Shown: one piece after another, positions 1-64,000 of the stretch
How positions within the stretch are numbered: position 1 is the stretch's first letter
Layout of the letters: every line of letters starts with the position of its first letter
NCBI GenBank assembly: GCA_903813345.2
Contig: CAIIXF020000009.1
Span: 24,714,740-24,778,739, forward strand
Reading direction: 5' to 3'
Length of the DNA: 64,000 bases
DNA from: Owenia fusiformis
Taxonomy: Eukaryota; Annelida; Polychaeta; Sabellida; Oweniidae
Position numbers and translations under genes: made by a program
Notes under the pieces: generated by a model
What the model saw: the letters and a program-made list of their open reading frames with translations, nothing else
The model's database searches: none
Told to the model about the DNA's origin: nothing

Positions 1-570
1 TATAGTGCATTACTTCTGGGACAACCCTCGTATGTGTTATGTAACTCACAAGTACATCCTATACCCTAGGACCCAACACCCTGCACCATTCATCTATTCT
101 CCACCTTGCAGTTCAATGGTCCTCCACTATATATGTGTTATATAATTCATCCGCACATCCTATACCCAAATGACATAAATATATGTAACTCACCTGCACA
201 TCCTATACCCCACGACACAACTCCCTGCACCATCCATCTATCCTCCACCATGCGGTTCAATGGTCCTCCACTATTTATGTGTTATATAATTCATCCGCAC
301 ATCCTATACCCAAATGACATAAATGTATGTAACTCACCTGCACATCCTATACCCCAGGACACAACTCCCTGCACCATTCATATATCCTCCACCATGCTGT
401 TCAATGGTCCTCCACTATATATGTGTTATATAAGTCGTCCGCACATCATATACCCACATGACATAAATGTATGTAACTCACCTGCACATCCTATACCCCA
501 CGACACAACTCCCTGCACCATCCATCTGTTCTCCACCATACAGTTTAATGGTCCTCCACTATCTCCCTAA
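1..570. repeat. 144-bp tandem minisatellite, about four copies, cut by the window edge
   Basis: The same phrase, GTTCAATGGTCCTCCACTAT or a near copy, recurs at about 111, 255, 399 and 543, giving a regular 144-bp period. Each unit also carries two related sub-blocks with CACATCCTATACCC. Because 144 is divisible by three and one frame lacks stops, positions 106-570 read as a 154-codon frame with 48-residue repeats. The composition is simple and rich in Pro, His and Ile, and no family is recognisable, so I treat it as satellite DNA and not a gene. The array starts before base 1. Confidence 0.9.
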
Positions 571-1413
571 ATATAACAATGGGCAAGCTATGTCTTCTAT
601 ATTTTGCCAGTATAACTGGATTGCTTTTAAAGACATTATCAATTTCACAATGCATATCGTATCTAACAACTTTTATAAAATAATTTTTTGTAAATAATGA
701 TTAATTGACTTGCATTTATTGGCAGTCACGGCACTTTCTTAACTTATGAGATAAACTGTTTTTAGCGCAATGGCCATTAAAAGGCAAAAACCGTAAAATA
801 TCAGTGCTGAGTAAGTCATGCATGACAAAAATAGATAATGAATAAATTACACTCTCGGAAATATCAATAAAAGGCTCACAATTTAATTTGCTATTCTTGA
901 AATTAGAACATGAGACCAGACAAATATATTAGTTATATACTTTTAAACTTCTAAACTTCCAAATTCTTGTTTATCATTGACAAATATTTCGAAAATTAAT
1001 CACGATTCCGATTTACCAATCGACGTACATGTTCGTGCGCCCCCCCCCCCCCGGGGAAAATTCCCTGGAACGCCCCTGTAATACTTGTTATCTATCATTC
1101 TGTTTTTCAACGGGCGTTTCTACTCCAACATGTGAACATGACTGACATGGATATATTTAATTTCTTGAAACGTGCTAGAGTACTACGGTGCAATGTTTAA
1201 ACATACAAAAATGGTATCAAATATTTCAGATTAGGCACATGCCACCTGGTCACATCCAAATGACAATCAGTGAGTTTTAGAATGACAATTTTTAATTTTT
1301 TGTTAAAAAAGCGTTCGTGCTTGAGTGTTGCTGATTTTTCAAAGGTTTCATTTGCCGACGTTTCACAACGTCATCTCACTTTAAGTCAGGGCAAAAATCT
1401 AATCAGTTCATAC

Positions 1414-1559
1414 CTTACAAGAGTCCCTTCCACCTTGGGCATACCCTGCACACATCATGGAGTTTGTAATATCACCATTGAAGTAGTCTGTACCATTACA
1501 TACTTTCTGGTCTATCACTGGAACAGCAACTTGTTTCATTTTTCCAATGCAGCATGTTC
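1414..1559 (-). CDS. Serine protease exon before the catalytic Ser
   Basis: The translation ends in [15 protein letters not shown], the segment directly before GDSGG in trypsins. The Asp in RDSC is the S1-pocket residue. The acceptor is TTATCCAG and the donor is AAG/GTATGA. The exon enters in phase 1 and leaves in phase 0. Confidence 0.88.
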
Positions 1560-4500
1560 CTGGATAATAGAAGATATACAGGATGATCCAGAAGTAACGT
1601 TAATTTTACAATTTCAATGAGTTGTCACTAACAACAATTATATTACTAATTCAATTTTATCAAGCGCCTCCCTACACCCCTACACTCAATAAAGGTAGTC
1701 GATCGGAACTTAATTGTGTGATCTGAATTTCAAGGGTGGTTCATCTCATTGTAGATTAACCATCACGACCTGTCGCAAATACACGCAAATTACCTTGTGT
1801 TTCCCCCATCCCCGTTGCATAGCACATACGTCCAGCAGCTACGTCCGTTTCTGGAAGGCATGCGAAACTAACCCTATCTCCTTGCTGAACAACTTCTGTA
1901 AGTTTAACGAGCGCTATATCACTATCACTGGATAGATCATTGTAGTCCGGGTGGTTGATGATCCTCTCAAAACGATATTTCTGCTCCGTTGAATCAATGG
2001 AAAAACGATTGTGTTTTCCAGTCCGGGCGTCAAGTCGATCTAATGCACGTACTCTACAGAAAATAAAGAATCTGGAATGACTTTTAGAAACATTTCTGCT
2101 GTAACGGGTACATTGATTTTAGCACTTGATAGGCTAACCCTACTATCACACCAAACTAGTTCTCACTACGTTCTCGAAAACGGGCTTCAACTGTGTACGA
2201 ACGGACTGGACCTATTTACAAACTTCATCGAACGTACTCGAACGGATAGGTCCTTTAGAACTTAGACAATGCTCAAAATGTTCTCGTGCTCGTCACGTTC
2301 TACAATTAGAACGAGTGAGAACGTACTAACGACGAGCTGGACGTACTACGAACGGAACCGTCGCACTTCAATCCTACTAGGGACGTTTTAACAACGAGTT
2401 GAACTGTCTGAGGACGTGTTGAGAACGAGGTAGAACTAATTGCAAACGGGTTTAAACTGATTAAGAACGTATTTAACACTGCTTGTGAACGAGTTAGCAA
2501 AAATATAGCTATCACACCAAACAAGTTGCCACTGCGTTCTTCAAAACTGGTTTCAAACTGTGTGCGAACGGAATGAACGTAGCTGCAACTTTCTAAGGTC
2601 TATTTACGAACTTTATGAACGTTCTCAGACGGGAATGTGATTTTAGATTTTTGAATCGATTCAAAATTCGATGGCGACCATACCGTCCTGTAATCAGGTC
2701 ATGTTGACCTTCTAGACTAAGGGACGCGTTCTACGACGTTGCACACCGACGTGGTGCGACCTGAATGAACTGCGAACGAGATGGACGTATTGAAGACTGT
2801 TTAAGAACGAAGAAGCTAATTATTTCAGAAATATTTCCCGACCACAGCCAGAATGAGCCCGTTTTATGACGTTTTCGTAGGTCTGGCAAGAACGGGTAAG
2901 AACTAGTTTGGTGTGATAGGGGGGTTAGGGATGTCGAAGTTGTTTAAGGTTGGCAACGATCGAACTCACATGTTTTCATTTGGCACTATTTAGGTGAATC
3001 CAAGCTTTGACATAAATGTTTGAGAAATAGTATTGAAACCACCCAAAGTTTTCTCCTGATGACCATATCGTGAAATATTGTGTTTTATGAATTATGATGT
3101 CGGCTTTGCGGATAGATGTCGACCCTCTGATACGCTTATGGACTTCGAGACTGTATTTTGTCTGTCCCACATCATTTAAGACTGAATGCCTTATCTTGTA
3201 TGAATACTAGAATCTACAACTACTATTGATGCTATGAGTATTGGTTAATCAATTCATTTATTCCACTAGGAACTTGAATGGTGAGGGGAGGTGGCATTAG
3301 ACGTTGTTTCCTTTCACGTTAGATTCTAGTTTGGAATTGAAAGTGTTTTTTTCTTGCCCGGTTCTGTAACAATTTTTGGTTCTCAATTGCCTTATGACAT
3401 GATGCTATATTTGTGTTTTAAGGGACAAGCAATACTTACGAGTCAAAGCAGTGTGCAGCCGTCAAAAGCCACTGTGGATGGATCAACGTGGCCCCACAGA
3501 TGTGTGAATTGTCGAGATGTATAGACACCACCCATGGCCAGCTTCCGGGTTTCGCTTCAACGCCACCCACTATGCGATTTTGTGCAAGATTTTGTTGAAT
3601 TGCCGGCGTTCCGCATTTATGATCCGGAAACTGTGTGGTGGATGCTGGGTGACGTGTGCTATATGTAATTTGAGTTGTCGTAGGAGGTATCGTTGTAGAT
3701 GGTCGTTCAACTGTAAAATAAAAGCAATCACACATATTTAGTACTTTAGGTGAAATAACAAGAACGACCAAAAGTAATATTATTGCCTGAAAATGAATGA
3801 TAAATAACACGGGGACAATGTTCATATTACCTACTAACACTGTACAATTTAAAAAGTATGTCGAAGTAATCATTCAAAAAGAGTACATGCGTACTAGAGG
3901 TTAGTTGCTTAAGTAGAACCCTTTCATTTCACGGTGTTACTGTAGCATATGTAAGTCCATGCAGTATGTTCAAAATGCATCGAGTTTAATCGTATGCACA
4001 GTTAGTATTTAATAAGAATGCATTATGAGTTCTTAAACGTGCCGAAACATAGCAACTGACACAAGCATTGTATTGCGAATCTGAAAACTGAAGCCTGGAT
4101 AAAAAAAGAAACATGCATTAGTACTACAGATAACACTAGGTTTTACTTCGTTCTGAATGGGCAGAAAAGTTAAACTATGTCTGAATTTTTTATTACATGA
4201 CATACAAGTTAGAAAGTTGGAAAACTTGCTTTGGTTAATCTTTAACATAGTGATTATGTGCCAGATACGACAGACATCATTAAAGGGACATTGTTTGCAG
4301 CCCAATTTTTCTTGATCTGCTAGCTATAACCATTTTTATACTATTCATTTTCAGCAAAAAATGGGCAAATGTTTTAATATGGTCAAAATTGATTACTTAA
4401 AAATGCATTTTGCTTTTTTCATGTGGGCTGCAATCTTTAAAGACTTCACACAGGAAGTGATGGCATCAGCTCCTGAGACTACATAGTACGTTAGGCAAGA

Positions 4501-7500
4501 AGCACAAAACCATTTGAATATTATTTTTCATTTATGTCTGTGATACAACTCTATAGATATTCTCTTCCTTTATTCTGTCTAGAGTGGATTTTGTCTACAT
4601 CTTGTCCCACACAGTTATGGTGGGCAAGTTTATAAAAGTTAATAGTTGATGACATAATTTCTCGTATGAAATTTCAAAAGACGGTAGCCTATTGGTATTG
4701 GTGAGCAATGTATTTTTAGATTATCAATTTTGACCAAATCAAAACGTTTTCTTATGTTTTGCTAAGTATTGATAGCATAATAATGGATATAATTATCATA
4801 ATAATAGAAAATGGGATTCCAAGGTATATCCCTTTAAATAATCATCCAGCTAGTTCAGAAAATTCTGGAAGATAATCCCATGGTAATACCAATTTTTGGT
4901 ATTCTAGAATTCTAAGTTGAACTCAACAATGGCTCTACATTATTTATTCATTAATGAGATAATAACCATCAGTAACAACTAACTTGTTGATCTGTGGAAA
5001 TAGTTTGCGTAATTATTTAGCTATCTTCACGTGTATGTCAGGCATACATTGGGTACATTGAGGTCACCCTCCTTGAATTATGAGTCCAAAGACTCATCAA
5101 ATAATTAAGTTTTATTTGTTTATGTCGTTTCTTATCTATCAGTATAATAAACCATCGAATCATATTTATTTGGGTCGTTCAAAATAGTATGAACAAACAA
5201 GTCAAACTAACTAAATGTGTCAATATTTAGGACCTGTCCCTATTATCTCACCTTTTTAAGTATCACTAATATTTGTCTTTCACTATCTACGATGAACACA
5301 CTGGTCCATATGATAGAAGACAAGTGATATATTGAGGAAGATAACGCTACATATGGCCAATTTAATCTACTCCAACTGTCATCTTTAATTAATAATATAG
5401 TAATGTTCCAAGGCAACAATTACATAACATAATAATATTTCACATCTTGGTATCTGCAATGTCACAACACGTCCCAAAAGATTCTCTGTATTTATTGGCA
5501 GACTAGAACCAGATAAATCAACCGAATATGTGTGTACAAGTGATGAAGTGAAAGGACTGTTGCGGATTCACAGCATACAAGACAAAGAAAATATTTAAGA
5601 GTACACCATTAATAGAGAAAACAAATCCAAACTATCCCAAAACCATGATCTAACGTGAAAAGTAAGGGTATTTCGATTTCTAGTTTAAGGTTGTATCTGG
5701 GGTATAAGTGATTTATTTGGTTAACTCAACATTTGAGATTTTACATCAATTTGCAAGAATGTTCAAAACGATTAAGATGTTGTACAGGATTTCAAGAAAA
5801 GACATTAACTTTGTTTAAATTACGTTAAAAGCATAGCGTCACGTTTGAATGAATAACAAATATTTTTAAGTCATTAGATTAAACAATATTCTAACCTTTC
5901 CATCAGGCCTCCAACCGTTCTTAATCAGAGTTTCTGGGATTTCTGGTATTTTATGTGTTTTATTAAGTATAATATCATAGATGTAACAGTTGAACAAAAA
6001 ACAGTAGGCTGAACGAACAATTCCAAAATAAAGTAACTTACACTTGGTGAAATCAATAAAATAATATATATAAAGATGTTTTATTTTCGGATATTTGTGT
6101 AAAAAGATGCGTAATAATACAGTATTTCCATTCAGTATTGTAATTATTATATTATATTATGAAGGAAAAAAATATAATCAGCATAATATACTATATTATA
6201 TAGAGATTAATATAATATAATTAGAAATAAGTGAGATCCAAATATATTATTTGTACATATAAACATTTACCAAATCCGATTATCTCAATAAGAAAATGTA
6301 GCAGGATGTTTTATTCCCAGTATAATATTAATTTTTTAGAATTATTTGCGCCAATTTATATTTATTCTGTCTTTCTAAAATATTATTTGGTCATATTTAT
6401 CAATCCAAACTGATGATTGCAGTTTATATAGAATTTTTTCCATTCTAAAAAATATTATTTTCTAGTATTTTCCAATCTAAGCAGAATATATCAAATTATA
6501 TTGTATTATTTGGGTTCTTAAAAATATTATACTCGATTATTCTCGTCCAACTTGATGTACAATCCATCTGGTTAATTACTTAACCAAACAAAACAAAGAA
6601 TGCACAGCATGGCATGGTTAATAGGATCAACCGTTCTACTGGCCTTCTCATCTCTATTACTTACACATGTCACACTTATTTTATTTTGATTGTTATATTT
6701 CTATTTGAAAAATATTTACAAATAAATGTTTAGAAGAAAGAAAATTTACTTGATTGAAATTAATGTTAACAATGGAGTAAAAGTGTGAAAAAGTCATCAA
6801 TTAAAAATCAAAAAATTAACTTTCCAATGAGTTAATCGATTCAATCCAAATTTTAACACAATGTTAATCATAGAAAGATGGATTTATACAATAAAACAAA
6901 TATGAATAATTTAATTTGCAAATTATTTTTTTGTGGAAATTAGAACAATTGGCTCTAGATATTAATCCATTAACTCCAACAAACGGATTAACTCTCACAA
7001 ACAGATTAGTAATCAGTGAACAAAACTCATCTCATAGAAATTGAAAAAACTTAGGGATTAAAGTATTACTTATATTGCTCTGAATTCAATACATGAATGT
7101 GAATGATGAAAATCTGCATGATTTTGAAAGAATTGTTGACCAAGGGGAGGGGATCGTTATTCGTTAGGTACAGGCCTGTATTAAATGCGTAATGTTTTTA
7201 GCTTTTTAAACTTATTATGGCTGACAAACAATGGAGTGAAAATGTGAGGAAATTCATTGATTAAAAATCAACTTTCCGTTGAGTCAATCAATTTAATCCA
7301 AATTTTAACACAATGTAAATCATAACATTAGGGACATTATACAATCAAATAAATATGAAAAACTGAATTTTTGAATTATATTTTGTGAAACTTAGAACTG
7401 TTGGCTGTAGGAAATTAATCCATTGCCTCTAACAAACAGATTAGCATCAGTGTTAACGAAACTCATATTAAAGAAATTGAATAATTGGGGATTAAAGTTT

Positions 7501-10500
7501 TACTTATCATATTGCTCTGACATACATGTACCATATGCCAATATGTTATTTACATCAGTTTGTTCTACCATGCACCAATTTGCTCAAAGCATAATCATCG
7601 CTTTGTCAGATGAAACATTAAAAATAAATGTAAAATGTCCCCGCTTCTTTATTTTCATTATCAAACAACTAAACATATTGAATAATATGTATTTGGAAAT
7701 GGAAAACAAAGAAAGGTTAATAAAACCAGCTTTAATTAAAAGAAATGGTCCAATTATAGTAGAAACAAATGTATTCCATCATGGACTAATCTGTTGTTTA
7801 TATCCTTGGTTTACATGTATATCTCAGATATTATATGGATAACAAAAAACACACGAATTATGAAATGTGAGAGAATACAAGTTTTAATTTTGTTTTAGCA
7901 TGGACCACTTGTATCAGTTAATCTAATGCACGTTTCCTAATTTATTATCAGTGATTTGCCAGAAGAAATCGGAGCAATACATCCAATATATTACAGGCTC
8001 GTAATAAGTTTTAGCCCAGGGGATCAATTTTCAAAACAAACTAAGGGGTCACAATTGATAATTTTGGCCTAAAATCACTTAACAGTGCTCAGATTGGTAA
8101 AAAATGTAGGATTTTGAAAGAATTTTGGCAAGGTGGGAAGGGGATTTACTTGAACCCAACGACTCCCCCCCCCCTCCCTGGCCATGGACCAATACCAAAT
8201 TCATAATGTATTGATATATAGCAGTTTCGTGTCATAAATGTTTTGTGTTGTTTGTGAAGTGATTAAAGGTGTTTGTGTAAGAGGGGGCTTTAAGTGTTGT
8301 TTGTTGTAAACTTAGTTTGACAGAGAAACAATTGAGTTAAATTGTGAGGAAACCCAATGGGGTTAAAAATGTGAGGAAACCCATTGATTAAAAATTAACT
8401 TTCTGTTAAATGGATGAATTAAATCCAAATTTTAACACAATGTTAATCATAACATAAGGGACATTATACAATCAAATAAATATGAAAAACAATGGAATAA
8501 AAATCTTAGGAAAACCAATTAATTAAGAATTCAAAAATTAACTTTACAATGAATTAATTGATTGAATCAAAAATTTAACACAATGTTAATCATAACATTA
8601 GGGACATTATATAATCAAATATGTATGTAAAAACTTATTTTGCAAATTATTTTTGTGGAATTAAGAGCCATCAGCTGTAGAGATTAATCCATTAACCCTA
8701 ACAAATGGATTAATTATCAGTATGAATGAAACTCATTTCATAGGAATTGAATAATTAGGGATTAACGGCTTGAAAATAACAGCGTATAATCGGTTTTTGA
8801 TTGCAAATGCCAACATATTATTTGCTCCTGACAGGAATATTATTCTATATTATATGGTATTATATGTTGTTCTCTTTAAATAATACACGAATAATATTAT
8901 TAAATCAAAAATAATTCTTAAAAATACGTATTATATTTTTTTCCGCTATAATAAAAGAAATAACTGCCTATTATACAGGAAAAAATATTCTCTACGATTC
9001 TCTCTTAATGCAACTTATTTAGCAGTATATTAAACATTTTATTCTATATTATTTTAACTATTTTACCAAGTGTTATTAATTCATATGATTCTTAAATCTT
9101 GAAATTCCATAAACACACCCATGTATGAAATGGGAAACTATGGTAATTTCAAGGTGAAAATAATAATAACGTATTTATAAAAAAAATTGGATTTCCCTAA
9201 TATTAGAATTTGTTTATTTGAACCTCGAGCCGAAAGTACTTTCAATAGAAGCAAGAAAACATGTTGTGTTTACAAAAACAATGTACCCTCTGGTCCAAAA
9301 AAATCTGTGCGTCGTAATGAGTTGGTCATAACTTTTGATAATGGAAACCATACAATTCCATCTCTCAGTGTTTGATGCCTTATATGTACCATGGATATGT
9401 GTAAAATTTGGATAAAATATATGGAACATTGAAACAACTAGAAATCAGTAACCAGAGTGACCCAACAAATCACTGCTGCGACTTTTGGAACTTTTCCTCA
9501 TTTTTGCTAATCCAGTGGATTATTTTCTCATCTTACTTAGTACACCAAACATCAATTAAACTTGCTAATTCAAATTATTGTTACAAGTATAAGGTATCAT
9601 TTGATGCCAGAAATGACAAGGAGTAGTATTTTCGCTCGTATTGTTTCAATCAGAGTATTTTCAAGCAGAGAACCATTTACCACTAAGTATCAGCCAAGGA
9701 CATCCACATCGCTTACGTTTTAGCAATCTATATTACGAGATGTAGCTTTGGCATTAAGAATTGCTGGCATACTATAGCTAGTATCCATACTAATTTCATT
9801 CACCTTATGAAACTGAATGCTTGAACACCTTATTTATATCTCCATACTTCAATACCACTTCAAGTTTTTTGTCATTCAAAATGCTACAAGACATTTCTGC
9901 TTCACACTGTACACATCTGTATAAGGTCATTTAACCTATTTCTAGTTGTGAACTATCAGTTTAGGCCTATATTGGACAATTGGCATTGCAAAACTTCATG
10001 TCTACAGAATGAGCAATGATGTAAAAAAAACTGGAGGTTAAAATGGTGCAAGTTGTGGGTGGAAGTTGCCATAGTTACAGTTAAATAGTACAGCTATTGT
10101 TATGGAAGCTCTGATGGTGCATTTTTGGAAATATATAAGATGGGTGGCTTTTAATAACTTTAGCCATTGAATTAGCAAAAACGATGGAAAAGTTCCCAAA
10201 AAATCGCAGCAGTGATTTGTGGGGTCACTATAATTACTGATCTCTAATTTTTTCAATATTCCATATATTTTATCCAAACTTTACACATATCTTTGGTGCA
10301 TATAAGTGCATATCAGACCCTGCAAGTATGAAACTGTATGGTTTCCATTATCAAAAGTAATGAGCATTTCTTGGCGACGCATAGATTTTTTGGACCAGAG
10401 GGTATGTTTATTCACCACAGAAAATATTAAGAGATTCAGTAAATATTGATACCATAATATTTTCGCTTCATGTAAGGTTAATTATTTAATGTAAAAAACA

Positions 10501-13500
10501 TTAATCCGGCCTATTTAGGGAATATGTCTCTCCAGTTTGGGACAATTGCCAAAATTGAAAAGACTAACTAGAAGAACTATAACTGAAAGCTGCAAGGATC
10601 TGGAAGGAACAAAAAAAGGAAAAAGCCATGGATTGATATACAAAGAAACAGGTTGAGTAATAATCAAAGAGCGACGAACAGCACGAAATACACTTATAAT
10701 ACACTTAAACTCATAACAATTAAAGATAACAGATTCACTGAGCAATGTAACCGAGATAACCAAGAGAAGGTCTGATCATGAATTTTAACTAGTTAAAAAC
10801 CTAGTATTAATGCCAGTTTGTAGCAGCCTAAAGAAAGCTATACCAGCCACCTTGAAAGCGTGGAATGACATTGACGCAACAATAAAAAAAACACATAAAA
10901 ATACAGGCCTACAGATAAGACAAGGATGCGGTGACTTAAACCAATAAGATCAATATCTCAACCATTATGTATGTCAAAGATAGCTCCAGATGTGAATGTG
11001 GAAACCAAATAGAAATGCTAAACGCTACTTCAAATACCAAAGGCAAAACACAATTCTACCAAGGATAACAGTAGCAGACATCGTCCATGAGAATGCTAGC
11101 AAAACAGATGACGAAAATAAAGCCATCCTCACTGCTGTATACAATTCCACGAGAGCTTCAACGAGGATTTCAAACAAATACAGTTATTTCTTTCGCTCTT
11201 TCACTTCATCTAAGCTTCCCATCCTGCACAAAAGGATAAAATTGTAAAGTGAATTTTCATTTCGACCCACTTCCCAGGTTAGTAATTTCTAGCAATTTCT
11301 CGGCGATAAAAAGTGCTAGAACAGTGTAGTTTGCATCAATTGAGAGGGTTTTGATGTATATCCAATGCTTATAACAGGAAAATTAGTTCCTACCACTCTC
11401 GGCAAATGATAAGCAAAGAAGTGCGAAACAATGTTTACATTGAAAAGTGGGCGTCTCCAACAATGTAATCCAATTGGACGGAAAGAATGGCCGACGGACC
11501 AGTTTTAACGTTATCCCAGAGTGGATAATCACGAGTTCATCTCTAAACTATGGGGTTTTCCCTCATCTTTGTTTGTATCAAAGAAAGTTGTGACTACCAT
11601 AAAGTTACCTGCCAACTACTATTCCAGTTTTAGCAAAAATGGTCAATCATTGACACAACTGCCACGAGAGATTGTCATATGCTCCTTATATAAAACGTCA
11701 ACAAAAGCATTCCACTACATTTCCCGATTTAACAAAAACGTATAATAGCACACATAAAAATGGCCGACATTTGTCAAAATGGCCGCCTTCTAGTAAAAGT
11801 GTCATTAGACGGTGTCCATGCTTATAAGTATTCACATATCAAATATATGAACAAAATCGTTCTCCTTTATGTGTTACAGCAAAAAATCCGCAAATAGCGT
11901 GTAATGACCACCATTTTTCAAGATGTCTGTCAATTTTGCTTTTTAGAAAAGATTTTCAATATCTAAATCAATATAATTTTTGCATCTAAAATATTGCAGT
12001 TTCATATGTTGTACCTAAAATACTGTAGAATTGACGGCCATTTTCAAAATTGGCTTTCGAGCAGAACAGTATTTGAATTATTGCCCCTGCATTAAGTGCA
12101 AATTTATGAATAAAAACAATTTTCAGAATATAACAGGACAAAATGTATTGAGTTATCTTTATTGTAAGTATATTGTATATATTATGTATGTAATTATATA
12201 TACAAGATATAGTATGTACTTACTATTAATTAAAGCCTTTATTTGAAGTTTAAACCACTGACTGTGTTTTAATTTCTACATGTGGTTTTTGAAGGACTTT
12301 TTGTTCGAAAAATCGTGAATTTATTCAAAACTAAATTAATGTTACAGGTCACACATATATTTTAATAATTCACACGAATGCATATCACTCATCCTCATAT
12401 GTCAAATTTAAAAAGAGATTAGTTGATAAATAAACGAGAAATGAAATCATCCATGCATGAAAGTGTTTCAAAAAATGTTTGCACCCTTAGTGATGCCACG
12501 ATGATGTTACTTAATTTGTGTTTTGCACTGTATAATGAAATATTTGATGATTAGGAAATTTCAACCCTTATTTGAAAAATAACAGGAATTTGAATATTTG
12601 AGTAATAAAAAGTTGACAACTGTTCAACTATTTTTTAACATCTTCAAAATAACTAATACAATAAATAGTAAATAATGATAAAAACATATTTTCAAACTTT
12701 GCATAGGGCCTTTAAATATATAAGGGTTATGTACTGGGAGGTTTTGGATACAGGTTTTATCCCAAGGGAAAGTATGTGTATATCCCGAGGGACCGCCTAC
12801 TGATGTTCTAGGTACGTCATATACCTTATAAAGTTCCAAAATTCAAAAATATACTTAAGATACGCATTTTCTTGGTATTATAAAGTGTTTTTTTTAAGTT
12901 TCTGAGATTTTCAAACTCATATAACTCATATTTTGAAAAATAAAATTTGAAAAAAAAAATTGAAAAAATGTGAAAAAAATGTTGAAAAGAATGTGAAAAA
13001 AATTTTGGGAAAAAATGTGAAAATTTTGAAAAAAATTCAAAAAAAAATTTGAAAAAAATGTGAAAAAAAATTTCAGGAGCGGGACCGGGATGGATACAGC
13101 GTGTATCCATCCCGCCCCGGGCCTTGGCTAGATACACTATATATTCCCGCTCGTTATGTACCTAGAACCTCAGTAGGTATGAAATACATAATGTGACGAC
13201 AACTAACTCTGAAATAATATAATTTTGAGTCACGGCACTTTTGGAAGTTCTATCACGAAGAGCATAACGTTTATTGTAGACAAAATTCAGCATGCTGATA
13301 TCATTTAGCCCAATTTCAATAAAACAGAGAAACGAGTAAAATTTACAAAATGAAACGAGAGGGGAAGAATTTCAAAGTAAAATATGAGACAAAGAATTGA
13401 TGAATGAGATGGAAACGAATTCAAACGTCTTGAATCGGAGGATAAACATAAATCCGAGGAAATGCATCTTATGCTACAGAGTGTGTTCATCGGTAATATA

Positions 13501-16500
13501 AAAAGTTTTTCTATTATTCTTTTAAGAGGTAAGCTCCGATGACGACCAAGTAAAAATCCTGATCCAGAACCCTAAAGGCAAAAAATGTAGAAAAACTCAA
13601 AAACAGAATGAATGATAGTAACAAACCTTCCTGTAATCTCTGGTCTAACAATTCCCATCATCAAATAAAATAGTCAGTGTGATAGGCCCGTCTTTTCCAT
13701 CGCAAGGTCCTGTTACTGTACTAAACCTTGTCTCTTTTTCAGGATTATGAGCCTTTCATACCAGAAGTATATGTGCCACTGTCACGTGATGATGCTAGTT
13801 CAAAGCCAATCAAAATTCTTAGAGATACATGTGCCCCCAGACATTGTTCACAGAGTCTGTTTTTGTCCGAGGATACATTTACATGTAATCATATGTGGAT
13901 AGTAGGCATTGAACTGGCTCATTCTTCAGTTTCCCTCCACTGTGTTCATAAATAAACATGTGTTTGGACTAAAGATACTTCAATAACGAACCACCAGGGT
14001 AGGATGAAACCAAAACACATTTGGTGAAACATCGGAAGAATTAGTAAGAGCGGTGGAACAGCATGGAAATGGTGATCCTGCTCAGATGTTGAATCACCTC
14101 TGGGAAAGGTTGTTTTGATGAAGAATAAACATGTCTTTGAACAAAAGGTTGAGGATTGTCCTGAACAAATGGTGAGTGACTTTCGTAATTAAACATGATG
14201 CCCAAAAGCTTATAATCTCTGTTATCTTCCACAGACAAATCTCATCCATTGACCATCCTTTAAGGCAGAGGCCTTGAAGAGAGAATAAGCGAGGCATGAA
14301 TAATATATATATTATATAATAATTATAAAATATATAATTAAAATAATACATAAAAATACACGAAAATAATACTTATAAATCTCACGCTTGGATGGGTTTG
14401 GGGAAGATAAGATCCAGTCATATATTTCAGATCTGGGGATGTCCCGGTCGATCACGATTGCAGGGACATATCCGTCCCGCTCCCGAGAATATAAGTTAAA
14501 ATTTTCCGTGCAAATTGCAAAATAAATTACAAATTTGAATCAACATGCAAAGTCGTTGCTCGGGGTTGCGTCGGGTGCAAACTTAAACCCCCACCCTTAA
14601 GTTTTGCCTCGTCGCTATTTAAAAATTTTGACTCGTCGTTATTTCTTAATTTGCTTCAGAAAAACAGTTTGATATACCAGTAATCTGCATGATGTAAATG
14701 TTACTTTCTGCATTATACGTGTAGTTGTTTGTCTCGCTGACATTTTCGTTTCGCTTTTCATTTTTGCCTCATTGAAAGAAAAGATGCCTCATTGCACCCC
14801 CTGCGCAACCATGGCCATTGGCAAACACTTACGAAAATGACAGTCATCTAAATGATAAAGAATAATATAATTGATGAGGAACCATCCATCTCGCGATACG
14901 AGAAATACTGAAATATAGCGTCATAACTGATTCATTATTAAGGTTCCTTATACGAATATATATGTAACATTTACAAATAAAATTCCTAATTACAAATACA
15001 TATATGATGTAGTAAATGGACAAATAGATCCCAAAATCGGGTACATTTTATGTGTAAAAGGACTAGAAATATTTTGTAACTAACAATTTATTATTCGCTA
15101 ACTGTTATTTTGTTAAAGGAATGTACTTCTACGAATAATAACCTTGCGTATTATACGTGAATTAATGCAAAAATCAATGAAATATTTTTACATTAACGAA
15201 TAATAAAATAAATCGTTGCGAATATTAATGAGATGTAGCTCAAACTGATTGACTAAAGATAATTTAGTTAATTTATGAATAATTTCTGTTTTACAACAGT
15301 TTCAGTTTTCCCTTTGTATTGAAGGAATAGTATGAATAAGTTTAATATAATTGCATAATTTTATTAAAGGACAAAAAAAGTTAAAATATCTTCGTTTGAA
15401 AAGGTAGTGCTGATGGTACGTGTTATCCAAAACCCTTTAAGTATGCGATACACCACTGTTGTATGGTCGGTTTTGGATATTGGGTCCACCCTTAAGTAAA
15501 TATCTATATCTTCCCTTCTGCCCATGTGGTCCTTCGGGTAGATGTAGCTCTGGATAAACCCTATATCCATAACCTCCCAGTAGATTACCATTATATCATA
15601 CTTTTCCTGTTATAATACAAAAACAGACTATTATACTAGAAACAATATTGTTAACGACGCTCTCTATGCAACTTATCTAGTAGCATAATGCACCTCTAAT
15701 TCTATATCATTGTCAGCTTCCGCCACAGATTACTAGAATATATTTTTCACCAAACCCCTAACTACTGAATCCATATTTGTTGTTAGTATGTCGGCTTATG
15801 ACTAAATCAACTTCTAGAGAATTCATTCCTGGACAACTCATCCTTTGGACTTTGTTAGATTTTTAGTATTACTTTATTGATTTATGTTTTATTTTCGAAT
15901 GATTTCAAAATGTTCTTACTATGCTTTTATTCATTTTTAACTTGTTTAATTGGACAGATATTAATTGAATACATCCTTAAATTTATTTTATTTTTATCTG
16001 GAATCTGGATATTATCATATTCTAGACAATATTTTGTTACAGCTATATGTATCTAAATTGAATTTAAAGAATTAAAATCATTTTTTTATTTATCAGATAA
16101 TGTTATAAGGGAGGTTATTAATTAAAAGGAAAAGTGCCATCTTTTTAAGCTTTAATTAATTCACTCAAAAGTCAGTTAATTAAAAGATTTATTTAAAAGT
16201 CTTTGTGACCAAAATTAGAAAATGCTTACGCACAATAAAACAATACGCTGTCAATATATTGTCATTATTTCGTCGACGTTTTTCCTTTTTCATTTTAGAG
16301 CTAAATATCAGAACACAAGTTGAGAATTAGTTTAGCAAATCTCAAAATGTTAACTATCATACATTAATCTCAATGCTCAAATGTATATCAGTATGTTGTG
16401 TTATCTATCATAACATCTGGGTTATACCTTTCTCAAATATATGTCAGTATATTATTTATCCCTTTAGTTCATAATTTATCGTGACATCTAGATAATATCA

Positions 16501-19500
16501 TCACAGCTTGACAAACAAGTTTTGCTCATGCGTCTGTCATTTTAATTGTCACCAAACATGAATCCTAAAAATAACTTATTCAATCGTATTGTTTTAATCA
16601 AACCAAAATTATATTTTAGCATTTGTGAAACATTTTATTCTTACTTAAACAATACACATTAAAAATATGATAATAAAAATTCAGAAAACTACAATGAAAC
16701 GAACCTCTGACCATATATTCTGATTTAAAAGTATAAATCATCTGAACTATTTCTAAACACACTACATGCACATATGCATGTTAGTTGATAAAAAATACCT
16801 TACACTTAATGCTAATTATAAAATATTGTCAAAAAAGTCGCAATTAATCAACTAATAAATCAGTGATTTGTTGATTACATACTTGCTGTCTATAGTTCAG
16901 ATAATCTTAATGATTTTTTCACAACATTCTTTGAATTTTACTTACATTATTAAGTTCGTGTTCCAAAGTTATGCAGTGAAAAACACCATGGTCTTGCAGA
17001 AAGTCCATGATCACACATACCTTGCGTAATTAATTAATTAATTAGGCATGTATCTATTGAATAGATGTGACAAATAGCATACAATGTACATCCCAAAGCT
17101 AAGATGCATTGGTAGTTTGACAAAGTTTGACTGAATATATGAACCTTTACTTTGCTAAAAACCAAAGAAACCCATCCCTTACCAAATAATGCCAACGTCT
17201 AAGGTGTTACTGGAAATTAGAACCAAATCCATCCACTGATATTTAAGTTATCAACGATTATGTTTTTTTACGTAAAAAGATGCTATTTTGAAATTCTGAA
17301 GCCATCTTGAAAGTCTCTTCTCGGGCAAAGCTTCTTTTCACCTAGGCATCAGCATATAAAGGTTCCAATTCCGTCCACTTTAATTTAAGTTTAGTATCAA
17401 AGATTAGGTTTTCTATGAAAAAATGTCCACTTTGAAATTCTCCTGCCAAGTTGAACATCTCTTCTTGAGCCTAGCCCCTTTGTCTCAAGGCATCAGCATA
17501 TTAAATTTGAACCAATTAAATTTATTAGTATTTGAGTTATCAAAGATTACATTTTACGAAAAATGGCGGTAATTTTGAATTGAATGGTCATATTGAAAAC
17601 TTCTTCTCGAGCAGAGGTCCTACATCCATAAGACATAAGCCTATTAAATTTGAATCAAATTTCTCATCTGGTTTGACGTTATTTGACTTATTTGCCCAGA
17701 CACACGGATGACGGCTTTTCTATATCCCCCTCGAACATCGGTGGGATAAATATATCTATCATCTCAGTTCTTTACTTCAGATCTGATTATTAGTAAGTCC
17801 TGCGCAAAATCACGTCTCTAAAATATCATATTTTTAAGTCTATAGCCCTTTTCTAAGTCCTTATTTTAACACTTTTAATAAATTTTCCAGGATAATTAGC
17901 CCGACTTTTGAGCTCTTGTATAAATTTTATTGGCACTTCCCATTGCCTTAAATATTATATCCTTAATTCTCACAAAACGGCACAATTTTGCCCCCTATGG
18001 TACCCACTTTCTGATTATAGTCAAGAGCTACTATCATAATCTATTAAAGTCGATGTTTGTCCCATAAAGATCAAAGTATCAAGGAACTTGACGAATTCAA
18101 AATTATTTGGGTACACGGGACAATTTCCTACCTGTTTGACTATTTTCCATTCTGTGATGTGCTATTCTTCATTCTTAAATAATAATGTCCTATTCCCATA
18201 ATAAGTACTTTATAAAGTTTTTAACTAAGTCCTTTACTTTGAGTAGATAGAACGAAGTTCTTACAAAAAAATGTTTGAGCTACGCTTATTTATTCACCCA
18301 GGCAGTAGCACGGAAATATTCTTCAGAGGTATCACGCTAACCAAATGTATTGATAACAACTCGATCCAAAGATCCAAGATGTCCTTGAACTTGGTCTCAA
18401 AATTCAGCAAGAATATATGCCATATGAATCAATGTGCAACTACTTAGCATCAAAATGATGATCCAAGTTCTTTACAAAAATAATTCGATGGTCAAAATTG
18501 AATTCCCAGTCGAAGTGAGAATGTGATATATTTTTTAACTCGGATTCAGTGAGTAATATCGCTACACGTATTTATGCATGTTGAATACAGGGTAACTCAT
18601 GAGTAACGAGAAAAATGGTTAAGGACGAGAACACCATGGTTAAGGACATCCGAAGCATATTATTCAATACAAATCGGAACTTGCTAAGCATTATAACTTT
18701 TAAGAATTCAAAAATGAATATTGATGTACCTGTATCAGTGTCATTGAAACAACATCTCTTGGTTCATATGGTCCTTACATTATTTTTGAAAATTTAAACA
18801 CCATCTCGCCATTGGAATGAGATATCACAAGCATATCCAAGACACGATTAATCGCGTTTGGGTGTGTGTTTGTTACGATTATAATGATTCAATTGTTCGA
18901 ACTTCGATGAAAATGGAGCAGATACTAGTATATGACTTTGTAATTCTGATCAGTCCCATATGAGAGATCCTAATAATTTATCATATGGAATGATATGTAA
19001 CTCAATTCTTGTAGAGTATTGCTCACCCTATAGGTTGTGCGCAGAGTTAGTAGCAAGTAGTGCGATAATCGGACGCTAGCGCGTAGTCTATACATGAAAC
19101 TTTAACTGGCAACACCTTTTGTTGTTGGTAAGTGCACTTCCAATAATTTTTTGACATGCCGTTTTGAATTCATGTTGCTGGTACTAAAACTAGAATAAAA
19201 ACAGAATATTATTTTGAAATTATAAAGGTCGTCAAATAATTCGGGTGACTTAATTTTAATTTTTATTGTAAGCTTTGTAATCTGAAAAATAAACGATCAT
19301 TTCCTTAAATTGTACATGGGGCTTTTTACGATAATTGATATACTCAAATTTTGTTAGAGACTGCGACATGTATTATTATTATTAATATTAATGACATTTT
19401 ATATATACCATTTTGTTGCAAACACGAAGGGTAAAGAGGTATTGTTTGAAAAATGTGCTTACCTCTTTCTTCAAACATTTTGAATTTTTGGACAAATTTT

Positions 19501-22500
19501 TGGATGAATTTTTGGACAAAATTTCTTTTTGGGTTCATATAAACCCGGAGTATATAACATATGCGCTGATATTTTCTAACATGTTAATAAGAAATGTATA
19601 CAACCAGCTCCTAAAAGAGTACATATTCTTTGACAGCTTAACTTAAATTTACAACGGAAATAACAAAATTGTGTCTGATATTGTCGTTGTTTGTCATTTA
19701 AACGGTATTAGTTAAGGGCATTTTTCTGACGCAGCTTTAAAAAATGATGCATCAACAATGTTAATAAGACCAGTCTGTTGGAGGATACACATGTTTGACA
19801 AATCGTATTCATAGTTAAAATATTTCATTCCATGGGTAACATATACAATAACATCGCCTTTATGGGAGCTGATCGTATAAATCTCATTTACTTGTTAGAA
19901 AATATCAAGGCAATCGATTCACTGTATATGCTTTAATCCGAGTTCATATTAGCCGTAAAAACCCAAAACTTTATTTTTGTTAAAACGTCCATCATTTAAG
20001 CTTTTTTAAGAAAAAGTAAACAATATGATCAATATATACCATTTGGACATGATTACCAGTTATGTTGTTATGCACACATGCCAGCATACATGTCAAAGTC
20101 TTTGATAGAATAACAGAATGTGATTATATCAATTATCGTAAACAGATCAATAAACCGAAGCATTTCTTTCGTGATCAAAGTCAAATCTATAGTTCTTTAT
20201 AGAAGAAATAAAATTGATTATAGTGTAAATTTTGTTTGTACTTCAAGTTCTCGAAAAGCTGGTGAAAATGTCACGACCAATTCTTATATGCATAGTTTTG
20301 GTAGTATTGACCGCTGGTGCATTTGGACATGACGTATCTATCCGGGGACGCTTCACCTGTGGCGGGGCGGCGGTAAAGAACGCTCTTGTACGTTTGCTTG
20401 ATCAAGACTACCTGGTGGATGACATCTTAGCTGATGGATGGACGGACGAGAATGGAGAATTTGAATTATCTGGAGACGGAGTTGATGGTTGGAACGGAAA
20501 CCCCGATGTGTTTATCAAACTGGAATACAACTATTTGAGTAAGTGTAAATGTATTTTATTTTGCTAGTTTTGTGATACTCCCAAGATCTGCTTGATGTGA
20601 ATTAACAAAATATACAGTTACGAAAGTTGTGCCAGGAAAAAACAGTTTTTTTTATTTTTTCGGAGATAAAGACCTTACAAACGGAAACAATTCAAACATT
20701 TTTAAATATTCATAAAAAATGAGGAACGATCAATATGATTTATCTTAAATCAAGGCAGCGCACATGGGAGGCAGTTTGGCAATCAATCAAACAAACAAAC
20801 AAACAGATGGTATTTCACACTATTTCAATATATATTAATACATAATATAACTTATCAGAACATTTGAGCGATGGATTCTGATAAATATATTCCTGAGAAA
20901 TGAAAATGTTTATTATTACAACATCGTTTTGTTCATTTGTTCTGACCAGACAGTGAAAAAAAATATTTTAAAAATCTCTATTTATAAAAATGTGAGACCA
21001 AAATAGAGAGAAAATAATTGAAAAAATAAAAATAGGGCTTAATGAAAACGTTTCTATTTATCTCAGCAAATGATATTCTATCTTGAATTTGAAAGAAAAA
21101 TATGACGAGTAATACTGGTTAATTGTTTGTTTTATTTGTGCATAAAACACTCCAAATATCAGAAGAAAAAACATTTATAACATCTTGTTGTAAAGATAAG
21201 CTATATCGATTATAATTCCGAAAGTTGAAATTCAAAATTCAAATATATGAACAAACTAAATATTATAATAAATAATATTATTATACATAAATATAGATTA
21301 TTCTAATATGATACGTGACGTTACGATAACTAGAAAAATTTACTTTTCTATATAATAATCGAATAGATTTTATTAAAATTTGAGACCAAAATAGAAAAAA
21401 ATAAGATAATCATTTTGAATTTGAAAGAAAAAAGGCGAGCGATAAAATAAAAAAAATATATACACAACATCTTCTTGTAAAGATTATAACCAAAAATTTA
21501 AAATTTAAAATGGAAATAAAGATATATAATATAATTATATATTTGCATTAATAATGTAACGATAAATGTTTTAATTTGTTTGTTAGAATCGAACTGGTAA
21601 CGTTTGAGAAAGGTTAAATAATTAAAAGCGAATCAACCTTTTGGAGTTGTTTATTACGATTTACTATTTGACATTTGCAAACGAATCATAAAATTACATC
21701 ACACAGATAAGTAAAATACCTAGTTTAAAGAAAAATAGATTTTGAGAAGCACTGGCAACAACATCTCAAAAAGTTATATTTGACAACTTGCCAAACTATT
21801 TAAAAAAATGTTATCATGCATTGACCATGTCAAAATATTTGGTGATTTTTCATAAAATATCACACCATGCCATATTTGGGATTTGAAGCTGGGAGAGGTT
21901 TTATGAACCATCGCCTTATTTTTGCTATGGTTTCAACGTAAGGAGACGATATAGGGATGCGTTTCCAACAAAATCTAGTTGATTTTTGGAACTATGTAAT
22001 ACGCTTCCCAAAAGAATTGTTAGGTTTATAAGTTTTTATATTTCTTCCTATAGCGACAGTACTATAAAAGTTAGTCTTAGCACAAAAATATTGAGTCGAG
22101 AAATCATGTCTACTAACTAGATATTAATTTAAAGAACCAAACTGATATTGCAGACGTATGTTTCGAAAATGGTTGTTTAAAGTCTGCCATAGCAGGGTTG
22201 AACACCGGTTCAACTTACTTTGAAATTATTTGTCGTAGATTGAGTGAAGCTATATTTAAGAATTTTTTCAATGAACAAATCAATGTGTTCCGTACGATCT
22301 AAAATTATTAGAAAATATTATAACTCTTTAAGATTATATTTCTCAAAAAATGAATCTATCTTTATTACGCTTACAAATGCATATACATATATGTCCGAGG
22401 CGAGTATATGAGAATCCAAAAATGAATCGAGCAAAAAGTGAAACATGATTTTGATTTATGTTTATGTGCATATGTACGTTCATGTGAACTTTATTGCGCC

Positions 22501-25500
22501 TTTAAATAATAATAAAAATTTAATAAGTGGTATGGTTTGATTGAAAAATGAAAATTATTTATAAATTATGAATACTTATGAATGAGCCTCCTTCAACAGT
22601 TGAAATATGGCTACCGGGTAGACGATACCACCGCAAACGGACCTGTCGATAATAACGATACTAAATAAGCCCTGAATATTATATATAATATCTACAAATA
22701 TACATAGTTTGTAGAATTACAATTAAGGTAGCCTATAATATTCAATTACTGCATATTGATATTTTTCTATTCACAGACAAAATGGTCGTAAAAGACAGAA
22801 CACTCCGCGTAAGATATGAGACGTCCGAAATCACGAATAATTTTAGTGGCAAAAGCGATATAGGAACAATAAATGTCAACAATGAACACTGCAGAGTATA
22901 TCAACTGTTCCGAGAAGCGATCCTTGACTATACCCTGAGGTCTGAGAACGACAACCTGCCATATGATTACCTCACTGTACACACAGATGCCCTTCTGTCT
23001 TTGGTATCGGGAACTCGTAAACCCTGGTCCAACATCGATACAATCAGGGTACCGGGTGGATATCCATTGAATGCCACCACGGCAAGGCATGAGCTGGCAC
23101 ATACATTGAGACATGCAATGGACGGTGGCCGGCTACACTGGTGGGCAGATATTTCAAGGTACACTGTAGCTATAACTATGATACGACAAGGTGCAAGGCA
23201 GAAAAAAGTATTTTAGTTTGACTTAGCCCATCTTTGTTTAATCAAAACCTGTTCTCTGGTTGTGTAGTTTTCCTCCTATTTGATCCAAAAACTATTAATT
23301 AAGTATAGTTTACCCGTCAAAAGATCAAATGCTATTGAATCTATGGGCCCATTTATCTATGTTAATGCCTGCTGCGTCTTTTAATTGAATGTGGTCTGCA
23401 CGATCATACTATGTCTGGGTTTTAAACGTAATTCTAATACTGAATGATATAAAAGTTAGACGCTTTGATATCATCTTATCTTTTATTTGTGTCGAACCTT
23501 GGGCATCAGTTTAATCTGATAATGTAGATCACATCACTAAATAACTTTAATACGTATTTGTTATGCTCTAGATAAGAACTTAATAATGGGCGGCCCTTTT
23601 ATAAATTCCTTCAGACAAAAAGAACCGTCAAACATATGAAATCGTGTTGCAATTCAATTAAAGTTACACTACAAAAACAGTGATATGTGCAAAGTAATAT
23701 TATTCTCGTAATTAATTTGAAAGGGAAAAACTTCTTAAAATGTGTGGCAAAATCTTGATTGACGTAATAGTTCCGAAATAAAGTCGATTTTCTCTTTTAA
23801 TAATCACAATCTTCCTCGAGGTTAACGTACACAACTCCGAGCAGCTGTATACCTTTGACAAATCAATAATTAACGGATCTATTTTGATACATTGTCATAT
23901 TACTAGATCCGAATGAATATAGTCACACTGCCATCGCAAGCCAACATTTTGAAATTGAACCTAAAATATGCTATGGGAAATTCGAGGGTCAAAGAATCTC
24001 TAGAATAGCTAGTAAGGATAAAAACGTAACCACAACAATCAAACCATAGATCTATGGACCATCAGTCTGATCCGCAAAAAATTCAATTAGAGATATTTTG
24101 CGGTCATAGCCCAATAGACACAATTAAAGGACCAGACATGACCAGACATGTTCACACAGATTTGATAGGTATGTTCCATTTTTACTAAAATGTACACTTT
24201 ACTTTTAGTTACAGCTATGTTCAACCACACCATTGCAACATGAGGTCAAACCCAGGATTTGCTTTCAATGAAGGATGGGCAATATATTGGTCTGGAAATT
24301 GCAAATGCTCTGAGGGATCCGATATGAACGTCGAAGGCCATGTGGCTGCAAGATTGTGCGAACTGGCAAGATGCAAAAGCGACAGCCAAATGTGGGACAT
24401 CCTAGAGTCCAACCCAGGCACAATTCACTCGTATGCGGAATTTGAGGAGAAGCTCTTCAGCAAATACCAACCGGCTTGTTAAAAGTGAATACCATTGGAA
24501 CTGCGAACTGGATTTTACTTGGACATGTTTTAGTCATAATATAATATGTGCTTGTACAAGAAATATATTTTAAAATGCTAGACAATTCACGACTCGAGCT
24601 TTGCTTCTACTACATTTTTGAAAAGAGTGACGCATAAAGACGAATCAAAATTTGTAACGACGCACTTTCCTCAAAAGATCAAATGCTTGACCTCACGCAA
24701 TTGTATTTTGCTTAATTTTATTATAATTTGGTGCCATAATATTATAATTTTCATTTTAGTTACACACGTGACTGGGTTTTAAATACAACATTATATATGT
24801 AGGACTACGGAATGTCAGTACAAATGCACTCACCTTCTGTTCATGCTTTGTACGACATTCTGTCCAACTCCAATTTCACCATATGTAATGCCCTTATCAT
24901 CATTTGTTCTTTAAATATGGCATTACCATTTTGACTATATGGCCATTATTTGCATCATGATGACGAATCGACAATGTTAAACAGCTGTTTCTTCAAAATA
25001 AAATCAACGCTTTGCTAAACTACTTGTATTACTTTTTTATAATCAATTTTCTTAAGTGTTTAATTTATGATTTTTATAATACATACGTAGGTATATCCAT
25101 AAACTATCATAAAATGTCTCTAAAATCTTTATTTTATAATATTTTCTCGAGAAATTCTTAACAATTGTGTTATATGTTGTATTTTCAGGCTAAAAGGGTA
25201 CCACCGATACATTATGGTTAACTAATGGTTGCTATGTCAGCACGAACACATGGTACCCAGGAGAGACCAAAATTAATTAATAAAAGCTGGATACGAATGT
25301 TTTTATTTATGTTTTGTAGCTGTTTCTCATTGTTTCCAAGTACAACTGATTTTATGAAGACAACTTCTATCGGCTATCCAAACTCAGTAAGGCTTAAATT
25401 ACAATGTCATGCCCAAATTAGATATAGAGTGCAATTGTTTATGTGACAATTTTGCCTGGGTAAACCATTCTTTTGCGTTCTAAAAGGAATATTCCTTGCC

Positions 25501-28500
25501 AGACCCTTTCTCTCTTGATATGGTAGCTATAATCATATATATAGTTTCCATATTTAGCAAAACATGGGAAAATGTTTTAATATGGTCAATATTGATCATT
25601 TAAAAATCTAGTGCTATTTCAATGAGCTGCCATCTTTTAAGATTTCTTGCAGGAAGTGATGTCATCAACTCTCAACTTCTATAACCTTGCCCATAGCAGT
25701 ATAGGAAAGTAGCACAAAATCACTTCTAGACAAGTGATCATTACTTTCTGTGTAAAAATATTTTCAGGGCTTGTCAACTTAGAATAAAAGAAGAGATTTT
25801 CAGAAGGATTAAATGAGATACAAAGTTGAAAAAGAATATTTAGCTTGTTTTGCAATTCTTAATAGCTCCTCACCTAATGCTATATGCAAAGTTGAGAGTC
25901 GATGACATCACTTCCTGTGTGAAATTTTAAAAGATGGCAGCTTACTGGAATTGAGCATCACATTTCTAAGTGATCAAATTTGACCATATCAAAACATTTT
26001 TGCGTGTTTTGCTAAACATGGCAAGCATATATATGGTTATAGCTACCATATGAGGAGAGAGATGGTTTGGCAAGGAATATTGCCGGGAGCTTAGTTCTAC
26101 TAAATATAATGCGTCATACAATAAGTAAATTTCTTTACAGACTGCCCATGGTTTCAGTTTCTGCATACCATCAACGGTCTTTCTTATGCTATTATAGATC
26201 TTGACCATGATTTTTTTCTCATTTTCACAGATGATTGATCAAAAGAATTTCTGTCGGCCATTTTGAGAAGTTGATGTGCCTGATTCGTCACATAGATATT
26301 GCACTTAATTAAATCATGACATCACCGTGCAATCTTACCGACGCATTACCTGAACTACTGAATCATTGCTGAACTTGATAAAGGTTGACTTCATTATGTG
26401 TAACTCTTAATTGATCATACATTGTGGATAAACAACTGCATAGGGTTCGGATAAAAACTTCAACATCAATAGCGGGTTTGCTAAATAGCTTTCTAATCTT
26501 GTTGAAGTTTCGTTTCTAATGAGATATTAGGAGATCTGGATTTTTGATCTTTAAGGATCAACACTTCTATTTGATGGCATATTTAAATTCTGTGTGTAAT
26601 TTTCTAATCAACAACTTTGATTTGCACAGTCATTTACCTTTATTCAATTTCCAAGATGTTCAAGTTTTCTGAAGCTAAATCCCCATTGACACAATGTTAA
26701 AAAATCTGTAAACGTTCATCTACTCTTTAAATGATCACAATTTTAATGTTAAATCACAGTCCAAATGTCCACAAGATCATTTACTACATTCCAATGGTGT
26801 TTTACATCAACAAATTGAGGACTCCCCCAAGATAAATTTATAATGTAAAGATTGGTACCCTAATTAAACATATAAAAGAATAATACATAGTTCATACCTG
26901 CATAAAATCTCTGATTTAATTTTATCAAAAATAAAAATTTAGAGACATTTTATGAGATTTTTGATATAATATTAATACCCTCGTATTTTGTAATATATCT
27001 GGAGCATCAGCATTGCCTAAGTCCAATAGTCCGATAAACATCCGATGCTTGCATTCAAATTAATAGACGCGTATAATAACGGGTATCATAAAACCGCTTA
27101 TGTTATTGCTAGGTAGGTGTAGTTTCGTTTGGTCACATGTGAATGTTTTTTCAATTTACTCACCCGGAAATACACTGAATACTGTTCCCAGTACATCGGG
27201 GATCGAAACCCTGTAAATGTATTTTTACACAACACAGGGTTGTTCTGTATTAGGTTCTTATTTCCAAGTGATTAAATGACAGTACTTTTTGAACCGCATG
27301 TGTCTTTATATAGTGGAAAACGAATTAGGTAAAATAAAGATTCTTTTATTGGCATACTCTCGGAAAAGCTCTATAGGCATAATCATCAAAATTTTAGATT
27401 TTGAAGTGTAAAAGTTAATGAGTATAACTATTTTGGATTTGTTTTAAAAAGCTCTGGGAGTTTGAAACATGCAATCTCAGAATCAAGCAAGAAGGCACTG
27501 AAAGTTATTTTTATGATTAAACAAAATTTTAAGTTTTCAACTTTCAATGTAGAAAAAATTGACGTGTAAGAGAAAACAGTTCCTGAAAAAATGCAAAATC
27601 GTGCAAATTAATCCATTTAGCTATAGATTCCCTAATACGAGTACATTCGATAAAATATTGGTTGAACTATGTGCAGATAGCTTAATCAATATATAATTTC
27701 GTGATGAAAATACATATGGAATAACATGTTAAAAAAGTACGTTTAGAATAAAAAGACTCCTAAAACAATGGTCCCCACATAGCTATAAGGACGTGACGTC
27801 TTTATAACAGAATGGAATGGACATCCGTCAGAGTAAGTTTTTATTTTCATCACATTGACCAAGAAGGAGGTCGATTTGTATCCAATATTGTATCCGTATG
27901 TTAATAAAAGCATCCGGTTGTTGAAAAGCTAGACAGCCACGGCAGCTCAAATAAGCGGGTGAAACTTCAGCGAGCAGGATGAGAATAGACTTACTACACA
28001 ACGCAACCAAGACGTTATGAAATTAATCAAATAACGCCCTGGGTGAGGAATTCTCACTCGATTATTGGGGGCCCAGGGTAGAAGCTACTAAACTTGAAAT
28101 GCAAAGAAAATGGTAGAGCCATCCGAGAGTATAGAAATCTTGGAAGTTGTATCAAAAATGATTAGAAATTGGAAAGATACTTAAGATTTAGGTGTGAACA
28201 ATTATTATCTATTTTTATAATGGCCAGGATTATAAATTAATTAATTTGTGTAACGTAATTTTAACAAGGTTAAGAGATTGATTTTGGGCGTAAGAACAAC
28301 AACATCTTTCATCTGGGTTTCTACATCTCGAATATAGTCATAGTTTTCTCCTGTAAAGCATTGCGAAATATTGTGTTTGGTGGATTATAGCTTCGGCTTT
28401 GTGGATGGATGTTAACCATTTGATACGCTTATGGACCTCAAGGCTGTATTTTGTCTGTCCCACATCATTTGAGACTGAATGCTCTATCTTGTATGACTAC

Positions 28501-31500
28501 TTAACTAGTATCTACAATTATTCTTGATGATGAGTATTTTTTATCTTTCAACATGTATTATGATGACTTCAGTATGAACGGAATGTCACATTTTGTTATG
28601 GTCTCGGATTGTGATAATGGCACTTGAATGGTTTGAAGGAGTAGACCTTGTTTCTTTACACATATTGGATGGTCGGGGTTTGTTTTCCTTATGGTTGGTA
28701 AACTCTTTGCTATTTTCTTGTTGTGCTCTGTAATAATTCTGGTTCCTGAACTTTTTCACTTGTGTATACATATTGGTATGATTTTCAAATATACGATTAT
28801 TGTCAAAGGCATGTAGATTAATTGTGTAAACCGTGTTCATGTTTAGTTGTTCTTTCCAATTACGGTTCTTTCCTTTCTTTGTTCAGACTTTAATTGTTTG
28901 TTAGTCTTTCTTATTCCAAGACACTTGAAGATTTATTAATGCCTTCTTAGGAATAGATGCAGATATGATTCTTTCATCCCGACAAAAGCTATTTTTGTCG
29001 GGATGAGGGTGGGATCACTAGATTTGTCCGCTTTGTGAGATCAAGCTACATTTCGTAACGCTTTTAGGAAAATGTTTTCTTTTTTAGATGTTTTCGTAAT
29101 GTCAAAGAAAATAAGCTACTCTATGTATTTGGTATATCATCAATACAATACAATAAACTTCTGTTTGAATAACGCTCCGACCAAAAGCTGTTTAAAACGA
29201 CGCTAGCGTACACTAATGGCCACTAATCTAAAATGTACGTTTCCTTTTTAACATTTTAATATCACAATATGGTGACTATGTTTACAGCAATGGGTTATAG
29301 GGTCTTTTTTATTTTTTTGTTGCAAAAAAATATTGCATAATTATTTTGTCCGCTACGGGGATCTGAAATTCATGTTTGAACCTAATCTCCTATAGCGGAC
29401 ATTCAATTACGCGTTGTTGGTACGTGATATTGGTGAAAACTGCAAAAGCTGCATATGCAAACAACGATGGCTAGAGCCGTTGTTACTATTTCATGTTTTA
29501 TTTAGTATTTTCCCTATCTAGCGTATAGATCCATGGATTTTCGCCTTGTGTTGTTATAAAAAAACTTTGGTCAACATTTTTTCTGGGACAAATGTTTGGA
29601 GGCCCGTTGGCGACTAAAAATAGGCAAAAATTGAGTTGAGGCAATATACAATTGTACACTTCTTTTTTAATGGCTTCTACTCTTATATCTCATTTTGTCC
29701 CAATTGATTATTTTATTATTTTGTGAATTTTGGCCATTTTCAAAAATCTCTGCGCAATCCTGGTCCCAAAAGTCCGACCTTGGGCCAAAATCGGCTTGAA
29801 TCTGGGGACCAGTAATAACGACAGTCCGACAAGTCGATTCAGTTTGAAATCCGGCCCAGATGGTATTTTCGCGTGTAGTTGATCTAGTGGCAAAGACATC
29901 CTTGTATTCAATATATCGTCACAAGCCGCCATGGCCACAGGAAGGAGACATTCACGCAAACCTGGATTTTTGGTACAAAATCCTAAACTCAAAGATTACT
30001 AATTAGTGTTTTTAAAGGTATACCTTCAATCAAACGCCAGTATAACTTGAACCCTTTGCCACTTCCAACTGTTCCAGTAAAAAACTGCACGATCATACGA
30101 TTGCTCATGGTATTAATGGGGAACGGAGGCTGTGTCCCACAATAACGTCCTGAAATGGAATAAGTAGTTTGACACAATGTGATAATTTGTTAATGACGAT
30201 GTTGCCAACAACAATGGAGACTTTAAGCAATGCATATGAAATCGAAACGGCAACCTGTACATATAAATCGCCCTACACAGATGCATATAGTTTTTTCACA
30301 TAAACAATCGTTCGATTATACTGTGTTTACTTAGTCCGTTACTAAGACTACACACCATCGTGTAATATGCCATTGACAGTTATATTGCTGGTTTTCCGTG
30401 ATACATATTTCAAACAAGCTCGCTTCGTAAGATATTTGGAGCTAAAGCACGTATAAACATCATTTTCTTCAGAATTCCATTATACTATGCATCGAAATCA
30501 AAATTGTCAGCATACAATAGACATGAGTGAGTTTAATGATTCCCGTTGAGACTAACGTGAAATTGCAAATCTCCCGTTCTAAACACGAAACTGAAGCTGA
30601 TCTGGTATCTGAAGTAGACTAATTAGCGCTTGTTTTGTATGCGCGCTACACACATTACTGTATCATGAAGTTTGCGTCCACGGTTACGTTGAGAAAATCA
30701 TCGCAAGCTTAATGTCTCCAATATCAGAAACGTTGAACGAAAAAATCAGATGTGCGCGAAAGAACCAGATGTGCGCTACGCATGACAATGATGGTCAAAC
30801 GAAGCAGTTCCTACATCCAAATGGGGTTTTGGAATAATTAGGATTGCACATTATTATCATCGTTCGAGGCCTATTCTCAGGGTATTAGTATACAAATAGT
30901 GACTGCCATTGAGGGAAATAGTGCAAAATATTTTCCTCAAGGGAATATCCTGTCCACTGACATGTTCCCGAGGCTGCAGGCCTAGGGAACAAGTCAGTTG
31001 ACAGGATATTCCCGAGAGGAAAATTTTTACACTATTTCCCGAAAATGTGGCAGTCACTATTTGTTTTATTATATACCTGATAAGTACTCTGTAAACAATA
31101 ACAAAATGAGAAGTCTTTTCATTTCAATATCAAATGTTCACAGGTTCTTATTGGCATTTAAAGGCATTTTACCTTTCAACTCCTATAATCTCAGATTTGG
31201 GGGAAGATAAAATGTACTATTGACTGGTCACATGACCTAACTGGTGATTAGTACAATTCATCTTCCCTGAAAGCAGGGATTTAGGACTTACCAGGGAATT
31301 AGTTCATCTATTCCATGTCATGTGACCATGAATAAGCCAATGAGCATCTAGAATACATTTGAGGTATATAATAATACTAGATATAGTACTCCTGGGCTCC
31401 TCTCTCTATTTAATACATGAGCCTGGTCATGGGAAAACCGGTCTTATCACAAAAAGTAAAATTGTGCTACAGAGCCAAAAATGTGCTCAAGAAAAATGTG

Positions 31501-32837
31501 CTAAATTCAAATCCGTCTTTTGGTCTATATCTGCAAGAAAAAAATTGTTAAGACATAAGCCATGGCTCATTTGAAAGGTCTCTTTGTGCTTTTTAAGATA
31601 AAAAATCAAAATATTGAAAAATATGTGATAAGACCCCTTTTCCTGTGGCCTGTCTTATATACTAAGTAGTGTTCAGCTATCAATATACGTTGTATTCTAT
31701 CATATGATGTGAGTTTTTTTTCTTCAGGTACCACAGTGCATAAAAATCAATATGGATTTTAGTTTTTAAATTAATTATGAAAATTCGAAAATCGAAAAGT
31801 CCCATTGACTTGGTTTGACCTGAGACCATCATTTTTTATGTTAGTCTCAGGTTTGACCTATTTTTAAACTAAAAGGAATAACATGTACAGTTTGGAAATG
31901 CCTAGCGTGTTTTGAATATAATTCTATTTGGTACAGTATCTTAGTTTGCGATCACTTTCGTATAAATCTCCGATGGTTAAAGTAATGAGATTGATGTTGT
32001 CGATTTTAGGGTTATCAAGCGATGATCGCATATCTTAAGAAGCTCACCTATCATCCGGGAATTGACAGGAGCGTTATCATATAAAACAACGTAATCGTCT
32101 CTGCAGAATGATCGTCCAAGAAACTTCTCTTCCGCAATATCGAACTGGTCATCGAACCAAGCGAGTACTATCTGGTATAAACAAAAGAAAATTAATTTTA
32201 AGATGCAAGTTCGACAACTTTGAATGATAGATATAGATATGCTAATGAAAGGGGTGCATAACATGGGCCTGAGTGTATCTAGACGTTGCAATTTGATTTA
32301 AATTTGATTTTAATTGTGTTCAGAAAAATGGTCAAGGTAAGAAGACGGGTCTACCACAATCTAATCGTCAACCGTTCATTAACTATACTCATATTTTGAA
32401 ATATGAATGTCTCCACATAATGTTTAGTAATATTGGGGACTAATTCATACATAACCCTCACAATGCCCCACCCCGTCATCTCTAAATTGATCTGATTAAG
32501 GTTCACGTCTCTAAATTCTCATTTTGAAAAAAGGGTAAAGTCAGTGGAATGGGTGTCTTTCCTTTTGTTGAACCAGATAATAACATGGATATATATGTGT
32601 AGCATTTTTCTCTAAAGGTTTGTGTCACACGCCCGGAACAGGGATGACGTCAGTTAGATCCGAACCTCCTTAAGCTTACCCATCCCCGAGGGGCCTGTAT
32701 TATCCAAGAGCATTGTGAATTCTTTTCATATCCTATTGGGTAGTTCATTGAAGTAAAACTACCAAACAATTTTCCAGTTTGGTTGGCATTGTTTCCGCAC
32801 CCAGACTCTTGGAAGCTATAAGTGTCCGGTATGGTTT
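1414..32837 (-). CDS. CUB-domain trypsin-like serine protease (partial, six exons seen)
   Basis: This gene encodes a predicted secreted or membrane-tethered endopeptidase. In coding order the exons are 32680-32837, 32048-32171, 30024-30149, 3440-3710, 1794-2053 and 1414-1559. All have AG/GT borders and the phases match throughout (0, 1, 1, 2, 1, 0). The first three exons form one CUB domain, with conserved Cys and aromatic positions and the motif [12 protein letters not shown] Thr/Pro-rich linker follows, then the trypsin domain: activation site IVGG, His57 in TAAHC, and Asp102 in SDIALVKL. The sequence GGRDSC places Asp at position 189, predicting cleavage after Arg or Lys. The exon with the catalytic Ser (GDSGG) is not found between 1 and 1413, so it should lie left of the window. 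The start and signal peptide are also unidentified, because the first CUB exon enters in phase 1. The architecture is typical of CUB-serine proteases of development, fertilisation or immunity, and no specific ortholog is claimed. Confidence 0.9.
1794..2053 (-). CDS. Serine protease exon with the catalytic Asp
   Basis: The exon reads [18 protein letters not shown], containing the catalytic Asp of the DIAL motif, followed by a CLPE block and a C-A-x-G-x-G block. The acceptor is TTTTCTGTAG and the donor is CAAG/GTAATT. The phase is 2 in and 1 out, matching both neighbours. It has no internal Met-initiated frame of note, so a simple ORF scan would miss it. Confidence 0.9.
2134..2928. mobile_element. 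Non-autonomous DNA transposon with terminal inverted repeats
   Basis: The ends carry CTATCACACCAAACTAGTTCT (about 2141) and its inverse AGAACTAGTTTGGTGTGATAG (about 2899). Both are flanked outward by CTAACCC-type bases. A third partial copy of the end lies inside at about 2510. The body is packed with GAACG/CGTTC words at irregular spacing and has no convincing ORF. Superfamily and target duplication are unclear. Confidence 0.7.
2990..3420 (-). repeat. Dispersed repeat copy, related to 28361-28800
   Basis: Positions 3070-3230 match 28370-28545 closely, sharing for example GATACGCTTATGGAC and TGTATTTTGTCTGTCCCACA. Read on the minus strand, both copies keep the same frame around [14 protein letters not shown]. 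This suggests decayed coding sequence of a transposon, with family unidentified. Confidence 0.6.
3440..3710 (-). CDS. Serine protease exon: linker, activation site and catalytic His
   Basis: A Thr/Pro-rich stretch (about 30 residues) and a linker Cys precede [16 protein letters not shown] and LLTAAHC. The acceptor TTATTTTACAG and donor CTC/GTAAGT are strong. The phase-1 start fits the phase-1 end of the last CUB exon 26.3 kb upstream. Confidence 0.93.
4311..4782. mobile_element. Inverted-repeat (foldback) element, copy 1
   Basis: The left arm is about 4311-4484 and the right arm about 4636-4782. They are imperfect reverse complements, with landmarks AATGTTTTAATATGGTCAAA, GAAGTGATGGCATC and their inverses. 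The same family recurs at 25508-26075. Confidence 0.65.
4783..9280. other. Serine protease intron, AT-rich, with a ~300-bp repeat family
   Basis: No gene is recognisable. The stretch 6060-6560 is extremely AT-rich with many AATATTAT words. Related blocks of up to ~300 bp containing ATCCAAATTTTAACACAATG lie at about 6768-7085, 7228-7520, 8376-8480 and 8488-8771. They look like diverged, partly tandem repeats. A long frame at 7423-7842 starts inside one copy and shows no domain. Confidence 0.6.
9281..10402. repeat. Inverted pair of ~250-bp repeats
   Basis: Arm 1 (about 9281-9533, plus) and arm 2 (about 10143-10402, minus) share phrases such as TACCCTCTGGTCC, TTTTGATAATGGAAACCATAC and AAATCACTGCTGCGA. 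The spacer is about 600 bp. Both arms keep partly alike frames, for example ITFDNGNHT and [10 protein letters not shown], so an old coding origin is possible. No family is recognised. Confidence 0.7.
10403..12795. other. Serine protease intron, no gene seen
   Basis: The short frames here show no domains. About 11755-12050 holds a dispersed repeat with GGCCGACATTTG, GGCCGCC and TATTCACATATCAAATATATG. This repeat reappears in inverse orientation near 63560-63800. Confidence 0.55.
12796..13177. mobile_element. Small element with 20-bp inverted ends and an internal hairpin
   Basis: The left end CCTACTGATGTTCTAGGTAC (12796-12815) matches the inverse of 13158-13177 with one mismatch. The interior is a poly-A-rich GAAAAAATGTG array (about 12930-13075), followed by a perfect palindrome at 13086-13114 with a 13-bp stem and GCG loop. 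It has no plausible ORF. Confidence 0.65.
13178..17190. other. Serine protease intron with scattered repeat fragments
   Basis: No gene is seen. About 14563-14812 has short inverted ends (GGTTGCGTCGGGTGCAA against TTGCACCCCCTGCGCAACC). About 15400-15720 repeats phrases also found near 8960-9050 and 12720. A TAAT microsatellite lies at about 17026-17044. Confidence 0.5.
17190..17760. repeat. Tandem repeat of ~144-bp units, ends in a TATCCCCC hairpin
   Basis: TTATCAAAGATTA-like phrases recur at about 17248, 17393 and 17537, each followed by a TTTTGAAATTCT-like block and a TTCTCGAGC-like block. After the last unit comes CAGACACACGGATGACGG, then TATCCCCCTCGAAC with GGTGGGATAA. Elements with this kind of tail are widespread in marine invertebrate genomes, as far as I recall. 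Confidence 0.6.
17761..20267. other. Region upstream of the nested transthyretin-like gene
   Basis: I see no exon or strong repeat. A weak TATA-like TTTATAGA lies about 75 bases before the ATG at 20268. The promoter cannot be located from sequence alone. Confidence 0.4.
20268..24482 (+). CDS. Secreted transthyretin-like / HExxH metallopeptidase-like protein (nested gene)
   Basis: Three exons, 20268-20538, 22777-23158 and 24209-24482, join in phases 1 and 2 into 308 codons plus stop; an alternative acceptor at 24215 removes two residues. Residues 1-20 are a signal peptide (hydrophobic core [16 protein letters not shown]). Residues ~22-90 match the transthyretin-like family, with [26 protein letters not shown] and a final DVFIKLEY strand. 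Exon 2 holds HELAHTLRH (residues ~195-203), and exon 3 holds FNEGWA with Glu near 239. This is the HExxH plus distal NEGxA arrangement of gluzincin-type zinc peptidases. About ten Cys residues fit a secreted protein. Known: the family signatures. Inferred: zinc binding and proteolysis. The gene lies wholly inside the 26.3-kb intron of the serine protease, on the opposite strand, so their pre-mRNAs would overlap antisense. Confidence 0.85.
20539..22776 (+). other. Intron 1 of the transthyretin-like gene
   Basis: The donor is TGA/GTAAGTG and the acceptor is TTCTATTCACAG. The intron is AT-rich with an AAAC microsatellite near 20790. Two stretches repeat each other around AATTTGAAAGAAAAA (about 21090 and 21420). 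No exon is recognised. Confidence 0.6.
23159..24208 (+). other. Intron 2 of the transthyretin-like gene
   Basis: The donor is CAAG/GTACAC and the acceptor is TTACTTTTAG. I see nothing else of note. Confidence 0.6.
24483..25507 (+). other. Downstream region of the nested gene
   Basis: A likely 3' UTR, with an AATAAA-type signal at about 25000 (CAAAATAAAATC). No gene or clear repeat follows up to 25507. Confidence 0.4.
25508..26075. mobile_element. Inverted-repeat (foldback) element, copy 2
   Basis: Arms at about 25508-25681 and 25888-26075 are reverse complements along ~170 bp. They share TATGGTAGCTATAA, TTTAGCAAAACA, GCTGCCATCTTTTAA and GAAGTGATGTCATC. The arms are better preserved than at 4311-4782, so this copy may be younger. 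Confidence 0.75.
26076..28360. other. Serine protease intron, no gene seen
   Basis: Unremarkable AT-rich sequence. I find no convincing exon, RNA gene or repeat boundary. Confidence 0.45.
28361..29010 (-). repeat. Dispersed repeat copy with a terminal hairpin
   Basis: Homologous to 2990-3420, with the same minus-strand frame [14 protein letters not shown]. To its right, at 28977-29007, lies a hairpin with stem CATCCCGACAAAA, followed by AGGGTGGGATCACTAG. This could be the end of a transposon, but the class is not settled. Confidence 0.55.
30024..30149 (-). CDS. CUB domain, third exon
   Basis: The exon reads [18 protein letters not shown] and then a VQF...GFKLYW block, which are the CG-x-PP and final strands of a CUB domain. 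The acceptor is TTCCATTTCAG and the donor is GAAG/GTATAC. Confidence 0.88.
30440..30710 (+). repeat. Dispersed repeat, copy without the hairpin insertion
   Basis: Matches 55700-56050 in order: CATCATTTTCTTCAGAA, AATAGACATGAGT, AATGATTCCCGTTGA, CTGAAGCTGATC and GCGCTTGTTT. This copy lacks the 105-bp palindrome present in the other one. Confidence 0.65.
30892..31063. mobile_element. 172-bp palindromic element
   Basis: The two halves are reverse complements: ACAAATAGTGACTGCC at the left against GGCAGTCACTATTTGT at the right. AGGAAAA, GGGAATATCCTGTC and GTTCCC follow in mirrored order to a centre near 30977. This is a typical hairpin-forming MITE or foldback element. It has no coding content. 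Confidence 0.8.
32048..32171 (-). CDS. CUB domain, middle exon
   Basis: The motif [20 protein letters not shown] is the core CUB strand pair with the calcium-site-type acidic residues. The acceptor is TTTATACCAG and the donor is ATAG/GTGAGC. The phase is 0 in and 1 out. Confidence 0.88.
32680..32837 (-). CDS. CUB domain, first exon
   Basis: The exon begins a CUB domain with [19 protein letters not shown] and the Cys-x-Trp of CSWIIQAP. The acceptor is TGTATTTATAG and the donor is TGG/GTAAGC. The exon enters in phase 1, so at least one earlier coding exon exists. A 31-bp candidate at 34199-34229 has consensus borders and the right exit phase, but nothing else supports it. Confidence 0.85.
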
Positions 32838-33084
32838 CTATAAATACAGAAGACAATGGAAGAATATGATGTTTAAATAAATAAGGTTTGAACCTACAAA
32901 TCATTCGGAGTTAATCTTAAAATGTGTCACAGTGAACTTTTCAATAAGATATTTCTGGCATTTTGTATAAGTCCAGCAAATTACAAATAATTATTGAAAA
33001 ATTCGATATGACTTTGTGGAATAGGAGTTGACTTGGTAGGTCACATGACGTCGTCACATGATCGAGCTATGTAGAATCCCGGGT

Positions 33085-33660
33085 GTACAAGATTCAAGAT
33101 TCAAGATTCAAGATTTTATTGTGTTTCAAACCAAACACTTGGTTTCCTCACAAAATCAATTACAAGACATTTACATATAATTATACAGTTAAAAAAACAA
33201 AAAACAACATGCATTGTTTCACAAATACCATCATACAATCTTTCCTTTTTCAAATAGCTCCCGACGCTGATTAAAAAGTTTATTTATAAAATGTATCAAT
33301 TCGTTAACAATTTCAAAATCATCAGAAGTCATCAAAAAGTTATATTTTTCTTTATCCGACATATTATCAAATGTGTCAATAAAACTTAGTTTATTAAAAA
33401 ATTCAAATCTACATTTTTTATAGCCATCACACACAAGAAGAAAATGCTTTTCATCCTCTACTTCCCCCTTATTGCAAATCTGACAAATTCTTTCATTTAT
33501 TTCAAGTCGATGCTGTTTAGTGCCATCTTTTTTCTTTTTCTCGTGTCTCCCTGTTTCAATTCTTAAATTATGGTTTGCTAATCTAAACCTGGCCATTTTA
33601 AAAATTAACATTTTGTTAGTAGAAAACACTCGGATTAATTTCATTTTGCTAATTACCCAA
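33085..33660 (-). mobile_element. 5'-truncated LINE (non-LTR retrotransposon) 3' end
   Basis: On the minus strand, 33644-33231 encodes about 137 residues resembling the C-terminal tail of LINE polyproteins: ARFRLANHNLRIETGRH, then a Cys-rich ICQICNKGEVEDEKHFLLVC. A short 3' UTR follows, with AATAAAATCTTG and a run of about four TCTTGAA-type repeats at 33085-33118, typical of a LINE 3' microsatellite tail. Nothing of the reverse transcriptase core is seen, so the copy is dead and truncated. It lies upstream of the first CUB exon. Confidence 0.75.
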
Positions 33661-35180
33661 ATGTAAATCAGTCGTATTACACGTAACTACTTAATACATA
33701 AAGTTATGGATTTTGAATAAGAAATGCAAAAATTGTCAAAATCCTTCTTACTGTTGTTCACTATTTTGGTTGTCACATGATAGTTCCGTATAAAGTTTGA
33801 AGGAGTGCTCATGAATATTATTCAGTGACACGTAATGGCAAATAAATATGGGAGCTACTCACATCTTCTGGATTAGATAAGTCACAAATATATTTGACTG
33901 AATGATAACACTCTATTTAGTCATGAAATACTTCATAATGATATGTCGAAAGTTTTTTCATGAAATGTATAATTATACTATCCATTTTCCGGGATTTGTG
34001 TCACACGCCCCTGAACAGGGATGACGTCATTTAGACTTCCTTATTGGAGCTTTCGTACATGGTACAAATATAAAACTATTGCGCAGATAGTTGAACTCAT
34101 CAATTTTTGTAAATTTTCATCAATGAACATGTAATCATTTATTTGAAATGTGTTTGGATACAAAAATGTACTTTTAGATTAGATCAAAGTATGCTTACCT
34201 GCCGTTGACACCTGTTGATTGGGACATCTTAAAAACAGAGACAATACGAATATTAATAACCACTTCATAATTAAGAACTTTGGATGGAGTTCATTTGAAT
34301 TAATGAACGATATTACTCTACGATGCGCCTAAATACTTGATAACCGATAAGAAATAAAGATAACGATTTTCACATTAAGGTAGTTGAACTGAGTTGCTCA
34401 TGTATTCTGCGTGTTTAGGTTTATGCCAAAACTATCATGCAAAACTTTTCTATTTTTAGTATTAGTGAAAGTACCTGAATGGTGATAAAAATCAGCAAAA
34501 ATCGAGAAATAACCACCATTCGGGGAACAACAAATAGAACTAGAAACAGACTAGAAACAAGGGATTTATTTTTACAAAAAAGTTTCATTAGCAAATACTG
34601 AGTAAGCAAGAACTGCTTTTATAAATTTGAACCATTCCAGTATTTTCTCTGCTTGCCTTTATCATCTATCGCAGATCAAAGCGTTTCCTAATATAAGGTC
34701 AAACACTTACGGCCTGGCAATTTTTCTTTGATTCATTGATACTGTAGATTCTGTGACAATTTACGTACATGTAGGCTGTATATCTACCTTAAGATAACAA
34801 GGCAATTTCGATCCATCAAACCACGAATCTTATCACTGACAATTGCATTATCCAGGTGAATTGCTACTTACCTCGTATCATTCGGGTCGGTTGGTTTAAA
34901 TTCTGTCAAAACGAGAGTATTTCCTAAGCGCCGACTGGTAAAAACTTAAAAAGGCCGAACTGCGTGACAGTTTAAATAAGCAAGTAAAAATACACTCCCC
35001 TCCATAAGTTTGGCAACCTTAGCTCCTCATTGAACTATGTGTTGAACTACGAACTACATGGAGAGGGGGTGTACCTTTCAAGTCATATCCAACGATTGGA
35101 AGTAACATTTTCCATATGTAGTATAAACTGGACAACTTGGTTTAATAAAGAATTCTTGTTCTTTTGTGAACAGGTAAATA
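33661..35180. other. Upstream region of the serine protease, possible 5' exons
   Basis: Two minus-strand candidates exist: 34199-34229 (consensus borders, phase-1 exit) and a hydrophobic Met-initiated frame ending at about 34475 before GTACTTTC. Their phases do not join cleanly, so neither is called. A phrase with TGACGTCA at about 34021 repeats that at 32644. Confidence 0.35.
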
Positions 35181-36051
35181 CCAGGTCGTTCGATAAGTTC
35201 ATGCAAAAACATTCTCACTTTTTTTATTTTCTAATTTTTTTCCTTGAAACTTTCACAAATCATAGAAAAATACATACTCATTGAAAGACAAAAAATAAAT
35301 TACTTTGTCCTGATTGTACAAAAATTATGGTTGCTATGGTAACCCATGTTTTGGTCATGCGGGGCAATTTATGACGTGAAAAAAGTTTAATATTAATTAA
35401 ATTCTTGTGATTCATTAGTTGCACATTAGGTTAACTATATAAAACATTGCATTTTTAAATTGAAGTTTCTAACAAGCATGTCACTTCATTAAATGCTCAA
35501 AATATTCTCCTTTATACTGGATGCATAGTTTCACCCATTCTTTGTATTGAGCCCTAAAGCCACGGGGGAATTTAGTGCGCATTGCACTCTGCACAGCTGC
35601 AGTGAGCTCTGTCATGCATGCATAACTAACACCTATCAGTTCATCTTTCATCCTATTCAGGCCGTTTCTTTTGTAGAGCTCGCACTAAATTCCCTTGTGG
35701 CTTTAGTGCTCAATACGAAGAATGGGTGAAGCGCCAGGAACTATGCATTAAATGAAGTGACATGCTTGATAAGAACTTCAATTTGAAAGGACAATGTTTT
35801 ATAGAGTGTACCTAATGTGCAACTAATAAATCACAAGAAAAATCAATTAAAATTAAACTTTATTCACGTCATAAATTGCCCCGCGTGACCAAAACACGGG
35901 TTACCATAGCAACCATAACTTTTGACCAATCAAAACAAAGTAATTTTTTTCAATGAGAATGTTTTTTCTATGATTTGTGACAGTTTCAAGGAAAAACATT
36001 GAAAAATAAAAAAAAGAGAATGTTTTTGCATGAACTTATTGAACGACCTGG
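35181..36051. mobile_element. Palindromic Tc1/mariner-derived element flanked by TA
   Basis: Outer ends are CCAGGTCGTTCGATAAGTTC at left and its near inverse at right, each bordered by TA, the target duplication of Tc1/mariner elements. Arms run about 35181-35580 and 35679-36051 around a ~98-bp centre. Read on the minus strand, the left arm encodes FPRGFRAQYKEWVKLCIQYK and then GEYFEHLMK-stop, resembling a mariner-family transposase C-terminus. The right arm carries a decayed mirror copy. No catalytic domain remains, so it is non-autonomous. Confidence 0.8.
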
Positions 36052-37880
36052 TATTATTTATTTTTGTAGTAACTGTTGTTGATTTTGAAGGCCGTGTACA
36101 AACCATTACTGCATGAACCATTATGGCCACATTTACCAATTGCAGTAATACAGTTCTCGGAATAATATTCAAAGCAACAATTGTACACAGATATTGGCCA
36201 TGGGTCAAGTAAGAGTAGAAGCCAGATTGATATCTTACTATTCAATGATACACCCCTTGCCTAGAGTTGTATTTTCACAAGGCAAATATTTGGATCGGAT
36301 TGTTCAGGTGTGAACTAGTTATGTGTGGCAGTAAGTTGATACAGTTCATTGTAGGATGTTTCTACTTCAAAAAATTCATAAAGTAAGCCAAACTGATAAA
36401 AACAGTATGTAAATATTTGGATAGAAATGATTCACTAAAATTCATGTCGATTATTAAGACAACAAATGATTCCGAAGCGTTTAGACAAATTTCGTTTCAG
36501 AGTTATTAAATACAGATACTAAGGTACATAATAAAAGCATTAACATGACAAATGTCAGCACCTTGCATGTAAATTGTTACAGACGCCAAACTCCAAACGC
36601 TGACTGCCAAACACTGTCCAGAAAAAATTGGAGACTATAACAATATGTCATCACTTCTGATGGTGATATAACCAGAATTATATGTCAAAGGCGAAAGTGG
36701 GTACTACATGTACTACATGTATAATTGTTTTTTAGTCTCAAGAAAAAAGCTTATTTACTATCAAATTGGACAAAACTAATTTAACCAACCATTAATTGCA
36801 CATCAAACATAATATTACATATTGATAATATTTGTTTATTTATAAACACAAACAGGTGTAAATAGTGTATGCATCAATGGATGCTAGTACGACATAGTAC
36901 AATATTCATGTAAGAATGTCAAAATATAATATACAATATATTAAGATACTAAAAGATAGACCTTTCCAATAAACGCTACCACCTTTTGCTATTCCCAATT
37001 TCCAAATTATGGAGCTATATGATTTATTGGCCAAACTCATGATGTCATAAGTTGTATTTTGTGATTTTTACAAACAAACTTCAAACAGCAATAAGTTAAT
37101 CTTAAAATAACCTTGCCACCTGCGACTCATGACATCATGCATCCAATCAGTAGTTTCGTTGATCTGAAAAAGATGGCAGCATTTATTGAAGTCTCTTTTT
37201 CATAAATTATTGGTTAATACGGCAAATCTTATATAGTTCATATGTACATTTTTCATTCTGCGGTCATTACTGGTTTTCCTTGAAGAAATACCATGGTAAG
37301 TTATGTATTTACATTTTCTATTTACATGTACTGCAATAATTGATGTGTACAGTATGTACCATACACAAGGATACCAACATCAAAATTAGGTCTGAAAAGC
37401 CTTGCCAAAATGGTAAATGAATAAACAATTGGGATTTGATCCAAAACCTATGTAGATATTTGTATGAAAATAATAAATAATAGATATAATGAACTTAGTT
37501 ATCTTCAAAAAGAAAGTAATTTTAATGACTGAAACATTTGTTGTAAAAGTTGAATTTAGAAAAAAGATTGATGGAACTCATTTTTCAAATTTTTGAATTT
37601 CCCACCATTCTTTCAGCAAATGAACATTGTGCAAATCCTCATTTTCTCAATGCCCCTGAAAAGACGAAAAAAGATAAGTAAAAGCCACATTTGAATTATT
37701 TAATTTTTGTATACTATTAACTGGTCAAACACTGGTTAACAGAAATAGGTGACCCCAAAAATACTAAATCCCAGAACACTGCAACTGAAACATTTTGAAA
37801 CCAATGTGTGTTCAAAAACTTTTAATAATTAAAAAAATCACATATAAGATCTTGGTCACTCTGAGTAAGACTACAATAAA
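36052..37880. other. Intergenic, no gene seen
   Basis: About 36585-36660 shares GTTACAGACGC...GGAGAC phrases with 39250-39310 in the isopeptidase gene, so a short dispersed repeat is likely. Otherwise unremarkable. Confidence 0.45.
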
Positions 37881-38135
37881 ACCAAGTGGTTTTCACGGGG
37901 CCTTTAAGTACTTCTTCGAGATATGTTAAAATGATCTTGGGAAATTGAAGCTGTAAAATGTAAAGTTTTGTACTCATGTGTGTCCTATAATAGCGTAGTG
38001 TACAAAAAACCAAGTGGTTTTCACGGGGCCTTTAAGTACTTCTTCGAGAGATGTTAAAATGATCTTGGGAAATTGAAGCTGTAAAATGAAGTTTTGTTCT
38101 CATGTGTGTCCTATAATAGTGTACTGTACACTTAA
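37881..38135 (-). repeat. Recent 128-bp tandem duplication in the isopeptidase 3' region
   Basis: ACCAAGTGGTTTTCACGGGG begins at 37881 and again at 38009. The two units are nearly identical apart from a few substitutions and a short indel. They end 40 bp past the stop codon of the minus-strand gene, so they probably sit in its 3' UTR. Confidence 0.85.
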
Positions 38136-38174
38136 ATGTCCCATGCAATTAGTCATAAAATTTGTCCTATCCAT

Positions 38175-41100
38175 TCAAGTATGCCCTATACGCTTCTGTA
38201 TCTTATGACATAAATCGGAGACTCTGGTTGAAAGTTTACACAATCTTTCGAAGTCTACTCCCATTACTACTGCTAACGCCTGCAGCTGAAAAAATATTAA
38301 ATTGTCTTATTTATGGTGTCCATTTATCAACAGTTGTGGAATAATGAAATTTTTTTGTCAATTTGTAGGGGGAAGTTTACACGATGGTTTTGTTAGTGAA
38401 TGGTGTTGATTTTTTAATATTCAAGTGAAAGACAAATCAACATTTTAGAATGCTATCTATTATAATACTAGGTTAATTTTAAGATTTGATCTAGAGATAA
38501 ACATTTGTAAATCATACACTACTTAGATCATTCCCTAGTGATATAGGAGATACATGTAATTTATTGTGATGTTTATTTCTATACTGGATTTACTGTCATT
38601 TATGATAGAAGAGGAATATTAAGAAATCTCTATTTTCCATAGGGTATAACTGAAAATGTTGATGACTATTGCACAAAGGAAGTACATGTAAATGTATATA
38701 TACCTCATCATTTGATGCCATGAGATTATACAGAGCAGATAATGTATGAAACAGTACATCTTCTCCCAGTGGCTTTGTAATAGCCTCAAGTATAGCACTG
38801 CCAACTTCTACTCCAAGGTCCCCCGATACAACCTGTAATGAAAATGTTTCACGAATATTACAGGGTGGGCCAAAAAAGTTTATCTAGGAATCTGTCCTTT
38901 TCAATATCTCAATCTGCATCACTTATCATTTTCATTCCTCTCTTGGAATAATGAAACAAATAATTATTTTCATAGCTACATGTTTTCAATATTTCAAGAT
39001 TCTCTTGAATGTTGTAAAGTGACATCTTTCTAAATTGCTCTGCTTCATGAATTATATAAAGAAATCAGTCTATGTTATGATTTAAAAGAAATCTCAATCA
39101 TGATAAATTGCGAAAATTCAAGGGCAAGGTGAAAATGTGCAAGTTGATCATTGATAGAATGTGTGAAATAAACAGAAAGCACATACATGTAGTTTGTAAT
39201 CAGAGTTTAATATAATTAACAAGGCATTCACAAGCAAAGTTTCACCACCTGCCATTTGTTACAGACGCTGAATGCCAACCGCCAAATGCCGTCACAAAAA
39301 CTTGGAGACCACGTGGTGACATCATAATGCATAAAAATTAGGTATTCCATACCTTATTTACCGAGAGGTTGAATGCCCATATAGATCCTGTCAGCTGAAA
39401 ATCTGTAGAACTGTTGAGAATTGCACTGACACAACAGTCTGATGTGATTTTATGATTGGATGTTAGCAAATCATCTAATGGCCAATCTGTAGTTTCTGTT
39501 AACCAATCACAGCCAAGCTTACAACTGCAACAATTGCTCATCTGTAAAATAATTTGTGCCAATTACAATAGAATCTTACATTGAATATCTGGGGAAACTT
39601 CTAAGAAAACGTACAATGTCTGGATGTACAAACAATTATTTAGACTTTTGAATCCCAACATTGTCGTAATTTCAGAAGACCTCTGTTCAAAGGACTGAGA
39701 TGATAATATCTAATTTTTTTCTCTTTCAAGATACATGCATTACAAAATGCTAGTACAACATACAGATAATGATGAAAGGATAATCTTCTGAATTACTGTA
39801 TTTCATCAAAAAAATAATAAAAATTATAATGTAAACTGTAATCACTATATTTTGAATGAATAGTAGTCCTACTAATATTGTGAACTTAAGTTCTTGGTAT
39901 AACTTATAAATAAAAAACATATGTCTTATAACAGGGACAGTATTTCTTAAAACTTCTACTCGACTCTTAATATTTTCCCTAATACATGTTAAAGCACTTA
40001 CAATTCTAAGCAGAACGACTTGGTGTTCATTTGACAATCCTTCCCGTTGTTTGGATATCTTCAGCATGTTGTGATCTTTATCCATTTTTAACAAATGAAG
40101 AACTTCTTGTCTTAGAACTGCCAGTCGTAGAAAGTTCAACCCAAGAGACTGCGTTTTAGGATTGTCATTCATTTTTATTATGTCAGCTGAAATGCATTGT
40201 GTGAATATTCGTAAGACAAATATTAATCGTATACTATTTCAGCAATTACATTGGTAAAACCTGTGACAAGGTGCAGTGATATATAAGCACAACTAATATT
40301 CAAAATGGCTGCCTTATTAATTACTATGCATGTCAATAAAGCTTATCAAATTATGGCACAAGTCTGCTTTTCCATCTGTTTTAAGTTCAACGAATTGAAT
40401 AGTTATCTTGTTATTATCTTAATGGCAAGATTTCTTGTGCCTGTGTGCCAATCTGAACATGATAATAACAATATAGCAGTTGAAGTGCAACAAAAACCAA
40501 CAGGATGTACTTTCTCATAAAGAATCTTAAGAAATACTGAGTGCAATTTAGAAAATATATTTACAGCCAGTTAAGAAATTCTCTCCAAAGCCATTTTCAT
40601 ATTGAAATGTTACTAAACTGTGTCAACACCCATATGCGTATATCTGTAAATGTATATAGATTTTTGCACCAACTGAAAATAGATCGACATACAAGAGTTA
40701 AGTTCAATCTTGGTTATCACATTGAAACCTCATTTTTTATATTTGGACTTACTTAGACATCTAATATGTTCTTTACTGAGGTACCATTGAGGTTCTTCTG
40801 TTGATAAATATTCCCGAACCTCGTCCAATAAGGCTATGTCAATGTTTGGTAATGTTGAAGATATTGTTGTACGTATGTTAGTGTACTCTGTTAGAATCTA
40901 AAGGGAAAGTAAACATTTTTTGTGAAGTAATTTTCAGCAATGCTAATATAAAAAAAGAGCGCAGCACACAGTTCAAAAACACTGATAATAGAATATTTAA
41001 TGGAAAATTTAGCATGTTTAATTTTTTAACTTTTTTTTAAATTAAATTTTTATCCATAGAAAATACATTTTCTTTATTAAAACACGTGAAACAAATTTAA

Positions 41101-44100
41101 TAAACTACATCATAAGGTATATGAACCCCACTGAAGATTTTCATTTATGATTTTTTCATACCTTTTTTCCATGGAACGTAATTGGTTTATTTGGATCAGC
41201 AGTGGACTGAGATTTTGTTGTGTTGTTTGTTTGACTAGTAGCAGCCGAATTTCGAGATTGTGGCGTTGTTGATGATGATGACTCAGGGAAGACTGAGTGA
41301 TGGCCACCAGAGGGAGTCACTGACATGGCGTCAACAAATGGCTTAATCATTGCCCCGAATGGACTGAAATATCAGTTTACAGTTAACATATACATATTTT
41401 ACAGTTCTTCAGCAAACATAAACATTACGTTATACTCATATTTTCAGCTTTAATCAAGTCATTATTCAATTTTTTTTCATTAAAACTGCGAAATATCCAG
41501 AGGTTGAATATTCCTTATGCAAATAGCAATTAATAAACTTAATTTGTTATTTCTACATATATGTAGCACAGTTAGATACATTTACAAAAATTAACATTTT
41601 AATGCATATATTAACTCCTCAAAAATCAATTACAGTAAGTGAGAACTCAAGACATTGAAATTAGAAGACAAATGGCTGCACTGGATAAACATTTAATGAA
41701 TTAAACATGTTCATAAGCTACTACAAATGAAAATCTGTGTACATAATACTACATTTCTATAGTGATAGCACTCATCTTCATCTTGACTCTCAAGGTTTTA
41801 GATGCTCCAATTTGTTCCAAGGGGTGTTATAACCAATTGGAATTCGAAGATGACTCCTCATCAACCAAAAAACAACTGCAAAGCATGACACAGATAATGC
41901 GATAAATTATAACTTACGTTTGCATAACTTCAGATGGGAGGTTTGTAATGTGTGCAGGGATTGTCTTTCCTGTTAGGAATTGAGCAACCTCATTACTGAA
42001 TGTGTTACAGTTATGTTCCAATAGATGGTAGCACTCTGGCCTAGATAAATAAATAAGTATAAATATTAGTTTAGTACAAATGTTTTAACAGTACTCATTT
42101 TCCTTTATCTAAATAGTTCAAAACAAATAACATTGTAATTCTGCCTTGTTTGAGATAATTTAATAACAAAAAATACATGCACATTACTTTCATACACGTA
42201 AATTACCTAAATGTTGTTTGTGATAGCTCGTGTAAATATTCCATGAACATTTCGAGGGGTATCTGGGTAGATCCAAGGTCATCTATTGTGTCTGGTGGCC
42301 CTAGTTGAGTACCACACTATCAAGAAATGAATGAAAACACGCATATGAAAAATATCGTCCCACCATGAGGCTATACACATTTATCAAAATATAATTTTCA
42401 TCGAAAAGTAATATTGATAATCAATACACTTCCTGGATAATGACTCGCACATACATGCACAGGTTCAATTTATCTGAAAAAATTGTACAATACTCTTAAA
42501 TGCATATATTATGTTTAGATTAATGTATTATGATGCAATATTTAAATTTTGACTTACTGGTGGACAACTTTCTATTCCCATTCCTCCAAAAAAGTATTCC
42601 TGGCCATAGGCAACAATTGCTGTGTGCCAGATACCATCAATTTGTCTCCCTATAACACAAAGCAATAGGGAAATTCATTTGTTGACATTGAAAAATAGGA
42701 GTTATTCAAGGAATGGGACCTTCACAATCCAATTTGAATTCCGTAAATCACTTTGTGAATCCACTAAATAATTGAAGGAAATTCTATTTCTAAAAGAAAT
42801 AAAATTTTCTTTCGAAGTTTCCTTCCCGGAAGTTGATTTCTGATCGAAATAGTACGAGGCATGTGATAGGACAAATAGTTATCCAATACTCGATATCCGA
42901 GCAGTATAGTAATCAGTACAAGTCTTACGATTGGCCGCTAGCTGAAGACCCGATTTAAACCATTTTCTATTGTTCAAGTGCGATCACAAGATCATTATTT
43001 AAGAATGCGCATGTGCAAGAAACTGTACTAAAAAATTGAACCTCGCGCAGATTGCCTTATACACAAAGAAAATGTGTTTCTAACGGTTGAATATAAGTTA
43101 TACCTCACAAGTGATGGTATCTGTATCATTCAATGACATACTAGACTCGCCAGAACACTGATTTAGACCGACAAATAGCAAAAGCGATACAAAATTTCAT
43201 CAATTTTATTTTGGTTAGTGTAAAAGCGTGACTTTGAATTCCCGGGAACATTTTTTCAAGGGAAGCAGTTTTTTGAGGGGAGACGCATTTTTTGAAAATT
43301 GTTACATCCCAGAGACGCAATCTTGGACAAACCTACTGAAAACACTGGGGCTATTTGGACATTGACTTATATTTCTGATTCAAATTGTCCGCCATGTTTG
43401 TTTTCTGGAAATTTTAAAAATAAATTGAAATCTCCAACGGTCAAGATCTAAATCCAAGATGGCCAACCCTGGATCATAGTGAACAGAAGCCCCCGTGTTA
43501 TCTATAGGTTACACTACAAGTTCGGAAAGAAGTTTGAAAAGAGAAAATAGGGTAAATTTAAAAATTATCTTTGACTTGTTTTGTTTACATGATTCTTCTG
43601 GCACACCTAAAACATTGTAATGTCAGTGAATACCGACATCTCAGTTGGGAGCCAGTTTTTTCTGATTCAAGATGCCAAACCTGGAGTATTCAGTATATAT
43701 ATAGAGAACTTCCCATTATCCGTGCGCTGAATATATGAATTATTGGCAATGGTAAAAAAACATGATCAAAGTAGCCCATGACAAAATAACCCCATAAATG
43801 TATATCGAATGTCGACACATCTTCCCTACAGTTTGGACCAAAATAAATGACAGGTGGATTTTCTATCACCATATCCAAACCATGGTGTTTTGAAAGCCCT
43901 GTACATTTAGTCTCAAATATTGTCTAGATACATATCCCTTAAAATTTTTATATTTTACATTTTGTATACTCTCATCCACTGATGTATGGCCTCTTGAAAA
44001 TTCTCTTATTTTTAACATGGGAAATCCTCACTTCAGCAAATCCATGTGTCATTATTTTTGTTCCAAACTGTAGTGTAACATCCATAACAGAATATTCTAG

Positions 44101-45060
44101 AAAGTACAAGATAATTGCATTTATGAAAAAAGTAGAGTCAGTACGTCTATTTCCAAACACCCCCATCAAAAAATGTAGTTAGCTTGGCTGTACTGCACAT
44201 CTATGCTATGATTCTATATATATTATGTGTATTATCCACTGTAGAATGCATTTGCAGAAAAAATTACGAAAAATTGTAAAAAATATCTGGGTTATTCCAT
44301 TTTTACTACAAGGTATTTTAGGGGGGTAATTCCGAACAGGAGTTTTTTTGGGGGGTAAATCCGAACATTTGCATGGGGGTAATTCCAAACACTTAACTTA
44401 AACTTAATTGTTTTAATTATTAGATTGATGGTATATCATTATATGATACCCTTAACTTATGATACTGGATCCTGTCACCCCTGCATATCAAGAAACCCAA
44501 ATTTAAATCATTATTACTGACATCTATTTATTTAAACGCACAGAGTTTGTGGGGGTAATTCCAAACACTAGCATGGGGGTAATTCCGAACACCTAAATCA
44601 TCATAATTGATTATTTTATTGTAAGATTGTTGGTATACATCATTATATTGTATCTTTCAGGCTATAAATATTATGTAGAGGTAGTAGAGGTACTATTATT
44701 CAATTCAATGATCTGCTTGCCATTATTTGGAACCCGTTCGTGTTTACCCCCCTGTTTGGATTTGGACGTATTGACTCTATACAGTGCGCGAATGTATTTC
44801 GACTGTAAGTGTGTAATAAACAGACCAAATAAAAAATAAATACAAAAAACAGGAATTCGATTTATGAGGATGAGAATTCAGAATGCATCACCATGATGAC
44901 TTGGAAGAAAAAATATTGAACTGGGCGATAATTGAGAAGTATTTCATAAAATGTTGCTCACTTTACCAACACTTCACTTACCTAGAAATCCCATCGATAG
45001 AGACCTTGCAAGCCCTTTTGATAAATCATAAATATAGACTTTGATGGGATACTCGTCCAT
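38175..45060 (-). CDS. DESI1: DeSI-1-type desumoylating isopeptidase fused to a PUL domain
   Basis: Ten exons, in coding order: 44982-45060, 42558-42649, 42207-42316, 41918-42040, 41162-41363, 40753-40897, 40002-40186, 39353-39541, 38704-38832, 38175-38285. All have GT-AG borders and matching phases, giving 454 codons plus stop. Residues 1-150 match DeSI-1/PPPDE peptidases: [15 protein letters not shown], catalytic His in [21 protein letters not shown], catalytic Cys in [17 protein letters not shown]. Known DeSI-1 removes SUMO from substrates. Residues ~155-215 are a low-complexity Ser/Thr/Asn linker. Exons 6-10 form a helical region like the PUL domain that binds Cdc48/p97 in other proteins, including NFLRLAVLR and a late block with [13 protein letters not shown] and ALYNLMAS. 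As I recall, vertebrate DESI1 is ~168 residues and lacks this region. Inferred: a p97-linked thiol isopeptidase. The symbol reflects only the N-terminal half. Confidence 0.92.
42650..44981 (-). other. Isopeptidase gene intron 1, with a GGGGGTAATTCC repeat
   Basis: At about 44322-44592 the phrase GGGGGTAATTCCGAACA, or a close form, occurs about five times on the plus strand, often preceded by GCATG. The two blocks are separated by similar AT-rich sequence. The rest shows no exon. Confidence 0.6.
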
Positions 45061-48000
45061 TTCGATGAAAATAAGCTATTTGTTTTCTCAGAATAATATT
45101 TTGTAAAAATTTCAAAACGATAGGCAGCTGATACTCGTTGGAAATTTTTATACGCTAAAAATCCAAACGATCAGTTTTACACACGGCTTATAATAAGTGA
45201 AGTCCGAACGCGCATCCTCGGCTACTCAGGAAAAGTTTTCAGATCCGCCCCTGGTTATCCTGCAAATACATTGAAACTGATGATACGTTTGCACTAAAGC
45301 TGAACTAATAATTACACCCTATGCAATAGTTGAATAGTAAACACATTTTTCAAAACTGTCAATACAAAAGAAATCAAATTTTTCTAAAATCGGATCATGA
45401 GCAATTTACCTTCATAATTGTCAGTTTGGGGTTTAGGCTATATAAATCTCGTATTTGGTCTAACATGCCATGAGCCTAGGGCCAAGGCCATCGGCTTTAA
45501 TTCGTCCTAAACCAAGTAATCATAGTAAATGCGCCCTTTTCAGACATCGTTGATTTTTGTCCGAAAAATTCAAAAATTAATAAAGGTCTGGTAACACTTA
45601 CCGAGAAATAGACAAAAATAACAATAGAGAGTTTAAGTTGCAATGTTTTTCACGACAGAACTGTGAAAGGAAAGCACACGAATCATCTTAGTGATATGTA
45701 TAGGGTGCATAGAAAACAAGTGCTAATTCAGAATCATATCCCGTTCAGCTTCAGAGTTTCGTGTTTAGAACGGCCGAAATTTGCAATTTTAAGTCGGTGT
45801 CAACGGGAATCATTATTCTCATGTCTATTGAATACTATGCTGGCAATTTTGATTTAGCAGTGCATATATATTAATGCATGCTTTCTGAAAAATGATGCAT
45901 GTCATATGTTCTTACGCAACAAGCTTGCATGCTTGATTTTATATGTAAGCTTTAAGGTGCAACAATGAGTGCAAGGGGGTCATTCAACGATCATCGCCGG
46001 ACCAGTGTCAAAATATCATTTAGGTTTGAATTTTTCATCAAGACTAACATATATTTTCATTATCTACAAAGAAACCCCCTGGATAAGCATTATTTCAGCT
46101 GATATTCCTCTTGAAACGTGGTGAATCTTAAAAATCTATAAGTTGGACTCCCTGTATAGAAGCTTTGAACTGAATTTATACTTCTTAATGTTGAAATTGA
46201 TAGTTAATACATACGTTTTAAGAAAATAGGTATGCCAAATATTGACCTGATAGCTCAGAAAAAATAAAACATTTCGCATTTTCTCTCTACAGTCCTTGTT
46301 GCCCCTTTAAGCTCTGTTATCAACGATCTACGTGAATATGGACATTACTCAATAAAATTCAATAAAATGTCTTTGAAAATAACGCAAGTCTCTTAAACTT
46401 GAGAGTATATATTTTCAGTTATAAACTTCTCTATAGATGAGTAAAGCTGAGAGACAAGCTGTGCTCCTTAATAGTTCTATTAGGTCTCTTAACCCCTGAG
46501 CTAAATTTGACAGACAGTTTCTGAAAATGTTCATTGCCAATTATTACACTATAACTCCAGGTATTTCCGATGAAAGTCACCTCTATCAAAACAGGGTCAC
46601 TTTCTTAATATATCATTATTAGTATTGCTATATGTAACATGTCATTATGACTTGCATTATAAAAGTACAACTCTATAATCGAAGCGATCCTACGCAGATT
46701 TTCACCCATCGTCGTGTATATGTACGCGTGATATATATAAAGTAGTTGCAAAGAGCGGAGAAACATTCCTCTTTTATTTTCACACCTCCTTCAGAGATAA
46801 GTCTATACCACTTGGATATGTAATATTCGAAGTATTCCTTCCGGCAAGCCAGATTCCAGTACCAACCACGTAAGACGAAAAACCTGGGGAATTAGATCGC
46901 ATTTATTATTTGGAAAGCCGTCTGGTTGTTGTATCTATTTTTCTATTCTTGCATGCAATACCAACTTGGCAATTGCGGAGATAATGGGAACTCAAACCGA
47001 GGACCATATACAAATAATCATAAAGGTTAAACCTATCAATATTGAATAATATATTTATCGTTCATCGAATTCGTTTTTTCATAAACATGCATCATTGATT
47101 ACAATGTGAAAGTTGAACTTGTATTGGGAGAAGGCTGCACAGTAGCTCTCTCACACAACAGAGACTGCAGAATATTCTTGATAAAGTCAAGTGGTTTGGC
47201 CTCTTGTTTATAGCCTCTTAATGGATACATCTTACGTATACCATCAAAGTAGAAATCCCAATAATATTGCTTCCAAATATTCGAGAACTGTTTTTAACAT
47301 AACATGTTTATCATTAACCTCGCCATCATTATCTCAGGCATTGATCGCATCATCATCAGCAATGCCTGGTAGGGTTCCTGTCTTCATTATAACGTGTCTA
47401 TTATTTGATCATCATTTTACATCTTTACTTTAGGCAATCTAATATTTGATGGTTATTAATCTTAGATGCATCAGAATTACGAGTGAATGACTTACGATTA
47501 CAGGGTAAGCCAAAAATTTCCTTCATAAATGTAGGGCCGTAAGGTGTCCATTAAACGTTACACCACGATGTAATGTAAGTCATCTAGATCTATGATATGA
47601 ATAAATGCCAAGAGTTTATGATATTTTGTTCAAGAATAGTCAAAATTGTCGCCTCATTTAATATAAATCCAAACGTATTGAATAGCATAAATGTCTCATA
47701 GCATTTACCTGATTTAATTTTAATATAATTTATTCTAATGATGTGTTATGTTTACTGAATCTATATCCTAGCCATGCCAACTCGTGTGGACTTGTCCAAC
47801 AAAACCTGGTAAAACATAAAAATGAATGATTTAAATTAAAAAGTCACATAGGCACTATTATCGCATTGCATGGTTGGATAAGTACGAATTGTCATATCGG
47901 TTAGAAGCAAAGGCGAGCTCCAAGTGTCATTTGCTTATTTTAATTCTCGATTTTATTTCTGGTATAGTTGTATTTTATTATACCATTGCTAGAATTCCTG

Positions 48001-49009
48001 TATTCTGGAAAGATGTATTAATTGCTCGGCGTACTAGCTACCCGCTCTTAGCATCATAGGGAATACCTCGAAATGAAATGTCTCATTTATTGAGATTATT
48101 CAAAAATAAAAAGAAATTACAAAACAAATATTCCATTCTACGTTCGTGTAGTACCTGTTAATGTTCATTATCGGGTTTTAAAGTTATATTGCCCGGAACC
48201 CCTATGACTATACTTGACTTCATGCGTAATACTCTTTTGTAGTTGTATCGCACCTGCTTACGATTACATAAACGTACAGTGAACAAATCCTCCCTGCTTT
48301 TTGAGAAACGGTTAAGACAATAGCTTAAGGTCTCATAGTCAAAAATAACCAGTCCAACAACAAGTTGGTAATAGATCAAAAGTCTCCAGTGAGTTTCACT
48401 ACGTAGACAGCAGATGCTACCAAACCGATGATAGAGCAGTGATATTTCGCCACATAAACATCTGTATTGGGAATTCGTAACTCAATTTTCAACTCAAACA
48501 TTTTTCGCGTTAGCTGAATTTTTATTCCTTCAGTGATTGTCCAGAAGATAATGTAACGACGTAGAGAAGTATTACAACCTAGAAGTATTACAACCGTACC
48601 CGATTGTTATATACCCATATACGTAAGACGTGTTCAGGAAATATTAGATGTAGTTTATTAATTTGAATATGCGAATAAGGATACACTAGGAAACAGAAGT
48701 GTCTGACAAATTTGGTACGAAAAATTAATGAACATGATGAGACGTGATGCTTTGGTAATAAACAATACGAAAACGTCAAAAGATATTTACTTTCTAATAT
48801 ATTAGGGAGATTCATATTCCGAAGAACATTTTGCATTCAATGGCTGATACCTTTACTTGAAATCAAACAAATGGTAAAGAATAAACAACAACTTTTGAAG
48901 AAAATGAAATCCTCAAAGGATGGGATCGGAATAAATATGCATCTAAAAAGAATAAATGGTTTATCACGAGTAAATTAGAGCTTGGTGTCTTTCCTTTTGG
49001 CTACTGGAT
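45061..49009. other. Intergenic region between divergent genes
   Basis: It lies between the start of the minus-strand isopeptidase gene and the plus-strand Ly6 gene, so both promoters should be inside. I see no further exon or long repeat. Confidence 0.45.
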
Positions 49010-52000
49010 ATGGATAAAATGGAAATGCTACGAATACAATTTAATATCGTTATGACGTTGGTGTTAACGTTTATTGACGAAGGTACGTTAACCTTTCAGG
49101 AATGTTTTTGTATCAGTCCATGTATTCCTCAGAATATGTCAGGTCCGTAGCCAGGGGGTGAGGTCGGGTTCGAGTGAAACCTCCTCCCCGGGTCAATTTT
49201 TTTCCTATATCATGCAGTTTTTCATCATTCTGGGTACTTTTCAAGTGACTTTGGCCATTTTGGGCCCAAGCTCAAAAGTGAACCCCCTGGGATTTTTCAT
49301 AAACTGGATCCCTCTTGGCAAATCCTAGTTACGGGCCTGTATGTGTACATATAATAGCACTTGTTAAACAACTCCGGTCCTCAATTTGGTTTCCTGTTTT
49401 CAACCGACTGGAAAAGAAATTAAGTGTCAATGTTTTTTTTAAATAGAAAAACGGTAAAAATATATATATTGTCTAATGAAGAATAAACAAACCAACCCCG
49501 GATCCGCCATGCCAGTTATAGTTACATTATGATGGGATACACCTCCATAAACATGTAAATGGAATATTTGATGTTTTCTAGCATTAGTAAACAAATAAAA
49601 AAGTGTTGGAAATCTCGGCTGATATTACAAAAACAGTCATGTAATACACTTAAAATCACGTTGCGCAAATGTCAGTTGCAAATGGGGTTAAGAAGAAATG
49701 TTGAATTATTCTCTACAATCTCACTCAAGTTTTTCACGCTTGAATTAGATTAGCATGGAGAAAGAAAGTAACTTTTCATTGAAGTTGCTATATCTTTTGT
49801 AAATAGACAGTTCTGGATAGCCTGAGAAAAATTATGCTTTTCGAATTTGGTTTAGCCTCATCTCACTTGTTAAAGCATAATGCCATGGAAACATTACAAT
49901 TTTATTTTATTGCTCAAATAGATAATAGGTCTTCAGAAGTAAAGGAGCACGTAGGTTATCGCAAACAATTTCAAACGATTCTAACTTGAATTATGAATAT
50001 TTTCTGATCATGAACATATGGGTGTATCTTTTAGATCCATTCATTATCTTCAAGAAAAGTATATATATTGACAATTTAGTTAATCAGACCTAAGTGATAT
50101 TGAAGGGGCAATGGACCAATCAACATACTTTTTCAAAAATGATGACCTAATTTTCACCAAAAATGCAACCTTTTATTGTATTGTTGAATGCATAATTAGA
50201 ATGTGCTTTAAGACATGTTGGATTTCCTAAAATGAAAATTTGATTGCTCCAGGGACTTTAAAGATACTGAATTTGGATGACCAAAATGAACTGAAACCAA
50301 TGGATAGCATGAGATTTTTCAACGGAGAAATAACACGGGGAACGCTTATCTTAAAGCAATTAAGTTTTTCTTTCAAGAACTATTTGATACGTCAAAATAG
50401 AGAATAGTAATGCATTAAACATTGTAAAAAATGATTGCATTTTTGGTGAAAATGGGGTCAACATCTTTGAAAAAGTGTGTTGATGAGTTTGTTTGACTTT
50501 ATTGTTACTGTATATAATTTTTTTGAGATAATGAATTGATTTAAAAGATAAACCTGTCTTCATTGTCAGAAAATAGTCATAGTCCAAGATATAACCTTCT
50601 CACGGGATACTAGAGTATCCGCGTATATTGAGTATGACCGGTTCTAAGCTTACGAGTGTGACCGTATTTCTGTTCCTATAAACAGACGAGGTGAGTACTT
50701 GCTTTTTATGAATACTTTCGAACGTTTTCTTTTTATCCTACTTGGTCAATGAATGATACTTGGTATACTTATAATGCCAGGCATATCACAAGGGGCCTTA
50801 ATCAAGAGAAAACGTATTAATATTAGATTGAAGCCGTAAAATCCTAGTTTCCAGCATCTTTGATCAGTTTTTGTGTAACACAACGCAACTCCGAAGAGGA
50901 TGACACATCTTATGTATAATATATAGCTAGATCTACGAATTAGTCATGAATATTTTAAATAACTTAGCCTGCTCTGTCCAAATATGATACATATTTGAAT
51001 TTTTGAGAATACGAATGTCACTGGTGCCCCATTATTGGAGAATACGATTGTGAAACAATCAGTGGGCCGTGTTAAACTCGTTTCCATGACATTTCACAAG
51101 CGTATCCTCTGGGAAAAGATAAATCCTTCTCTTGCTCACTCTACGGGGGATAATATAAACTGAGATTTGGAGATCTTGTTCAGGTTAGCCATAAAAAGGT
51201 TTGGGATTTGTTTTTTTCTACTGTGATATTAATGATTTGGCTCTAAGGCGAGAAATCTGTACTTTCTGATTGATATTCCATTATGAACAGTTACATTGCT
51301 AAAATAGCTCATGTTTAACATTTTTTTATTACATTACTATTAAATACAGCATAAACTATTCAACAAACACAATTTCAAAAAGGATAATATAGAAGTTAAC
51401 CTTTATTTTCCATTTTTAAGCAGCTGTGCCTCTCATGACTTTCCAAAACAGGTCATATTCGTAGCCTAAGAACCGGTCATACTCAATATACGCGGATACT
51501 CTAGTTACCCGTGCTTCTGAAATTGTTTGCGATAACCTACGTGCTCCTTTCAGGACTAGAGGTCAAAAATCTCTCTAATCTAGGTGAAAGGAGATTTTTC
51601 AAAACATTTTTGATCCTTTTATTGACGTACTTTCTGACGTCATAGAATGTTTTGAAAAATTGACCAAAAATGAGATTTTTCCATAAACTTTTTGCAGGTA
51701 AAGTAACATAGGTTAAAATTGGAAATTTAGTGATCGGAATAATTCTTTCATGATTATTTGAGAATTCTTGTGCAAAATATCGAGTTTCTTTCGGAGAATA
51801 TTGATATTTGTATAGCTTGCTATGAACGGTATTAAACGATGTTCATCTTAGGGCACCGGGCCTATTCCAAGGCAACCAGCTAACCTCCTTGAAACTATAC
51901 CTCTCCGGGGGTTCAATCCAATCTAAAGATTAAGTACATCATGCATATGATACCAATACCAAGGGAGAAGATCAGGAACGTGGTAACTTGCCAAATGGCC

Positions 52001-54020
52001 CCAAGGTTACTTTTTTATTTTAGAATATCAGCCATTGGGACATTTCCCATCAACTCATGACTTATTGGCAACTGAAACTTCAATTTGATCATACTAATGT
52101 AATTTTTGCATTCTCTCGGGTGAATATACAATAGGCCATAATAAGTGCATTTCATTATTTCATTGGAAATTTCAGAGGTCTACCAACTGTAATTAGTTTT
52201 GGAATGCTGGTTTCCCCTTGCAATTAATATATACTTATCCTGGAGTGGCAAGTGTACTATAGATCATTTGCATGTTGTGTTTAAAATTGATACAACCTCC
52301 ATACATGTTGCAAGACCTTACGACTCCATGTAAAATAATATTCCGACATCATTGCTGAATATTTCTTTCGGGGTACCCACTATCAATGTTTTTGTATACG
52401 AATGTATATGTATGCATATTAATTATAATATTAGGAACGTAAAGCAACGTGTTTTGAGAGAAATTGTACGTGAACGTGTATGATAACAGTCATCTGGGGA
52501 TTGGTTCTCCCCTTCTAGTATTTATAACTAGCCCGATTGAATGTAAAGGTACAAGGAATAGTGGGAATAAGGTCACTGGAAACCCGATTGAGAGGAGGGG
52601 ATAGTAATCCCTTCTATATAAAACACGTACGCGTTTGCGTTCTCTTAAAAACGTGGCACTAAACCACCCTATTATAACGAAAGCACAAATATTAAATCGG
52701 TAAAGACCAAGGAGTTATTCCTAAAATAGGAATGGTTAGAACAGGTAAACAAACAAAACCCCACCATCCCTGAAATTAATCGAACACCTCCCCCCCCTGA
52801 ACCAAACCATCATCACAACCCACATCACAAGACATTGACTCACCAGGGACATCATTTGACATAGGTTTTGACTACATGACTTAACTGTCAGGTTGATACC
52901 TCTGACGATATAATTGATTTTCCACCAAAATCGTAAATTATGTACGAGCTATTGCTATGCTAATTGTTTTATGAAAGAAAGGGGGACATAAAGGAATACC
53001 ATGCATGTTTATGATTCTATTAGAAATACTGTTATGTATAGATACAAGAGCAAATTATGTCCAGGGGAAATAATCACAAAACACTTTGTATATAAATGGG
53101 ACAATTGAATTACTTTTTAAATAACGTGGCTCTTATTACCGTTGTACATGAAGCATATATTGTAAATAAGAGGTAAAATTGTTTATTGAACATTACAGTA
53201 TATATAAATGTCTGATTTTGTATGGTTTTTTTTCACGAACTATTTAATTTCCGAATTGATGGATTCTCTTAATGGGTGTACCATTATCTTCTAAATGGAA
53301 TATATGTCGAACATTGCTGACTTTTATTAGTTGTTCATGAAGCTTTTTTTTCTCCAGGGAGAGCTATTGACTGCTTTAGCTGCATGTCTGTCAACAACAG
53401 TTTGGAGGCGTGTGAAGATACATTTGGCCCAACTGGGAGTGTCATTCCATTGTTGAGCAGAGACTGTCTAGTAGGTTATCCGCGATTCAAGGCAACACAC
53501 TGTGTTAAGATAACTGGAACAAACGGTGAGTTTCAAATAGAGAACAATATAACTCCAATAGTTTCACTATCATTTTCGATATTTTCAAAAATCCTTAATC
53601 TCAGCTATGAATAAGATCCAAGATACAGGTCTAACTAGCGGGCTGGTCAAATAACCAATCAAATGAGCTGATAGTGATCGGTTCGATACATCGGATTGTA
53701 CAATAGTACACGTCCTTCCTGCAGAGCACTTCCACATACGATTCATAATAAATGTATTCGATTTTCATCTTATCGGTCTTATTGTTTCAGAGGATGGACA
53801 TTCAATGATATTGCGGACGTGTGTAAAAGACAATTGGGGAAATGGTTGTGGAGATATTCCCTTTCTTGACCAAAAAGACCCAGAATTAAAACATTACGTA
53901 CATGGGTGTGTGACTTCATGCAATACAGACGGATGCAATACAGCTGATAGTCTTCAAAGACGTACCTGGATATTTTGGCTTGCAATGGTATTAGGAACTT
54001 TGATGACAAATATAGGATAA
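49010..54020 (+). CDS. Ly6/uPAR-type three-finger protein, probably GPI anchored
   Basis: Exons 49010-49082, 53358-53525 and 53791-54020 join in phase 1 at both junctions, giving 156 codons plus stop. Exon 1 encodes a signal peptide (FNIVMTLVLTFIDE; starts at 49010, 49019 or 49025 are all in frame). The mature part begins GRAIDCFSC, the usual Ly6 opening, and continues with Cys residues in ACEDTF, RDCLVG and THCVKITG. In exon 3 they lie in RTCVKD, GCGD, GCVTSC and the closing CNTDGCNTA. The end is a hydrophobic tail (WIFWLAMVLGTLM) fitting a GPI-anchor signal. The pattern resembles invertebrate quiver/sleepless-like proteins, which modulate ion channels, but that function is only a family inference. 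Exon 1 is the least certain part; it is supported by phase and signal character. Confidence 0.85.
49140..49339. mobile_element. CAGGCCCGTAGCC-type element (hAT-like MITE), 200 bp
   Basis: The ends are CAGGTCCGTAGCCAGG and the inverse CTAGTTACGGGCCTG. The interior has CATGCAGTTTTTCA, CAAGTGACTTTGGCC and GTGAACCCCC, all shared with the copy at 56193-56408. Ends beginning CAGG suggest hAT, an inference. It lies in Ly6 intron 1. Confidence 0.7.
49941..51550. mobile_element. Composite of nested inverted-repeat elements
   Basis: Outer ends: AAAGGAGCACGTAGGTTATC plus CGCAAACAATTTCA at 49941 and its exact inverse ending at 51550. Inside are two further inverted pairs: 50115-50490 (CACTTTTTCAAAG-like ends with TTTTCACCAAAAATGCA), and 50601-51513 with ~45-bp ends starting CACGGG and containing CTAGAGTATCCGCGTATATT. 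The interior has no plausible ORF. All of it lies in Ly6 intron 1. Confidence 0.75.
50601..51513. mobile_element. Inner terminal-inverted-repeat element, 913 bp
   Basis: About 45 bp at each end are nearly identical reverse complements (CACGGG, CTAGAGTATCCGCG, GAGTATGACCGGTTCT). The body between shows no transposase. It appears to have been inserted just inside the right end of the outer element. Confidence 0.7.
51551..53357 (+). other. Rest of Ly6 intron 1
   Basis: No exon is seen. A TATATAAA box at about 52616 is isolated and not linked to an ORF. The acceptor TTTTCTCCAG precedes 53358. Confidence 0.45.
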
Positions 54021-55115
54021 AACTGATATTGCTCAGGTGTAAACCCTCTGTACGTAGGGTTCCATGACGATTGGTAGAAGGCATTCGTCCTCTTGGAGGC
54101 CTGTGTTTCTGAGGGTGGCCTGCAACATTTTGCTCCACTGATGTGCTTCCAGGGGGTGTTACAGACTGACCGGATCTTATGCATTGGGAGAACTAGTGTC
54201 GTTTTGCAGTTTCCAAGCACCTTGATTAACCAGTTAACCTCGTATTTCTCATTCAAATCATATGTAGAAACACACAAAAATACACTCACTCTTATTGAAT
54301 CTCCGAGTGGCAAGATGTAAAATAAGACATCAAGGAGTAGGTGGAACGAAAGATATATTTTCCATGTACATTCAAGCATTATCTATTTTCTTTATAACGA
54401 ATGGTCCCTAGACCGGATAGTGGGATTCTGCCTCAAGTTGCTTACGCTGGTCCTTATAATTATAAGTACATGCATATAGGGGAGAGTGGTGATGATGTAA
54501 ATGTATAGATCAACGGAGAGGCGCCGCATTTGGCTAGGACCCAAACAAACCAGCAGGTGTTCCTTCAACATATTCCGCTTTACACTTCCCTCCAAAAAGT
54601 TTAGAAACCCCAACATCCCCATTCGGACCGAATGCTATTGCCTGCTTTAACAGGCTTTAACAGGCTATCCAATGGAAAGTCGAGATGCCCAAACTTTTTA
54701 ACGGGAATGTACCTTCATAATTATAAGCCACAGCATTAAAAATGCAGTGTCAATGGGGACTAGAAGTTATAGATTTCCAAACCGTGTTCAATGCTGCTAA
54801 GACTTATTTGAGATAAATACTTTTCGAGTGGCTTTTTTGCTTTAGAAGGGGAAGCTATATCCGTATTCAAGTAAAAATAAATTCATTATACAGTAGAGAA
54901 CCACGGGTAAAAATATAACTAGACATAAGATTATAGTTTTGGGACCCCTCCCCTTGGTTGTATTTGCAGTGCAGACAGTAGACAAATCATTGAGATCGAT
55001 CGGGGGCTTTTAAAAATATCCATTCTTCTTGGAGTCGAATCCAATTTGGCCCATGTTTGACCTTTGAGTTTTTATCATTACTTTCAAAATCTTACATTAC
55101 TTGTAGTGTTCATTT
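54021..55115. other. 3' region of the Ly6 gene and intergenic DNA
   Basis: I see no further exon. Short frames around 54093-54622 have no domain. Confidence 0.45.
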
Positions 55116-55635
55116 TCACACCGGAATAGCCTGACAACGGTAAAGTCAGATACCGTTGTCACAAATAGCGGACATAACCGTGAATTTTCATGAACTGTAT
55201 GTTTAATAGAGAACCTGGACTAAATTCCTTTGGAACAATAATCACTCAAAGTGTATTTATACTTACAGCACAGCTAATAATGTTCTACCATCGAAACAAA
55301 GTCCGTATCTAACCAATCAAAATGAGAGACGGGACAACGGACAAGTTGCATTACCATATGTCGTTGTCTTTGTAAATTATTTCAGATTCCGTTGTCATTG
55401 GCGATATCAAAGACGCTATATATTGTGGCGATCCACGACCCAATTTGATGGAAACTGAGATTTCATATGATACATTATCACAAGAGCTTGATACATGCAC
55501 AGAATTATCGACGATAAAATCCCATTAAATGAGGACCAAGGGATTAGAGTTGAAGCGACGGTTATGTCCGCCATTTGTGGCAACGGTATCTGACTTTACC
55601 GTTGTCAGGCTACTATATCTAGTATTCCGGTGTGA
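55116..55635. mobile_element. 520-bp element with ~60-bp terminal inverted repeats
   Basis: The left end TCACACCGGAATA, then GCCTGACAACGGTAAAGTCA and GATACCGTTGTCAC, is mirrored at the right end by CAACGGTATCTGAC, TTTACCGTTGTCAGGC and TATTCCGGTGTGA. The right end carries a ~12-bp insertion. It has no ORF of note. It looks like a non-autonomous DNA transposon. Confidence 0.8.
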
Positions 55636-55689
55636 TGTTAGGCGTTAAACTATAGGTGCGCGAATATAATAAAAAAACTACAGTATATA

Positions 55690-56060
55690 GCTAAAACATG
55701 TATGACGCACATCATTTTCTTCAGAAAGCATTATATTGTGCATTGAAATCATGATTGCCAGCGTAGTATTTAATACCCCATAAATGTGGGGTTATTTTGA
55801 GTTTTTTTTATATGTAGGACAATGAAACAAATGTCCTACATATAAAAAAAACTCAAAATAACCCCACATTTATGGGTGTAAGTATTTAATAGACATGAGT
55901 ATAATGATTCCCGTTGACACCAATAATGTTCTTAACACAGCTCTGAAGCTGATCGGGTATTTGAAGTAGATTAAGTTGCGCTTGTTTCGTATGCGCGCTA
56001 TATACATACTGCATTGATTCATTGGCTTTGCGTTCACGGTTCCGTTGTGAATGAACACCA
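55690..56060 (+). repeat. Dispersed repeat, copy carrying the hairpin insertion
   Basis: Homologous to 30440-30710, interrupted at 55765-55891 by a 105-bp palindrome and its duplicated target. Confidence 0.65.
55776..55880. mobile_element. 105-bp near-perfect hairpin MITE with target duplication
   Basis: The left arm (CCCATAAATGTGGGGTTATT, then TTGAG, a T run and TATGTAGGACA) and the right arm are exact reverse complements over about 45 bp, with a ~10-base loop. AGTATTTAATA stands immediately on both sides (55765-55775 and 55881-55891); allowing the element to own the terminal TA gives a 9-bp duplication. The related repeat at 30440-30710 lacks the insertion. The perfect arms point to a recent insertion. 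Confidence 0.85.
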
Positions 56061-56192
56061 CAATATTAGTCCGCATTCATGGTTTATAGTTCTTTAAAGT
56101 AAATGCTATATACATGAATAGATGTCTCTGCATACGGTGTCTTTTTTGTAGCTTAAACTCTCAATTCTCTAATAATTACTTAGTACTGTCAG

Positions 56193-56408
56193 CAGGCCCA
56201 TAGCCAGGGGGGGGGTTCGCAGGGTTCGGGCGAACCCCCCCCCCCCCCCCCTGGTCAAAAATTCTTTCAAAATCATGCTGTTTTTGACCATTTTGAGCAC
56301 TTCTCAAGTGATTTTAGCCTAATTTGGGCCAAAATTGTCAAATGTGAACCCCCCCCCTGGAAATTTTTGAAAATTGAACCCCCTTGGCAAATCCTGGCTA
56401 CGGGCCTG
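56193..56408. mobile_element. CAGGCCCGTAGCC-type element (hAT-like MITE), 216 bp
   Basis: The ends are CAGGCCCATAGCCAGG and CCTGGCTACGGGCCTG. The interior is related to 49140-49339 and contains long C and G runs. The flanks share ACTGT on both sides, a possible remnant of an 8-bp duplication. A separate left end of the same family lies at 56439-56530. Confidence 0.75.
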
Positions 56409-56438
56409 ACTGTTTCACTTATACATGTATGTACATCC

Positions 56439-56535
56439 CAGGCCCGTAGCCAGAGGGGGAGCTGGAGGAGCGGAAGCTCCCCCCCCCTGCCCAGAAATTC
56501 TTACAAAATCATGCAGTTTTCCACCATTCTGAGAA
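56439..56535 (+). mobile_element. Broken copy of the CAGGCCCGTAGCC element
   Basis: Begins CAGGCCCGTAGCCAGAGGGG and continues with the family's AATCATGCAGTTTTCCACCA block, then stops without the matching right end. Confidence 0.6.
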
Positions 56536-57314
56536 TTTTTCGCATGAGTTATATATAAGTATTTCAGTAATGTGTTTTGATATATCATGTCATATGATGT
56601 ATTTTCAAGAGGCTGGGAAAGACCTAGTACTACACAGCAATGTATGCTGTATAACCTATAAATTACATGTACAATTCAATTACTTTACTGTACATGTAGT
56701 ATTCATTTTTGGCGCCCGCTTATTTTGATGTTTCACTGAGATGTTTGTAATAAAATGCATCGTACACGAAATGTGAGTTATGTCTTTTTGTAATATATTT
56801 CAACTCCCCATTTCGCTGTTCGCTCTTTGAATCAGAACGTTCGCATATATGGTGCATATATGTACTCAAAAAGGACAAAATTTGATTGGTCAATATTTTT
56901 CAACGATGCATTTCGTGTAGCTATTTGTGAGACCCGAAAGTTCTAAATCAAATTAATTACGCAATTTTGTTTTTACACCCGCAAGCTAAATAAAAAAATG
57001 ACACCATCGGAATTCTTCTTCTTTGTCATTGAATTAATAGTCAGTATACCAGATTTAATCAATAAAAGATTATACAATTAACAACAAAATTCGGAAACGA
57101 GTATGTAAGATTTGCTTTCGAACCACTAAACTTGACCTAGATAATAGCGACGTGTCTTCTTTGGTCAAATGCTCAGTTGTTTGTGGGTTTTCAACGTAAC
57201 TCTATAATGTAATATGAAGATGAGTACTTTTATTCAGTTGTTGCATCGATGTTACAGTTTGTAGTGCGGTAATATTGGCATGAACGTGTTGAAAGTCGAA
57301 TGGAATTGCTTTTT

Positions 57315-57635
57315 CCAATATGGCGACTAGTCACGTGACTTCTTCTCTTCCGGAATATACTCCCATTTTCAATCATTGTTTTCACCCCGTTAGGAGCCAA
57401 TAAAATGAAAAAAAATATATGTTATATAAAGATTATTAAAAGACTAATTGTTTCTGATAGTTTGTTTTCTCCGATCGCATGGAGATTCGATCGAAAATAT
57501 CGCTTGAAAAATGGGTATGAAAATCCCCATGTTAAACCAACGGGGAAAAACAAGGTAGAAAAATTTTGTTCCCCCGCGAACTGCATCATGGGAAATATTT
57601 TGACCTTATAAGGAAAAACTTTCGCGCCATCTTTA
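57315..57635. promoter_or_regulatory. Candidate GFER promoter cluster
   Basis: Within 320 bp lie AATATGGCGAC (YY1-like, 57317), CACGTG (57332), TTCCGGAA (ETS-like, 57348) and TTTCGCGCCATCTTT (E2F-like overlapping a YY1-like site, 57620). Such motifs are typical of housekeeping promoters. The cluster is 0.55-0.9 kb before the GFER ATG and may precede an untranslated or extra first exon. No transcription start can be read directly. Confidence 0.35.
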
Positions 57636-58183
57636 TTAGAGATTCAATACTACCGAATCCGCGATTTTAAGAATAGAAGTAGCATTATCTGTGTGACCGA
57701 TTATAGCACGGTCCCGTTGAGTCCCTAGTTGGAACATGGGCATTTTATAGATTGATGGCCGCCCTCACATAAGCTCAATATATATTGATACCGATTATTG
57801 TACTAACTTTGAATATCACAGTATAGTTATTCTACTTTACCCGTTGACAATATTCGTCTTTAAACTGAGACGTAAGGACGACGAAATGTGCACTTGTTCT
57901 GTGTCCAAACAACGAACATATTGAAATGTAAAATATGGTTGTTCGTAGTTGCAGTGTGTAGAGGAATGTAAATGCAAAACTTAAGTATAAATGAAACTAA
58001 TCCTATTTTTAAAGTTTTACCGAGTACATTGTACACTTTACTTTAAATATTATATTTGAACGTTACTTCCTTAATATTATGTTCAAAGAATGGATAAATA
58101 TGTTGTAAAAAGGATTTAACTAGTGTAGGCGATATTACTAATTCTATATTTTCGTTTATACAGATTGCGCATCTAGCTCAACA

Positions 58184-61100
58184 ATGGCTGCTTCCTCGGA
58201 TGAAAAAGCGTTTTTCAGTGCTGTGCAAATTGGAGAAAAGAAGCCCTGTAGAGCATGTACAGACTTCAAATCTTGGTCTAAATTACAAGGCAAATCCACA
58301 AAATCCACTTCGGAACGTAAGGTAACACTTGTTATTGTGTCTGTTGTTAATGAGATTGATTTGAAATTAGTCTTCAGATATGTAATATTTTTCTGTGTTG
58401 CATCAACTTATTGAAGCTCATTTACCACCAAATGGCAAACAATATCCACGTTTTGATTATCGTATCGCACAATAAGCCATCATCCAACTTCCCCTTCTTT
58501 GCTCTAGACCAACATTTGACTGATCTGCAACATTGACAGATTCGATTGAGAATTCTAAATAATCAGAGACATCTATTCAGAAGGCTATGTTTCATTTTCA
58601 GTATGACAGATACACAGATAGCCTGGCAGAAGTTCCTGATAAGCCACCAGAAGACTGCCCCTTAGACAGGCCACAACTGGGCCGTAATACCTGGTCATTT
58701 CTTCACACTATGGCTGCATACTATCCAGATAAACCATCCACAACTGAACAGAAAGACATGAACAATTTCTTACAACTATTCTCAAAAGTTTTCCCTTGTT
58801 ATGAGTGTGCAGAGGACTTCAAAGAAAAGTAAGATCTATATATTGCAGTAGTAAGAGGGTTGGTGATCCCCCATTGTACAGTACCACTGATTTACCTTCT
58901 TCTAAGGCCACTGTATCGTGGCCTTCCAGTACAGATATATTCCTGCATGAACAACTGGTCATGTCGTAATCATAAAATTTGAAATCATGTGTATGTCTAC
59001 CATTTTTCCACATCACAATTTGAATTGCGAGTTTTGGTCTTATTACCTCACCAAAAATTCCAAAACACACACAAAGTGATCAGTGTATTAGTTCACATCT
59101 TCTGGATTGCTAACTTAGAATTTACAGCCAGTTACTAATGTCAGACGTTAACGACATTTCGTCCAGTTTTCGAACATCGCCATTTTTCTTGGAGCCATTT
59201 TGTTTTAATTTTAGACGAAATCCTGTCGAAATCATGTCATATCTCATCAAGAAGCCAAGCTGGATCCGGTTTGATTAATGATTTATTTATCTGGCGATTT
59301 TTAAAATATTCAATTAATTTATGACACCCCCGCCAGCTTTTTTCAAATAGAGTTCACGTATTCCAGATGGAATCCCCTCTAGCCAAGTATTGGCTAGAGA
59401 CTCGAGTAACCACTGATGACCCTACATGTATCTTAATTGCAAGATGAACCTCTCTATGCTCTCTTTGATTCATTGGCATTTTATATTTTTGATGATTTAT
59501 TGATCAATATTGCTGAGAAACGTATTCACACATAGCGAGGCAAGGTGTGTCCGATTCCAGTTCGGGGCTTAAATCCTTAAGTGAGCAATATATATTATTT
59601 TGGCTATTAAAGGAATATGCTTAGGTCAATTAGTTAATGTGAAGTTAATATACTTGTACTGCACAGATGATAGATAATTGAATATACACTTTATTTACTG
59701 TATGGTTGTTTTTATGTCCCCCTTATGTCCCCACCACATAGTGTGGGGCCATATTGTCGGCCTAGGCGCGTCCGTCTGTCCGTCCGTCTGTCTGTCCGTC
59801 CGTACGTCCGGGAGTTTTCTCCAAAACCGCTGCAGATATCACCTTCAAATTTTCAGGGATAATTTATGAGTGCATACAGATGTGGATGAAAAAAAATTAA
59901 CTCGATACCTACTTCCTGTCGGCCATTTTGAAGTCAAATGCTAAAATCCTTGTCTGCAAACTTTAAGAAAAACGGCTTCACAGTTGCTTTTAAAACTTTA
60001 ACATCTTGTTCAGCTCACTTCATTCTAGATCTGATTAGGTTTTGGACCTGTTAGCTCAGTCATGTCAGCCATTTTGAATGTTTTAAGAAAAGTTAGCGCA
60101 CGATAATACTTTGTATCATATTGAATGGTGTTTTTCAGTTTTCATGCTTTAACTTTTTAGTAGCTTTATAAATAATTTCAGGTGTACTTTGTTGTAAAAG
60201 CTTATGTTATTGTTAACAGTAGGTATATGTGATAATTTTGTAAAAAGATTTCAGCAAAAACTCATAATCACTTTTTTATTGTCGGCCATTTTGGATTTTT
60301 CCGTCCTAAAATCTTGTCTGTAAAGTCTTGTCTACGCGTTTTCAGGTGAACCGTTTGGTAGATCAATTTCAAATTTTCAGGGATGATTCTTAGTATGAGA
60401 ATCTAGATCTGATTAGTTTTTGGGCATTCTTGGTAAATGTCAAGGCAGCCATTTTGGATTTTCCGTCCTAAAATCGTGTCTGTAAAGTCTTGTCTACGCA
60501 TTTTCAGGTGAACCGTTTGGTAGATCAATTTCAAATTTTCAGGGATGATTCTCAGTATGAAAATCTAGATCTGATAATTTTTACGGCATTCTGGATAAAT
60601 GTCAAGGCAGCCATTTTGGATTTTCCGTCTTAAAATCTTGCCCGTAAAGTCTTGTCTACGCGTTTTTAGGTGAACCGTTTGGTAGATCAATTTCAAATTT
60701 TCAGGGATGATTCTTAGTATGAAAATCTAGAACTGATTAGTTTTTGGGCATTCTGGGTAAATGTCAAGGCAGCCATTTTGGATTTTCTGTCCTAAAATCT
60801 TGTCTGTAAAGTCTTGTCTACACATTTCCAGGTGAACTGTTTGGTACATCAATTTTAAATTTTCAGGGATGATTCTTAGTATGAAAATCTAGAACAGATT
60901 AGTTTTTGGCATTCTGGATAAATGTCAAGGCAGCCATTTTGGATTTTCTGTCCTCAAATCTTGTCTGTAACGTCTTGTTTACATGTTTTCTGGTTAACTG
61001 TGTGAGGGATCAATTTCAAATTTTCAGGGGTGGTTCTTAGTATGAAAATCTAGAACTGACTAATTTTTTGTCATTCTTGGTAAATTTTAAGATGGCCATT

Positions 61101-61696
61101 TTGGATTCTCCGTCCTCAAATTGTGTCGGTAAAGTCTTGTCTACTCATTTTTAGGATAATCATTTGACAGGATTACCCATAGGTGGGGACATATTGTACA
61201 CATTTGTGTTCTTGTTATAAAGTTATAATGAAGTATAGTATACATGTAGCTACTGTATGGTTAGATTACATGTAGTTTAACCTTCAATATGTGTCAAATC
61301 TTCATACTAAGGGCAAAGCTGTAACTATTGTTGCTATTCAGTTATTGTTGATAATATTGTTCTAATATACATGTAAATTACAACAACCTACTGGAGTATC
61401 ACTGACGATGATCAATCATACAATTCAGGAAGCAATTAAAACAATTCTTGCATGTGTAGAATCCCCATGGCTCTTAGAGACCACATGTCAAGTGACCAAA
61501 CCTATATTGTTGTTGTATATTTTGTATTTTCAGTATAAAGATTCATCCTCCAGAGACAAGCTCCCAACAGATTCTGTCAAAATGGCTTTGTGAGAGACAC
61601 AATGATGTCAATAAAAAACTAGGGAAACCAATATTTGACTGTCGGAAAGTTAATGAACGGTGGCGAGATGGTTGGAAAGATGGCAGTTGTGATTGA
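58184..61696 (+). CDS. GFER: FAD-linked sulfhydryl oxidase ALR (GFER/Erv1 family)
   Basis: Exons 58184-58321, 58602-58828 and 61534-61696 join in phases 0 and 2 into 175 codons plus stop; human ALR is 205 residues. The enzyme reoxidises the import receptor MIA40/CHCHD4 in the mitochondrial intermembrane space and passes electrons to cytochrome c or oxygen. Visible signatures are the N-terminal CRAC motif in [32 protein letters not shown], the redox CxxC in [10 protein letters not shown], the second Cys pair ([18 protein letters not shown]), and the terminal [16 protein letters not shown]. The frame stays open upstream to a possible acceptor at 58163, so an extra 5' coding exon is possible. 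Intron 2 contains a large repeat element. Confidence 0.96.
59711..61219. repeat. Dispersed element with GTCC microsatellite and ~162-bp tandem units in GFER intron 2
   Basis: The left part has CCACATAGTGTGGGGCCATATTGTC, given here as CCACATAGTGTGG then GGCCATATTG, and then a GTCC/GTCT run (59770-59812). It is followed by units anchored on GCCATTTTGGATTTTC at about 60288, 60451, 60613, 60775, 60936 and 61098, spaced 161-163 bp. Each unit includes CAATTTCAAATTTTCAGGGATGATTCTTAGTATGAAAA-type sequence in shorter conserved pieces. The right end is GGTGGGGACATATTGTAC. Short or long versions with this start are familiar from marine invertebrate genomes. Confidence 0.8.
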
Positions 61697-63330
61697 TAGA
61701 TACTTACAGAATACAGTGTATAATATATATGGATAAAAGTTGTTGAAGTGCCAAAAAGAGGTTGCCACACATACCAGGCCAGGTAGAAAAGAGAAAAAAC
61801 AGATAGAGATAGAGTTAACAGAACCCGAAGCCAAGATAATGAAAAATGCTTGATAAGTTTTGCTAGAAATGTCACAAATGTTGCATCTTTACCAAGAAAT
61901 ATCTGACGTATTTATTTTCTCAAGTATTGCAAATTTCCTCATCATTCTGTCAAAAATCACTTCTCTTTTACAGAGATTTTCGACATGTTTTTTCACAGTT
62001 TTCCACTTATTTCGGCAAGATTCTTACACCTTCACAGACAGTTATTGAAAACAACACAAAGTGCATTTCTCATTTTCTAGGCTTGGTCAAAGACAATAAT
62101 TTTTAAATCAAAGAAGGCATTGTGAGACACAATATGGCAAACCTAGATTTGAATTGGTAAGCGCAGGCCAACTTTGGCAAGTCATAAAGTGGACATATTT
62201 TGAGCATTATACAACTCCACTACAGGGTTTGATGACAATGGTAATTATTGAAATTGTACAATGGAGTACAATGTTGCTATTGTGTGCTGCAGGGAGAGGA
62301 TGTTTAGAACTCCATAAGTCTCAATACACTCAGGGCTACCAAGTTGAATATTGGGTGTATAAAATGCAGAAATATATGTGATTTAGTCATTTATGAGGCA
62401 TTGGTCGCAAAAACAAGTCATATGAAAGCCTCATGAAAGTTTCAGTTCATAGCAAAACAACCGGGGGAGATTTGAGAGGGAATTGTAAAAATTCAAAACC
62501 TCGAAACTAGACCAGTTGATTGAAAGTGAGTTGATCCCTTCAAGTAAAGTGTTATCAGCAAAAGTTGTGATACTATGAACATATAAGATCAATTTCCTCA
62601 TAACTTAATTTATATACAGAATGATTTGTATGCATATGACACATAGCGTCAGTCATGATTTAGAAAATCCAACTGTAGAAGTAAATATTATTTTAAGCGC
62701 ACAAGCTCTGAATTTTATTTTATGGAATAAATATATGTGAATGCATCCTTTGTTAATCAAATCTATATATGCCAAAATATAATATATGAAAAACAATATA
62801 TATTGTATTATTTATTTTACTTTGGGCGTTGGAAAATACTATACGAGTAGGTCTATAAATTAATTGAAATTCATTCGTTGTTAAAACTTTGCTTAAAATT
62901 GTGAGGAATGTAAGCCTCTGTTTTTGTCAAAAGTGTCCATGCGCACAATAAACATCGTCGCGTAAACGAATATGTTCAACAAACACGTGCATACCGGGTG
63001 TACATGTGTCTGAGGTTTTTGTAGACTCTGCATCTGTGATCATGCATCTTATTATCCCATCGAACAAACTTCGCGGGGATAAAGGGAACGCCACCACTCG
63101 TACATGTGCGTCCGTAGAAAGAAGAGAACGAATGAAGACACTGATGCAGCAGCAACAAATGACATCCGTCCGTCTTTCCGCGTGATAACTCAAATACCGT
63201 TAGCACGACTTTGTTCATATTTTGTACACATATACCCTCTGGCATCCTCCGTACGCAGGGCTTCAAAAACCAGAATATCTTCTTCAAGAAGGTGATCCTC
63301 TGGAGACAGAGGTTATGCTCGAAAGCCGAT
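61697..63330. other. GFER 3' region and intergenic DNA
   Basis: AATAAA occurs at about 62725. Overlapping frames on both strands at 62927-63446 have no recognisable domain. No exon is called. Confidence 0.4.
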
Positions 63331-63850
63331 TTACAAAATGGCCGCTCATTTAAAAAAACAGCCATTTTAGGGGCGATTTTACAGTAATTTAGGTACAGTT
63401 CATAAATAGCAATATGTTTTAAATGTAAAAAAAGTATATAGGACATTTAGCTAAAAGAAGCACATGGCAGCCATCTTGAAAAATGACGGGTTTACACGCT
63501 ATTAAACGATTTTATGTTTTATTTTATTAAACGATTTTATGTTTTTTACTACTCAAAAAGTAGAGCGATTTTGTTCATATTTGATATGTGAATACAATAA
63601 CGATAACACACTGTCTAAATACACTTTGGTGAGAAGGCGGCCATTTGAACATCTAACTCAAAAATGAATAAATCGATTTTGTTCATATTTCATATGTGAA
63701 CACTCATAGATGGCACACTTTCTCATGGTACATTTACATGTACGTTTGTGCGATTTTATATGTGCCTACTTAGAACATTTCACACTTTCTGATCAAAAGG
63801 CTATTGAGCAAACGTTTTGAAAATGGTGGCAATTTTTCTATTTTTGCCAG
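63330..63850. repeat. Dispersed repeat family related to 11755-12050
   Basis: Contains two or three degenerate units with GGCGGCCATTTGAAC-like and GATTTTGTTCATATTTGATATGTGAA-like phrases (shared in shorter pieces). The first copy near 11830 is in the opposite orientation. Confidence 0.55.
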
Positions 63851-63873
63851 GCCTATACACTTCGTTTGTAAAA

Positions 63874-63975
63874 ATGCCAGCCATGACTGTTCGATGGAAT
63901 TTGCTACGCTTTGGCGTTGCTGTTGTCTCGTATGTCACCGTCGTCATTTTAACAACGCATCTTCACATAAAATAA
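63874..63975 (+). other. Short hydrophobic ORF, 33 codons
   Basis: Reads MPAMTVRWNLLRFGVAVVSY and continues hydrophobic before HLHIK and a stop. It could be a signal-anchor start of a gene running off the right edge, but the frame closes with no donor site. It may be chance. Confidence 0.15.
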
Positions 63976-64000
63976 AAAAACAGGGTACATTAAGTACATA

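What the first reader, a model, noticed from the sequence alone, without database searches (positions are those of the whole stretch)
20268..24482. Transthyretin-like domain fused to an HExxH...NEGxA metallopeptidase-like domain
The signal peptide, transthyretin-like domain and [15 protein letters not shown] pair sit in one phase-consistent three-exon gene. Transthyretin-like proteins are best known as small nematode secreted proteins, while this peptidase-like part matches no named family I can place. The fold could serve as an adaptor that targets a zinc peptidase outside the cell. This is my best candidate for an under-described system in the window.
Basis: partly seen in the sequence, partly recalled or inferred. 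Interest (0 to 1): 0.75.

Follow-up and report, generated by a model that had tools for sequence, protein, structure and literature searches.

The report
Secreted transthyretin-like zinc peptidase, unnamed family
An animal gene appears to make a secreted zinc-dependent protein-cutting enzyme with a transthyretin-like front part; the same two-part protein occurs in a few bacteria, so the animal line probably took the gene over from bacteria.

Summary
The gene is real: three exons (20268-20538, 22777-23158, 24209-24482, +) join in phase into 308 aa with a signal-like start, a PF01060 TTR-52 domain (E 8.5e-11), then HELAH (195-199) and FNEGWA (E239) that no Pfam or NCBIfam family claims. Its genome holds four more loci: three intact genes with the same two introns in the same phases, one damaged. 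A pattern scan of 84,980 prokaryote genomes found seven bacterial loci aligning over both parts at 27-36% identity. H195, E196, H199, H225 and E239 are identical in 17 of 17 proteins compared. A model of one bacterial member matches thermolysin-family (M4) peptidases over nearly its whole length (Z 15.8, 222 residues) and TTR-52 at its start (Z 11.0). Best reading: a secreted gluzincin-type zinc peptidase whose transthyretin-like part belongs to the catalytic body, probably of bacterial origin. Zinc, activity, substrate and expression are untested; other eukaryotes could not be searched, so transfer is likely, not shown. New variant of a known kind.

The parts
20268..20538 (+). exon 1: signal-like start (res 1-20) and most of the TTR-52 domain
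   Evidence: PF01060 at residues 26-83
20268..20327 (+). signal-like sequence, residues 1-20 (by eye)
   Evidence: [20 protein letters not shown]; no signal-peptide predictor was run
20343..20516 (+). PF01060 TTR-52 match, residues 26-83
   Evidence: E 8.5e-11
20539..22776 (+). intron 1, GT..AG, phase 1; lies inside the transthyretin-like fold
   Evidence: residue 91 maps to model residue 76, between strands 67-72 and 78-81
22777..23158 (+). exon 2: last strands of the transthyretin-like fold and the HELAH half of the peptidase part
23088..23102 (+). HELAH, residues 195-199: predicted zinc ligands H195, H199 and general base E196
   Evidence: identical H, E, H in 17 of 17 aligned proteins
23159..24208 (+). 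intron 2, GT..AG, phase 2
   Evidence: same phase in 4 of 4 intact genes
24209..24482 (+). exon 3: NEGWA half of the peptidase part and C-terminus, stop included
24267..24281 (+). NEGWA, residues 238-242: predicted third zinc ligand E239
   Evidence: E and G in 17 of 17 aligned proteins
24423..24431 (+). IHS, residues 290-292: conserved motif near the C-terminus, role unknown
   Evidence: IHS invariant in 11 of 11; I290 and H291 in 15 of 17, gaps in the other 2

Best explanation
The gene encodes a secreted zinc endopeptidase of the gluzincin type (clan MA(E), thermolysin-like). Shown: the gene model, the TTR-52 domain, strict conservation of HExxH and of a downstream Glu, and an M4-like fold in a model of a bacterial homologue. 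Inferred: H195 and H199 with E239 hold the zinc; E196 activates water; the transthyretin-like beta-sandwich packs on the helical part and forms the N-terminal beta lobe of one catalytic body; the protein cuts other proteins outside the cell. The family arose in bacteria as a secreted two-part protein, entered this animal's lineage by horizontal transfer, gained introns and multiplied to at least four intact genes.
For: Both parts in one ORF in seven bacterial loci, 27-36% identical to the window protein over both parts; Pfam puts TTR-52 above cut-off in 2 of these 7, below it in 3 and does not list it in 2. H195, E196, H199, H225, E239 identical in 17 of 17 proteins, E260 in 16 of 17. Model of bacterial L010: pLDDT 81.2, pTM 0.83; HEFGH sits in helix 179-193 and the Glu in helix 220-236. 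Best structural neighbours are M4 peptidases: aureolysin Z 15.8, rmsd 3.3, 222 aligned, model 9-309; thermolysin Z 15.4, 224 aligned; M1 aminopeptidases about Z 11; TTR-52 Z 11.0, 101 aligned, model 1-119. Residues 110-309 number 200, so at least 22 of the 222 aligned residues lie in the transthyretin-like part. Intron 1 lies inside that part. Four of five genomic loci are intact. The four animal proteins form one clade (98/99) among bacterial sequences. The window gene lies on a 38.9-Mb contig with spliceosomal introns, about 16 kb from a split trypsin-like gene, so it is not loose bacterial contamination.
Against: No activity, zinc or expression data. The spacing HExxH-X39-E is longer than the X19 of M4 proteins. 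Profile comparison with M4 is weak: probability 7.6%, E 0.0046, although both motifs fall in register; the peptidase part alone gives 3.2%, and only HExxH aligns. In the model the stretch between the two motifs has low confidence (blocks 191-220 at pLDDT 62, 50, 53). The peptidase part of another member (L007) folded alone gave pLDDT 58.6 and at best Z 5.4 to aureolysin; this may mean that it needs the other part, or that the model is poor, and protein and truncation differ at once. The place of the animal clade in the tree rests on branches of 89/88 and 85/83 and on my choice of root. No other eukaryote could be searched, so descent within eukaryotes is not excluded.
Confidence: 0.55

Rival explanations
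1. The transthyretin-like part is a separate targeting module: like nematode TTR-52 and TTR-11 it binds phosphatidylserine or a receptor and brings a self-sufficient peptidase to a surface.
For: TTR-52 is the best solved relative by sequence (E 3.1e-7 with the 11-protein profile) and among the nearest by fold. TTR-52 and TTR-11 bind phosphatidylserine (passages of PMC6079064). In VgrG2b of P. aeruginosa a TTR-like fold, described as implicated in protein-protein interactions, precedes a gluzincin domain (passages of PMC6899460). A TTR-52-like domain also precedes a lipoxygenase (L022; 5ek8).
Against: The M4 superposition runs through this part; the linker is only some seven residues (strand ends 107, helix starts 115); the pairing is kept in all animal genes and the seven bacterial loci. 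None of this excludes a second, binding role.
Confidence: 0.25
2. The animal proteins are inactive pseudoenzymes kept as binding proteins.
For: No substrate or activity is known; the residue after NEGWA is Ile in the window and Glu in the three intact paralogues.
Against: H195, E196, H199 and E239 are kept in 4 of 4 intact animal genes that are only 46-62% identical, and in 13 of 13 bacterial proteins. That residue also varies among the bacterial proteins.
Confidence: 0.12
3. The gene is an old eukaryotic gene, lost in most lineages, and the bacterial copies are recipients or equally old.
For: Bacterial members are very patchy: full-length in 2 of 377 Myxococcota, 1 of 297 Acidobacteriota and 2 of 299 genomes of the class of G006. 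Intron positions are already shared by four diverged paralogues.
Against: Bacterial members are more diverse than the animal ones and lie on both sides of the root used, in at least three phyla (titles); remote relatives are bacterial too.
Confidence: 0.25

Closest known systems
M4 (thermolysin/aureolysin) peptidases
   Same: HExxH and a following Glu on two helices; whole-length superposition of the bacterial model, Z 15.8
   Different: no Pfam M4 match; X39 instead of X19 between HExxH and Glu; weak profile similarity; transthyretin-like N-terminal part
C. elegans TTR-52 / nematode transthyretin-like (TTL) family, PF01060
   Same: PF01060 above cut-off; fold Z 11.0 (bacterial model); profile hit E 3.1e-7
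   Different: solved TTR-52 chain is 117 residues with no peptidase part; here the domain is joined to a peptidase part. A title in a reference list calls the TTL family 'nematode-specific' (Jacob 2007, seen)
VgrG2b of Pseudomonas aeruginosa (gluzincin, often annotated DUF4157)
   Same: TTR-like fold directly before a thermolysin-like gluzincin with two His and a Glu ligand (passages of PMC6899460)
   Different: part of a type VI secretion spike; no DUF4157 match was listed for the window protein. Its sequence was not compared here
Cyanothece 9R-lipoxygenase (5ek8), N-terminal domain
   Same: related transthyretin-like domain before an enzyme (profile E 3.4e-5; fold Z 11.0)
   Different: the enzyme is a lipoxygenase

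Membership tests
PF01060 TTR-52 domain | Pfam score above the curated cut-off | tested here: met
   window 42.7 bits against 24.9; three intact paralogues 36.9-44.0
PF01060 TTR-52 domain | transthyretin-like fold | tested here: met
   bacterial homologue only: TTR-52 3uaf Z 11.0, rmsd 4.4, 101 aligned; the window protein itself was not folded
Clan MA(E) gluzincins | HExxH and a downstream Glu ligand, conserved | tested here: met
   17 of 17 proteins; role as ligands inferred
Clan MA(E) gluzincins | thermolysin-like fold | tested here: met
   bacterial L010 model, M4 Z up to 15.8, M1 Z up to 11.5; poor for the peptidase part of L007 alone
Clan MA(E) gluzincins | binds zinc and cleaves peptide bonds | not testable with these tools
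   needs protein
M4 thermolysin family | match to the Pfam M4 models | tested here: not met
   none listed up to E 10 for the window protein (HMMER's filters drop most weak hits) nor up to E 1 for 7 bacterial proteins
M4 thermolysin family | HExxH-X19-E spacing | tested here: not met
   X39 in the window; X19 in the aligned M4 proteins
M4 thermolysin family | catalytic His after the Glu ligand (His231 of thermolysin, recalled) | tested here: inconclusive
   H291 (IHS) is a candidate, invariant where aligned; the profile alignment did not reach it
M1 aminopeptidases | HExxH-X18-E spacing (recalled) | tested here: not met
   X39 in the window
DUF4157 (VgrG2b type) | Pfam match | tested here: not met
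   not listed up to E 10 (filters as above)

The most novel reading that the evidence does not exclude
An unnamed bacterial family of thermolysin-like peptidases uses a TTR-52 domain as its N-terminal beta lobe; it was passed to animals, and the nematode TTR-52/TTL proteins, which bridge phosphatidylserine and receptors, descend from such a domain after loss of the peptidase part.
Probability: 0.12. Interest if true: 0.85.

Novelty: new variant of a known kind. Interest (0 to 1): 0.58.

Why it matters
It gives a coherent two-domain family, in at least three bacterial phyla and one animal genome, that Pfam and NCBIfam do not name on its peptidase side. It shows PF01060, best known from nematodes, joined to a likely peptidase in an animal whose only PF01060 matches found belong to this family (3 of 3), and in bacteria. 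That makes testable where the nematode transthyretin-like proteins came from, and offers a possible case of a secreted bacterial enzyme taken over and duplicated by an animal.

Tried and rejected
Led nowhere: no relative among 114 pattern matches in viral contigs, none in plasmids or phage records at the limits set; Rfam gave nothing in the window; the viral structure library gave two matches at E below 0.001, 119-127 columns each, that I did not follow. COX1 was not found in the genome, so the animal could not be placed by its mitochondrial code; the rRNA match was not used. Literature: searches gave 0 papers, two each, one (VgrG2b); some searches gave longer lists of which I read only passages of PMC8504978 and PMC6079064. 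I saw no paper describing this fusion in those ten searches; subscription journals and preprints are not held.

Considered and rejected: exon shuffling as origin of the fusion (intron 1 is inside the transthyretin-like fold); two separate genes (bacterial ORFs and 4 of 4 intact genes carry both parts); assembly contamination (spliced genes on three large contigs: C3, C6 and C9). Membership in M4, M1 or DUF4157 fails the tests listed.

Rows left out: the damaged locus L004 (in-frame stop in exon 2; no exon 1 match up to E 10 in the 7 kb fetched) from all alignments; remote HExxH proteins L018 and L028, although they keep HExxH and a Glu-Gly, and the other partial matches, from the 17-protein comparison. 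The 17 are 4 animal, 7, and 6 that I chose. Of 19 window ORFs of 105 aa or more, 10 were scanned with Pfam.
Full report
Observation. The gene stands as described: three exons, consensus borders, consistent phases, 308 residues. The alternative acceptor at 24215 also keeps frame, but paralogues favour 24209. PF01060 matches residues 26-83 (E 8.5e-11). Nothing in Pfam or NCBIfam claims the rest; the weak rows listed there are below their cut-offs.

Relatives in the same genome. Searching the 498-Mb genome with the protein listed 14 exon matches at five loci, the window's own included. I cut out the other four. L001 (C3) and L002 (C9, 19.67 Mb) are three-exon genes and L003 (C9, 15.14 Mb) a four-exon gene, all intact; L004 (C6) has an in-frame stop in exon 2 and no exon 1 match. 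Intact copies are 46-50% identical to the window protein and share both introns in the same phases. Six cysteines (31, 129, 249, 268, 273, 308) are invariant in 4 of 4, as fits an extracellular protein. A PF01060 search of the genome gave three matches, all in this family; L003, whose domain is split by an intron, was missed there, so this is a lower bound. One search, with the L003 peptidase part, found the same five loci.

Relatives in bacteria. The profile of the peptidase part, scanned over 84,980 species genomes, gave 49 pattern matches, of which 7 encode a relative: record titles name delta-proteobacteria or Myxococcota (4), Pyrinomonadaceae (1), Thermoleophilia (1) and Solirubrobacteraceae (1). 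The scan needs one of two short motifs, so it undercounts. The ORFs begin with signal-like sequences (by eye) and carry a transthyretin-like part before the peptidase part. Pfam lists TTR-52 above cut-off in L009 and L012, below it in L006, L007 and L010, and not at all in L008 and L011. Identity to the window protein is 27-36% over both parts. With the 11-protein profile A5, 26 of 377 Myxococcota genomes match, but full-length only G004 (two loci) and G001, and from position 75 or 84 on G091 and G326; the other 22 genomes match in parts only, most in the transthyretin-like part. In Acidobacteriota 6 of 297 match, one full-length; in the class of G006 3 of 299, two full-length and one from position 36. 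The family is rare and patchy. None was found in viral contigs, plasmids or phages.

Conservation. In an alignment of 17 proteins (4 animal, 13 bacterial) H195, E196, H199, H225, E239 and G240 are identical in 17 of 17, W241, A242 and E260 in 16 of 17; H291 is identical in the 15 that have a residue there. The counts depend on that alignment, most of all for the remote L041 and L042.

Structure. AlphaFold2 on bacterial L010 with six homologues gave pLDDT 81.2 and pTM 0.83. Against PDB, VIA-align puts M4 peptidases first (Z 15.8, rmsd 3.3, 222 aligned, model 9-309), M1 aminopeptidases at Z up to 11.5 (model from about 71), TTR-52 at Z 11.0 (101 aligned, model 1-119) and a cyanobacterial lipoxygenase N-domain at Z 11.0. 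Foldseek's own list had nine matches at E 0.001 or less, led by that lipoxygenase (9.1e-7), vibriolysin (1.3e-5) and, fifth, TTR-52 (1.9e-5). The zinc-site helices have block pLDDT 86 and 79, the stretch between them 50-62. The peptidase part of L007 alone gave a poor model (58.6) and only Z 5.4 to aureolysin. I read the pair as a hint that the transthyretin-like part completes the fold, but the two jobs differ in protein as well as in length. Residue distances could not be measured.

Sequence link to M4. Four M4 proteins from 3 of 6 genomes gave profile A6. hhalign with A5 aligned HExxH with HExxH and NEGW with NEAM-type motifs, at only 7.6% probability (E 0.0046); with the peptidase part alone only HExxH aligned (3.2%). 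So the case for thermolysin-like rests on motifs and fold, not on sequence profile.

Sequence link to TTR-52. The single window protein hits 3uaf at E 0.28, the bacterial profile at 0.0016, the joint profile at 3.1e-7, with the lipoxygenase 5ek8 at 3.4e-5.

Origin. The maximum-likelihood tree of 17 proteins, rooted on L041+L042, groups the four animal proteins (98/99) within the bacterial spread, on the side of L008/L011/L035 and L015/L043 (89/88), the other six bacteria forming the other side (85/83). Both deep branches are below the usual threshold, the root is my choice and L035 is a long branch. Together with both-domain ORFs in bacteria and intron 1 inside a domain, horizontal transfer from bacteria followed by intron gain and duplication is the simplest account. 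Without other eukaryotes this remains an inference.

Mechanism. Most likely the protein is exported, folds as one beta-plus-helical body, holds zinc by H195, H199 and E239, uses E196 as base, and cuts extracellular proteins. The substrate is unknown. The transthyretin-like part may also bind surfaces: nematode TTR-52 and TTR-11 bind phosphatidylserine (passages of PMC6079064). VgrG2b shows a TTR-like fold directly before a gluzincin (passages of PMC6899460), so the neighbourhood of the two folds has a precedent, though in a different protein and family.

Verdict.

Noticed in passing
window 1756-2118 and 3436-3873, minus strand: Two exons of a trypsin-like serine protease gene, the upstream one after a Thr/Pro-rich stretch (Pfam Trypsin E 9.7e-15 and 2.7e-15).
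   Followed up: no
window 25488-25678 and 25889-26081: Long inverted repeat, arms 84-87% complementary, about 1 kb downstream of the gene; looks like a hairpin-type mobile element. A 29-base piece of it occurs only at these two places in the window.
   Followed up: partly
window 53667-54020, plus strand: ORF with a weak Quiver/Ly-6-like match (E 0.016, below cut-off).
   Followed up: no
window 38-562 and 60285-61155: Tandem arrays of a 144-bp unit (3.6 copies) and a 162-bp unit (5.4 copies).
   Followed up: no
L022 1357-3273: Myxococcota protein with a TTR-52-like domain (just below cut-off) and a lipoxygenase domain, the same pairing as in Cyanothece 5ek8.
   Followed up: partly
L020, L021: Bacterial ORFs with a TTR-like domain at the C-terminal end and no peptidase part; this domain is wider in bacteria than the fusion.
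   Followed up: no
L041 337-1938, L042 415-1902: Remote relatives (HEYGH ... AF[AS]EGWAEF) in the genome of L010; L041 has a weak DUF6055 match (E 0.002, below cut-off), a possible link to a wider superfamily.
   Followed up: partly
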